Made by a program: the position numbers and the translations under genes. Shown here piece by piece: positions 1-40,380 of a DNA stretch of 40,380 nt (the first letter of the stretch is position 1; every line of letters begins with the position of its first letter). This DNA is from an uncultured Paraprevotella sp. (GTDB taxonomy: Bacteria; Bacteroidota; Bacteroidia; Bacteroidales; Bacteroidaceae): contig CALUNJ010000014.1 of assembly GCA_944321975.1 (NCBI GenBank), forward strand, positions 1-40,380, read 5' to 3'. The notes under the pieces are model-generated. The model did not search any database. It was not told where the DNA came from and was given only the letters and a program-made list of their open reading frames with translations.

Positions 1-174
1 CTTGTAGGCGATGCAGTAGGGCGCGGTGGCGTCGATGATGGCCTTGTTGAAGGCGAATATCGGGTCTTCTTCTTTCAGCAGATGCTGCGGAATCTTCTGG
101 ATGTCCGTGTCCAGTCCCACGCAAAGGAAGGATTGTTTTTTCTGGATGTTCTCGAAAAGTTGTTGCTTGTTCAT
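1..174 (-). CDS. pyrF: Orotidine 5'-phosphate decarboxylase, N-terminal 58 residues (runs off the left edge)
   Basis: The final step of UMP synthesis, decarboxylation of OMP, is the expected role. The minus-strand reading begins [20 protein letters not shown] and continues [13 protein letters not shown] and [17 protein letters not shown]. This is the N-terminus of the Bacteroidetes (class 2, about 270 aa) PyrF, with the substrate-binding LDTD and the start of the AYK segment that carries the first catalytic lysine. The gene is cut by the window edge, so the rest of the active site is not visible. It lies 26 nt downstream of the DUF4153 gene and is probably cotranscribed with prfA and that gene. 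Confidence 0.9.
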
Positions 175-200
175 GCTGTTATGTTTTGATGTGGTTATAA

Positions 201-1952
201 TCATTTCATGAGATAATAGCCCCACAGGGCGAAGTGCCGGACGCTGTCGGCCGGGTTGTCGTAGAAGCAGAATCCGGTCATGATGAAGCGGTTGCCTTGG
301 TTGCGGGTGGACAGCTCACGGGGCGTGAACTCTTCCCCGGAACCCCATTGGCGCAGGGAGTCCGGCCGCACATATAAGGTGTCGGCCATCAGACTGTCGC
401 GGCAGGTGATGGCCCACCATTCGCCGTCTTTTCCGTTAGGCCGGATGTCGCATTTTTGGTTTTCATACAGCCTCATGGCCTTGTAGCCTTTTTCTATCGG
501 CAGGGTGAACGGGCGGATGGAAGACGTGGAGTAGTTGCGGACATCCTTTACCACCACTTGTATCCGGCCGTCTTTCTCCTTGAAATAAGTATATTTTTCC
601 GGCTCGTTGATGGCGTTCCGGATGCCCCAGAAGTAAATGTCCGGGTTGATGTAGCGGGCGACAGCGGATTCGTTCATTTCATCTGTCAGGTAGCGCAGGC
701 GGTCGTTCGTGTTGAGGGCTTCCTGGCGGGGCAGGGTTTTCAGCCAGTCCAGATAGTCTTCGTCGCTGAGTGGCAGGGGCTTTTTGCACGATGTGCGGAA
801 CACTTCGTCCACCGACCGCAGCAGGTAGCGGCGCGAGAGGCTCGTCAGGTTCCATGGCAGCACGGAGGTGAGCAGGAAGATGATGGCGAACGACACCGGA
901 ATCCATCGGATGCGTTTGCGCGAGAGGAACAGTCCGCCGCACACGAGGTAGAACCACAGGTTGAGCGTCAGCAGGTAGAGGCGGCTGGGCGTGTAGCCGT
1001 AGTCGCCGATGCGGCGGGCTATGCCTGCAGTCATCAGCACCAGCAGGGGCAGGATGGCCACGGGCAGCCAGCGGGACACGCGGCGTTCAAAGGCCGGTGC
1101 GTTTTGGCGCAGCAGGGGGTAGAGACAGAACTCCACGGCGATGCAGCCGCCCATGAGAGCCGTCACCAGCCGGGCGACCCACCCGTCCGGCAGTTCCCAT
1201 TGTGCGAGTATCTTGCCCATGTAGGCGTAGAGTACCAGCAGGTAGCACCCCATCAGCGGAAGGAACAGGCAGCGGATGACTTTCTGTACGAAAGCCGAAG
1301 TGCGGCTTGTGCGGACGTGCTTGCCGTCTCCTTCCGGAATCCGTCCCAGGAACAGCAAGGCGGGAAGCCACAGGCAGCACACGATGGCCCACGTGCTGTA
1401 CCAGTCCGGGTTGACATCCCATCCGAACAGGCCGGAAAGCGAGGCCGTCAGCAGGCAAAGCCCACCGCACAGGAGGCCGCCCACCACGCCGCTGATGATG
1501 ATATTGCGGAGCAGCTGCAATGTGAAGTGCCATGTGGCGGTGTCGTCCTCGTCCCGCAGAAAAGGCAGGACGGGGAGGCTCAGGCACAGTGCCGTGACGA
1601 GGGCGGCGTGGGCCTGTCTGGCTTCCAGCGGGAGCGTGCCCGTCGGCAACAGATACAGGTAAACCGCATCGGCGATGAGGGCCGCATGGCAGAGCGCATT
1701 CACGACGAGCCGTCTGCGGCGGCTTTTCACCTCTTCGCCCCGGAGCCGCAGGGTGAGCGTCAGTATGCTGCCTACGGAAAGATAGTAGGTGGACACGAAA
1801 ATCTGCCGTTCGGTCAGTTTGTCGTCCAACCCCCAACATAGACATACCAGCAACGTGGCCAGCGTGGTCACGAAAGCTGTGGCGGCGGGAAAACGTTGCA
1901 GGCAGTGCCGGAATGTTTTCATGAGGGGCTGTCGGGTGAAAAACCGTCTCAT
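201..1952 (-). CDS. DUF4153-like polytopic membrane protein
   Basis: This is a 583-aa inner-membrane protein of unknown function. About ten hydrophobic segments fill residues 20-370. They are followed by a soluble C-terminal domain of about 200 aa, presumably extracytoplasmic, which is rich in aromatic residues and ends in a short hydrophobic tail. The segment near residues 315-335 ([20 protein letters not shown]) matches the YG-x-T-x-x-R-x-Y signature of DUF4153/DUF4173 proteins as I remember it. The start at 1952 follows the prfA stop by 12 nt. An alternative ATG at 1922 would give a more typical short N-terminus, and neither has a clear ribosome binding site. The family call is moderately sure, and the function is unknown. 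Confidence 0.7.
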
Positions 1953-1964
1953 CTTATGTCGTTC

Positions 1965-3077
1965 TTACAGTTCGCTCTCCTTCATCCGCTCGGCGTTCTC
2001 GGCCACGGTCAGCTGGTCGATGCAGTCCTGGATGTTGCCGTCCATGAACGACGGGAGGTTCTGCATGTTGTAGCCGATGCGGTGGTCGGTGATGCGGCTT
2101 TGCGGGTAGTTGTAGGTGCGTATCTTGGCCGAGCGGTCGCCGGTGGACACCATGGTCTTGCGCCGGCTGGCGATGTCGTCGATGTATTTCTGGTGCTCCT
2201 TGTCGTAGATGAACGTGCGCAGGCGGGCCAGGGCGCGCTCCTTGTTCTTGGGCTGGTCGCGCGTTTCGGTACATTCGATGAGGATTTCCTCCGTCTCGCC
2301 CGTGTTGGGGTTCTTCCACATGTAACGGGCGCGCACGCCGGACTCCACCTTGTTCACGTTCTGCCCGCCGGCGCCGCTGGAGCGGAACGTGTCCCACTTG
2401 ATTTCGCCCTCGTTGATTTCCACGTCGAACTCCTGCGCCTCGGGCAGCACGGCCACGGTGGCCGCCGAGGTGTGGACCCGCCCTTGGGTCTCGGTGGCGG
2501 GGACGCGCTGCACGCGGTGCACGCCCGACTCGTATTTCAGCGTGCCATAGACCTTTTCGCCCGTCACGCTGAAGATGATTTCCTTGAAGCCGCCCGCCGC
2601 GCCTTCCGTGTAGCTGGACACGGCCACTTTCCAGCCTTTCATTTCGCAATATTTGGAATACATGCGGAACAGGTCGCCCGCGAACAAGGCCGCCTCGTCG
2701 CCGCCAGTGCCGCCGCGTATTTCCATGATGACGTTTTTGTCGTCTTCCGGGTCGGCCGGCACGAGGAGCAGCTTGATGCGCTCTTCGATTTCGGGGATGC
2801 GCTTTTCGGCGGTGCCCATTTCTTCCCGTGCCATGTCTTTCATTTCCGGGTCGTCCTCAGCGGCCAGGATGTCCTTGGCGTCCTGTATGGTTTTCAGGCA
2901 TTCCAGGTATGCTTCGCGGGCTTTCATGATGTCGCCCAGTTCTTTGTATTCTTTGGTCAGTTTCACGTATCTTTTTTGGTCGCCGATGACGTTCGGGTCC
3001 GTGATAAGGGTGCCCACTTCTTCATAGCGGCTGACCAGGCCGTCCAGTTTTTCCAGTATGGGGTTGTTCTCTGCCAT
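1965..3077 (-). CDS. prfA: Peptide chain release factor 1
   Basis: The 370-aa product releases finished peptides at UAA and UAG codons. It carries the GGQ peptidyl-tRNA hydrolysis motif (GAGGQNVNKVESGVR) and, before it, the RF1-type anticodon tripeptide PAT in QRVPATETQGRVHTS. An SPF tripeptide would indicate RF2. Length matches the family (about 360 aa). The ATG at 3077 (MAENNPILEKL) is chosen because the open frame further upstream is low-complexity sequence unlike RF1 and would run across the likely promoter at 3099-3106. It is the first gene of a prfA-DUF4153-pyrF run. Confidence 0.97.
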   Translation of the reverse strand: MAENNPILEKLDGLVSRYEEVGTLITDPNVIGDQKRYVKLTKEYKELGDIMKAREAYLECLKTIQDAKDILAAEDDPEMKDMAREEMGTAEKRIPEIEERIKLLLVPADPEDDKNVIMEIRGGTGGDEAALFAGDLFRMYSKYCEMKGWKVAVSSYTEGAAGGFKEIIFSVTGEKVYGTLKYESGVHRVQRVPATETQGRVHTSAATVAVLPEAQEFDVEINEGEIKWDTFRSSGAGGQNVNKVESGVRARYMWKNPNTGETEEILIECTETRDQPKNKERALARLRTFIYDKEHQKYIDDIASRRKTMVSTGDRSAKIRTYNYPQSRITDHRIGYNMQNLPSFMDGNIQDCIDQLTVAENAERMKESEL

Positions 3078-3098
3078 ATTTTCCAGTTTTTCGGTGTG

Positions 3099-3106
3099 CA
3101 AAGATA
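3099..3106 (-). promoter_or_regulatory. Probable -7 box for prfA
   Basis: The minus strand reads TATCTTTG, a perfect match to the Bacteroidetes TAnnTTTG box, 21 nt upstream of the prfA ATG. A TTTG on the same strand (3130-3133) lies 23 nt further upstream, slightly longer than the usual 19-21. The rest of the 3078-3385 gap shows only the GNAT promoter at its right end. Confidence 0.55.
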
Positions 3107-3350
3107 GCACAAAAAAGTGAGATACCGGGCAAATCACGGAAATATGATTGAAAGTTAATGGCTTATGAGGTCCTGACGGTTTGGGCGGGTGCCAACAGGA
3201 ACCGCCTGGAAACCAACTTGAACCGGGAACTGCGTTTCCCCCGGCGGGTGCAATGCCTGGCAAAAGGACTCAGGGTATCGGGCACGTCTGGATTTGCCGG
3301 CGGGAGTGAAGGAAAACGGGGATAAATGAACCGGTAAAGACAAATGTTCG

Positions 3351-3358
3351 TATCTTTG
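3351..3358 (+). promoter_or_regulatory. Probable -7 box for the GNAT gene
   Basis: TATCTTTG matches TAnnTTTG and sits 27 nt before the ATG at 3386. I see no convincing -33 TTTG. The box overlaps the upstream in-frame ATG at 3344, which argues for the later start. Confidence 0.5.
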
Positions 3359-3385
3359 CAGGCGTTAAATCATCAGTTGGAATTT

Positions 3386-3991
3386 ATGGAAATATCTGTG
3401 GCCACGCCGGAAGACCTGGATGCCCTCGTGGGTCTGGCCTGTGATTTTTGGGGAGGGTTTTATGACGGGTTTGACGATGCGTTTGTGCGGGCCGTCTCGG
3501 AGTGCCTGGTGCGCGATGCGTTTACCGACGGGGATTTGGCCTTGAAAGCCACCGTGTCCGGGGAGGTGAAAGGGATGCTTCTCGCCACGCGGAAGGGGCA
3601 TGCCGCCCGGTTGGACGAATGGGCGTCTGCCCGGTCGGCCGCCATGACGGCGGAAGAAAAGAAGTGGTTCGCCCTGCTTTTGGACTATATGAAGGAAGCG
3701 GATGACAAGACATTCGCCCTGATGGACGAAGACGACGTGAAGCTCTCCTTGTTCGTCAGTTCGCAAAAAGGATGCGGGAAGAGGCTGTTGGAGCGGCTCA
3801 CGCAGACGTTCCGTGAGAGAGGGATGAAGCGGATGTTCCTTTGGACGGACGATTCGTGCACGCACCGCTATTATCCCGACCACGGCTTCAAACTGGCGGC
3901 AAGCTATGCCGACCCGCGTTATTCCATGTTGGAAAAGCCCTATCACACCTACATTTATTGGAAAGAAACGGGCCTGCAGCCCGACGAGTGA
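3386..3991 (+). CDS. GNAT-family N-acetyltransferase
   Basis: The 201-aa protein has a GNAT fold signature. The acetyl-CoA pyrophosphate loop is SSQKGCGKRLLERL (Q-x-x-G-x-G/A type), followed by the strand MKRMFLWTDDSCTHRYYPDHGF. That strand is the usual splayed-strand region, with a Tyr-Tyr near the thiol-leaving site. The substrate cannot be inferred. The start at MEISVATPEDL is preferred over the ATG 42 nt upstream because it opens with the canonical GNAT beta-1 and clears the promoter box. It is monocistronic and convergent with the barrel gene that ends at 4719. Confidence 0.85.
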   Translation: MEISVATPEDLDALVGLACDFWGGFYDGFDDAFVRAVSECLVRDAFTDGDLALKATVSGEVKGMLLATRKGHAARLDEWASARSAAMTAEEKKWFALLLDYMKEADDKTFALMDEDDVKLSLFVSSQKGCGKRLLERLTQTFRERGMKRMFLWTDDSCTHRYYPDHGFKLAASYADPRYSMLEKPYHTYIYWKETGLQPDE

Positions 3992-4144
3992 ACCCCGCGC
4001 TCTTGTCCGCCCGCTTGCGGGGGCGAGGATTGCCTTGAGGCCTGGATTTTCGTGACTCGTGTCCTTTTCCCGGTATGGGCAGGGTGTCTTCCGGAGCCAG
4101 GCGTAGTCTCTTCGTTCCGGGAAGGCACGCCGTCGTATGCGTGG

Positions 4145-4397
4145 CGGAATAGGACAAAATTGCACTCAAGAGAAAAGCAAATTTCTCTCAAGTGATTCAC
4201 GTTTTTTTCTCAAGCCAAAAAAATGTGAATCACTTGAGAAAAATCCGCATGTTTCAGGATGTGCTATATTCTGTTGATTATTAATAAAGTAAGATTTCCC
4301 TTCACAATGGGACGATATGGGCTGGGGAATGGATGCTTACGGAGGGGGGAGGGGGAGACGAGGGCAAGGTCGCGTGTGGCGTTGATGAGGGTTGTTG
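4145..4397 (+). repeat. Dispersed 22-bp-phased repeat element, copy 1
   Basis: CTCAAG hexamers start at 4165, 4187 and 4209, exactly 22 bp apart, and an inverted CTTGAG occupies 4233-4238. The arms 4187-4208 and 4217-4238 form a 22-bp inverted repeat with one mismatch around an 8-nt loop. From 4145 to about 4397 the sequence aligns with copy 2 (15661-15911). Spacing is unchanged over the first 232 bp, and a 2-nt indel occurs near the right end. It lies between the 3' ends of two convergent genes. Confidence 0.85.
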
Positions 4398-4649
4398 TAT
4401 TCCCCACGCCGGAGAAATCCTGCCTCATGGCATAGAGGGGAATGTGAGCCGTTTGAGTGGAATGACGCTTAAATGGGCCGCGTTCGTGGCGGAGGCAGAC
4501 CGAAGCGTTTTCGGAAGGGGCGTGCAGGTTTAAGCGGTGGCACTTTCGGACTGAAATCTTGATATTTGGTGTCATCGGGTTGCAATGCTAAAAATCCTGC
4601 TGTGTCCCGGCATGCCCGGATGCGCCCGAATCCGCCATGCGCGTTGAGA

Positions 4650-4686
4650 CGAAAAGAAGTTGCCCTCCCCCGAGGGGGCAGGCAAC
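4650..4686 (-). terminator. Rho-independent-like terminator of the barrel gene
   Basis: GTTGCC (4659-4664) and GGCAAC (4681-4686) enclose a CCCCC/GGGGG inner stem. On the minus strand the hairpin is followed by CTTCTTTTC. It lies 33 nt past the stop codon of the gene ending at 4719. Confidence 0.7.
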
Positions 4687-4718
4687 CTCTTGTGTGGTTT
4701 ATGTCTCAGGACTCTTTT

Positions 4719-5342
4719 TTAGAAGTTATAGCCCAAGCGGACCTGGAAGTTGCTTTGGCGGCAGTCTTCTGCGATTTCGTTGAAGTCAATGCCATACATG
4801 ATGCCCACATTGAAACGGTTGATGTCGAGCGTGGTGCCGATCTGCCAACCGAAATTGGCGCGTTTGTATTCCAATCCACCGTCTTTATAATCGTCGAACA
4901 GGTTGTCGGTATTCTTTTTGCCGTCATATTTCTCTACTTCATTGGCCATCAGGTTGATGCGCAGGTAGAATCCCGTGAAGGGCTTCAGGGTCAGCATGTC
5001 GTTGATCTTCACGCCGAAAACCGCGTTCAGAGGAATGGTCATCCCCAGTTGGTTGATAGCCCATTTGTAGTCGCCTTTGCTGTCGCTCCAACGGTTGTAG
5101 TCCAGGCCAAGCCCCGTCTCGAAGAATATCGGGTATTGTTTGGCGATGCTGAATGCGTGTACATAACCCACATTGAAGCCGTTCAGTCCGTCTCCTTCAT
5201 CGCTCACGAAAGTGTGCTCATACGAGAAGCGAAAGCCCTTCCAGGCTTCTACGTCGGAACCGCCACCGTTCGTAAACTGTGCAAAAGATGCTGTGGAACA
5301 AGCCAGCAACATCGCGGTCAATAAACATTTAAACTTTTTCAT
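4719..5342 (-). CDS. Outer-membrane beta-barrel protein
   Basis: This 207-aa secreted protein has a Sec signal peptide (MKKFKCLLTAMLLACSTASFA, cleavage after residue 21, mature start QFTNGG). It then shows alternating short amphipathic strands typical of the eight-stranded OmpA/PF13568-like barrels of Bacteroidetes, and it ends in the outer-membrane C-terminal signature ...FQVRLGYNF. There is no enzymatic motif. It follows the TolB-like gene by 40 nt and is probably cotranscribed with it. A terminator lies just downstream. Function beyond an outer-membrane location is unknown. Confidence 0.8.
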   Translation of the reverse strand: MKKFKCLLTAMLLACSTASFAQFTNGGGSDVEAWKGFRFSYEHTFVSDEGDGLNGFNVGYVHAFSIAKQYPIFFETGLGLDYNRWSDSKGDYKWAINQLGMTIPLNAVFGVKINDMLTLKPFTGFYLRINLMANEVEKYDGKKNTDNLFDDYKDGGLEYKRANFGWQIGTTLDINRFNVGIMYGIDFNEIAEDCRQSNFQVRLGYNF

Positions 5343-5382
5343 AATGCTGTTTTTTTGAGGTTGATAAATATGTGAATGAACA

Positions 5383-6372
5383 CTAATAGTTGAATGTCAT
5401 GCGCCAGATGTTGGCCTGGGCCTCCTTGCTCCCGCGTTGGGACACGAAATAGATGTAGCGTCCGTCCTTGCTCCACACGGGGCTGAGGTCGTCGGCCGCG
5501 TGGTAGGTGAGTTGGGTGAATCCCGTGCCGTCCGTCCGCGCGACGCAGATGTCCGTGTTATAATAGCTGAACGAACCTTTCTCTATTTTGCTGCTGCCCA
5601 CACACAGGATCCACTGCCCGTCCGGGGAGATGGACGGCGAGGAGAAGTCGCGCCCGGGTTGCGAGACAATGCACTCTTCCACTCCCGTTTCGTAGTTCAC
5701 CTTCCAGATTTCGCTGTTTCCTGCCGCGTTGGGGCGCACGCAGATGAACGCCTTTTCGCCCTTGACGGGGTAGGGGTTGAAGCCCGGCGAATAGTTGGCC
5801 AGGAAATTGTCCTTCATGTCGTAGCTCCAGATGCTCATGCTCTTGTTCTCCTGCCGTGCGAAGAACACGACGCTCATGTCGGGCGCGTAGATGGGGGAGT
5901 AGTCCATGTTGCCCGTGGTGAGTTGGCGGCAGACGAAACCCCGGTCGGCCGAGGTCTGGAAAACCTGGTTGGTTTTCCCTCTTGCTTCGGAGAAGACGAT
6001 TTGCGTGCCGTCCGGCGAGTAGGAGAAGTCCAGCACGGCCGTGCGGTTGGTCTTCTGGATGGAAGAGCCTTGCTTGTCCAGGTCTTTGATGAAGATGTTG
6101 GTCGTGTGGTTGCGGAACGACAGGTAGGCGATTTGGCTGCCGTCGCTGGAGATGTCCAGGATGCGGTTGGAGAACCATCCGATGCCCCGCCCCGTCCTTT
6201 TCACCTCGGGCATGCACACGTAGTCGGTGTTTTGTGAGATTTGGACAAAGTCTGTGCCTGATTCCTCGGGTACGGAGGTGACGGAGTAATCCACACGCTG
6301 CGCGTAGGCGTTTCCGTTCGCCCACAAGATGGCCAGGCCGATGCTGCAAAGCAATGCATGTTTCCTTTTCAT
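5383..6372 (-). CDS. TolB-like (PD40) beta-propeller, secreted
   Basis: The 329-aa protein has a signal peptide ending ANGNAYA|Q, so it is exported to the periplasm or cell surface. It contains repeated PD40/WD40-like blades, e.g. ISSDGSQIAYLSF (about 75), YSPDGTQIVFSE (about 120), ISPDGQWILCVG (about 250) and WSKDGRYIYFVS (about 300), like TolB. It is not the genuine TolB of the Tol-Pal system as far as I can see, because no Tol genes are nearby. The ATG at 6372 is chosen over the one 48 nt upstream because it opens directly on the signal peptide and has a purine-rich AAGAAGAAGAA before it. It is the first gene of a two-gene unit with the barrel protein. Confidence 0.8.
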   Translation of the reverse strand: MKRKHALLCSIGLAILWANGNAYAQRVDYSVTSVPEESGTDFVQISQNTDYVCMPEVKRTGRGIGWFSNRILDISSDGSQIAYLSFRNHTTNIFIKDLDKQGSSIQKTNRTAVLDFSYSPDGTQIVFSEARGKTNQVFQTSADRGFVCRQLTTGNMDYSPIYAPDMSVVFFARQENKSMSIWSYDMKDNFLANYSPGFNPYPVKGEKAFICVRPNAAGNSEIWKVNYETGVEECIVSQPGRDFSSPSISPDGQWILCVGSSKIEKGSFSYYNTDICVARTDGTGFTQLTYHAADDLSPVWSKDGRYIYFVSQRGSKEAQANIWRMTFNY

Positions 6373-6473
6373 GATTCTTCTTCTTGTTTTTTCCAACGGC
6401 GTGCTCTCCTCCTTTTCCAAAAGGGCCAGCGAGAGCCTTTTCTTCCTTGCTGGGGCGCCGTATCGCTATGATG

Positions 6474-6504
6474 CAAATTTATTTAAAAGCGGCTAAAATT
6501 CAAA
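6474..6504 (-). promoter_or_regulatory. Bacteroidetes-type promoter for the TolB-like/barrel unit
   Basis: The minus strand reads TTTG (6501-6504), 19 nt, then TAAATTTG (6474-6481). This is an exact match to TTTG-N19-TAnnTTTG. The predicted transcript has a 5' UTR of about 95 nt. Confidence 0.7.
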
Positions 6505-6754
6505 ATTAAAGTCTGGGAAAAACGCTTCTGTCGGCTGAAAAAGGCCGGATTGGGCGATAAGAGGCGAGAAAACGGACATTTCCCGCCCGCCGGGGGCAGG
6601 CGGCGGGATGCAAATTCATCGTATTCGCGGGTTCTCTCGCATTTTTCCAAAGGAAAATGCGTCGTGGTAGCGTTTATTTTTTTATTTTTGTAAACCGTTC
6701 CGGGGATTTTCCGCCGGAGGGGAGGATTTTTGAGGGTTTAGAAACGTTTGGAGC
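6505..6754. other. Intergenic region between divergent genes
   Basis: Together with the promoter and leader to its left this forms a 382-nt gap (6373-6754) without a gene. It contains a GC hairpin (arms 6582-6591 and 6599-6607, no T-tract) and a possible plus-strand -7 box at 6683-6690. I see nothing else. Confidence 0.5.
6683..6690 (+). promoter_or_regulatory. Possible -7 box for the barrel gene at 6755
   Basis: TATTTTTG fits TAnnTTTG about 65 nt upstream of the ATG, but it lies in a T-rich run and no -33 TTTG is found at the right distance. Confidence 0.35.
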
Positions 6755-7342
6755 ATGAAAAAAATTTTAGGTCTATGGATTTGCGCCCTCCTTTGGGGCG
6801 TGGTGGCCGCCCACGCACAGGTGCTGGGCGGGCAGCTGATTTTGCGTGGTGGCTTTTCCACAAATAATTTCAAGGGCGACCGTTCTCCGCAGATGGGGCG
6901 GCTTCCGGGTTACAATTTCAGCCTGGATTTCAACAAGACCTTCCATCGCGGGGCTTATTGGAACACCGGTGTGATGTTTGGCACGCGGGGCTACGACATG
7001 GATCGCAGCAGTGTGAAGTTCAGGGCGCATAATTTCGGCATCCCGTTCACGCTGGGATATAAATATGACGTGACGGGCAATTTGGCTGTCGACGGGCGTT
7101 TCGGCACTTTCTTCAGCGTCGACATGGCGGGGAAGATCAGTGGCGGAAAATCCCGTGACGACGTGCAAATCGGGGACATCGACGATTACCACCGCTGTGA
7201 CGGGGGCATCCTGTTGGGGATGGGCGTCTGGTACAAGCGGATCAATGTGGAGTATGTCTTCCGCCGCGGTTTCGGGGCGGCATGGGGCGATTTCCCCTCC
7301 GGCTCGGCCAACCATATGATTCGTCTGGGATATGCTTTTTGA
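6755..7342 (+). CDS. Outer-membrane beta-barrel protein
   Basis: This 195-aa exported protein has the signal peptide MKKILGLWICALLWGVVAAHA|Q. It then shows eight or so short amphipathic strands and a C-terminus ending MIRLGYAF, the outer-membrane signature. It is similar in size and style to the barrel at 4719-5342, though not a close copy. GGAG lies 5 nt before the ATG. The HAD gene follows 65 nt later. No function can be assigned. Confidence 0.75.
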   Translation: MKKILGLWICALLWGVVAAHAQVLGGQLILRGGFSTNNFKGDRSPQMGRLPGYNFSLDFNKTFHRGAYWNTGVMFGTRGYDMDRSSVKFRAHNFGIPFTLGYKYDVTGNLAVDGRFGTFFSVDMAGKISGGKSRDDVQIGDIDDYHRCDGGILLGMGVWYKRINVEYVFRRGFGAAWGDFPSGSANHMIRLGYAF

Positions 7343-7407
7343 GGGCCGGGTGACGGCGAAGGGATGACGGCCCGGTTGCCGTGGCGGCAGGAAGATGGAC
7401 AGTGGAC

Positions 7408-8064
7408 ATGAGAAAGACTACGGTAGTTTTTGATCTGGACGGCACGTTGCTCGACACGTTGGAGGATCTGGCCGACAGCACGAATTATGCCTTGACGCGT
7501 TATGGCTTTCCCACCCGCACGCTGGAAGAAGTGCGTTGTTTTGTGGGCAACGGGGTGCGCAAGCTCATTGAGCGTGCTTTGCCCGGAGGGGCGGGCAACG
7601 CGCGTTTTGAAGAGGTGCTTGACTGTTTCAAGCGTTATTATGTGGGACATTGCAAGGTGAAGACCGGGCTATATCCCGGCATTCCGGATTTGCTTTTGAA
7701 ACTGAAGGCCGGGGGCTACAAGGTGGGCATCGTCTCCAATAAGTTACAGGGCGGGGTGGACGAACTTTACCACTATTATTTTTCCGACACGGTGCAGGTG
7801 GCGGTGGGCGAGCGTCCGGGGGTGCGCCGCAAGCCTGCTCCCGACATGGTGGAACTGGCGTTGCATGCGCTCGGTGCCCGGAAAGAGGAAGCGGTCTATG
7901 TGGGCGATTCCGACGTGGATGTGGCCACGGCCGCAGCGGCGGGATTGCCGTGCATCTCTGTGTTGTGGGGCTTCCGCGACCGCGATTTCCTGTTGCGCCA
8001 CGGGGCTGCCTGCCTGGTGGAGACTCCCATGGAAATCCTGGAACTGTGTAGGAAACCGTGGTGA
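7408..8064 (+). CDS. HAD hydrolase, phosphoglycolate-phosphatase-like
   Basis: The 218-aa protein has all HAD motifs. Motif I is FDLDGTLLDTLEDL (nucleophile Asp11 and acid/base Asp13 from the ATG), motif II the Ser in GIVSNK, motif III the Lys in RRKPAPD, and motif IV VGDSDVDVATAAAAG. The helical C1 cap sits between motifs I and II, as in Gph and pyrophosphatase PpaX. The exact phosphoester is not predictable: phosphoglycolate, PPi or a sugar phosphate are all possible. The ATG at 7408 is used because the GTG at 7381 adds nothing conserved. It is probably cotranscribed with the barrel gene upstream. Confidence 0.85.
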   Translation: MRKTTVVFDLDGTLLDTLEDLADSTNYALTRYGFPTRTLEEVRCFVGNGVRKLIERALPGGAGNARFEEVLDCFKRYYVGHCKVKTGLYPGIPDLLLKLKAGGYKVGIVSNKLQGGVDELYHYYFSDTVQVAVGERPGVRRKPAPDMVELALHALGARKEEAVYVGDSDVDVATAAAAGLPCISVLWGFRDRDFLLRHGAACLVETPMEILELCRKPW

Positions 8065-8258
8065 GGAACCTCCTTCCGCAAGGCTGGCTTCAGGCTGTGT
8101 TTTCAGCCTCGGCAGAACGGGGGCTGTGATTTCCGGGTGCTTTTAATCTGCTGTATTTGGGAAAAACACAAGATTCTCGTAAGAGGAACATTTTCCATCC
8201 TCTTGCGGGGAAAGGCTTGGGCTGCTGAAAAATCTGCATGGCAGGCTTTTCAGGGATA
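8065..8258. other. Leader region upstream of the GH31 cluster (left part)
   Basis: There is no gene here. Two hairpins are visible: 8179-8187 with 8198-8206 (8 of 9 pairs), and 8225-8231 with 8247-8253 enclosing CTGC/GCAG. Neither has a plus-strand T-tract. They precede the tandem repeat at 8259-8360 and may belong to the same regulatory region. Confidence 0.45.
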
Positions 8259-8360
8259 AAATCAACATAGTTGCTATTGTTTTCAACATAAGTGCATCTG
8301 TCCTGGCAGAAATCAACATAGCTGTTGTTGTTTTCAACATGGGTGTATCTCTTTTGGGGA
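8259..8360 (+). repeat. Two 51-bp tandem repeats with four phased CAACAT sites
   Basis: Units 8259-8309 and 8310-8360 are nearly identical over their first 40 or so bases. CAACAT starts at 8263, 8284, 8314 and 8335, giving spacings of 21, 30 and 21 bp, close to 2, 3 and 2 helical turns. The last site ends about 30 bp before the -7 box at 8371, a position suited to an activator. AraC-type proteins bind direct repeats about 21 bp apart, so this could be an operator for such a regulator. That is inference. Confidence 0.6.
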
Positions 8361-8370
8361 GGTATGGCCT

Positions 8371-8378
8371 TAACTTTG
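8371..8378 (+). promoter_or_regulatory. Probable -7 box of the GH31 cluster
   Basis: TAACTTTG matches TAnnTTTG, 26 nt before the ATG at 8405. There is no TTTG at the normal -33 spacing, as expected for a promoter that depends on an activator bound to the adjacent repeats. Confidence 0.5.
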
Positions 8379-8404
8379 CATCCGGAAACCAATTTTTACC
8401 GATT

Positions 8405-10888
8405 ATGAATAAGACACAGAAATTGTTCGCTTTTGGAAGCCTTTTTGCCGTGGTGGCTGTTTCGGCACAGGAGGTAGTGCGTACGCCGGAAGGGGTGAAA
8501 AACTTCATCCGGATGCAGAATGTCACGGAAGAAGTCCGTTTCTATTCCGAGGGGATCGTGCGCGTCATCAAGTACCCCTCCGTCGAAATGCCCGATAAGA
8601 AAAGCTATCCGGTAGTCATGACACCGGAGGAGGTGGACATCGCCTACACCGAACAAGGCGACAAATTGTCGATGAAGACGGAACGCATGGAAGTCATCAT
8701 GGACAAGCATTCAGGGAAGATCACGTTCAAGGACGCGCAAGGCCGCCTGCTGGTGCAGGAAAAGGAATTCGGCACGAACTTCATCCCCTGCAAGGACGGC
8801 CCGCACGACAGTTACCGCGTCAGCCAGCGGTTCATGCTCTCGCCCGATGAGACCATTTACGGCCTCGGCCAGCAGCAGACCGGCAAGCTGGACCAGCGCG
8901 GACAGGAACTGATGCTGCGCAACGAGAACACTCGCGTGTGCATCCCTTATATCACTTCGGAAAAGGGCTACGGACTCTATTGGGACAACCCGTCGCCTAC
9001 GGTTTTTTCCGACACGCCGCAGGAAACCAGCTTCAACAGCGAGACCGGCCTGATGAGCGACTATTACCTTATTTATAAGGACGGCACACAGGACGGGGTC
9101 ATCGCCGGCATCCGCGAGCTGACGGGGCAGGCCACCATGCTGCCGCTCTGGACCATGGGCTACTGGCAGTGCCGCGAACGCTACAAGAGCCCCGACGAAC
9201 TGTGCGAGGTGCTGGACAAGCACCGCGAACTGGGAGTGCCCCTGGACGGCATCGTGCAGGATTGGCAGTATTGGGGATGCGACTCCAACTGGAATGCCAT
9301 GAAGTTCATGAACCCTCGCTATATCAACAAAATGGGCGACCCGCAGTGGATGAAATACCTGCCTTACGACGAGGATCCGAACGCCCGTTATCCCGAACCG
9401 CGCATTAAGAGTCCGCAAGAGATGATCGACTACGTGCACAAGCACCACGCGCACATCATGATTTCCGTGTGGGCCAACTTCGGCCCCTGGACCAACCAAT
9501 ACAAGGAACTGGAAGCCATGGGGGCTCTCCTGCCTTTCGAAAGCTGGCCGCGCCACCGGGGCGTACACCCTTACGACCCGTTCAATCCCGAGGCCCGCGA
9601 CCTATATTGGCGTTACCTGAAGCATCTTTATGATCTGGGTATCGATGCATGGTGGACCGACTCCACCGAACCTGACCGCTTCGACATGACGGAGGCCGAC
9701 TTCAGCCTGCCCACGGCGGACGGCACCTTCCGCAGCGTGCACAACGCCTTCCCCCTCATGAGCAACAAGGGCGTGTATGAGCATCAGCGTGCCGTGTCGG
9801 ACAGCAAACGCCTCTTCCTCATGACCCGTTCCTCCTACTTCGGACAGCAGCGTTACGGCTCTTTCTGTTGGAGCGGTGATGTGGTCTCACAGTGGGACGT
9901 GATGCGCAAGCAGATTGCCGGCGGACTGAACTATTCGCTCTGCGGCATTCCGTACTGGAACACCGACATCGGCGGTTTCTTCGGTTGGGAATACAACAAC
10001 GACTGGAAGGATGTGGCCATGCAGGAACTGCAGGTGCGCTGGATGCAATGGGGCTGCTTCATGCCCATCATGCGCAACCACTGTTCCTCACCGATGGAGT
10101 CCGAAATCTACAAGTTCGGCGAGCCGGGCTATTGGGCTTATGACGTGCAGAAGAAGTTCATCGAATTGCGCTACCGCCTTTTGCCCTATATCTATAGTCT
10201 CTGCGGTGCGGTGACCCAGGAAAGCGGCAGCATCATGCGGCCTTTCGTGATGGATTTTCCGAAAGACAAGAAGGCCATCCGGGTGGACAACGAATATATG
10301 TTTGGCCGCAACCTGCTTGTCATGCCGGTCACAGACTCGCTCTACACCTACTTTGACAAACAGGCCAAGAAGGGCTTTGCTACCGTACCGGATGTGGCCA
10401 AAGCCGTGAAGGACGTGCAAGTCTACCTGCCTCAAGGCACGAAATGGTATGACTTCTGGACCAATGCCACCCTTGAAGGAGGCCAGACGGTGAATCGCCC
10501 ATGCCCCATAGACCTCATGCCGGTGTATGTGAAGGCCGGCAGCATCTTGCCTTTCGGGCCGGCCGTGCAGTATGCCGCCGAGAAAAAGTGGGATAACCTT
10601 GAAATCCGGGTATATCCCGGAGCCGATGCTGATTTCACGCTTTACGAGGATGAAGGTGACAATTACAATTATGAGGAAGGCGCATTCACGCAGATCCGCT
10701 TCCATTGGGACGATGCCGCCCGCACGCTGACCATCGACGACCGCAAGGGGGCATACGACGGGATGCTGAAGAAGCGTTCTTTCCGGATCCTGGTGGTGGA
10801 TGGAGACTCACCTTCCGGAGATCGGGAGCCCGCAAAGTTCACCCGCACCGTCCGTTATAACGGAAAAGCCCAGACCATACAGCTTTAA
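8405..10888 (+). CDS. GH31 alpha-glycosidase (alpha-xylosidase/alpha-glucosidase type)
   Basis: This 827-aa secreted retaining alpha-glycosidase has a signal peptide (MNKTQKLFAFGSLFAVVAVSA|Q). Domains run in order: N-terminal mutarotase-like beta-sandwich (about 25-235), (beta/alpha)8 barrel (about 240-590) and C-terminal beta-domains including DUF5110 (about 690-800). The nucleophile is Asp419 in AWWTDSTEP and the acid/base Asp492 in CWSGDV. The WW-x-D-x-TEP form resembles the CjXyl31A/BoGH31A alpha-xylosidase branch, but alpha-glucosidase or transglucosidase activity is not excluded. The ATG at 8405 is chosen over the upstream in-frame ATG at 8339, because it gives a clean signal peptide and follows the promoter. 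It heads the GH31 cluster. Confidence 0.92.
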   Translation: MNKTQKLFAFGSLFAVVAVSAQEVVRTPEGVKNFIRMQNVTEEVRFYSEGIVRVIKYPSVEMPDKKSYPVVMTPEEVDIAYTEQGDKLSMKTERMEVIMDKHSGKITFKDAQGRLLVQEKEFGTNFIPCKDGPHDSYRVSQRFMLSPDETIYGLGQQQTGKLDQRGQELMLRNENTRVCIPYITSEKGYGLYWDNPSPTVFSDTPQETSFNSETGLMSDYYLIYKDGTQDGVIAGIRELTGQATMLPLWTMGYWQCRERYKSPDELCEVLDKHRELGVPLDGIVQDWQYWGCDSNWNAMKFMNPRYINKMGDPQWMKYLPYDEDPNARYPEPRIKSPQEMIDYVHKHHAHIMISVWANFGPWTNQYKELEAMGALLPFESWPRHRGVHPYDPFNPEARDLYWRYLKHLYDLGIDAWWTDSTEPDRFDMTEADFSLPTADGTFRSVHNAFPLMSNKGVYEHQRAVSDSKRLFLMTRSSYFGQQRYGSFCWSGDVVSQWDVMRKQIAGGLNYSLCGIPYWNTDIGGFFGWEYNNDWKDVAMQELQVRWMQWGCFMPIMRNHCSSPMESEIYKFGEPGYWAYDVQKKFIELRYRLLPYIYSLCGAVTQESGSIMRPFVMDFPKDKKAIRVDNEYMFGRNLLVMPVTDSLYTYFDKQAKKGFATVPDVAKAVKDVQVYLPQGTKWYDFWTNATLEGGQTVNRPCPIDLMPVYVKAGSILPFGPAVQYAAEKKWDNLEIRVYPGADADFTLYEDEGDNYNYEEGAFTQIRFHWDDAARTLTIDDRKGAYDGMLKKRSFRILVVDGDSPSGDREPAKFTRTVRYNGKAQTIQL

Positions 10889-10904
10889 GCATATCCTGAC
10901 GGTT

Positions 10905-10934
10905 CCGCTGGGATATTCCGGCGGGTCGTTTTTT
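10905..10934 (+). terminator. Terminator or attenuating hairpin between the two GH31 genes
   Basis: CCGCTGG (10905-10911) pairs with CCGGCGG (10918-10924) around GATATT, followed after four bases by six Ts. It may reduce transcription of the second GH31 gene or mark separate units. Confidence 0.55.
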
Positions 10935-10966
10935 ATATTGTTTTTATTAACCTAAAACATTTCATC

Positions 10967-13900
10967 ATGAAACAAACCTTGATTCCACGGCGTTACCTGT
11001 TCCGCTGCTTCACGCTCGGCGTGCTCGGGCTGGCCGCCAACGAAATGATCGCGCAGGAAGTCTACCGCTTCCATTGCCGCGACTATGTGACCGGGGATGC
11101 CCGACGTGCCCCCCAAACGGCTTTCAGCTACGATGACGAGCACAACACGTTCACGGTCAACGCAGCCGGCACGAACAACATCGCCTTCCAGATGGACAAG
11201 CAGAAGGACGGTGCCTACTACATCGACGACGCGCAGGACTGGTTCCTCGTGCAAGGCACCGACCTGGCCACCACGGCAGGCAGCAGCTATGTCTGGTGGT
11301 TCAACGGCTTCAACAACAACAGCCAGACCGCCCCGGCATACAGTGTGGACAACGGCGACGGCACGACCCTCGTGCTGTGGGACATCCGGAACACCGCCAC
11401 CCTCAACCCGAACATGGACTATACCCAGCCCATAATCCTCCTCTCCTCCCAGGGGCAGAGTTTCATCAACTGCATGGGACTGACCTCCACAGGCAGCAGT
11501 TCCACCATCTCCAACGTGGGCTACTATGCCAAGCATGAGGCGGCAGTGGCTTACCCGAAACTGATGGATACCTTCGGCTACACGGCGGAAAGCCTGACCA
11601 CGGAGATAAAAGGACTGCTGAGTCAGGCCATCCAAGAGGCACAGGCCGCCATCGAAGGGGATGCCGTGCAATCGGATGCCAAGACCGCCGTGGAAACGGC
11701 CATCAACGAGGCCCAAGGCTTCCTCTCCACCGGAGAAGCCACGGACTACACCGCAGCCTTCAACATGCTGAACAAGCTGCGCGAGGCCACAGACAGCTAC
11801 GAGGCGGCCGTCACCACTTACTCTTACGAAAAGACGGACTACGGCATCCAGGCCCGGCTGAACGACCAGTACGTCAGCATCATGCTCTACGCCGACGACA
11901 TTGTGCGCGTGGTGAAGAACTACGCGGCGGACATTGACAAGAAGAGCCTTTCCGTCATCGCCACGCCGCAGGCCGGCTTGGTTTCCGAAGTGACGGAAGA
12001 TGCGGAGAACCATACGGTGACCCTGAACACCGCCAAGGTGAAGGTGGTCTACCATCTCGCCACGGGACAGGTGGAAGTGCTCCGCTACAACGGGGCCGAA
12101 CTGCTCCGCGAGAAGGCAGGCGGCACCACGTTCTTCCCCAAGAAGGACGGCCCCTTCGACAGCTACCAGATTGCCACCACCTTCGAATTGGACGAGGACG
12201 AGCAGATCTACGGCATGGGGCAGATACAGGACGGCAACCTGAACCGCCGCGGCCTGACCTTCACCCTGGCACAGGACAACATGAAGGTGTGCATCCCTTA
12301 TTTCCAGTCCACCAAGAACTACGCCCTCTTCTGGGACAACTACTCGCCCACCACGTTCACGGACAATGCGGAAGGCACCCGCTTCCAGTCCACCGGCACG
12401 GAAATCGACTACTACGTGCTGGCCGGCGATGAAAGCGGGGAGGTGCTGGCCGCCATGCGCGAGCTGACGGGCAAGTCCCCGATGATTCCCTTGTGGAACT
12501 TCGGCCTCTACCAGAGCAAGGAACGCTACACCAGCACCACCGAAGTGCGGGAAGTCATCGACAAGTACCGCGAGCTGGGCGTGCCCATCGACTGCATCGT
12601 GCAGGACTGGCAGTACTGGGGCGGCGACAACCAATGGAACGCCCTGGCCTTCCTGAACCCGGCCTACAGCGACGCGGAAGCGATGATTGACCACGTGCAC
12701 GGACAGAACGCCAAACTGATGATTTCCATTTGGGCCAACTTCGGGCGCGATACTGAGGCCGGCCACGAGCTGGAAGCCCTGGGCCGCCTCATTCCCATCA
12801 ACAGCTACCCGTGGAACCAAGGCGTGCGGCCCTACGACGTGTATGACGCGGGAGCGCGGGACATCTATTGGAATTACCTCTACAACGGACTCATCAGCAA
12901 GGGCATCGACGCTTATTGGATGGACTCTACCGAACCGGACTACACCAACTGGCAAGAGTCCGACCTGGACTACGTGAGCGGCGAAGGGCGCACCTGGCGC
13001 AGCCTGCGCAACGCCTTCCCCATCGCCCACGTGGGCGGCGTGGCCGACCATCACCGTGCGCTGGAAGCCCAAGGCGACCCCTACCTGGCCGGCAAGCGCG
13101 TGTCCATCCTGACCCGTTCGGCCTTCGCCGGACAGCAACGCTACGGGGCCAACACCTGGAGCGGCGACGTGACGGCCAGCTGGCAGAACTTCGCGGCCCA
13201 GATCCCGGCGGCCTGCAACCTTTCCGTCTGCGGCATCCCGTACTGGAACAGCGACATCGGCGGCTTCTTCACCGGCGGCTACGGCGGAGTGGGCGACGCC
13301 AACTGGCGGCGGCTCTACATGCGCTGGATGCAGTTCGGCACCTTCACGCCGATGATGCGTTTCCACGGCACCAACACCCCGCGCGAGATCTGGCAGTTCG
13401 GCAGCGCGGACGACGGACTGGGCGACTACGACCACATCCTGAAGTACGTGAAGATGCGCTACCGCATGTTGCCTTACCTCTACAGCACGGCTTGGCAGGT
13501 GTACAAGAACGACGCCACCTTCATGCGCGCCCTGGCTGTCGCCTTCAACAGCGACAAGGACGGCTATGACGTGAAGGACGAATACATGTTCGGCGATGCC
13601 TTCCTCGTGGCTCCTGTGGTGCAGGACGCCGTGTCCAGCCGCGACGTCTACCTGCCGGACGGCACGAAGTGGATCGACTTCTGGACGGGCGAAAGCCTCG
13701 GTGGCGGACAGACCGTGAACAAACGGGCGAACATGGACATCATCCCGCTCTACGTGAAGGCCGGCAGCATCCTGCCCTGGGGGCCGGACGTGCAATACTC
13801 CACCGAGAAACCCTGGGACGATCTGGAAATCCGCGTCTACCCGGGAGCCGACGGCAGCTTCACCCTCTATGAGGACGAGAACGACAACTACAATTACGAG

Positions 13901-15340
13901 AACGGAGCCTACACGGAAATCCCCTTCACCTGGGACGACGACGCACAGACGCTGACCATCGGCGCACGCAACGGGGAGTTCGACGGCATGATGGAGGAGC
14001 GCACCTTCCGCATCGTCAAAGTGTCCACCCGCCGCGGCACGGGCGACCTGCACACCACGCAGTACGAGGCGGTGGTGAGATATGACGGGACGGAGACGCA
14101 AGTCGTGCTGGACAGCAAGGATCAGGCCATCGGGCTGGAGGACATCACGGCACAGTACATCCAAAACCCCAGCTTCGAGGAAGACGGAACGACCCTGGCA
14201 CAAACAGCGCCCAAGGGGTGGAACACGAACTGCAACACCAGCTGGTGGGGCGTGAACGCGGGCGGCGGCAACGGCGACCCCGTGGCCACGGACGGCAAGT
14301 ACATCTTCGGCGTATGGGACGGGGCGAACAGCGGCAAAAACGCAGAAATCTGCCAGACCCTCGAGAATCTGCCGGCCGGCACCTACCGCCTGACGGTGGA
14401 CATGCATGCCTCAAACAAAAACAACCTGAAACGTGTGGGGAACCAACGGTTGTTCGCCGGAGATGCCATAGCCTGTTTCAAGGACCAGATAACAGCCGCA
14501 GGCAACAGCGACATGCAACCGCTGCAGACTCTCAGCCTTGATTTCACCGTGAAGGCCGGAGACGGGCCGCTCACCATCGGCGTGACCACCTCGGATGCTC
14601 AGGACGAGACCTGGTACAAGATTGACAACTTCCGCCTTTATCGCGTGAACAGCCCCATGTTGACTCTGAACGAAGAAGAAAACCACGTGCCGGGGACGGA
14701 AGGCATGACGGACATCTGCCTCGTGCGTTCGTTGAAAGCAGGGAAGTGGAATACCTTCTGCGTCCCGTTCAGTCTCGATGAAACTCAGGTGAAAGCCTGT
14801 TTCAGCGACGTGAAACGCCTCTCTTCCGTGGACAAAGAGGAAGGCTCCTTCACCTTGAATTTCACCGACGCTGCCCGTATCGAAGCCGGAGTGCCTTATC
14901 TCGTCCGGCCGCTGGGCGAGGTGGCGGAAATGACGTGGCAAGGCGTGGCCGTGTCGAACGTCGAGGTGCCGGAAGTACAGGTAGACGGGGTGCGCTTTGT
15001 CGGAACCTACAGTCCGGCCACGATTGGAAGTGGTGAGTTTTTCATTCACGACAACGCTTTCTATTTGGCCGATGCGCCGGTAAACGTAAAAGGTTATCGT
15101 GCCTACATCGTCCTTGAAGACCAGCCCGTAAACCAGGTAAATCTCATGCGGATTGCCATTGACGGCCACGTGACGGCCGTTGGGACGGTGGCCGGAGCCG
15201 GCGCGGCAGAGGGCGACAAACGAGTGGATGTCTATACCGTGGACGGACTGCAGGTGAAGGCGGGCGTGCGCCAATCCGATGCGCTCGACGGGTTGCAGAA
15301 AGGCGTATATGTCGTTGGAGGCAAGAAATATGCAAAGTGA
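10967..15340 (+). CDS. Large modular GH31 glycosidase with C-terminal binding module and T9SS-like tail
   Basis: The 1457-aa product is about 600 aa longer than a plain GH31. Domains in order: signal peptide (to about residue 30, ...NEMIA|Q); N-terminal beta-rich module (about 31-200); helical linker resembling a FIVAR spacer (about 205-290); GH31 N-domain (about 295-500); GH31 barrel with nucleophile Asp653 (YWMDSTEP) and acid/base Asp734 (TWSGDV); DUF5110 (about 930-1020); galactose-binding-like module (about 1060-1225, from YIQNPSFEEDG to YKIDNFRLYR); a WNTFCVPFSL domain (about 1245-1390); and a tail ending GLQKGVYVVGGKKYAK that resembles type IX secretion sorting domains. It is a paralogue of the upstream gene and is probably displayed on the cell surface. 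Confidence 0.9.
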   Translation: MKQTLIPRRYLFRCFTLGVLGLAANEMIAQEVYRFHCRDYVTGDARRAPQTAFSYDDEHNTFTVNAAGTNNIAFQMDKQKDGAYYIDDAQDWFLVQGTDLATTAGSSYVWWFNGFNNNSQTAPAYSVDNGDGTTLVLWDIRNTATLNPNMDYTQPIILLSSQGQSFINCMGLTSTGSSSTISNVGYYAKHEAAVAYPKLMDTFGYTAESLTTEIKGLLSQAIQEAQAAIEGDAVQSDAKTAVETAINEAQGFLSTGEATDYTAAFNMLNKLREATDSYEAAVTTYSYEKTDYGIQARLNDQYVSIMLYADDIVRVVKNYAADIDKKSLSVIATPQAGLVSEVTEDAENHTVTLNTAKVKVVYHLATGQVEVLRYNGAELLREKAGGTTFFPKKDGPFDSYQIATTFELDEDEQIYGMGQIQDGNLNRRGLTFTLAQDNMKVCIPYFQSTKNYALFWDNYSPTTFTDNAEGTRFQSTGTEIDYYVLAGDESGEVLAAMRELTGKSPMIPLWNFGLYQSKERYTSTTEVREVIDKYRELGVPIDCIVQDWQYWGGDNQWNALAFLNPAYSDAEAMIDHVHGQNAKLMISIWANFGRDTEAGHELEALGRLIPINSYPWNQGVRPYDVYDAGARDIYWNYLYNGLISKGIDAYWMDSTEPDYTNWQESDLDYVSGEGRTWRSLRNAFPIAHVGGVADHHRALEAQGDPYLAGKRVSILTRSAFAGQQRYGANTWSGDVTASWQNFAAQIPAACNLSVCGIPYWNSDIGGFFTGGYGGVGDANWRRLYMRWMQFGTFTPMMRFHGTNTPREIWQFGSADDGLGDYDHILKYVKMRYRMLPYLYSTAWQVYKNDATFMRALAVAFNSDKDGYDVKDEYMFGDAFLVAPVVQDAVSSRDVYLPDGTKWIDFWTGESLGGGQTVNKRANMDIIPLYVKAGSILPWGPDVQYSTEKPWDDLEIRVYPGADGSFTLYEDENDNYNYENGAYTEIPFTWDDDAQTLTIGARNGEFDGMMEERTFRIVKVSTRRGTGDLHTTQYEAVVRYDGTETQVVLDSKDQAIGLEDITAQYIQNPSFEEDGTTLAQTAPKGWNTNCNTSWWGVNAGGGNGDPVATDGKYIFGVWDGANSGKNAEICQTLENLPAGTYRLTVDMHASNKNNLKRVGNQRLFAGDAIACFKDQITAAGNSDMQPLQTLSLDFTVKAGDGPLTIGVTTSDAQDETWYKIDNFRLYRVNSPMLTLNEEENHVPGTEGMTDICLVRSLKAGKWNTFCVPFSLDETQVKACFSDVKRLSSVDKEEGSFTLNFTDAARIEAGVPYLVRPLGEVAEMTWQGVAVSNVEVPEVQVDGVRFVGTYSPATIGSGEFFIHDNAFYLADAPVNVKGYRAYIVLEDQPVNQVNLMRIAIDGHVTAVGTVAGAGAAEGDKRVDVYTVDGLQVKAGVRQSDALDGLQKGVYVVGGKKYAK

Positions 15341-15369
15341 TTTTCCTAATCCTAAAAACAAATGATTCC

Positions 15370-15543
15370 ATGAAAAAGAGAATTTATGTGGCTCCCAAGG
15401 CGGAAACCGTGGACATGGCTCCCGCGAACATGATGGCTTCATCCGTGCGGTCCAATCTGGACCTTGAATATGGCGGGTCCGCGTCCGTGCAACAGGTCTA
15501 TGAGGCGGACGGCAATGTGAACAACGGTTGGGAGTTGTGGTGA
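15370..15543 (+). CDS. 57-aa Bacteroidales small peptide
   Basis: The peptide starts MKKRIYVAPKAETVDMAPAN and ends NVNNGWELW. It belongs in style to the short Bacteroidales proteins that open with MKK-x-Y-x-x-P-x-x-E-x-V and then a short hydrophobic patch (MMASS), whose role is unknown. There is no classical signal peptide. It starts 29 nt after the GH31 stop codon and is likely cotranscribed. It is acidic in its C-terminal half. Coding is supported by the recognisable N-terminal pattern only. Confidence 0.65.
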   Translation: MKKRIYVAPKAETVDMAPANMMASSVRSNLDLEYGGSASVQQVYEADGNVNNGWELW

Positions 15544-15660
15544 GTATAAGGCGTGTATGACACCGGGCTGATTCCTTGGGGCGGTAGGAATGTAGCGGGG
15601 ACCGCTAAATGTTGGCGGTGTTGAAGAGGGAAGGCTTTTCTGCCGCCTCGTGAAGGAACT

Positions 15661-15911
15661 CGGAATAGGACAAAATCACTCTCAAGAGGAACGTAAATTT
15701 CCCTCAGGCGATTCACATTTTTTTCTCAAGCCAAAAAAATGTGAATCACTTGAGGGAAATCCGTGTGTTTCAAGCGATGTGCCTTTCCGCTGATTCTTAA
15801 TGAAATAAGATTTCCCCTCAAAATAGGATCATATAGACCTGGGCCTGGAGTTCACGGAAGGGGGATGGGGGTGGCGAGGGCGAGGTTGCGTGGAGCCGGT
15901 GCGGGCTGTTG
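15661..15911 (+). repeat. Dispersed 22-bp-phased repeat element, copy 2
   Basis: Hexamers CTCAAG/CTCAGG/CTCAAG start at 15681, 15703 and 15725 (22-bp spacing), with an inverted CTTGAG at 15749-15754. Arms 15703-15724 and 15733-15754 enclose the same 8-nt loop as copy 1. The first 232 bp (15661-15892) align with 4145-4376 without net gaps. It also lies between convergent genes. Confidence 0.85.
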
Positions 15912-16001
15912 CCCCATAGAGGAGGACGCGGAAAAAGCGGTTCCCATAAATTTCTACTGCTCCTGGTTCTTTCTTTCAGGAAGAGGAACGGCAAGGCCGG
16001 A

Positions 16002-16047
16002 AACCACAAAGCGGGCGCTGTGATGCGGCCCGCTTTGTGGTTTTTGT
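16002..16047 (+). terminator. Strong terminator after the GH31 cluster
   Basis: A perfect 15-bp stem (16002-16016 with 16028-16042) is followed on the plus strand by TTTTGTT. On the minus strand only three Ts follow, so it acts mainly for the plus-strand genes but could also slow transcripts of the SIMPL gene. Confidence 0.8.
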
Positions 16048-16126
16048 TCATCTTGCAACAGACGGAAGAAGCAAGCGTTTGGTTCCTCCTGTTTTTTTAG
16101 GGGAGGAATGGCTTGCGTGGATCCCG

Positions 16127-16828
16127 TCAGTCTTCCAACAGGTAGTCAATGGTGGTCACTACGCGCACTTGCTTGATGTAGGGTGTGTTGGAGTCTCTGT
16201 CGCTAATCGAGAATTGTCCTTGGTTGGCTCTTTGGATTCCTCCCAGGCGGCTGCCGGAGTCTTTTGCGAATTTTTCTGCGGCCACCCGTGCGTTTTTCGT
16301 GGCTTCTTCGATCATTTTCGGCTTAATGTCGTTGAGGCTCGTGTAGTCGTAGGCCACGTTGTACCGGTAGTCCCCCGAAGTGATGGCGACGCCTTGTTTG
16401 AGCAATTCGCTTTGTTCGTTGATGAGGTTGCGCACCAAGTCCACTTGCCGCGAAGTGACGGTGACCACCGTGGTCACATTGTAGCGGTAGGGTTGCGGGG
16501 TGTTGTTGTAGCGGTCGGCTTTGGTGTCGATGATTTCCGGTGCGTTCACGCTGATTTCCTCTTCCTTGATGCCTTTGCTTTTCAGGAAATCGGTGATGGT
16601 CTGGTTGGTTTCCTTGATTTCGTTGTAGAGCGAAATCAGGTCGTTGCCCAGCACCTTGTAGGTCAGCGGCCAGGTCACTTTGTCGGCTTTTACTTCCATT
16701 TCGGCCAATCCCTTGACCGTCACCACGCGGCTGCGGGCGGAGAAGTCGGAAAGCCCGTTGCGCACAAACAATCCTGCCACGGCCAGTCCCACGGCCAGGA
16801 GGAAGGACTCAATGATTCGATTTTTCAT
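16127..16828 (-). CDS. SIMPL-domain (DUF541) protein
   Basis: This 233-aa protein has an N-terminal hydrophobic segment (about residues 5-22) that works as a signal anchor or signal peptide, followed by a SIMPL domain. The domain begins VVTVKGLAEMEVKADKVTW, the characteristic 'V-x-G-x-A-x-x-x-x-x-P/W-D' opening, and ends in the conserved VVTTIDYLL strand. The family is periplasmic in E. coli (YggE), where it is linked to stress tolerance, but its biochemical role is unsettled. The long upstream open frame is rejected because SIMPL proteins begin with this segment. Confidence 0.85.
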   Translation of the reverse strand: MKNRIIESFLLAVGLAVAGLFVRNGLSDFSARSRVVTVKGLAEMEVKADKVTWPLTYKVLGNDLISLYNEIKETNQTITDFLKSKGIKEEEISVNAPEIIDTKADRYNNTPQPYRYNVTTVVTVTSRQVDLVRNLINEQSELLKQGVAITSGDYRYNVAYDYTSLNDIKPKMIEEATKNARVAAEKFAKDSGSRLGGIQRANQGQFSISDRDSNTPYIKQVRVVTTIDYLLED

Positions 16829-16855
16829 ATGTTGAGGTTTTAAATGATTCAGGAA

Positions 16856-16863
16856 CAAATATA
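16856..16863 (-). promoter_or_regulatory. Probable -7 box for the SIMPL gene
   Basis: The minus strand reads TATATTTG, 27 nt before the ATG at 16828. No -33 TTTG is at the standard spacing. Confidence 0.5.
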
Positions 16864-16897
16864 GCACGGCGGAACGTGATTCCCGCATGGAAAGTCT

Positions 16898-16937
16898 GAA
16901 AAAACCTAAAACCCCCGTTTTTTTTATCCTTTGGGGG
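16898..16937 (-). terminator. Possible terminator after the AraC-type regulator
   Basis: On the minus strand CCCCC (16933-16937) and GGGGG (16912-16916) can pair across a 16-nt loop, followed by TTTTAGGTTTTTT. The stem overlaps the regulator's last codons. The long loop makes this uncertain. Confidence 0.4.
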
Positions 16938-19389
16938 ATTTTTGCATGCGTGCGGCGTATTCCGACGGGCGGCAGCCGAATTCTTCGGTGAAACATTTGC
17001 TCATGTAGCTGGGCGTGCTGAACCCCACGGTTTCGGCAATTTCCGCCAGGCTCAGATTTCCTTCGAGTATCAGGTCGGCCGCTCTTTTCAGGCGGATGCT
17101 GCGGATGAACAGGCTGGGCGACTTGTCGAGCAGGGTGTTGAGTTTCTTGTACAGTCCGCTGCGTTCCATGCACAAGTCCTTGCTGAGCTGTTCCACCGAG
17201 TAACCCGGAGTGCTGATGTGCGCTTCAACGAGGGAAACGGCCTTGTTCAGGAATTCGCTGTCGGCCGGACTGATGGGAGGCTCTTCCTTGGGAGCCGGCA
17301 ATGTGCCGGCAGGATGACAGCCATATTGCCGTTCGTAGTTGTCGCAACGTTCGAGCAGGTTGCGGATGCGGAGCAACAGGATCTCTTCCTTGTGCCGGCG
17401 TTGGATGCGCTGTTGGGACAGGTACACGTAGAGCCACACGCCGAGCGCCACGATGGCCGAGGCCAGGAGGGCATAGGCCGCGTAGGCCGTGCGGGTGCGC
17501 CACCAAGGGGCGTGGATGACGAAATCCACTTCCGTGGGAGCACCTTCCCATTGGCCGGCGCGGGTAGAGGCCATGACCTGCAGTCTGTAGTTGCCAGGAG
17601 AGAGCAGGGCGAAGGAGAGGCGGAGGTTGCCTTTCCGGTCCACCATGCCGTTGTTCTTTTGCGCGTCGGCCACATACCAGGCTGAATCCTTTTCGTGAAT
17701 CAGCCGGTAGCGGTAGCAGGTGTGGGCGGGCCAGGCATAGTTCAGGGCCGAGAAGTGGAATCCGAGCGTGTTCTGGTCGTGGTCGAACTCGTAGTGTCTC
17801 ACGTAGGGAGGAGCTTGTGGCAACAAGGGGTGCCGGGCGGAGGAGTCGGCCGAGATCTCGACAGGCTGGCCGTGGAGCGTCAGCCCGGTCAGCAGCGGGC
17901 GGAAATGGTGAAGGGGGATCTCCACGCTGTCGGGGTGGAAGAATGTCCATCCGTCTACCCCTCCCATCAGGATGTGTCCGTCGGCCAGCACTTGTGCGTC
18001 CTGGTTGCGGTATTCTCCTTTTAGCGTGCCGTCTTCCTTGTGGTAGCTGGTAAAAAGGAGGGAGTCCGGACTTCCCTGGACGAGGATGCGCGAGATGCCA
18101 TAGCTGGTGGAAATCCACATCCGTCCTCTGCCGTCTTCGGTAATGGCATGGATGGAATTGTTGGACAAGCCGTCTTCCGTGTAATAGTTGCGGGGCTGTG
18201 CCTCTCCGGGCACGAAGAGCCGCAGCCCGTCTGAAGTGGCGGCCCATGTCCATCCCCGGCTGTCGGTGTACACGTCATTATACCCTCTTCCGCGGAAATT
18301 CTTTTGGTGGCGTGCTGGTGTGGCGTGCTTTTCCTGGAGCGGGCCGGGCAGGGGGAGCATGTCAGTCGAAGGGGCGGATGTGAAAGTGAAGCGTCCGGGA
18401 TGGACGTAAAGCAGGCCTTGGTTGCCGGTGCCCAGCCAGATGCCTTTTTGCCGGTCTTGGTAAATGGTGTTGATGTCGGCCTCCATTTCTGTGCCTTCAT
18501 CGGTCATGAGGGTGGACTGGAAGGTGTGTTCCCCCGTGCGGAGGTCTATTTCCCAAATGCCGTTCAGGCTGCTGATGTAGGCGGTGTGAGGGTCGGGCAC
18601 GATGAGGGTGTGCAGCGGGACGGTGGTGTCCATGAGGCGTCGCCACTGCCGTGTGCGGGGCGAGAAAGAGAAGAGGGCGGCCCGTTTCCCGGCGCGGATT
18701 TGGTAGAAATGCCCGTCGGGGGCTTTCACCACGAGCGAGGTGCGGTCGTACAAGGCGCGGCTTTCAGGAGGGTAGGCGGCGGACTGGTAGAGGAATTGCC
18801 CGCTGGAACGGGCGTGGCATCTCAGTGTGCCGGTGCTGAAGAACAGGTAGAGCCGCCCGTTGTCGGTTTCCACGTCTTGCAGGGTGCCTGCATCGGGGGG
18901 CAATGCCAGCCAGCGTCTGTTTTTCGTGTCCCACAATCCTTTGGATGTGACAAGCCACAGGGCCTTTTCGGAATCCAGGAACAGGTCGGTGACTTCTTCC
19001 GTGGCTCCCATGCGGCGGAACACGTCTGCGGGTTGTTTCAGATAGCGTTCGTGGCGCAGGTCAAGGCACCAGGCCTTTTTCCATTCTTTCACCCACAACA
19101 AGTCGTCTTCGCCCACGTAGACATGATAGGCGCCGGTGTAACTGGCCAGCGGGCATATGTCGGAGTCGCTGCGGTGGATGTAGCGGAATTGCATGCCGTC
19201 GTAGAGGTTGATGTTTCCGCGGGTGGTGAATACCATCCGCCCGTCTGGCAGTTGGAGGATGTGCTGCACCTGGTTGTCGCTCAGTCCGTCTTGTGCGTTC
19301 AGACGGGTAAACAGGTAGGGCATGGCCGGCAGGCTTTCTGGCCGGCAGGCCCAAAAGAAGGCGGACAGGAAGAGAAGAAAATTTTTCAT
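16924..19389 (-). CDS. Membrane-bound Reg_prop/Y_Y_Y sensor fused directly to an AraC domain (kinase-less HTCS-like regulator)
   Basis: The 821-aa protein begins with a signal sequence or first TM. A long periplasmic sensor (about 25-620) follows, made of Reg_prop blades (e.g. LSDNQVQHILQLPDGRMVF, IYQDRQKGIWLGTGNQGL, LSNNSIHAITEDGRGRMWIS) and ending in a Y_Y_Y domain with YRYRLIHEKDSAWY. One TM follows (about 633-656), then about 55 basic, coiled-coil-like residues. The C-terminal 110 residues are an AraC-type double HTH (SVEQLSKDLCMERSGLYKKL, ... EIAETVGFSTPSYMSKCFTEEFG). No HisKA, HATPase or receiver domain is present, whereas hybrid two-component regulators of this type are about 1300-1400 aa. 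It starts 5 nt after the cobC stop. The true start is the ATG at 19389, since the TTG 9 nt earlier adds only three residues. Confidence 0.9.
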   Translation of the reverse strand: MKNFLLFLSAFFWACRPESLPAMPYLFTRLNAQDGLSDNQVQHILQLPDGRMVFTTRGNINLYDGMQFRYIHRSDSDICPLASYTGAYHVYVGEDDLLWVKEWKKAWCLDLRHERYLKQPADVFRRMGATEEVTDLFLDSEKALWLVTSKGLWDTKNRRWLALPPDAGTLQDVETDNGRLYLFFSTGTLRCHARSSGQFLYQSAAYPPESRALYDRTSLVVKAPDGHFYQIRAGKRAALFSFSPRTRQWRRLMDTTVPLHTLIVPDPHTAYISSLNGIWEIDLRTGEHTFQSTLMTDEGTEMEADINTIYQDRQKGIWLGTGNQGLLYVHPGRFTFTSAPSTDMLPLPGPLQEKHATPARHQKNFRGRGYNDVYTDSRGWTWAATSDGLRLFVPGEAQPRNYYTEDGLSNNSIHAITEDGRGRMWISTSYGISRILVQGSPDSLLFTSYHKEDGTLKGEYRNQDAQVLADGHILMGGVDGWTFFHPDSVEIPLHHFRPLLTGLTLHGQPVEISADSSARHPLLPQAPPYVRHYEFDHDQNTLGFHFSALNYAWPAHTCYRYRLIHEKDSAWYVADAQKNNGMVDRKGNLRLSFALLSPGNYRLQVMASTRAGQWEGAPTEVDFVIHAPWWRTRTAYAAYALLASAIVALGVWLYVYLSQQRIQRRHKEEILLLRIRNLLERCDNYERQYGCHPAGTLPAPKEEPPISPADSEFLNKAVSLVEAHISTPGYSVEQLSKDLCMERSGLYKKLNTLLDKSPSLFIRSIRLKRAADLILEGNLSLAEIAETVGFSTPSYMSKCFTEEFGCRPSEYAARMQKSPKG

Positions 19390-19394
19390 GGACG

Positions 19395-19922
19395 TCAAAG
19401 GTTGATTTTAACGACTCCGCCATAAGGCGTCAAGTGTTCAAAGCCTTTTTCTACCGGAATATCCCCGGCGTAGGCTCTGGCGCAGACCAACACTCCTCCA
19501 TGGGCGAAGATGGCTATGCGGTGTAAGGGTTGCCGGCGCAACTCATCCAAGAAAGCTGCCACACGGGCATAGAGCTGGCGGAAAGATTCTCCGCCGGTGG
19601 CGGGCTGGTTCAGGTAGTCGTCATACCACGTTTGCAGCCGTTCGTCCGTGATGTCGTCGAAACGTTGCATTTCCCATTCGCCCATGTTCATTTCTTTGAG
19701 CCGTGCGTCGCGGACGGCTTGGGGAAACCCGCAATATGCGGCCAGTTTGGCTGCACGGCTGAGCGGGCTGGTGTAGATGCGGTCGAACGTCAGTCCGCGC
19801 AACCGTAGCCTGGTGGCTGTGGCTTCCTGCCTGAAGGAGGGTTTGAGCGCCACGTCCGTGAAACCATAACAAGTGCCTTTGGGAACGTTGACCGAAGTGT
19901 GTCTGATGAGGTAGATTTCCAT
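19395..19922 (-). CDS. cobC: Alpha-ribazole phosphatase (histidine phosphatase family)
   Basis: The 175-aa protein opens MEIYLIRHTSVNVPKGTCYG. It has the RHT/RHG phosphohistidine motif (His8), the YTSPLSRA and KEMNMGEWE segments and a second catalytic His in IFAHGGVL. This is the layout of CobC/phosphoglycerate-mutase-like phosphatases. In context with cobUTS it should remove the 5'-phosphate from alpha-ribazole-phosphate or from adenosylcobalamin-5'-phosphate. It is last of the cob genes, 18 nt after cobS and 5 nt before the regulator. Confidence 0.88.
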   Translation of the reverse strand: MEIYLIRHTSVNVPKGTCYGFTDVALKPSFRQEATATRLRLRGLTFDRIYTSPLSRAAKLAAYCGFPQAVRDARLKEMNMGEWEMQRFDDITDERLQTWYDDYLNQPATGGESFRQLYARVAAFLDELRRQPLHRIAIFAHGGVLVCARAYAGDIPVEKGFEHLTPYGGVVKINL

Positions 19923-19940
19923 GATGAAATGTTTAAAGTG

Positions 19941-20714
19941 CTATGATAGGTGGGATAAGCCGACGGCCGAAAGGTAGAAACTCAGTTCGCAAAGCAGGAA
20001 CATGGCACCGCAGCAGTCGCCCGTGTAGCAACCGATCCGCCGTTTCAGATAGGTGGCGAAAAGAAGTTCCGCGAGAGGCGGAAAAAGAAAAGCCCCGAAC
20101 GGGAACGGACCGGGCGAAGCCGCCAGGAAAGCCAGGGCCGGAGCCAAGGCCACGAGGCAGCGCAAGGCATGAGCCCCCGTGGCACGGGCATCCCATGTGG
20201 AGTAGACCACGCCCGCTTTGGCTCCCTCTGCCGTGCGCCCGTAGGGGAGCTGGCGGATGATGAAACCGGCACAGGCCTTGCCGTAGATGTCTGCCGCGAA
20301 AATGGAGGCCGGAGCATGGGGCAATGCCGGCATCAGGCTGACGAGCAAGCCGGTGTGGAAAATGAGTCCCAACACGCCATACGTGCCGATGCGGGAGTCT
20401 TTCATGATGGACAGGACGCGGTCGCGTGTCGTGCCGCCGCCGAATCCGTCGCAGCAGTCTGCCAGTCCGTCTTCGTGAAGCGCGCCGGTGAGCAGCATTC
20501 GTGTGCCTATGGCCAGTAAGGCGGCCGTCGTGGGCGGAACCCATGTGGTTCCCCACCAGTAGACTGCGGCCATCGCGCCTCCCGTGAGCCATCCGGCAAA
20601 CGGCCAATAGTCTACCACATGTTTGAAGCATTCGGCATTTACTTGCTTGATGCGCCAGAAAGGGAGGCGGGTGAAAAACATCAGTGCGGCCAATAGGCGG
20701 TCTGTCATAGGCAT
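19941..20714 (-). CDS. cobS: Adenosylcobinamide-GDP ribazoletransferase (cobalamin-5'-phosphate synthase)
   Basis: CobS joins AdoCbi-GDP with alpha-ribazole(-phosphate) in the inner membrane to close the lower loop of vitamin B12. The 257-aa product has several TM helices and the family's acidic motif LHEDGLADCCDGFGGG (about residues 75-90), followed by KDSRIGTYGV. The N-terminus LLAALMFFTRLPFWR is typical. Two ATGs, 20714 and 20708, are possible. I use the first, which leaves 8 nt after cobT. Confidence 0.93.
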   Translation of the reverse strand: MPMTDRLLAALMFFTRLPFWRIKQVNAECFKHVVDYWPFAGWLTGGAMAAVYWWGTTWVPPTTAALLAIGTRMLLTGALHEDGLADCCDGFGGGTTRDRVLSIMKDSRIGTYGVLGLIFHTGLLVSLMPALPHAPASIFAADIYGKACAGFIIRQLPYGRTAEGAKAGVVYSTWDARATGAHALRCLVALAPALAFLAASPGPFPFGAFLFPPLAELLFATYLKRRIGCYTGDCCGAMFLLCELSFYLSAVGLSHLS

Positions 20715-20722
20715 GCGCGGGC

Positions 20723-21790
20723 TTAAAAGTACTTGGTGATATGGGCGTTGTCGAAATTGTTCATCTCGTTGATCATGCGCAAGGCTGATTCCACAATGGG
20801 ATAGGCACAGAGCGCGCCTGTGCCTTCGCCGAGGCGCAGGCCGAGCCGGAGCAGCCCGTGTGCGTGGAGCGAGTCGAGCAGCAGGCGGTGTCCGGCTTCG
20901 TCGCCCTCGTGGCAGAATACGGCATAGGAACGCACGGCCGGCTGGATGTGTGTGGCCATTAGCATGCAGGCCGTCATGATGAAGCCGTCCACGAGAATCA
21001 CCATGCCAAGTTCGGCGGCACGCAGCATGGCTCCCACGGCCGCTACCATTTCGAATCCTCCGAAACGGCACATCACGTTTTCATGGAAAGCCATAGCCTT
21101 CCCCCGGTAGGTCGCTGGCGGGGCGTTGTGGAAGTTCCGGACCGCGGTTTGCAGCACTTGGAGCTTGTGGCGGATGCCTTCGGGGTTGAGCCCCGCTCCC
21201 GCACCCACGCATCGGTCCAGGGGAATGTCCGCGAGCAGGTGCATCCACACCGCCGACGGCGAAGTGTTTCCGATGCCCATTTCCCCGATGCCGACCACGT
21301 TGCACCCCCGTGCGTGGCAGTCGGAAACCATTTGTGCCCCGATGTCAAGGCAGCGGTCGGCTTCTTCGGGTGTCATGGCGGGAGCGTCAAGGAAGTTGCG
21401 GGTGCCGTGCGCGATTTTCCGGTTGATGATATCCGGGTAGGGACTCAGGTCGTGGTCTACGCCCATGTCGACGAGTTGCAGTTCGAATCCGTGTTGGCGG
21501 CAGAACATGTTCACGCCGCCGCCCCCGTGGCTGAAATTGATCATTTGTTGCCACGTGATTTCGCGGGGCGACACGCTCACCCCTTCTTGCTCGATGCCGT
21601 GGTCGGCTCCGAAAAGCAAGTGGCAGGGATGGTTGAGCGACGGGCAGAGTGTCTGTTGGATGAGGCCGATCTGCAGGGCAAGTTCTTCCAGCCGCCCCAT
21701 GGAGCCTTTGGGCTTGTTCAGGTGGTCTATTTTTTCTTGCAAGGCGGAGCGAAGGGCTTCGTCTGGAGGGGATATATGAAATGTTTTCAT
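20723..21790 (-). CDS. cobT: Nicotinate-nucleotide-dimethylbenzimidazole phosphoribosyltransferase
   Basis: The 355-aa cytoplasmic enzyme makes alpha-ribazole-5'-phosphate from the lower-ligand base and nicotinate mononucleotide. It carries LNKPKGSMGRLEELA near the N-terminus, LFGADHGI-x-x-EGVS (about 65-80), GEMGIGNTSPSAV (about 170) and, near the C-terminus, LRLGEGTGA with the catalytic Glu. Length agrees with the family (about 350 aa). It starts 5 nt after cobU, so the two are tightly coupled. Confidence 0.96.
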   Translation of the reverse strand: MKTFHISPPDEALRSALQEKIDHLNKPKGSMGRLEELALQIGLIQQTLCPSLNHPCHLLFGADHGIEQEGVSVSPREITWQQMINFSHGGGGVNMFCRQHGFELQLVDMGVDHDLSPYPDIINRKIAHGTRNFLDAPAMTPEEADRCLDIGAQMVSDCHARGCNVVGIGEMGIGNTSPSAVWMHLLADIPLDRCVGAGAGLNPEGIRHKLQVLQTAVRNFHNAPPATYRGKAMAFHENVMCRFGGFEMVAAVGAMLRAAELGMVILVDGFIMTACMLMATHIQPAVRSYAVFCHEGDEAGHRLLLDSLHAHGLLRLGLRLGEGTGALCAYPIVESALRMINEMNNFDNAHITKYF

Positions 21791-21795
21791 GTCGT

Positions 21796-22374
21796 TTATT
21801 TGATTTTTACGGGAATCCCGCTCACCATCAGGTAGACTTCATCCGCCTGGCGGGCGACAAATTGGTTGGTCCATCCCAGCAAGTCTGTGAAACGGCGCTG
21901 CACTTCGTGGGTAGATACTCCCCCCATGCCGATTTCATTGGTCACGAAAATGAATGTTGCTTCTTGGGCTGTAAACTGCATGAATTCGTCCTTGATGGCT
22001 TGCAAGGTTTCGTCTACTTGCCGGATGCCGGCCCGTGCCTGCCGGCTTTCTGCGGTTTCGCCGTCGTCGGGAGCCGGATATTCCGGTCGCGTACGATGGT
22101 CGAAGAAAAAGTTGGTGGCCCAAAGCGTCACGCAGTCTATCAACACGGTTTGGCCTTTCAGGTTGTGGCGGCTCAGGTGTTTTTCCTCTTCGATGTTGGT
22201 CCATTGCGGGCCGCGTCGTTCGCGGTGGATTTTCACTCTTTGCCGGAATTCTTCGTCCCAGATGTGTGCCGTTGCCAGGTAAACGGGTGTGGGGGAGAAG
22301 CTGAGCGCAAGCTGTTCGGCATAAATGCTTTTTCCGGAGCGTTCCCCTCCGGTAATCAGGATGATTTTCTTCAT
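21796..22374 (-). CDS. cobU: Bifunctional adenosylcobinamide kinase/adenosylcobinamide-phosphate guanylyltransferase
   Basis: The 192-aa P-loop enzyme phosphorylates adenosylcobinamide and then transfers GMP. It opens MKKIILITGGERSGKSIYAE (Walker A GGERSGKS), has IHRERRGPQW with the guanylylated His, the IDCVTLW strand and VTNEIGMGG. It is first in the order cobU-cobT-cobS-cobC. I see no B12 riboswitch in the 143 nt before it. A TAATTTTG box lies only 4 nt before the ATG, so either the transcript is nearly leaderless or transcription comes from elsewhere. Confidence 0.95.
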   Translation of the reverse strand: MKKIILITGGERSGKSIYAEQLALSFSPTPVYLATAHIWDEEFRQRVKIHRERRGPQWTNIEEEKHLSRHNLKGQTVLIDCVTLWATNFFFDHRTRPEYPAPDDGETAESRQARAGIRQVDETLQAIKDEFMQFTAQEATFIFVTNEIGMGGVSTHEVQRRFTDLLGWTNQFVARQADEVYLMVSGIPVKIK

Positions 22375-22378
22375 ACTG

Positions 22379-22386
22379 CAAAATTA
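22379..22386 (-). promoter_or_regulatory. Possible -7 box directly before cobU
   Basis: TAATTTTG on the minus strand matches TAnnTTTG but ends 4 nt before the cobU ATG. If used, the mRNA would be essentially leaderless. No -33 element is evident. Confidence 0.3.
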
Positions 22387-22462
22387 GTCAAAGATTTCTG
22401 ATTGGCGTAGGAAAGTGGTAGGAAAATCAGAATCCGCGTCGTGCCGTTAGTGGAGTAAACGA

Positions 22463-22497
22463 CCCCGCCGGAGCGCCATACTGGCGTTCCGGCGGGG
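22463..22497 (-). terminator. Terminator of the Phe/Tyr operon
   Basis: A 15-bp GC-rich stem (22463-22477 with 22483-22497, one G-T pair, 5-nt loop) lies 20 nt past the tyrA stop. On the minus strand it is followed by TCGTTTACT, a short T-tract. It separates the Phe/Tyr operon from cobU. Confidence 0.6.
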
Positions 22498-22517
22498 AAG
22501 GGGACTGGTTGTGAGAC

Positions 22518-23291
22518 TCATTTTATGTTTTCCCGGATGCGGGTGAGATAGGCGTTGAGTGCCTCTTCGTCGCGTGCGTCGATGATATCGATGAGTCCTT
22601 TCAGTTCTTTCCGGATGCGTTCCACATGGCTTTTGGTGCGTGGGTTGAAGAGGATTTCACGCAGCAGGCAGTCGTCTTCGCTCAGTACGCCTTGTGCGAT
22701 TTTCAGGTGGCGTTTGAAGGTGGTGCCCGGCGCGTCCTGGTGCTTCATCACGGCGGCAAACACAAAGGTGGATACGAATGGGATGCTGAGGGAGTAGGCC
22801 ATGGTTTCGTCGTGTTCGTCGAAAGAATATTCGCACACGTGCAGTCCGAGGCGGGTGTACAAGTCGCGGAAGAAAATCCGCCCCATGTAGTCGCCTTCGT
22901 TGATGACGATGGCGTTTTCATGGCTCAGGCTGCCCAGGTTGGCAAATGTGGGGCCGAACATGGGATGAGTGCTGACGTAGCGCATGCCTGTGCTTTCGTA
23001 GAAGTCTTTGAATCCGGTCTTGACCGACGAGATGTCGCTCAGGATGCAGTCTTTCGGCAGAAGAGGGATTACCTGCCGAAACACATCCAACGTGTATTTC
23101 AGCGTGACGGCATTGATGACCAGTTCGGGACGGAACGTGCTGATTTCATCAGTCGAGGTGAATCGTTGCGTGTTGTACATGAAGCGCAAGCGTTTTGCGT
23201 CGATGTCATACACGGCCGTTTCATGTTCGAAACTCAGCAAGTCCACGAAGAAAGAACCCATTTTCCCGGCTCCGAGGATCAGTATTTTCAT
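22518..23291 (-). CDS. tyrA: Prephenate dehydrogenase
   Basis: The 257-aa NAD(P)-dependent enzyme converts prephenate to 4-hydroxyphenylpyruvate in tyrosine synthesis. It opens MKILILGAGKMGSFFVDLL (Rossmann GxGxxG) and has LSDISSVKTGF and VSTHPMFGPTF, the conserved HPMFGP active-site segment. There is no chorismate mutase or ACT domain; the mutase is fused to the DAHP synthase next door. It is the last gene of the operon, 21 nt after the DAHP synthase. Confidence 0.93.
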   Translation of the reverse strand: MKILILGAGKMGSFFVDLLSFEHETAVYDIDAKRLRFMYNTQRFTSTDEISTFRPELVINAVTLKYTLDVFRQVIPLLPKDCILSDISSVKTGFKDFYESTGMRYVSTHPMFGPTFANLGSLSHENAIVINEGDYMGRIFFRDLYTRLGLHVCEYSFDEHDETMAYSLSIPFVSTFVFAAVMKHQDAPGTTFKRHLKIAQGVLSEDDCLLREILFNPRTKSHVERIRKELKGLIDIIDARDEEALNAYLTRIRENIK

Positions 23292-23312
23292 TTTCCGTGA
23301 GGCTTATGGGGG

Positions 23313-24386
23313 TTATTTATTAATGAGTTCCATTTGCTGGCGTACGCTTTCTTCATGGATGGTCTCGAAGATTTTCCTTACGAAATCGGCATCCATGCCA
23401 CACAGCGAGCCTTGTGCGCCGCGTTTGTCGAGAATCTCGGAGTAGCGTCCGGTCTGTACGACGGCCATGTTGTGCTCTTTCTTGTAGGTGGCAATCTCGC
23501 GGCTGATGCGCATCCGGCGGGTCAACAGTTCCATGAGGTCGTTGTCCAGCGTGTCGATTTGTTTGCGCAGCGCGGAGAGGCTTTCGGTAGTTTCCACGTT
23601 TTCGCGGATCACCAGTCGGTCGAGGATGAAGTCGAGCACTTCGGGGAGCACCTGTTGTTTGGCGTCGCTCCATGCGCTGTCCGGGTTGCAGTGGCTTTCC
23701 ACGATGAGCCCGCGGAAGCCCATGTCCATGGCCTGTTGGCACAACGGGGCGATCAGGTCGCGGCGGCCGCCGATGTGGCTGGGGTCGCAGATGATGGGCA
23801 GTTCGGGATGGCGGCGGTGCAGTTCGATGGGGATGTGCCACATGGGGGCGTTGCGGTAGATCTTTTGGTCGATGCTGGAGAATCCCCGGTGTATGGCTCC
23901 AAGGCGCGTGATGCCTGCTCCGTTGATGCGCTCCAGCGCGCCAATCCACAGTTCAATGTCCGGGTTTACGGGATTTTTCACCAGGACGGGGATGTCCGCT
24001 CCTTTGAGCGAGTCGGCGATTTCCTGCATGGCAAAGGGGTTGGCGGTGGTGCGGGCGCCGATCCACAGCAAGTCAATGCCGGCGTTGAGGGCGGCTTCCA
24101 CGTGTTTGGGCATGGCCACCTCGGTGGCCGTGAGCATGCCTGTTTCCGCTTTCACCCGTTGCAGCCAGGGCAGGGCGGCTTCGCCCATGCCTTCGAATCC
24201 ACCGGGTTTGGTGCGGGGCTTCCACACGCCGGCGCGGAAGATTTTGCATCCCCGTCCGGCCAGCTGGCGGGCGGTGTTCATGACTTGTTCCTCGGTTTCG
24301 GCACTGCACGGGCCGGCGATGACGAGGGGTCGCTTGTTCTCATCTACTCCCGGAATGTTCAGGGGAGAAAGTCGTAAGTCGTCCAT
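23313..24386 (-). CDS. Bifunctional DAHP synthase / chorismate mutase
   Basis: The 357-aa fusion has an N-terminal type I-beta DAHP synthase (about 1-255: VIAGPCSAE, FRAGVWKPRTKPGGFEG, WIGARTTANP, the metal-binding ICDPSHIGGRR and ESHCNPDSAWSDAKQ) and a C-terminal AroQ chorismate mutase (about 265-350: LRKQIDTLDNDLMELLTRRM). It thus supplies both the first shikimate-pathway step and the branch-point step to prephenate. There is no separate regulatory domain, although the mutase part may confer feedback sensing as in other fusions. It starts 24 nt after the aminotransferase. Confidence 0.95.
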   Translation of the reverse strand: MDDLRLSPLNIPGVDENKRPLVIAGPCSAETEEQVMNTARQLAGRGCKIFRAGVWKPRTKPGGFEGMGEAALPWLQRVKAETGMLTATEVAMPKHVEAALNAGIDLLWIGARTTANPFAMQEIADSLKGADIPVLVKNPVNPDIELWIGALERINGAGITRLGAIHRGFSSIDQKIYRNAPMWHIPIELHRRHPELPIICDPSHIGGRRDLIAPLCQQAMDMGFRGLIVESHCNPDSAWSDAKQQVLPEVLDFILDRLVIRENVETTESLSALRKQIDTLDNDLMELLTRRMRISREIATYKKEHNMAVVQTGRYSEILDKRGAQGSLCGMDADFVRKIFETIHEESVRQQMELINK

Positions 24387-24410
24387 ATCGTTAGTGTTTG
24401 TCGGAATGAA

Positions 24411-25601
24411 TCAGATTTTGAATGTGGCGCGGATGCGCTCCAGCGCTTCGGCCAGTTTTTCTTTTTTTGCACAAAGTGAAAGGCGGATGTAGCGTTCGCC
24501 GTTGCTGCCGAAAATGAATCCGGGGGTGATGAACACGCGGGCTTCATGGAGCACTTTCTCTGTCAGGTCTTCCACCTTCTTGTAATGGTCGGGAATGCGC
24601 CCCCACAGGAACATGCCCACTTGTGCGGGGTCGAATGTGCATCCCAGGGCGGTCATGATTTGTTCGGCCAGTGTGCGCCGTTCGGCATATATGCGGACGT
24701 TGGCTTCTTCGTGCCATTGGTCGTCGTTTCCGTATGCGGCGGCGGCGGCTAATTGCACAGGACGGAATGTGCCCGAGTCGATGTTGCTTTTCACCTTCAA
24801 GATCCATTTCACAAATTCGGCGTTGGTCGCCAGCATGGCCACGCGCCAACCGGGCATGTTGTGGCTTTTGCTCATGGAGTTGAATTCGATGCAGCAACGT
24901 TTTGCGCCGGGTACTTGAAGGATGCTCAGGCGGTCGTGGTTGAGAATGAAGCTATACGGGTTGTCGTTCACCACCACGAGGTTGTGGCGCATGGCGAAGT
25001 CCACGAGTCTTTCATAGGTCTCTTTTTGCGCGTTGGCTCCTGTGGGCATGTTGGGGTAATTGCTCCACAGGATTTTCACGCCGGTGAGATCCATTCGTTC
25101 CAAGGCTTCGAAATCGGGCTGCCAGCCGTTTTCCGGGAGCAGGTCGTAGTAGGCAATCTGTTCCCCGAGCAGTTTGCTGAGCGAAGTGTAAGTGGGATAG
25201 CCGGGGTTGGGCACCAGTACCCGGTCGCCGGGATTGGCCAAGGCGAGTGTGACGTGCAGGATGCCTTCTTTCGATCCGATCAGCGGCTGGATTTCACTTT
25301 CCGGATCCAGGTCCACGTCATACCATCGTTTGTAGAATGCCGCCATGGCGCGGCGCAGCTCCGGGATGCCCACAGTGGGTTGGTAGCCGTGGGCGTCGGG
25401 TTTCCGTGCTTCTGCGCACAGGGTCTCGATGGTTTTTGGCGAGGGTGGCATGTCCGGGCTTCCGATGGCCAGGCTGATGATGTCTTTCCCTTCCGCGTTC
25501 ATGCGGGCCACTTCCTTGAGTTTCACCGAGAAATAATATTCTTTCACGGCATCCAGCCGGTCGGCTGGTTTTATGTTCGGGTTAAATAGTCTGTTTTCCA
25601 T
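24411..25601 (-). CDS. Class I pyridoxal-phosphate aminotransferase (aromatic/aspartate type)
   Basis: The 396-aa fold-type I aminotransferase has GSPDMPPSP near the N-terminus, GSKEGILHV, NPGYPTY, SNYPNMPTGA, NDNPYSF and the PLP lysine in SMSKSHNMPGWR, with the substrate-carboxylate Arg in RYIRLSLC. Its place between pheA and the DAHP synthase suggests that it converts phenylpyruvate and 4-hydroxyphenylpyruvate to Phe and Tyr. LL-diaminopimelate or aspartate activity cannot be excluded by sequence. Its start codon lies 20 nt inside the 3' end of pheA, which suggests translational coupling. Confidence 0.9.
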   Translation of the reverse strand: MENRLFNPNIKPADRLDAVKEYYFSVKLKEVARMNAEGKDIISLAIGSPDMPPSPKTIETLCAEARKPDAHGYQPTVGIPELRRAMAAFYKRWYDVDLDPESEIQPLIGSKEGILHVTLALANPGDRVLVPNPGYPTYTSLSKLLGEQIAYYDLLPENGWQPDFEALERMDLTGVKILWSNYPNMPTGANAQKETYERLVDFAMRHNLVVVNDNPYSFILNHDRLSILQVPGAKRCCIEFNSMSKSHNMPGWRVAMLATNAEFVKWILKVKSNIDSGTFRPVQLAAAAAYGNDDQWHEEANVRIYAERRTLAEQIMTALGCTFDPAQVGMFLWGRIPDHYKKVEDLTEKVLHEARVFITPGFIFGSNGERYIRLSLCAKKEKLAEALERIRATFKI

Positions 25602-26424
25602 CTTGGTATTCTCCTAATATTTTTAGTTCTTTGGTGAGAGGGGTGATTGCATCGATGCTTTGGGAATAGCGGGTGTAGTCGTCGAAAGCCAGGTCCACAT
25701 AGAACATGTACTGCCATTCCTTGCCGACAAACGGGAGGGATTGGATTTTGGTCAGGTTCAATTTGTAGAAGGAGAGGATCGACAAGACTTGGGACAGCGC
25801 GCCTTGTTCGTGTGGCAGGGTGAAGACCAGGCTTGCCTTGTTGGTCTGCCGGATGTCGCGCAGCAGGTTGGCGCGCTGGGGTTGGCAGAACACCAGGAAA
25901 CGCGTGAAGTTGTGTTTGTTGGTCTCAATGCCTTCTTCCAGCACTTTCATGCCGTAGAGCGGGGCGGCGAACTTGGAGCAGATTGCCGCGTGGCCGTGCA
26001 GTTGTCCGCGGCTGATGGCCTCGGCGGCTCCGGCCGTGTCTTCAACTTCCACTACTTTTAAGCCAGGGTGGTGGCCCAGGAAGTCCCGGCATTGCATGAG
26101 TGCCACGGGGTGTGAGTTGACTTCCTTGAGGTCTTCCCAGTTGTCGTCGGGGAGGCAAAGCAGGCTGTGTGAAATGCGCAGTTTGTGCTCTCCCACGATG
26201 GTCAGTCCGCTGTTGCGCAGCAGCTCGTAGTTGTGCAACAGGCTGCCGGCAATCGTGTTTTCGATGGCCGCCATGCCGATGACGGTGCTGTCGTTCTTCA
26301 CCGTGTCGAATACTTCTTCAAACGTGGCGCAACAGATCAGCTCGATGTCTTCGTTTTCGAAGTGGTAGTGGGCGGCCATGTCGTGGTATGACCCCTTGAT
26401 GCCTTGGATTGCAATTCGTTTCAT
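25582..26424 (-). CDS. pheA: Prephenate dehydratase with ACT domain
   Basis: The 280-aa enzyme converts prephenate to phenylpyruvate. The N-terminal PDT domain (1-180) has IQGIKGSYHDMAA, the AAIENTIAGSL segment and HNFTRFLVF with the catalytic Thr-Arg-Phe. The C-terminal ACT domain (about 200-275, KASLVFTLPHEQGALSQVL, LTKIQSLPF) is the usual Phe feedback site. There is no fused chorismate mutase. The ATG at 26424 is used because the frame upstream runs through the attenuator terminator. It is the first structural gene after the leader peptide. Confidence 0.95.
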   Translation of the reverse strand: MKRIAIQGIKGSYHDMAAHYHFENEDIELICCATFEEVFDTVKNDSTVIGMAAIENTIAGSLLHNYELLRNSGLTIVGEHKLRISHSLLCLPDDNWEDLKEVNSHPVALMQCRDFLGHHPGLKVVEVEDTAGAAEAISRGQLHGHAAICSKFAAPLYGMKVLEEGIETNKHNFTRFLVFCQPQRANLLRDIRQTNKASLVFTLPHEQGALSQVLSILSFYKLNLTKIQSLPFVGKEWQYMFYVDLAFDDYTRYSQSIDAITPLTKELKILGEYQDGKQTI

Positions 26425-26448
26425 GCTTTTTGGTTTTGTCGTTTTACG

Positions 26449-26484
26449 AAAAAAGTCCCGCTTCGGCAGGAAGCGGGACTTTTT
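26449..26484 (-). terminator. Attenuator terminator of the Phe/Tyr operon
   Basis: On the minus strand GTCCCGCTTC (26479-26470) pairs with GAAGCGGGAC (26464-26455) around CTGCC, flanked by AAAAA before and TTTTTT after (26454-26449). It lies between the leader peptide and pheA, 25 nt before the pheA ATG, so it must be read through for expression. Confidence 0.9.
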
Positions 26485-26540
26485 CGTTTTATGTTTTTTA
26501 ATATGGTTTCCGGTTTGATACACACACGAGTTCCCGCTTC
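26470..26540 (-). promoter_or_regulatory. Antiterminator of the Phe/Tyr attenuator
   Basis: GAAGCGGGA inside the leader gene (26540-26532, codons 21-25) is identical to the 3' arm of the terminator, so it can pair with the terminator's 5' arm (26478-26470) and prevent the terminator. Ribosomes stalled on the aromatic codons just upstream leave this segment free. Ribosomes reaching the leader stop codon at 26498 cover it and let the terminator form. Confidence 0.8.
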
Positions 26541-26602
26541 ACTTTGTGGCTAAAGTAAAAGTAAAAGAAGAAATAAAAGTATGTGTTCATCAATTCTTTC
26601 AT
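26498..26602 (-). CDS. pheL: Phe/Tyr leader peptide of the attenuator
   Basis: This 34-codon open frame reads MKELMNT, then ten consecutive aromatic codons YFYFFFYFYF (6 Phe, 4 Tyr), then SHKVKRELVCVSNRKPY and TAA. A second ATG at codon 5 is possible. The frame sits about 25 nt after a TAAATTTG box and is followed by the antiterminator and terminator elements that make a classical attenuator. The peptide probably has no function beyond being translated. The symbol follows E. coli usage for the analogous leader, not homology. Confidence 0.85.
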   Translation of the reverse strand: MKELMNTYFYFFFYFYFSHKVKRELVCVSNRKPY

Positions 26603-26625
26603 TCTGCTATCTTTTGAATACGTGG

Positions 26626-26633
26626 CAAATTTA
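26626..26633 (-). promoter_or_regulatory. Probable promoter -7 box of the Phe/Tyr operon
   Basis: The minus strand reads TAAATTTG, matching TAnnTTTG, 23 nt before the leader ATG. The -33 region is A-rich without a clear TTTG. Confidence 0.6.
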
Positions 26634-26821
26634 GGCATTTTTTTTTGTTTCGAACCTTTTTCGGGCATTTTTTTTCGATTTCAACGGCATTTTGTGCCAA
26701 AATACCTGGTTTGAGTGATACGGGGTGATGACGTGGAGAGGAGATGGGCGGGCGATGTCTGGATAAAACAGCCGATTTGTTTCCGCCTTAACTTTATTCT
26801 TCGTAACTTTCGGCGGAAAAA

Positions 26822-26829
26822 TATATTTG
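26822..26829 (+). promoter_or_regulatory. Probable -7 box of the amidase gene
   Basis: TATATTTG matches TAnnTTTG, 31 nt before the ATG at 26861. It faces away from the Phe/Tyr operon promoter. No -33 element was found. Confidence 0.5.
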
Positions 26830-26860
26830 ATAGCACTTGTGTGCAGTGAACAGAGATTTT

Positions 26861-27946
26861 ATGAAGAAGAATGTTTTGATTTGGATGGCCATGGCGGCGG
26901 GGGCGTTTTTCCCTTGCCGCGCAGAGGCTTGTACTGGCATTACGCTGAAGGCGGCCGACGGTGCCGTCGTGTTGGCACGCACCATCGAGTGGGGCGGGAG
27001 CGATCTGGACAGCCGTTATGTGGTGGTGCCGAGAGGTTATGAGCAGCAGGCTTATGTGACGGGCGGGGAAAAGGCCGGAATGAAGTTTGTGGCGCGTTAT
27101 GGCTACGTGGGGGTGGCGGTGGAGATGGAGGATTTCGTGGCCGAGGGGCTGAACGAGGCCGGGTTGTCTGCCGGCTTGTTTTATTTTCCCGGTTATGGGG
27201 GCTACGAGGCCTATGACCCGGAGAAACGCGAAACGTCTGTTTCCGATTTGCAGCTCGTGGCATGGATGCTGGCGGGTTTCAAGACCGTGGACGAGGTGGA
27301 AAAAGCCTTTTCGGGAATACACGTGGTGTCGTCCGATCCGCGTGCCTCCACGGCCCATTGGCGCATTGCCGACGCAACGGGGCGCCAGGTGGTGCTGGAA
27401 ATAGTGGATGGCAAGCCTTGTTTTTACGAGAACCCCTTGGGGGTGCTGACCAATTCCCCGGGGTTTGAGTGGCAGATGACGAACTTGAACAACTACGTGA
27501 ACCTTTATTCCGGAGGGGCGGACCGTAAGCGGCTGGGCGGGGCGGTGCTTTCACCCTTTGGGGCAGGCAGTGGCTTTTTGGGCCTTCCCGGCGACGTGAC
27601 TCCGCCTTCCCGCTTCGTGCGCGCGGCCTTTTTCCAGGCTTCTTCTCCCTTGCAGGCCACGGCACACAAAGCCGTGCTCCAGGCTTTCCAGATCCTGAAT
27701 AATTTCGATATTCCGGTGGGCATTGAGTTCCCCGACGGGAAGGTGCCGGCCGATATTCCGAGTGCCACGCAATGGACTTCGGCAACGGATGTCCGCAACC
27801 TGGTGTTTTATTATCGGACGATGTGGAACAGCGCGATACGAAGCATAGATCTGAAAACCATAGATTTTTCGCGCGTCAGTTACCGTTCGGCTCCGGTGGA
27901 CGAGGTAAAATCGCAGCCAATTGTGCCCATAGAGTTGAAGGAGTGA
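26861..27946 (+). CDS. Choloylglycine hydrolase family protein (bile salt hydrolase/penicillin V acylase type)
   Basis: The 361-aa Ntn-type amidase has a signal peptide (MKKNVLIWMAMAAGAFFPCRAEA) ending immediately before Cys24. Signal peptidase would therefore expose the nucleophile as residue 1 of the mature protein (CTGITL). Counting that Cys as 1, the next catalytic residues are Arg17 and, in place of the usual Asp20, Glu20 (ARTIEWGG). LNEAGLSAGLFYF and LTNSPGFEWQMTNLNNYVNL carry the Asn residues, and PSRFVRAAFF the late Arg. Location is periplasmic or surface. The substrate (bile salts, N-acyl amides or beta-lactams) cannot be told from sequence. It is divergent from the Phe/Tyr operon. 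Confidence 0.88.
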   Translation: MKKNVLIWMAMAAGAFFPCRAEACTGITLKAADGAVVLARTIEWGGSDLDSRYVVVPRGYEQQAYVTGGEKAGMKFVARYGYVGVAVEMEDFVAEGLNEAGLSAGLFYFPGYGGYEAYDPEKRETSVSDLQLVAWMLAGFKTVDEVEKAFSGIHVVSSDPRASTAHWRIADATGRQVVLEIVDGKPCFYENPLGVLTNSPGFEWQMTNLNNYVNLYSGGADRKRLGGAVLSPFGAGSGFLGLPGDVTPPSRFVRAAFFQASSPLQATAHKAVLQAFQILNNFDIPVGIEFPDGKVPADIPSATQWTSATDVRNLVFYYRTMWNSAIRSIDLKTIDFSRVSYRSAPVDEVKSQPIVPIELKE

Positions 27947-27965
27947 CCGAAAAGTCGTATTTTTG
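27935..27965 (+). promoter_or_regulatory. Promoter for mtnN-luxS
   Basis: TTG (27935-27937), 20 nt, then TATTTTTG (27958-27965), 33 nt before the mtnN ATG. It overlaps the end of the amidase gene, so mtnN can be transcribed independently. Confidence 0.5.
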
Positions 27966-27998
27966 CAGCAGATTTCTTATTCAGGAAATGGAGGAATT

Positions 27999-28697
27999 AT
28001 GAAAATAGGTATCATTGCGGCCATGAGTGACGAGCGCAAGCAGCTTTCCGCTTTGTTGTCGGGATTGCACGAGGAACAAAACGGGCTCTTCCGTTACGTG
28101 ACCGGCGAGTTGGGTGGGAACACCTTATGTATTATGGAGTGTGGCATAGGCAAAGTGAATGCGGCAGTCGGGGCTTCCGAGCTGATCACGCATATGCACC
28201 CCGATGTCGTGCTGAGCACGGGGGTGGCCGGCGGCATTGACCGGGATGTGGCGGTCATGGATGTGGTGGCCGCGTCCGAGGTGGTCTACCACGACGTGTG
28301 GTGCGGAATGGGGAATGAATACGGGCAGGTGCAGGGCATGCCGGCCCGGTTTGCCTGCGACGACCGGTTGGTGCGGCTGGCGGCTTCGCTGCCTTCGCCG
28401 GTGCCGGTGCATGTGGGGCTGGTTTGCTCCGGGGACAAGTTTGTGACCGGGTTGCAGGAGCTGGAGGCGATCAAGGCCGATTTTCCTGAAGGCTTGGCGG
28501 TCGACATGGAGTCGGGGGCCATTGCCCAGGTGTGTTATCTCTACCGCGTGCCGTTCCTCAGTTTCCGGGTCGTCAGCGATACGCCGGGAGCGGAAGGGCA
28601 TTGGGAGCAGTATGAAAATTTCTGGGAGGCCCTGGCCGATCATTCTTTCGGGGTCGTAAAAGCCTTTCTGGAAAGCCTGCCGGCCAAATTGTCTTAG
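27999..28697 (+). CDS. mtnN: 5'-methylthioadenosine/S-adenosylhomocysteine nucleosidase
   Basis: The 232-aa cytoplasmic enzyme removes adenine from SAH and MTA, giving S-ribosylhomocysteine and methylthioribose. It opens MKIGIIAAMSDERKQL with the catalytic Glu12, has STGVAGGI and, near the C-terminus, AVDMESGAIAQVCY (ribose-binding Glu) and FRVVSDTPG (catalytic Asp). The ATG at 27999 has GGAGG 6 nt before it, an unusually good ribosome binding site for this group. luxS follows 28 nt later and uses its product. Confidence 0.95.
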   Translation: MKIGIIAAMSDERKQLSALLSGLHEEQNGLFRYVTGELGGNTLCIMECGIGKVNAAVGASELITHMHPDVVLSTGVAGGIDRDVAVMDVVAASEVVYHDVWCGMGNEYGQVQGMPARFACDDRLVRLAASLPSPVPVHVGLVCSGDKFVTGLQELEAIKADFPEGLAVDMESGAIAQVCYLYRVPFLSFRVVSDTPGAEGHWEQYENFWEALADHSFGVVKAFLESLPAKLS

Positions 28698-28725
28698 CAG
28701 TTTTTTTTAAGAAATAGAATTGAGT

Positions 28726-29214
28726 ATGAAGAAAATTCCAAGTTTCACCATTGACCATACGCGCTTGTTGCGCGGCATTTACGTGTCCCGCAAGGATGAG
28801 GTGGGAGGCGATGTGGTGACCACGTTTGATATCCGCATGAAAGAACCCAATCGGGAACCGGCTCTCGGCCAAGGGGCGTTGCACACGATAGAGCATCTGG
28901 CGGCCACTTACTTGCGCAATCATCCGGTGTGGGCGGATAAGATTGTGTATTGGGGCCCGATGGGGTGCCTCACGGGGAACTATCTCTTGATGAAAGGCGA
29001 CTTGCAGTCGGCCGACATCGTGGAACTGATGAAGGAGACTTTCCGCTTCATTGCGGGTTTCGAAGGTGAAGTGCCGGGGGCAGCCCCTCAAGATTGCGGG
29101 AACTATCTGTTGCACGACCTGCCGATGGCGAAGTGGGAATCTGCCAAGTTCCTGCATGAGGTGTTGGAACAGATGACCGAGGCCCATTTGCATTATCCAC
29201 AGCGGGAAGAATAG
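28726..29214 (+). CDS. luxS: S-ribosylhomocysteine lyase
   Basis: The 162-aa metalloenzyme splits S-ribosylhomocysteine into homocysteine and DPD, the precursor of autoinducer-2. It carries the metal-binding HTIEHL (HxxEH), the catalytic Cys in GPMGCLTGNYLL and the third metal ligand Cys in APQDCGNYLLHDLP. Length is normal. The ATG at 28726 is preferred to the TTG two codons earlier. With mtnN it completes the two-step SAH recycling route. A strong terminator follows. Confidence 0.96.
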   Translation: MKKIPSFTIDHTRLLRGIYVSRKDEVGGDVVTTFDIRMKEPNREPALGQGALHTIEHLAATYLRNHPVWADKIVYWGPMGCLTGNYLLMKGDLQSADIVELMKETFRFIAGFEGEVPGAAPQDCGNYLLHDLPMAKWESAKFLHEVLEQMTEAHLHYPQREE

Positions 29215-29231
29215 GGCTGGATCTTTTGGGC

Positions 29232-29291
29232 AAAACCGTGAACCGGACAGAAGCCGCCGCATGCGGGTTTCGTCCGGTTCACGGTTTTTTT
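29232..29291 (+). terminator. Terminator of mtnN-luxS
   Basis: A perfect 17-bp stem (29232-29248 with 29272-29288) ends in a run of Ts on the plus strand. Its loop contains a further short stem. Confidence 0.9.
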
Positions 29292-29474
29292 GAGGGCTGT
29301 CGGCGGCAGGGGAGGCGGGAACCGGAAAAACTCGTTCCAGATGCTTCCGGGCAGGCGGCGTGGCTTGTTTTTTTGTCTGTTTCCTTGAAGGACTCAACCG
29401 CTCTTTCCCTATCGGGAAAAGACAGGTGTGCATGATGCCGGATCGTGCCTTTCAAGAGGGGGCTGAATCTTTCG
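29292..29474. other. Intergenic stretch before repeat copy 3
   Basis: No gene is supported. A TTCAAG at 29451-29456 lies 24 bp before the first CTTGAG of copy 3, the same spacing as the inverted pair in copies 1 and 2 (4209 to 4233), so the element may begin here. Otherwise I see nothing. Confidence 0.45.
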
Positions 29475-29530
29475 CTTGAGAAAAAAATGTGAACCGCTTG
29501 AGGAAAAAATGTTAATCGCTTGAGGAAAAA
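29475..29530 (+). repeat. Dispersed 22-bp-phased repeat element, copy 3 (short form)
   Basis: CTTGAG starts at 29475, 29497 and 29519, exactly 22 bp apart, each followed by A-rich sequence and in two cases ATGTGAA or ATGTTAA, the same units as copies 1 and 2 in opposite orientation. The inverted-repeat core and the long right-hand segment of copies 1 and 2 are missing or too diverged to align. It lies between the convergent luxS and pectate lyase genes. Confidence 0.75.
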
Positions 29531-29577
29531 CCGGATTTTTCATCTCGTTGGTTCTTAGATATTTATGGGTGATTCTT

Positions 29578-30681
29578 CTATGAGGCGAGTGCTGCTTTCC
29601 ATTTGCTGTATTGTTTCAGGACTTTTTCGGGGGCGCGGTTATACCAGCTGTAGCCCGTGCGGCGTTCGTGTTCGATTTCTTCCACCCGGTATTTCTTGAT
29701 GCCGTCCCGCCCGCAGAAGAATGGGCGGTTGGTCCCGATCTCGTAGAATCTGGCCCAGATGCGCGGCGCGTTCCCGTCTTCCACCATGCGGTAGTCTTTT
29801 TCTCCCTGCGCGTTGATGAAATCTTCCCGTTCCAGGCGGGTGATGGCTGTTTTTTGAAACCAAGACACGGCACCCTCCACCGCCTTTATGACGGCAGGGT
29901 CCGGTTGCGGGAGCGACATGAGCAACAACGTGATGTTGGCCGATTCCGCCCCGCTGAGTGACGGCAGTTCATAGGCGCGGGCTTTGCAGGGGGCCAAGGT
30001 GTGGCGGTCGTGCTGGGCGCACCACACGGTGGGGCGCCCGTCTTGTTCCACCTGGCAGGCCAAGATGCAGCCGATGCCCTTTTGGAAGGCCCGGCGGGCA
30101 GCCGTGGCGATGGAATCCGGCAGGAAGGTGTATGGGCTTTCCTTTTGGGCTGCGTCGCGCAGCAAGTGGAGCACGTCTACCATGGCGTTGTCGTTGAAGG
30201 TGATCTGTGCGTGGTAGCCCGTGGCTCCGGGGTGGAATTGCGGCCATCCCCCGTTGTCGTATTGCGCTTCCAACAAGTAATCAATTCCATGTATGGCCGC
30301 GTCGCGATAGCGGCTGTCCCCGGTGGCGTTGTAGAGCTTGGCAAGGTAACGGATTTCCGTGGTGGTGGCGCGGTTGTCAATGGTGCCCCGCCGCACGTCC
30401 GCTTTGCTGGTTTCTGCCTTTGCCCGTTCGTCCGGGGTGAGTTCCGCAGGGATATAGATGTTCTTGGGCCATCCGCCGCTTTCCAGCTGGTAGAGCAGGA
30501 CGTTCTCGCCGATGCGCCGGGCTTCGTCAGTCCGGTAGAATGCTTCTGTGAACTTGCCCGCCTCTCGCGGCCATTCCTTATAAGATTTTTTGGTCTTGTA
30601 GTCCGCTGCTTGCAGTCCTGATGTGCCGCAGAGAAACAAACAGAGTAGTCCGGTCGTGAGAAATGGTTTTATCCTTTTCAT
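29578..30681 (-). CDS. pelA: Pectate lyase, PL10 family
   Basis: The 367-aa secreted enzyme cleaves polygalacturonate by beta-elimination. It has a signal peptide (MKRIKPFLTTGLLCLFLCGTSGLQA|A). The family segments are visible: LYQLESGGWPKNI, TIDNRATTTEIRYLAKLY, YDNGGWPQFHPG, ITFNDNAMVDVL, WCAQHD and, near the C-terminus, APRIWARFYEIGTNRPFFCGRDG. Length fits a single-domain PL10. It is the last gene of a three-gene minus-strand run, 15 nt after the transglutaminase-like gene. No SusC/SusD pair is nearby. Confidence 0.92.
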   Translation of the reverse strand: MKRIKPFLTTGLLCLFLCGTSGLQAADYKTKKSYKEWPREAGKFTEAFYRTDEARRIGENVLLYQLESGGWPKNIYIPAELTPDERAKAETSKADVRRGTIDNRATTTEIRYLAKLYNATGDSRYRDAAIHGIDYLLEAQYDNGGWPQFHPGATGYHAQITFNDNAMVDVLHLLRDAAQKESPYTFLPDSIATAARRAFQKGIGCILACQVEQDGRPTVWCAQHDRHTLAPCKARAYELPSLSGAESANITLLLMSLPQPDPAVIKAVEGAVSWFQKTAITRLEREDFINAQGEKDYRMVEDGNAPRIWARFYEIGTNRPFFCGRDGIKKYRVEEIEHERRTGYSWYNRAPEKVLKQYSKWKAALAS

Positions 30682-30696
30682 GTGTGATTGGCTTTC

Positions 30697-31872
30697 TTAT
30701 TTCCCGATGGGCTGGATTTTCCGACGCAGCGCCTTGGAAATTTCCAGGAACATGTAGCGGCGCGGTTGGCTGTGGATGTTCGCGCTGTCGGCCGAATATT
30801 TCCGGCGGGCATATTCTTTGGATTTTTCAAATGTGAGGCGCGACATTTCCTCTTGTGATTTGCCTTGCGAAGCCGAGTCGAGCTTTTCTTCCGGGAAGAA
30901 GTCGTCCAGGTCGATGTCGCCGATCATGGTGGTTTCGAGAAATTCGGCCTGCCGGTGGCTGCGGTCGGTGTAATATCCTACATACATGTGCCCTGGGATG
31001 CGCACCAGGATCGGGTCGATGTTGACGGCCCGCAGGAGCGAGGCGAACAGCACGCTGCCGTCCACACAGTTGACCTGCGAAGACTTCAGCGCGTCTTCCA
31101 GCGTGCGCACGCGCTGGGCGTAGACCACGTTGCTCGACAGGCTGCTGTAGGAGATGGAACTGTAACGAAACTTGCGGCGTTGCAGCACGTTCCACAAGGC
31201 ATAGACCTGTTTGTCCACATTGTCCTTCCGCTTGCTTTGATAGCCTTGGAAACGGTTGACGATGCGCGTGTTCAGGGCTTCGCGCAGGATTGCGTCGATC
31301 AGCGGGCTGTCTTCGTTCACATAGGCGGCGAAGAGCACGCCGGTGTTGTGGAACCGGTTGTGCTTGTCGTTATATCCGATCAGGCATTCGTTGATGCTCC
31401 GCACGGAGAAAGTGCGCACGTGCCGTGTGGGCTTGGCGTCATAGAATTGGGCTGCGACCGACACGCTGATGGGCTCGGCCTGCAAGTTGTTGCGCAAAGC
31501 GTCGTAGTTCCAAAGGATGTCCGGATAGACGGCGTAGGTCTGGCCTTCCTCGGGCAAGATGAATTCCGACACGGAACGTTTGAAGAAGGGCGTCTCCGCC
31601 ACTTCAATCCTCAGGCGTGCGTTGGGATGCGGGTTGGTGATTCGGATGGAGATGTGCGATTTGGGGTTGCCCAGTGTCGGGCCTTCCGTAGGGCGCACGA
31701 TGAGCGTGTCTGTCGTGGCCACGGAGAGAATGAGCGAGGGAAAGATGTTGCCGCCCAGTTCGTCCTCGATCTCAAAATCAGAGGAGAGGAAAATGCGGTC
31801 GCGGAGAAGGTAGAAAGACAAGGCGGCTCCTGCCACGGCGGCGATGCAGATGAACAAAATGGCGCGTTTCAT
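30697..31872 (-). CDS. Membrane-anchored protein with transglutaminase-like core
   Basis: The 391-aa protein has an N-terminal signal anchor (about 4-22, RAILFICIAAVAGAALSFYLL) and a large extracytoplasmic part. An Ig-like beta region (about 60-160) is followed by a helical domain with SSQVNCVDGSVLFASLLRAV (Cys269) and RIPGHMYVGYY (His295). This is the Cys...His spacing of transglutaminase/papain-like folds. A downstream Asp in DIDLDDFF could complete a triad. Whether it is an active protease, cross-linking enzyme or inactive scaffold is not known. It lies between a lipoprotein gene (15 nt) and pelA (15 nt). Confidence 0.65.
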   Translation of the reverse strand: MKRAILFICIAAVAGAALSFYLLRDRIFLSSDFEIEDELGGNIFPSLILSVATTDTLIVRPTEGPTLGNPKSHISIRITNPHPNARLRIEVAETPFFKRSVSEFILPEEGQTYAVYPDILWNYDALRNNLQAEPISVSVAAQFYDAKPTRHVRTFSVRSINECLIGYNDKHNRFHNTGVLFAAYVNEDSPLIDAILREALNTRIVNRFQGYQSKRKDNVDKQVYALWNVLQRRKFRYSSISYSSLSSNVVYAQRVRTLEDALKSSQVNCVDGSVLFASLLRAVNIDPILVRIPGHMYVGYYTDRSHRQAEFLETTMIGDIDLDDFFPEEKLDSASQGKSQEEMSRLTFEKSKEYARRKYSADSANIHSQPRRYMFLEISKALRRKIQPIGK

Positions 31873-31887
31873 GGTGGCGGGTCGGTT

Positions 31888-32445
31888 TTAGGCTTCTGCT
31901 GTCGAGTCCGCTTCGGTTGCAGTGTCCAGCACTTCGTCCCGGGCTATCGTGTAGCTGCCGGAAGGCGAAATGGTGATGGAAAGGGGGATGTAAATGTCCG
32001 AACCGGGATAGCAGATGCTGACGGCGAAGCGCAGTCCTTCGGCGGTGGGGCAGTCGAAAGCCATGCCTTCCAGGATGGCCCGTTGGAGGAACTCCTGGTC
32101 CACGTAGTCGCGGAAGCTGTTTTTGGTAAACACCTTGTGGAAAATCTCCTGGTTCTCGCGGTTCACCCTCAACCGGATGTAGTTGTCTGCAAATTGTTCG
32201 TGGTCGTCTCCTTCCACGGTGGGCAGTGTGTCGTTGGCTTCTCTCACGATGTCGTAGGCATACCGCGTGCCGTCGGCGTTTACTTCCGCGCTGTAGTGGT
32301 AATCCTTCATGGTTTGGACGGCATGCGTCGTGTCGGGTTTTTCATATTGGCTGTAGCCGCTTGTGGCTTGTGGGGATTTCTGCTGGCATCCGTAGCCCCA
32401 CAAAAGGAGGCATGCCAATCCGATGGTTTTGATGTGTGTGTGCAT
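31888..32445 (-). CDS. Small putative lipoprotein (possibly DUF4738)
   Basis: The 185-aa protein has a hydrophobic N-terminus and a Cys at residue 20 (LLLWGYGCQQKSP) followed by polar residues, so lipidation is plausible even though the lipobox is imperfect. The mature part is acidic with alternating beta-strands. It reminds me of Bacteroidetes DUF4738 lipoproteins, but the match is weak. It is the first gene of the run leading to the transglutaminase-like protein and pectate lyase. The ATG at 32445 is chosen because the upstream residues are not signal-peptide-like. Confidence 0.6.
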   Translation of the reverse strand: MHTHIKTIGLACLLLWGYGCQQKSPQATSGYSQYEKPDTTHAVQTMKDYHYSAEVNADGTRYAYDIVREANDTLPTVEGDDHEQFADNYIRLRVNRENQEIFHKVFTKNSFRDYVDQEFLQRAILEGMAFDCPTAEGLRFAVSICYPGSDIYIPLSITISPSGSYTIARDEVLDTATEADSTAEA

Positions 32446-32468
32446 GTGTGCTTGTTTCAACGTTTCCA

Positions 32469-32498
32469 CAAAGGAACAAAAAAAAGATGAGCCGGACA
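32469..32498 (-). promoter_or_regulatory. Possible promoter of the lipoprotein-pelA unit
   Basis: Minus strand: TTG, 20 nt, TTCCTTTG (32469-32476), one base from TAnnTTTG, 23 nt before the ATG. Confidence 0.35.
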
Positions 32499-32529
32499 AT
32501 GTTTTTTGCCATTTTTCGCCACCTTTTTG

Positions 32530-32561
32530 TTTGCCGGTTCAAAGGTTATTCACTATCTTTG
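32530..32561 (+). promoter_or_regulatory. Promoter of the DUF4230 pair
   Basis: TTTG (32530-32533), 20 nt, then TATCTTTG (32554-32561), a close match to the Bacteroidetes consensus, 20 nt before the ATG at 32582. Confidence 0.7.
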
Positions 32562-32581
32562 AACGATGAAAAGGACTGACA

Positions 32582-33256
32582 ATGGGAAAAACTCCGTGCG
32601 TGATATTGTTGGGATGCCTGTTCCTTTTGGGCAGTTGCCGGGAGAAGGGCGCGGGCGGGGAGGCACCGCCTGTGGACACGCTCTCCCTCGTGATGCGGGT
32701 GAGAGAATGCGCGCGCCTTTACACGGCGGAATACGAAATACACAAACTGGTGTTGAAGGATGATCCGCTGCATGTGAAAGGCAATGTGTTCAGCCGCTCC
32801 TTTGACCTGGAAGTGCCCATTGGCGAGCGGAAGGCAATCGTCCCCATCGACGTGACCCTGAAGGCCTACATTGATTTTTCCGGGTTTGACGAGCGGAATG
32901 TGGTGCGGTCGGAAGGGCGGATTGCCATTGTCTTGCCAGACCCGCGCGTGGTCGTGTCGGCTTCGCGCATTGACCACGACGAAGTGAAGCAGTTCGTGTC
33001 CTTGACCCGTTCTGATTACACGTCGGCGGAACTGGCCGGTTTTGCCCGCCAGGGGGAAGATGAGATTTTGGGCACAGTGCCTGACATCGGCATTTTCGAC
33101 ATGGCGCGGGAGAATGCGGCACACGTGCTGGTGCCCTTGTTGGCCGGTTTGGGCTATGAGGAACAGGACATCGTGATTTCGTTCCGCAAGGAGTTCACGT
33201 CGGCAGACATGCCGTTTTTGTTGGAACGTGAGGGGAAAGGCGGGAAACTGAAGTGA
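32582..33256 (+). CDS. DUF4230 lipoprotein
   Basis: The 224-aa protein has a clear lipoprotein signal (FLLGSC, Cys19) and is therefore membrane-anchored outside the cytoplasm. The mature domain has the DUF4230 pattern: a YTAEYEIHKLV strand after a helix, a VPIDVTLKAYIDFSGF strand pair, and an IAIVLPDPRVVVSASRIDHDE segment. The function of DUF4230 is unknown. AAGGA lies 7 nt before the ATG. The next gene follows 6 nt later and encodes a second member of the same family. Confidence 0.8.
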   Translation: MGKTPCVILLGCLFLLGSCREKGAGGEAPPVDTLSLVMRVRECARLYTAEYEIHKLVLKDDPLHVKGNVFSRSFDLEVPIGERKAIVPIDVTLKAYIDFSGFDERNVVRSEGRIAIVLPDPRVVVSASRIDHDEVKQFVSLTRSDYTSAELAGFARQGEDEILGTVPDIGIFDMARENAAHVLVPLLAGLGYEEQDIVISFRKEFTSADMPFLLEREGKGGKLK

Positions 33257-33262
33257 AAGAAG

Positions 33263-33859
33263 ATGAGGAAGTGGTGGAGTGCGATAAAGTGGTTGGCGGT
33301 GTTGGCGGTGGCAGTCTTGTTGGCGGTGCTGGCCTTCACGTGGGAACGCCGTGGAGGCGTGTCGGTCGCGGCCGGGTTTGACCCGCGGATAGAACTGACT
33401 CCACAAGAGATACGCCGGATAGAGCGCATCGGGGAGTGGGAATTCCTGTCGGTGCAGTGCGAGGTCGTGGCCGACACGGCTCGCAAAGGCTTTTTTTCCG
33501 ACGACCGGCTGGTGGCGGTTTACACCGGGGTGCCGCGCATCGGCCTGGATCTGGCTGAAGCCCGGGAAGGATGGGCGCAGGCGCAGGGCGATACGGTGAC
33601 GCTCCGCTTGCCGGCGGTTCGGTTGCTGGACGAGAATTTCATCGATGAGGCTCGCACGCGCGTGTTTTTCGAGAGCGGGAAGTGGTCGAATGAAGCGCGT
33701 GCCCGCCTGTATGACAAAGCCCGCCGGAAAATGTTGGGGAAATGCCTCACTCCCTCCAATCTCCGCCGGGCGGAAGAGAATGCCCGCGGCCAGTTTGCCT
33801 CTCTGTTCGAGGCTTTGGGGTTCCGGGTCGTGGAGGTGACATTTGAGCCAGGGAAATGA
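33263..33859 (+). CDS. DUF4230 protein, membrane-anchored partner
   Basis: The 198-aa protein has an N-terminal TM (about 7-25, AIKWLAVLAVAVLLAVLAF). Its domain is built like the upstream lipoprotein's: FLSVQCEVVADT as the first strand, VTLRLPAVRLLDENFIDEART as the second, and a C-terminal helix-strand ending FEALGFRVVEVTFEP. One member carries a lipid anchor and the other a TM, so they may form a heteromeric complex across the same membrane face. That is inference from tandem order only. Confidence 0.78.
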   Translation: MRKWWSAIKWLAVLAVAVLLAVLAFTWERRGGVSVAAGFDPRIELTPQEIRRIERIGEWEFLSVQCEVVADTARKGFFSDDRLVAVYTGVPRIGLDLAEAREGWAQAQGDTVTLRLPAVRLLDENFIDEARTRVFFESGKWSNEARARLYDKARRKMLGKCLTPSNLRRAEENARGQFASLFEALGFRVVEVTFEPGK

Positions 33860-33881
33860 CAGACCTAATTACAATATCTTT

Positions 33882-36800
33882 ATGAAACACATTTTTTTGA
33901 GTTCCATGTTGCTTGCGTCGGTTTGCGCAGGAAACATGAAGGCACAGGTGCAGGACGTGCAACCTGTGTTGTCTTATTCGTTCGAGCAATCCTCGGGTGC
34001 CGACGACAGTGGCGAATATCCTTTTTCTTTGTACAACCATGCTTTTGTGCTGGCCACGGAAGACGGCAATCATGTGTTTTCCACCGGCGGCGGCAATGGG
34101 TATGCCGATCTCGGCCCGGCTATCGGGCGCGAGGTGCTGTCGGGGTTGTCTGGAGATTATTCCGTGTCCGTGGACCTTTGTATCGGAGCCGAGAATGCCT
34201 TGGGGAGTTACTGCTGGGCTTGGGCTTTGACGAACGGCACGAACGTCTATATGGGAATGGTCAACGCGGCCGGAAACAGGGACTGGTATTACGAAATCAA
34301 AAACGGGACGCAGCAAGGCGTGCACAGCTCACGCGGGCTTACGACCGGCGAGTGGCACACGCTGACGGTCGTGCAGCAGGCGGGCACGTGTGTGTTCTAT
34401 CTGGACGGAGCTGCCGTGGGCAACGGGAGGCTGACTTTGCAGCCGTCTGATTTTGCCGCCACGTTCGGCCAGAACTATTTGGGGCGCTCTCCTTTTGCAG
34501 GGGATGCCTATATGCGGAACACGTTGATGGACAATTTCAAGGTCTACGACGTGGCACTTTCCGCTGCCCAGGTTGAGGCATTGTATGCCGCCCGTCCGGT
34601 GTCGGACGTGGTGATAGAGGATGTGTCCAACGTGTTGGCGGTGGTGCGCGAGGAACTCTATTTGAGCAGGGCGGTGACTTACATCCACAATCGGTTGGAA
34701 CTTCCCGCCGAATGCAGCTACGGACCGGTGGAATGGACTTTCACACCGGCAGAGTCTGTGTCTGGCGATGCGGAAGTCGCTTATGCCGATGGCGTGTTCA
34801 CGGTGGTTCGCCGGACAGAAGAGCCTGTCACCGTCGGGGAGTTGCAAGGGACGTTTACTCATGAAGGCGTGACCTATCCGGTTTATGAAGAACCGTTGCA
34901 GGTGACTGTGGCCCCGGATGACCAGGCCTACGGATATTTGTATTGCCATATGCCCAATCTTGTCCCGGAGCCGGGTGTCGGCACGTTGGTTTCCCAAGTG
35001 ATTACCTATGCCCTTGGCACGGAAGCCGATCAAGGGTTGGTGTTCGATGAAATGAACCGCGGGTCGAGCATCATTGAAGGCATTGGCACCACGTTGCCCT
35101 GGTGCCGCGATGCTTTCCTGGCCAAGGACAAAAAGCGCCACTGTTATTACATCGTGACCACCGACCTTTATGGCTCGCGTGACGGAGGCACCAGCATGCT
35201 GGACAATTTCTCTATCGGCATGTTCCGCAGCTTCGACTTGATCAATTGGACTTACACCCGTTGCGACATGAAGCAATATCTGCGTGAACATCCGGTGACA
35301 GACATTTATGACAATTCCGGCACACGGCTGCTCACGGCCGACAAGGTGAGCCGTGTCTGGGCTCCTCAGATTATCTTTATTGAAGGTGACCCGTATATCT
35401 ATTATGCCATGGGGAATACGGACAACGGGGATTGTGACCATTTTTATATTTCCAAGGCAAACGAGGAGTTCACGGGCATCACTTCTTTCCAAATGCTTTA
35501 TGGAGCCAACACGCAGGACAATGTGCTGGACGCCGACATCAACTATTTGGAAACCGACGGGCTTTATCACATGTCTTATCGCGACTATGCGGGCGGCGGC
35601 ATTTTGGACATCACCACCCCGGACTTGTTGGCTCCGCAATGGAGCACCCCGGTTTCTTCCTTCCAGGACGGCAATGCTTATGAGGCTTCCAGCGTGTTCC
35701 GCCGCATTAATGATGATGTCTGGAATGTGGGCAATGTCAACTATGGCAACAATCTCGGTTATCATTTCCACACGGCCGATGCCATGTTGCGCAACTTGCA
35801 GCCAGCTCCGGGCATGTCCGGCAATTTGTCGCCGCAGCACGGGTCGTTCGTTCAGGTGACCGAGACGGAGTATCATGTGGTGCAGACTTGGAGCGACCTG
35901 AAGGCTTTGATTGCCGATGCCGAGTCTTTGATGGCCGGGCAGGAGAGCGGGACACTACGTGGATGGGTCGACAAGGCAAAGACCGACATCACGACCGATC
36001 GCGGGGCGGACACCGACTTGGAGGCTCTGTTGGGCGTGTTGCGCGATGATTTCATACATTTGCGCGGATGCCTGGCTTTGGAAAGCGGGCTGCGCGGCGC
36101 CCGTGAGGCAAATTTCTCAGGCGTGGCAGGATGCGAAGGCCGGTTGGACGGGCTTTATAATGGAAATCGTCTGGCCAATGCCATTTCTTTGGCCGAGTCG
36201 GCACTTCAGGGCAGCGACGTGTCGGAATGGAACCGCCGGAGCGAAGAACTGGCACAAGCCTTGCAGGATTATTTTATCGCGTTGACAGAAAATGCAGAGG
36301 CTTTGGAACTCCGGAACGGCGATTTTTCGAATGGCACGTCGGGGTGGACATTGAATGGCGTGGCCAACACTGGAGAAGGTGTGGCCGAGTTCTTTGCTTT
36401 GCGCGCGGTGGATTACTCCGTGTCGATCGAGCGCACTTTACGGGGACTGGAGGAAGGATTCTATCTTGTGAAATGCCAGGCGTTCGAGCGCAATGGAGAG
36501 AATGACCACACGGGACGCGACTGCCGCGAGGGGGTGGAGAAGCTGAATTATGAGTTTTTTGCAGGGAGTGCTTCTGTGCCGGTGCGTTCCTTGTATGAAG
36601 TGTCTTATGAGGGTGAAGGGTCGTGGTATGGCTTTGCCAACAATATGGCTTCAGCCCATGCGCTCTTTTCTGCGTCGGATGAGAATTTTGCCAATTATTT
36701 GTTGGTTTACGTGGACGACGGTCGCCTGACCTTCGGGTTGCGCCGGCCTGTCTCCACGGTGCACTCTTCCGATTGGTGCTGCTTTGACAATTTCGAGGTG

Positions 36801-36980
36801 TATCCGTTGGGTAATGCCACCGGGGTCAGTGGGATGGAAAAGGAAAAAGTGTTCGGCAGGCAAGCGGTGTATGATTTGGGAGGCGTGCGGCAAGGCGAGA
36901 CGACCTTGGAAGGCCGTCTGCCAGGAGGCTTGCAGCGAGGGGTCTATATCGTCAATGGGCAGAAATTGATGAAGAAATGA
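33882..36980 (+). CDS. Secreted LamG/GH43-like multidomain protein with T9SS-like tail
   Basis: The 1032-aa protein has a signal peptide to about residue 22 (...NMKA|Q). Domains: LamG/concanavalin-like (about 25-235, ending YLGRSPFAGDAYMRNTLMDNFKVYD); an Ig-like linker (about 240-345); a five-bladed GH43-like propeller (about 355-680, with FRSFDLINWTY, RVWAPQIIFIEGDPYIYYAMG, DADINYLETDGLYHMSYR and EASSVFRR); a helical region (about 685-795); a galactose-binding-like module (about 805-975); and a tail ending GLQRGVYIVNGQKLMKK. The blades suggest an arabinan/xylan-type hydrolase, but I could not place all three GH43 acids with certainty. It follows the DUF4230 gene by 22 nt. Confidence 0.75.
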   Translation: MKHIFLSSMLLASVCAGNMKAQVQDVQPVLSYSFEQSSGADDSGEYPFSLYNHAFVLATEDGNHVFSTGGGNGYADLGPAIGREVLSGLSGDYSVSVDLCIGAENALGSYCWAWALTNGTNVYMGMVNAAGNRDWYYEIKNGTQQGVHSSRGLTTGEWHTLTVVQQAGTCVFYLDGAAVGNGRLTLQPSDFAATFGQNYLGRSPFAGDAYMRNTLMDNFKVYDVALSAAQVEALYAARPVSDVVIEDVSNVLAVVREELYLSRAVTYIHNRLELPAECSYGPVEWTFTPAESVSGDAEVAYADGVFTVVRRTEEPVTVGELQGTFTHEGVTYPVYEEPLQVTVAPDDQAYGYLYCHMPNLVPEPGVGTLVSQVITYALGTEADQGLVFDEMNRGSSIIEGIGTTLPWCRDAFLAKDKKRHCYYIVTTDLYGSRDGGTSMLDNFSIGMFRSFDLINWTYTRCDMKQYLREHPVTDIYDNSGTRLLTADKVSRVWAPQIIFIEGDPYIYYAMGNTDNGDCDHFYISKANEEFTGITSFQMLYGANTQDNVLDADINYLETDGLYHMSYRDYAGGGILDITTPDLLAPQWSTPVSSFQDGNAYEASSVFRRINDDVWNVGNVNYGNNLGYHFHTADAMLRNLQPAPGMSGNLSPQHGSFVQVTETEYHVVQTWSDLKALIADAESLMAGQESGTLRGWVDKAKTDITTDRGADTDLEALLGVLRDDFIHLRGCLALESGLRGAREANFSGVAGCEGRLDGLYNGNRLANAISLAESALQGSDVSEWNRRSEELAQALQDYFIALTENAEALELRNGDFSNGTSGWTLNGVANTGEGVAEFFALRAVDYSVSIERTLRGLEEGFYLVKCQAFERNGENDHTGRDCREGVEKLNYEFFAGSASVPVRSLYEVSYEGEGSWYGFANNMASAHALFSASDENFANYLLVYVDDGRLTFGLRRPVSTVHSSDWCCFDNFEVYPLGNATGVSGMEKEKVFGRQAVYDLGGVRQGETTLEGRLPGGLQRGVYIVNGQKLMKK

Positions 36981-37023
36981 TAACGAGATGGGGGATGCCG
37001 GCCGGCATCCCCCATCTCGTTAT
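36980..37023 (+). terminator. Perfect 44-bp palindrome after the GH43-like gene
   Basis: Both 22-nt halves are exactly complementary, beginning ATAACGAGATGGGGG at 36980 and overlapping the last base of the stop codon. No T-tract follows on the plus strand (GGCTGGTCG). It may terminate transcription by stem strength alone, protect the mRNA 3' end, or serve another role. Confidence 0.5.
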
Positions 37024-37072
37024 GGCTGGTCGTACGCTATGTGCTGGGTGCTGTGTGTTCTTTTCCGTCTTG

Positions 37073-37080
37073 TAAGTTTG
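37073..37080 (+). promoter_or_regulatory. Probable -7 box of the GH125 gene
   Basis: TAAGTTTG matches TAnnTTTG. The 5' UTR would be about 140 nt. No clear -33 box is seen. Confidence 0.45.
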
Positions 37081-37223
37081 CGTCATTTTCTGTCAGGCCT
37101 GGGTCATGATGCAATGTTTGGCGCGAATGGATTTGTCCAAGGTGTTTGGACGATTTACTTTTGCGCCTGCCGGACGGAGCGCATGCTCCCGGCTTTTTGT
37201 GTCTATTCTTGGAGGAAGGAAAT

Positions 37224-38678
37224 ATGATGAAAATGGAAATTGCGAAGTGCTTCGGCCTGACGTTGGGCCTGTCGGCCATGGCGGTGTCTGCCGGAGCGGC
37301 AGAATGGCACTCCTTCGTGGGCGTGCGGGACAATACGGCTGTGGAAAGTTATGTGAGCAAGCGGCCGGAAAAACGTTTGTTCAGGTCTGAAATCGTGGAG
37401 CGGGAAATCCGGCGGGTGCAAGGGTTGTTGACTAACGCCAAATTGGCTTGGATGTTTGGCAACTGTTTCCCGAATACGCTCGACACGACGGTGCATTTTG
37501 ATGGAAAAGACGACACGTTCGTCTATACGGGCGACATCCATGCCATGTGGTTGCGCGATTCCGGGGCGCAGGTATGGCCTTATGTGCAGTTTGCCAACGA
37601 AGACCCTGAGTTGAAGCAGATGCTGGCCGGTGTGCTTCGCCGGCAGTTTGAGTGCATCAATATCGACCCTTATGCGAATGCGTTCAATCCTTCGGCCACG
37701 GGAGGCTACTGGCAGTCGGACATGACGGACATGAAGCCGGAGGTGTATGAGCGGAAGTGGGAGATTGACTCTTTGTGTTATCCCATCCGCTTGGCTTATC
37801 ATTATTGGAAGGTGACGGGCGACACCAGTGTCTTTTCCGCCGAATGGCTCCAGGCTGTGGCCCATATTCTGAAAACCTTCAGGGAGCAACAGCGGAAAGA
37901 AGGGAACGGGCCATATAAGTTCCAGCGCAAGACGGAGCGTGCGCTCGACACGATGACGAATAACGGCTGGGGGAATCCGGTGAATCCGGTGGGATTGATT
38001 GCTTCGGCTTTCCGCCCCTCGGATGATGCCACAACGTTCCAGTTCCTGGTTCCGTCCAATTTCTTTGCTGTGTCGTCGTTGCGCAAGGCGGCCGAGATCC
38101 TTGAAGAGGTGAACCAGGAGGAAAAACTGGCCGGCGAGTGCCGGGAACTGGCCGGCGAAGTGGAAAAGGCGTTGAAGAAGTATGCCGTCTATAAGCATCC
38201 GAAGTATGGAAAGATTTATGCGTTCGAGGTGGACGGTTTCGGCAACCGCCTGTTGATGGATGATGCCAACGTGCCGAGTCTTCTGGCCATGCCCTATTTG
38301 GGTGATGTGCCGGCTGATGATCCGATTTATGAAAACACGCGGAAGTTCGTGTGGAGCGAGGACAATCCTTATTTCTTCAAGGGAAAGGCCGGCGAGGGGA
38401 TTGGCGGGCCTCATGTGGGGTACGACATGATTTGGCCTATGAGCATCATGATGAAGGCTTTCACGAGCCGGGACGACGCAGAGATCAAAGAGTGTGTGGA
38501 GATGTTGCTGGCCACGGATGGCGGCACGGGCTTCATGCACGAGTCGTTCCACAAAGATGATGCGGGAAACTACACGAGGGCTTGGTTTGCCTGGCAAAAT
38601 TCTTTGTTCGGCGAATTGATCCTGAAGTTGGTCAATGAAGGGAAAGTAGAACTGTTGAATAGCATAAGGACGGAATGA
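37224..38678 (+). CDS. GH125 exo-alpha-1,6-mannosidase
   Basis: The 484-aa secreted inverting mannosidase (formerly DUF1237) has a signal peptide ending AVSAGAA. An (alpha/alpha)6 barrel follows with family segments FPNTLDTTV, TGDIHAMWLRDSGAQVWPY, NAFNPSATGGYWQSDMTDM, WEIDSLCYPIRLAY, FRPSDDATTFQFLVPSN, EVDGFGNRLLMDDANVPSLL and GTGFMHESFHKDD...TRAWFAWQNSLFGEL. The family removes terminal alpha-1,6-mannose from N-glycans and yeast mannan. GGAGG lies 8 nt before the ATG at 37224; a second ATG follows directly. Confidence 0.95.
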   Translation: MMKMEIAKCFGLTLGLSAMAVSAGAAEWHSFVGVRDNTAVESYVSKRPEKRLFRSEIVEREIRRVQGLLTNAKLAWMFGNCFPNTLDTTVHFDGKDDTFVYTGDIHAMWLRDSGAQVWPYVQFANEDPELKQMLAGVLRRQFECINIDPYANAFNPSATGGYWQSDMTDMKPEVYERKWEIDSLCYPIRLAYHYWKVTGDTSVFSAEWLQAVAHILKTFREQQRKEGNGPYKFQRKTERALDTMTNNGWGNPVNPVGLIASAFRPSDDATTFQFLVPSNFFAVSSLRKAAEILEEVNQEEKLAGECRELAGEVEKALKKYAVYKHPKYGKIYAFEVDGFGNRLLMDDANVPSLLAMPYLGDVPADDPIYENTRKFVWSEDNPYFFKGKAGEGIGGPHVGYDMIWPMSIMMKAFTSRDDAEIKECVEMLLATDGGTGFMHESFHKDDAGNYTRAWFAWQNSLFGELILKLVNEGKVELLNSIRTE

Positions 38679-38693
38679 ATCCCGTCCTTATGC
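38662..38693. terminator. Hairpin between convergent GH125 and symporter genes
   Basis: A 12-bp stem (38662-38673 with 38682-38693) has the GH125 stop codon in its loop. T-tracts are weak on both sides, so it would be a modest bidirectional terminator. Confidence 0.5.
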
Positions 38694-38712
38694 CTTGTCG
38701 TTCACCGTTGTC

Positions 38713-40083
38713 TCACACAGGGTCGTCTTCCGGGCCGGCTTCTTCGTCCAACCGGTTTTCCCATAAGTATTTTTTTGTTTCAGCCGCTATGACGCCCGAG
38801 AGGCAAACCAGCGAGACGATGTTGGGCAGGGCCATCAGGGCATTGGTCAGGTCGGCGAAGTTCCACACGACGGCCAATTGCGTGACAGCGCCGAAAAAGG
38901 CACTGACGATGAACACGCCGCGATAGACCAGTGTCAGGCGTTTCCCGCTCAGGTACTCCATGGCTTTTTCCCCGTAATAGCACCAGCCGAGAATGGTGGA
39001 GAAAGCAAAGGTGACGATGCCGAAAACGAGCAATGGCGCGCCGACGTAAGGAATCTTGTCGAAGGCCACTTTGGTGAGTGCGGCTCCATCGTCGTAAGTG
39101 ATGTCGGGATAGGCCAGGATGCTTGAGACGAGCACAAGTCCGGTGAGCGCGCAGATGACGACCGTGTCCCAAAACGTGCCGGTGGACGAAACCAATGCCT
39201 GGCGCACGGGGTTGCGGGTCTGTGCCGCAGCGGCCACGATGGGAGCCGACCCCATGCCGCTTTCGTTGCTGAACAGGCCGCGCGCGATGCCATAGCGGGC
39301 GGTCATGATGATGGAACCGCCGACGAATCCCCCACCTGCCGCTTCGGGGTTGAAGGCGGAGGCCAGGATGAGTTTCACGGCTTCCCACACGTAGCTCCCA
39401 TTGACGATAAGGATGTAACAGCAGCCCAGGATGTAGAGGATGGCCATGAAGGGCACGAACGCCGTGCACACGCGGGCAATGCCTTTCACTCCGAAAATCA
39501 CCACCAAGGCCACGCAGATGGCTATGACGGCTCCGGTGAGTGCCTGTGGAATCTGATAGGTCTCGTAACAAAGCATGGAGATGGCGTTGCTTTGCACCAG
39601 GTTGCCGATGCCGAATGAGGCGCATACGGTGAAGACGCAGAAGAGCACGGCCAGCCATTTCATGTGAAGCCCCCTTTCCAAGGCATACATGGGGCCGCCT
39701 GCCATTTTGCCATGAGGCGTGCGGATGCGGTATTTCACGGCCAGCAACCCTTCCGCATATTTGGTGGCAATGCCGAACACCCCCGTCAGCCAGCACCAGA
39801 ACACGGCTCCCGGTCCGCCCAAGGTGATGGCAGTGGCCACACCGACGATGTTGCCTGTGCCGATAGTGGCGGCGAGCGCGGTGGCCAGGGCGCCAAACTG
39901 GCTCACGTCGCCTTTTGCCGACGGGTCCGGTTTGACGGACAGGCGGATGGCGGTGAGCAGCTTGCGTTGCGGGAACCGCAGCCGTATGGTCATGAACACG
40001 TGGGTGCCCAGGAGGATGGTGACCATGGGCCATCCCCACAGGAAGTCGCTGCACGACTTGATGAGTGCGCTCAAGGCTTCCAT
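38713..40083 (-). CDS. Alanine/glycine:cation symporter (AGCS family)
   Basis: The 456-aa inner-membrane protein has about 11 hydrophobic segments and imports alanine or glycine with Na+ (or H+). Signatures are FGALATALAATIGTGNIVGVATAI near the N-terminus, KMAGGPMYALERG, and the family motif FSNESGMGSAPIVAAAAQT in the middle. The ATG at 40083 overlaps the 3' end of the upstream GNAT gene by 13 nt, so the two are probably translationally coupled. The longer upstream frame is rejected because it reads through that gene. Confidence 0.93.
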   Translation of the reverse strand: MEALSALIKSCSDFLWGWPMVTILLGTHVFMTIRLRFPQRKLLTAIRLSVKPDPSAKGDVSQFGALATALAATIGTGNIVGVATAITLGGPGAVFWCWLTGVFGIATKYAEGLLAVKYRIRTPHGKMAGGPMYALERGLHMKWLAVLFCVFTVCASFGIGNLVQSNAISMLCYETYQIPQALTGAVIAICVALVVIFGVKGIARVCTAFVPFMAILYILGCCYILIVNGSYVWEAVKLILASAFNPEAAGGGFVGGSIIMTARYGIARGLFSNESGMGSAPIVAAAAQTRNPVRQALVSSTGTFWDTVVICALTGLVLVSSILAYPDITYDDGAALTKVAFDKIPYVGAPLLVFGIVTFAFSTILGWCYYGEKAMEYLSGKRLTLVYRGVFIVSAFFGAVTQLAVVWNFADLTNALMALPNIVSLVCLSGVIAAETKKYLWENRLDEEAGPEDDPV

Positions 40084-40380
40084 GATGTGTCGTTTAGGAG
40101 TCGTCCGGCTGTTGCGGGGGTACAGCCATAGACGTGGTGGTAAATCTCGCGGCAGATATGGGGGAAGTCGCGTGTTTCGTCGAGCTGCCCGTGTACCATG
40201 AGCCGTAAAGGGATGGCCGGAAGGGCGGGCGAATAAGGAGGTTGGGTGTAAGTCCGCTCCCAAAGCGTAAAGCCGCAACGTTGGTAAAATCCGATGCGCC
40301 GCTGCTTCAGGTCGTCGGTGGGAGGTTCCACTTCCAGCACGATAGGTAGTTGTCCGGCAAGCTGGATGAATTGTTCCATG
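40071..40380 (-). CDS. GNAT-family acetyltransferase, C-terminal part (runs off the right edge)
   Basis: About 103 residues are visible. They include the late GNAT segment RRIGFYQRCGFTLWERTYTQPPY (helix with the Tyr general acid position, then strand 6) and a C-terminal extension containing PLRLMVHGQLDETRDF. The acetyl-CoA loop lies outside the window. The gene overlaps the symporter start by 13 nt. Confidence 0.75.
   Translation of the reverse strand, partial: MEQFIQLAGQLPIVLEVEPPTDDLKQRRIGFYQRCGFTLWERTYTQPPYSPALPAIPLRLMVHGQLDETRDFPHICREIYHHVYGCTPATAGRLLNDTSWKP

Follow-up and report, generated by a model that had tools for sequence, protein, structure and literature searches.

A probable ribosome-mediated attenuator sensing Phe and Tyr upstream of the pheA operon in Paraprevotella and other Bacteroidia

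We propose that the region upstream of pheA in the window (the whole 40,380-nt stretch of DNA that was analyzed) is, very probably, a transcription attenuator in which a translating ribosome senses charged tRNA-Phe and tRNA-Tyr, serving an operon composed of pheA, an aminotransferase gene, a fused DAHP synthase/chorismate mutase gene (DAHPS/CM) and tyrA. The parts of the attenuator are present in the window and conserved among relatives, where the pairing arms co-vary and their spacing from the leader codons is maintained. From these features, we infer ribosome stalling, termination, their timing and the amino acids that are sensed.

Operon, leader and terminator in the window

The window was assigned to Paraprevotella (class Bacteroidia, order Bacteroidales) by its PheA matches, which showed 96% identity to an uncultured Paraprevotella MAG and 90% identity to P. 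clara and P. xylaniphila. One same-genus genome (G011), rated 99% complete, had no PheA match and is a possible Phe auxotroph.

All four operon genes lie on the minus strand, and adjacent genes either share 20 nt or are separated by 21–24 nt. The controlled gene, pheA (25582–26424), encodes prephenate dehydratase (PF00800, 4.9e-55); a domain search did not find a chorismate mutase domain in its product. It is accompanied by a class I/II aminotransferase (24411–25601; PF00155, 1e-59), DAHP synthase fused to chorismate mutase (23313–24386; PF00793, 5.4e-40; PF01817, 2.3e-24) and tyrA, encoding prephenate dehydrogenase (22518–23291; PF02153, 5.7e-09; NF006409, 2.3e-17, below the curated cut-off). 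A divergent gene of the choloylglycine hydrolase family (CBAH, PF02275, by domain match) starts at ATG 26861 (26861–27946, plus strand) and shares the intergenic region with the pheA leader. As counted by tblastn at 1e-8, which may miss a divergent tyrA, and with contig ends disregarded, the order pheA, aminotransferase, DAHPS/CM and tyrA was intact in 72/80 named loci (selected as the best 80 of 551) and in 6/13 order loci, pheA being alone in three of the 13. All four genes were present in 0/7 class loci and the first three in 5/7.

A leader ORF of 34 codons, from ATG to TAA, occupies 26498–26602 on the minus strand; its translation is MKELMNTYFYFFFYFYFSHKVKRELVCVSNRKPY. Codons 8–17 (26581–26552) form an uninterrupted run of ten Phe/Tyr codons, YFYFFFYFYF, which may have an additional role as arm 1 by pairing with arm 2. 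The leader ATG at 26602 aligns with the leader starts of relatives (MRELFNTYFYF...). A second in-frame ATG, located upstream at 26668, appears to precede the likely transcript start. The pattern TAnnTTTG is given as the -7 motif of Bacteroidota in PMC9723704, and a candidate box of this kind, TAAATTTG, was seen in the sequence at 26633–26626 (minus strand); transcription would therefore probably start near 26620. Tracts resembling (TWY)8 are rare, though not unheard of, in the genome assembly (86% complete): the pattern matched only the leader run, at three overlapping places, and the same pattern reversed as a control matched four places.

The leader is followed by a hairpin of 15 pairs with a 5-nt loop (26484–26450, -23.1 kcal/mol), which together with its U tract (26484–26449) stops 24 nt short of the pheA ATG (26424). 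Folding assigns the terminator 5′ arm, common to terminator and antiterminator, to arm 3 (26470–26484, minus strand), and the 3′ arm of the intrinsic terminator with its U tract to arm 4 (26449–26464, minus strand). A hairpin scan listed the 15-pair stem under the plus strand; for the minus strand it gave only a 6-pair core and the T tract behind it, since the full stem draws this tract into its own base pairs. As the upstream neighbor is divergent, the hairpin does not belong to the 3′ end of a preceding minus-strand gene. Arm 2, the 5′ arm of the antiterminator, lies inside the leader ORF (26532–26540, minus strand) and has the sequence GAAGCGGGA, the same as a 9-nt piece of the terminator 3′ arm. 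The duplex of the arm 2 region with arm 3 was calculated at -19.0 kcal/mol, and a 1:2 hairpin between the run and arm 2 was predicted in the free fold of the window. The region 26640–26440 as a whole had a folding z of -3.8, and 0/200 shuffles were equally stable.

These results agree with the preliminary description of this DNA in most respects. The leader with its ten aromatic codons in series and the strong terminator at 26449–26484 were both recovered, and the domain matches bear out the pairing of a mixed Phe and Tyr run with an operon that makes both amino acids, which the run fits. The nine-base repeat of the terminator 3′ arm was likewise present at 26540–26532, but its placement within codons 21–25 had to be corrected: it begins at the third base of codon 21 and ends at the second of codon 24, short of codon 25.

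Conservation among relatives

We collected the pheA upstreams of 34 genus and family loci, 80 named loci (the best 80 of 551) and 100 order, class and family genomes. Row L135, which had no upstream sequence, was left out, and removal of 20 duplicates reduced 213 rows to 193 unique upstreams. Genomes with a PheA match were hand-picked before their upstreams were seen, namely 60 of 105 in the order, 19 of 54 in the class and 20 of 158 elsewhere in the phylum; the 138 of 247 order genomes without a match to the query PheA are uninformative on the leader. A leader was defined as an ORF of 6–60 codons with at least 7 Phe/Tyr in 10 codons.

The preliminary description had proposed a comparison with relatives, both for aromatic runs before pheA and for changes in arm pairing. 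The runs proved to be conserved: an aromatic short ORF preceded pheA in 179/193 unique upstreams, compared with 4/193 on the antisense strand and 1/579 dinucleotide shuffles. By set, the leader was found in 1/1 genus, 73/79 named, 33/34 family, 54/59 order and 18/20 class rows, the last set consisting of 19 rows and L188, which belongs to another class of the phylum. Carriers include Phocaeicola vulgatus ATCC 8482 (L087), P. massiliensis, P. barnesiae and P. faecalis, as well as Bacteroides caecigallinarum, Paraprevotella clara and P. xylaniphila. Between the run and pheA, 178 of the 179 leader rows had a T-tract hairpin, and a terminator hairpin of -8 kcal/mol or better was present in 176/179 versus 19/179 shuffled sequences (one shuffle each). 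The pairing counts given below comprise 176 rows and retain L074 and L077, in which the hairpin was miscalled inside the leader.

Of 173 relatives (the 176 rows minus three without an in-frame ATG), 154 had TAnnTTTG in the 80 nt preceding the leader ATG, compared with a mean of 7.75 after shuffling, and the boxes were mostly 27–37 nt from the ATG. The first 13 codons of the 176 rows, which had been picked for F/Y richness, contained 875 Phe, 721 Tyr and 6 Leu residues. A Trp codon was found in the run region of 27/176 rows and was commoner than Leu (6), Ile (9) or Val (7); examples of Trp inside the Phe/Tyr run are L052, L054, L055, L059, L150 and L176. This is a hint that the leader is possibly a three-amino-acid sensor in some lineages.

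The remaining 14 of 193 upstreams fell below the leader criterion. Four of them (L076, L093, L162 and L184, each with a count of 6) were leader-like with Trp or other residues in the run, and one (L152, count 6) was doubtful as a leader. L046 was a misplacement at a contig end. An aromatic leader was not visible before pheA in the other eight (L068, L079, L106, L128, L137, L174, L191 and L213), in which the switch was possibly lost or the gene neighborhood changed; L137 comes from a genome of 1.2 Mb.

Outside the class, the leader was found in L188 and also in L220 and L221 (2/19 further upstreams, versus 1/19, L238, in the antisense control). PheA identity to the query was 45% for L188, 44% for L220 and 40% for L221; among the 17 outside-class upstreams without a leader, it was 40% in one and 35–39% in 16. 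These sequence comparisons suggest that the leader and operon may have moved together, possibly by transfer.

Position of the ribosome relative to arm 2

A ribosome with a codon in its A site covers approximately 12–13 nt beyond the first base of that codon. Among the relatives, the median distance between the start of the last aromatic codon and the first pairing base of arm 2 was 15 nt (IQR 13–15; central 80% 11–16; 168/176 rows), and the spacing in the window was 14. Therefore, a ribosome starved anywhere in the run would just leave arm 2 free. The stop codon was located at a median of 7 nt past the 3′ end of arm 2 (10th–90th percentile, -12 to 22), indicating that in many species the terminating ribosome would be on or beside arm 2. 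In the window, the leader stop codon is 29 nt past arm 2, and the arm would be hidden only during ribosome passage.

We folded transcripts with a masked ribosome, whose footprint was set at 18 nt on the upstream side and 12 nt on the downstream side, counted from the start of the A-site codon. For transcripts ending just after arm 3, 2:3 pairing was predicted with the ribosome at codon 8 or 17 and was not predicted at codon 26; with the ribosome at the stop codon of the window leader, arm 2 was free and 2:3 was predicted again. The spacing and the masked folding are thus, as computed, consistent with the earlier proposal that a stall on the Phe/Tyr run frees arm 2. The companion statement, that full translation covers the arm, held while the ribosome passes (codon 26) but not at the leader's own stop, where the arm is 29 nt behind and predicted to be free. 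In the full transcript, the terminator was the predicted fold at all four ribosome positions and without a ribosome; the switch must therefore be decided during transcription, while arms 3 and 4 emerge.

The role of arm 1 was less clear-cut. Segments from the run to arm 2 had a folding z below -2 in 118/168 rows (mean z -2.6), a measure that would be much the same for specific 1:2 pairing and for a pyrimidine tract with a purine tract behind it. Arm 1:arm 2 duplexes were better than those with a shuffled arm 2 in 97/168 rows, a neutral result. The correlation expected between a distant stop codon and a stronger 1:2 hairpin was absent (Spearman -0.005).

We propose the following sequence of events. 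RNA polymerase would initiate near 26620, and a ribosome would trail it on the leader ORF. When Phe or Tyr is short, the ribosome would stall within codons 8–17, and arm 2, just past its front edge, would stay free to bind arm 3 once this is made; 2:3 pairing would block the terminator, and the operon would be transcribed. When Phe and Tyr are plentiful, the ribosome would be moving across arm 2 during synthesis of arms 3 and 4; the 3:4 terminator would form, and transcription would stop near 26449.

Arms 2, 3 and 4 alone could in principle be switched by a binder, such that a protein, a tRNA (T-box) or a ligand (riboswitch) would control pheA through the hairpin and independently of a ribosome on the leader. 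We consider this highly improbable, since a ribosome, unlike a binder, accounts for the aromatic codons and for the constant distance between them and arm 2, and an Rfam search found no family at cut-off in the window and, in the sources of 20 relatives, no leader family but only three tRNA genes.

Co-variation of the antiterminator and terminator arms

In the 176 rows, the best duplex between the leader stretch from the run start onward and the terminator 5′ arm had a median of -14.75 kcal/mol compared with -7.25 kcal/mol for shuffled sequences, and arm 2:arm 3 pairing beat the mean of ten shuffles in 175/176. The leader stretch had at least 7 nt in common with arm 4 in 62/176 rows versus 6/176 when shuffled. 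We then compared the pairing of each leader with its own terminator and with terminators permuted between species. Own pairing was stronger in all 176 rows taken together (-14.90 vs -11.26), in the 71 order and class rows (-13.91 vs -9.11), in the 68 of these with distinct arms (-13.97 vs -9.16) and in 52 rows with distinct arms lacking the common CCCGC (-13.75 vs -8.80), and 0/5000 permutations reached the own value in each case. Related rows are not independent events, and the permutation leaves some shared ancestry in these comparisons; the shuffles address composition.

As a free search for arm 2 could favor own pairs, we repeated the test with arm 2 defined by position only, as the stretch 9–30 nt past the start of the last aromatic codon, which was possible in 174/176 rows. 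Own pairing was again stronger, in the 174 rows (-14.51 vs -10.84), in the order and class rows (-12.61 vs -8.05) and in 54 rows without CCCGC (-12.34 vs -7.64), with 0/5000 permutations reaching it in each set. At least 7 contiguous pairs were formed in 54/71 order and class rows, compared with 31% of the pairs after swapping. In these 71 rows, the paired stretches of at least 6 comprised 57 different strings, some of them overlapping variants. As expected for arms that are nearly the same, swapping terminators cost little within the close sets (named, -15.49 vs -13.86; family, -15.72 vs -14.21). The antiterminator and terminator arms vary together between species. In L084, L145 and L212, which are from three different genomes, an A in arm 2 stands opposite a T in arm 3 with G retained in arm 4, giving a Watson-Crick pair in the antiterminator and a G-U wobble in the terminator.

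The leader peptide is recognizably conserved among relatives, as it would be if the ORF encoded a functional aromatic-rich small protein and the hairpin were an unrelated terminator or the end of an sRNA. However, far relatives keep mainly the aromatic run, and the ends and length of the peptide vary from 16 (L177) to 34 residues (window). Moreover, the KVKRE part, common near the window, overlies arm-2 bases, which in distant species co-vary with the terminator; a small protein with an unrelated hairpin is thus extremely improbable. The least credible explanation, an accidental meeting of a U-rich tract and a terminator, may call on the ease with which pyrimidine-rich tracts yield Phe codons and on the matches of the reversed (TWY)8, but its probability is negligible given the antisense, shuffle and permutation controls on the leader, terminator and arm pairing and the scarcity of Leu, whose TTR codons differ from Phe TTY at the third base only.

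Relation to known systems

The proteobacterial pheA/pheL system has a short aromatic leader peptide and alternative antiterminator and terminator structures upstream of pheA. The ribosome-mediated attenuator proposed here has the same general design as that system (RF01859, Phe_leader), but with 20.9 bits in the window against a cut-off of 55 it falls outside the family. It also differs in that the run mixes Tyr with Phe, the operon makes Tyr as well, pheA is devoid of a chorismate mutase domain and the promoter carries a Bacteroidota-type box. The best sub-threshold match on the minus strand was Thr_leader (RF00506; E 0.00062, 31.3 bits against a cut-off of 55), which at 26525–26447 spans the terminator but leaves out both the aromatic run and arm 2. 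We rejected all 16 sub-threshold Rfam matches, which were below their cut-offs; 15 of the 16 overlap the terminator, and several are of unrelated organisms. As no leader family reached its cut-off, the attenuator is a candidate new Rfam family.

In PMC9723704 (2021), strong clues of leader-peptide attenuation before amino-acid biosynthesis operons are reported for F. psychrophilum, together with a structured pheA 5′ element in this species and other Flavobacteriaceae that had no Rfam matches. That element precedes the same gene in the same phylum as ours, and the two are likely the same. Similarly, PMC7366714 describes long 5′ UTRs in B. thetaiotaomicron with sORFs reminiscent of leader peptides, for example at BT_4401; this is the same order and the same idea of leader-peptide attenuation. 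We found no description of a pheA attenuator in Bacteroidales in the open-licence literature, which is not proof of absence, and nothing on BTnc060 in the same literature. A comparative study of attenuation by Lopatovskaya et al. (2010; PubMed 20198868), cited in PMC4833913, may contain this attenuator. The kind of system is classical, and leader-peptide attenuation with a conserved pheA 5′ element was suggested earlier in Flavobacteriaceae; on sequence evidence, the window attenuator appears to be a new, well-supported example of this known kind.

We also looked for other attenuators in the same genome. Five consecutive CAY codons occurred in two places, both of which lay, by eye, inside a longer coding sequence in another frame. 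A search with three TGG codons was discarded as too unspecific, with 118 places (71 and 47 on the two strands).

Discussion

Taken across the sampled genomes, the data lean toward one homologous attenuator throughout the class Bacteroidia, with arm 2 near the front edge of the ribosome, and some lineages may also read Trp. Such reading of Trp, if real, would match the shared DAHP synthase.

Leader-peptide attenuation requires that the ribosome keep pace with RNA polymerase. Because the switch was kept in most of the sampled class genomes with co-varying arms and near-fixed spacing, such pacing is implied. The mRNAs of this phylum are not known to carry Shine-Dalgarno sequences; PMC9723704 states that those of F. 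psychrophilum lack them. We found no paper titles on transcription-translation coupling in this phylum in the open-licence literature. If such a class-wide attenuator is real, it would provide sequence-level evidence of close transcription-translation coupling in bacteria whose mRNAs are without Shine-Dalgarno sequences, and it would be a ready reporter for testing ribosome-polymerase pacing. The attenuator also suggests how gut genera, Phocaeicola and Paraprevotella among them, may control Phe/Tyr synthesis.
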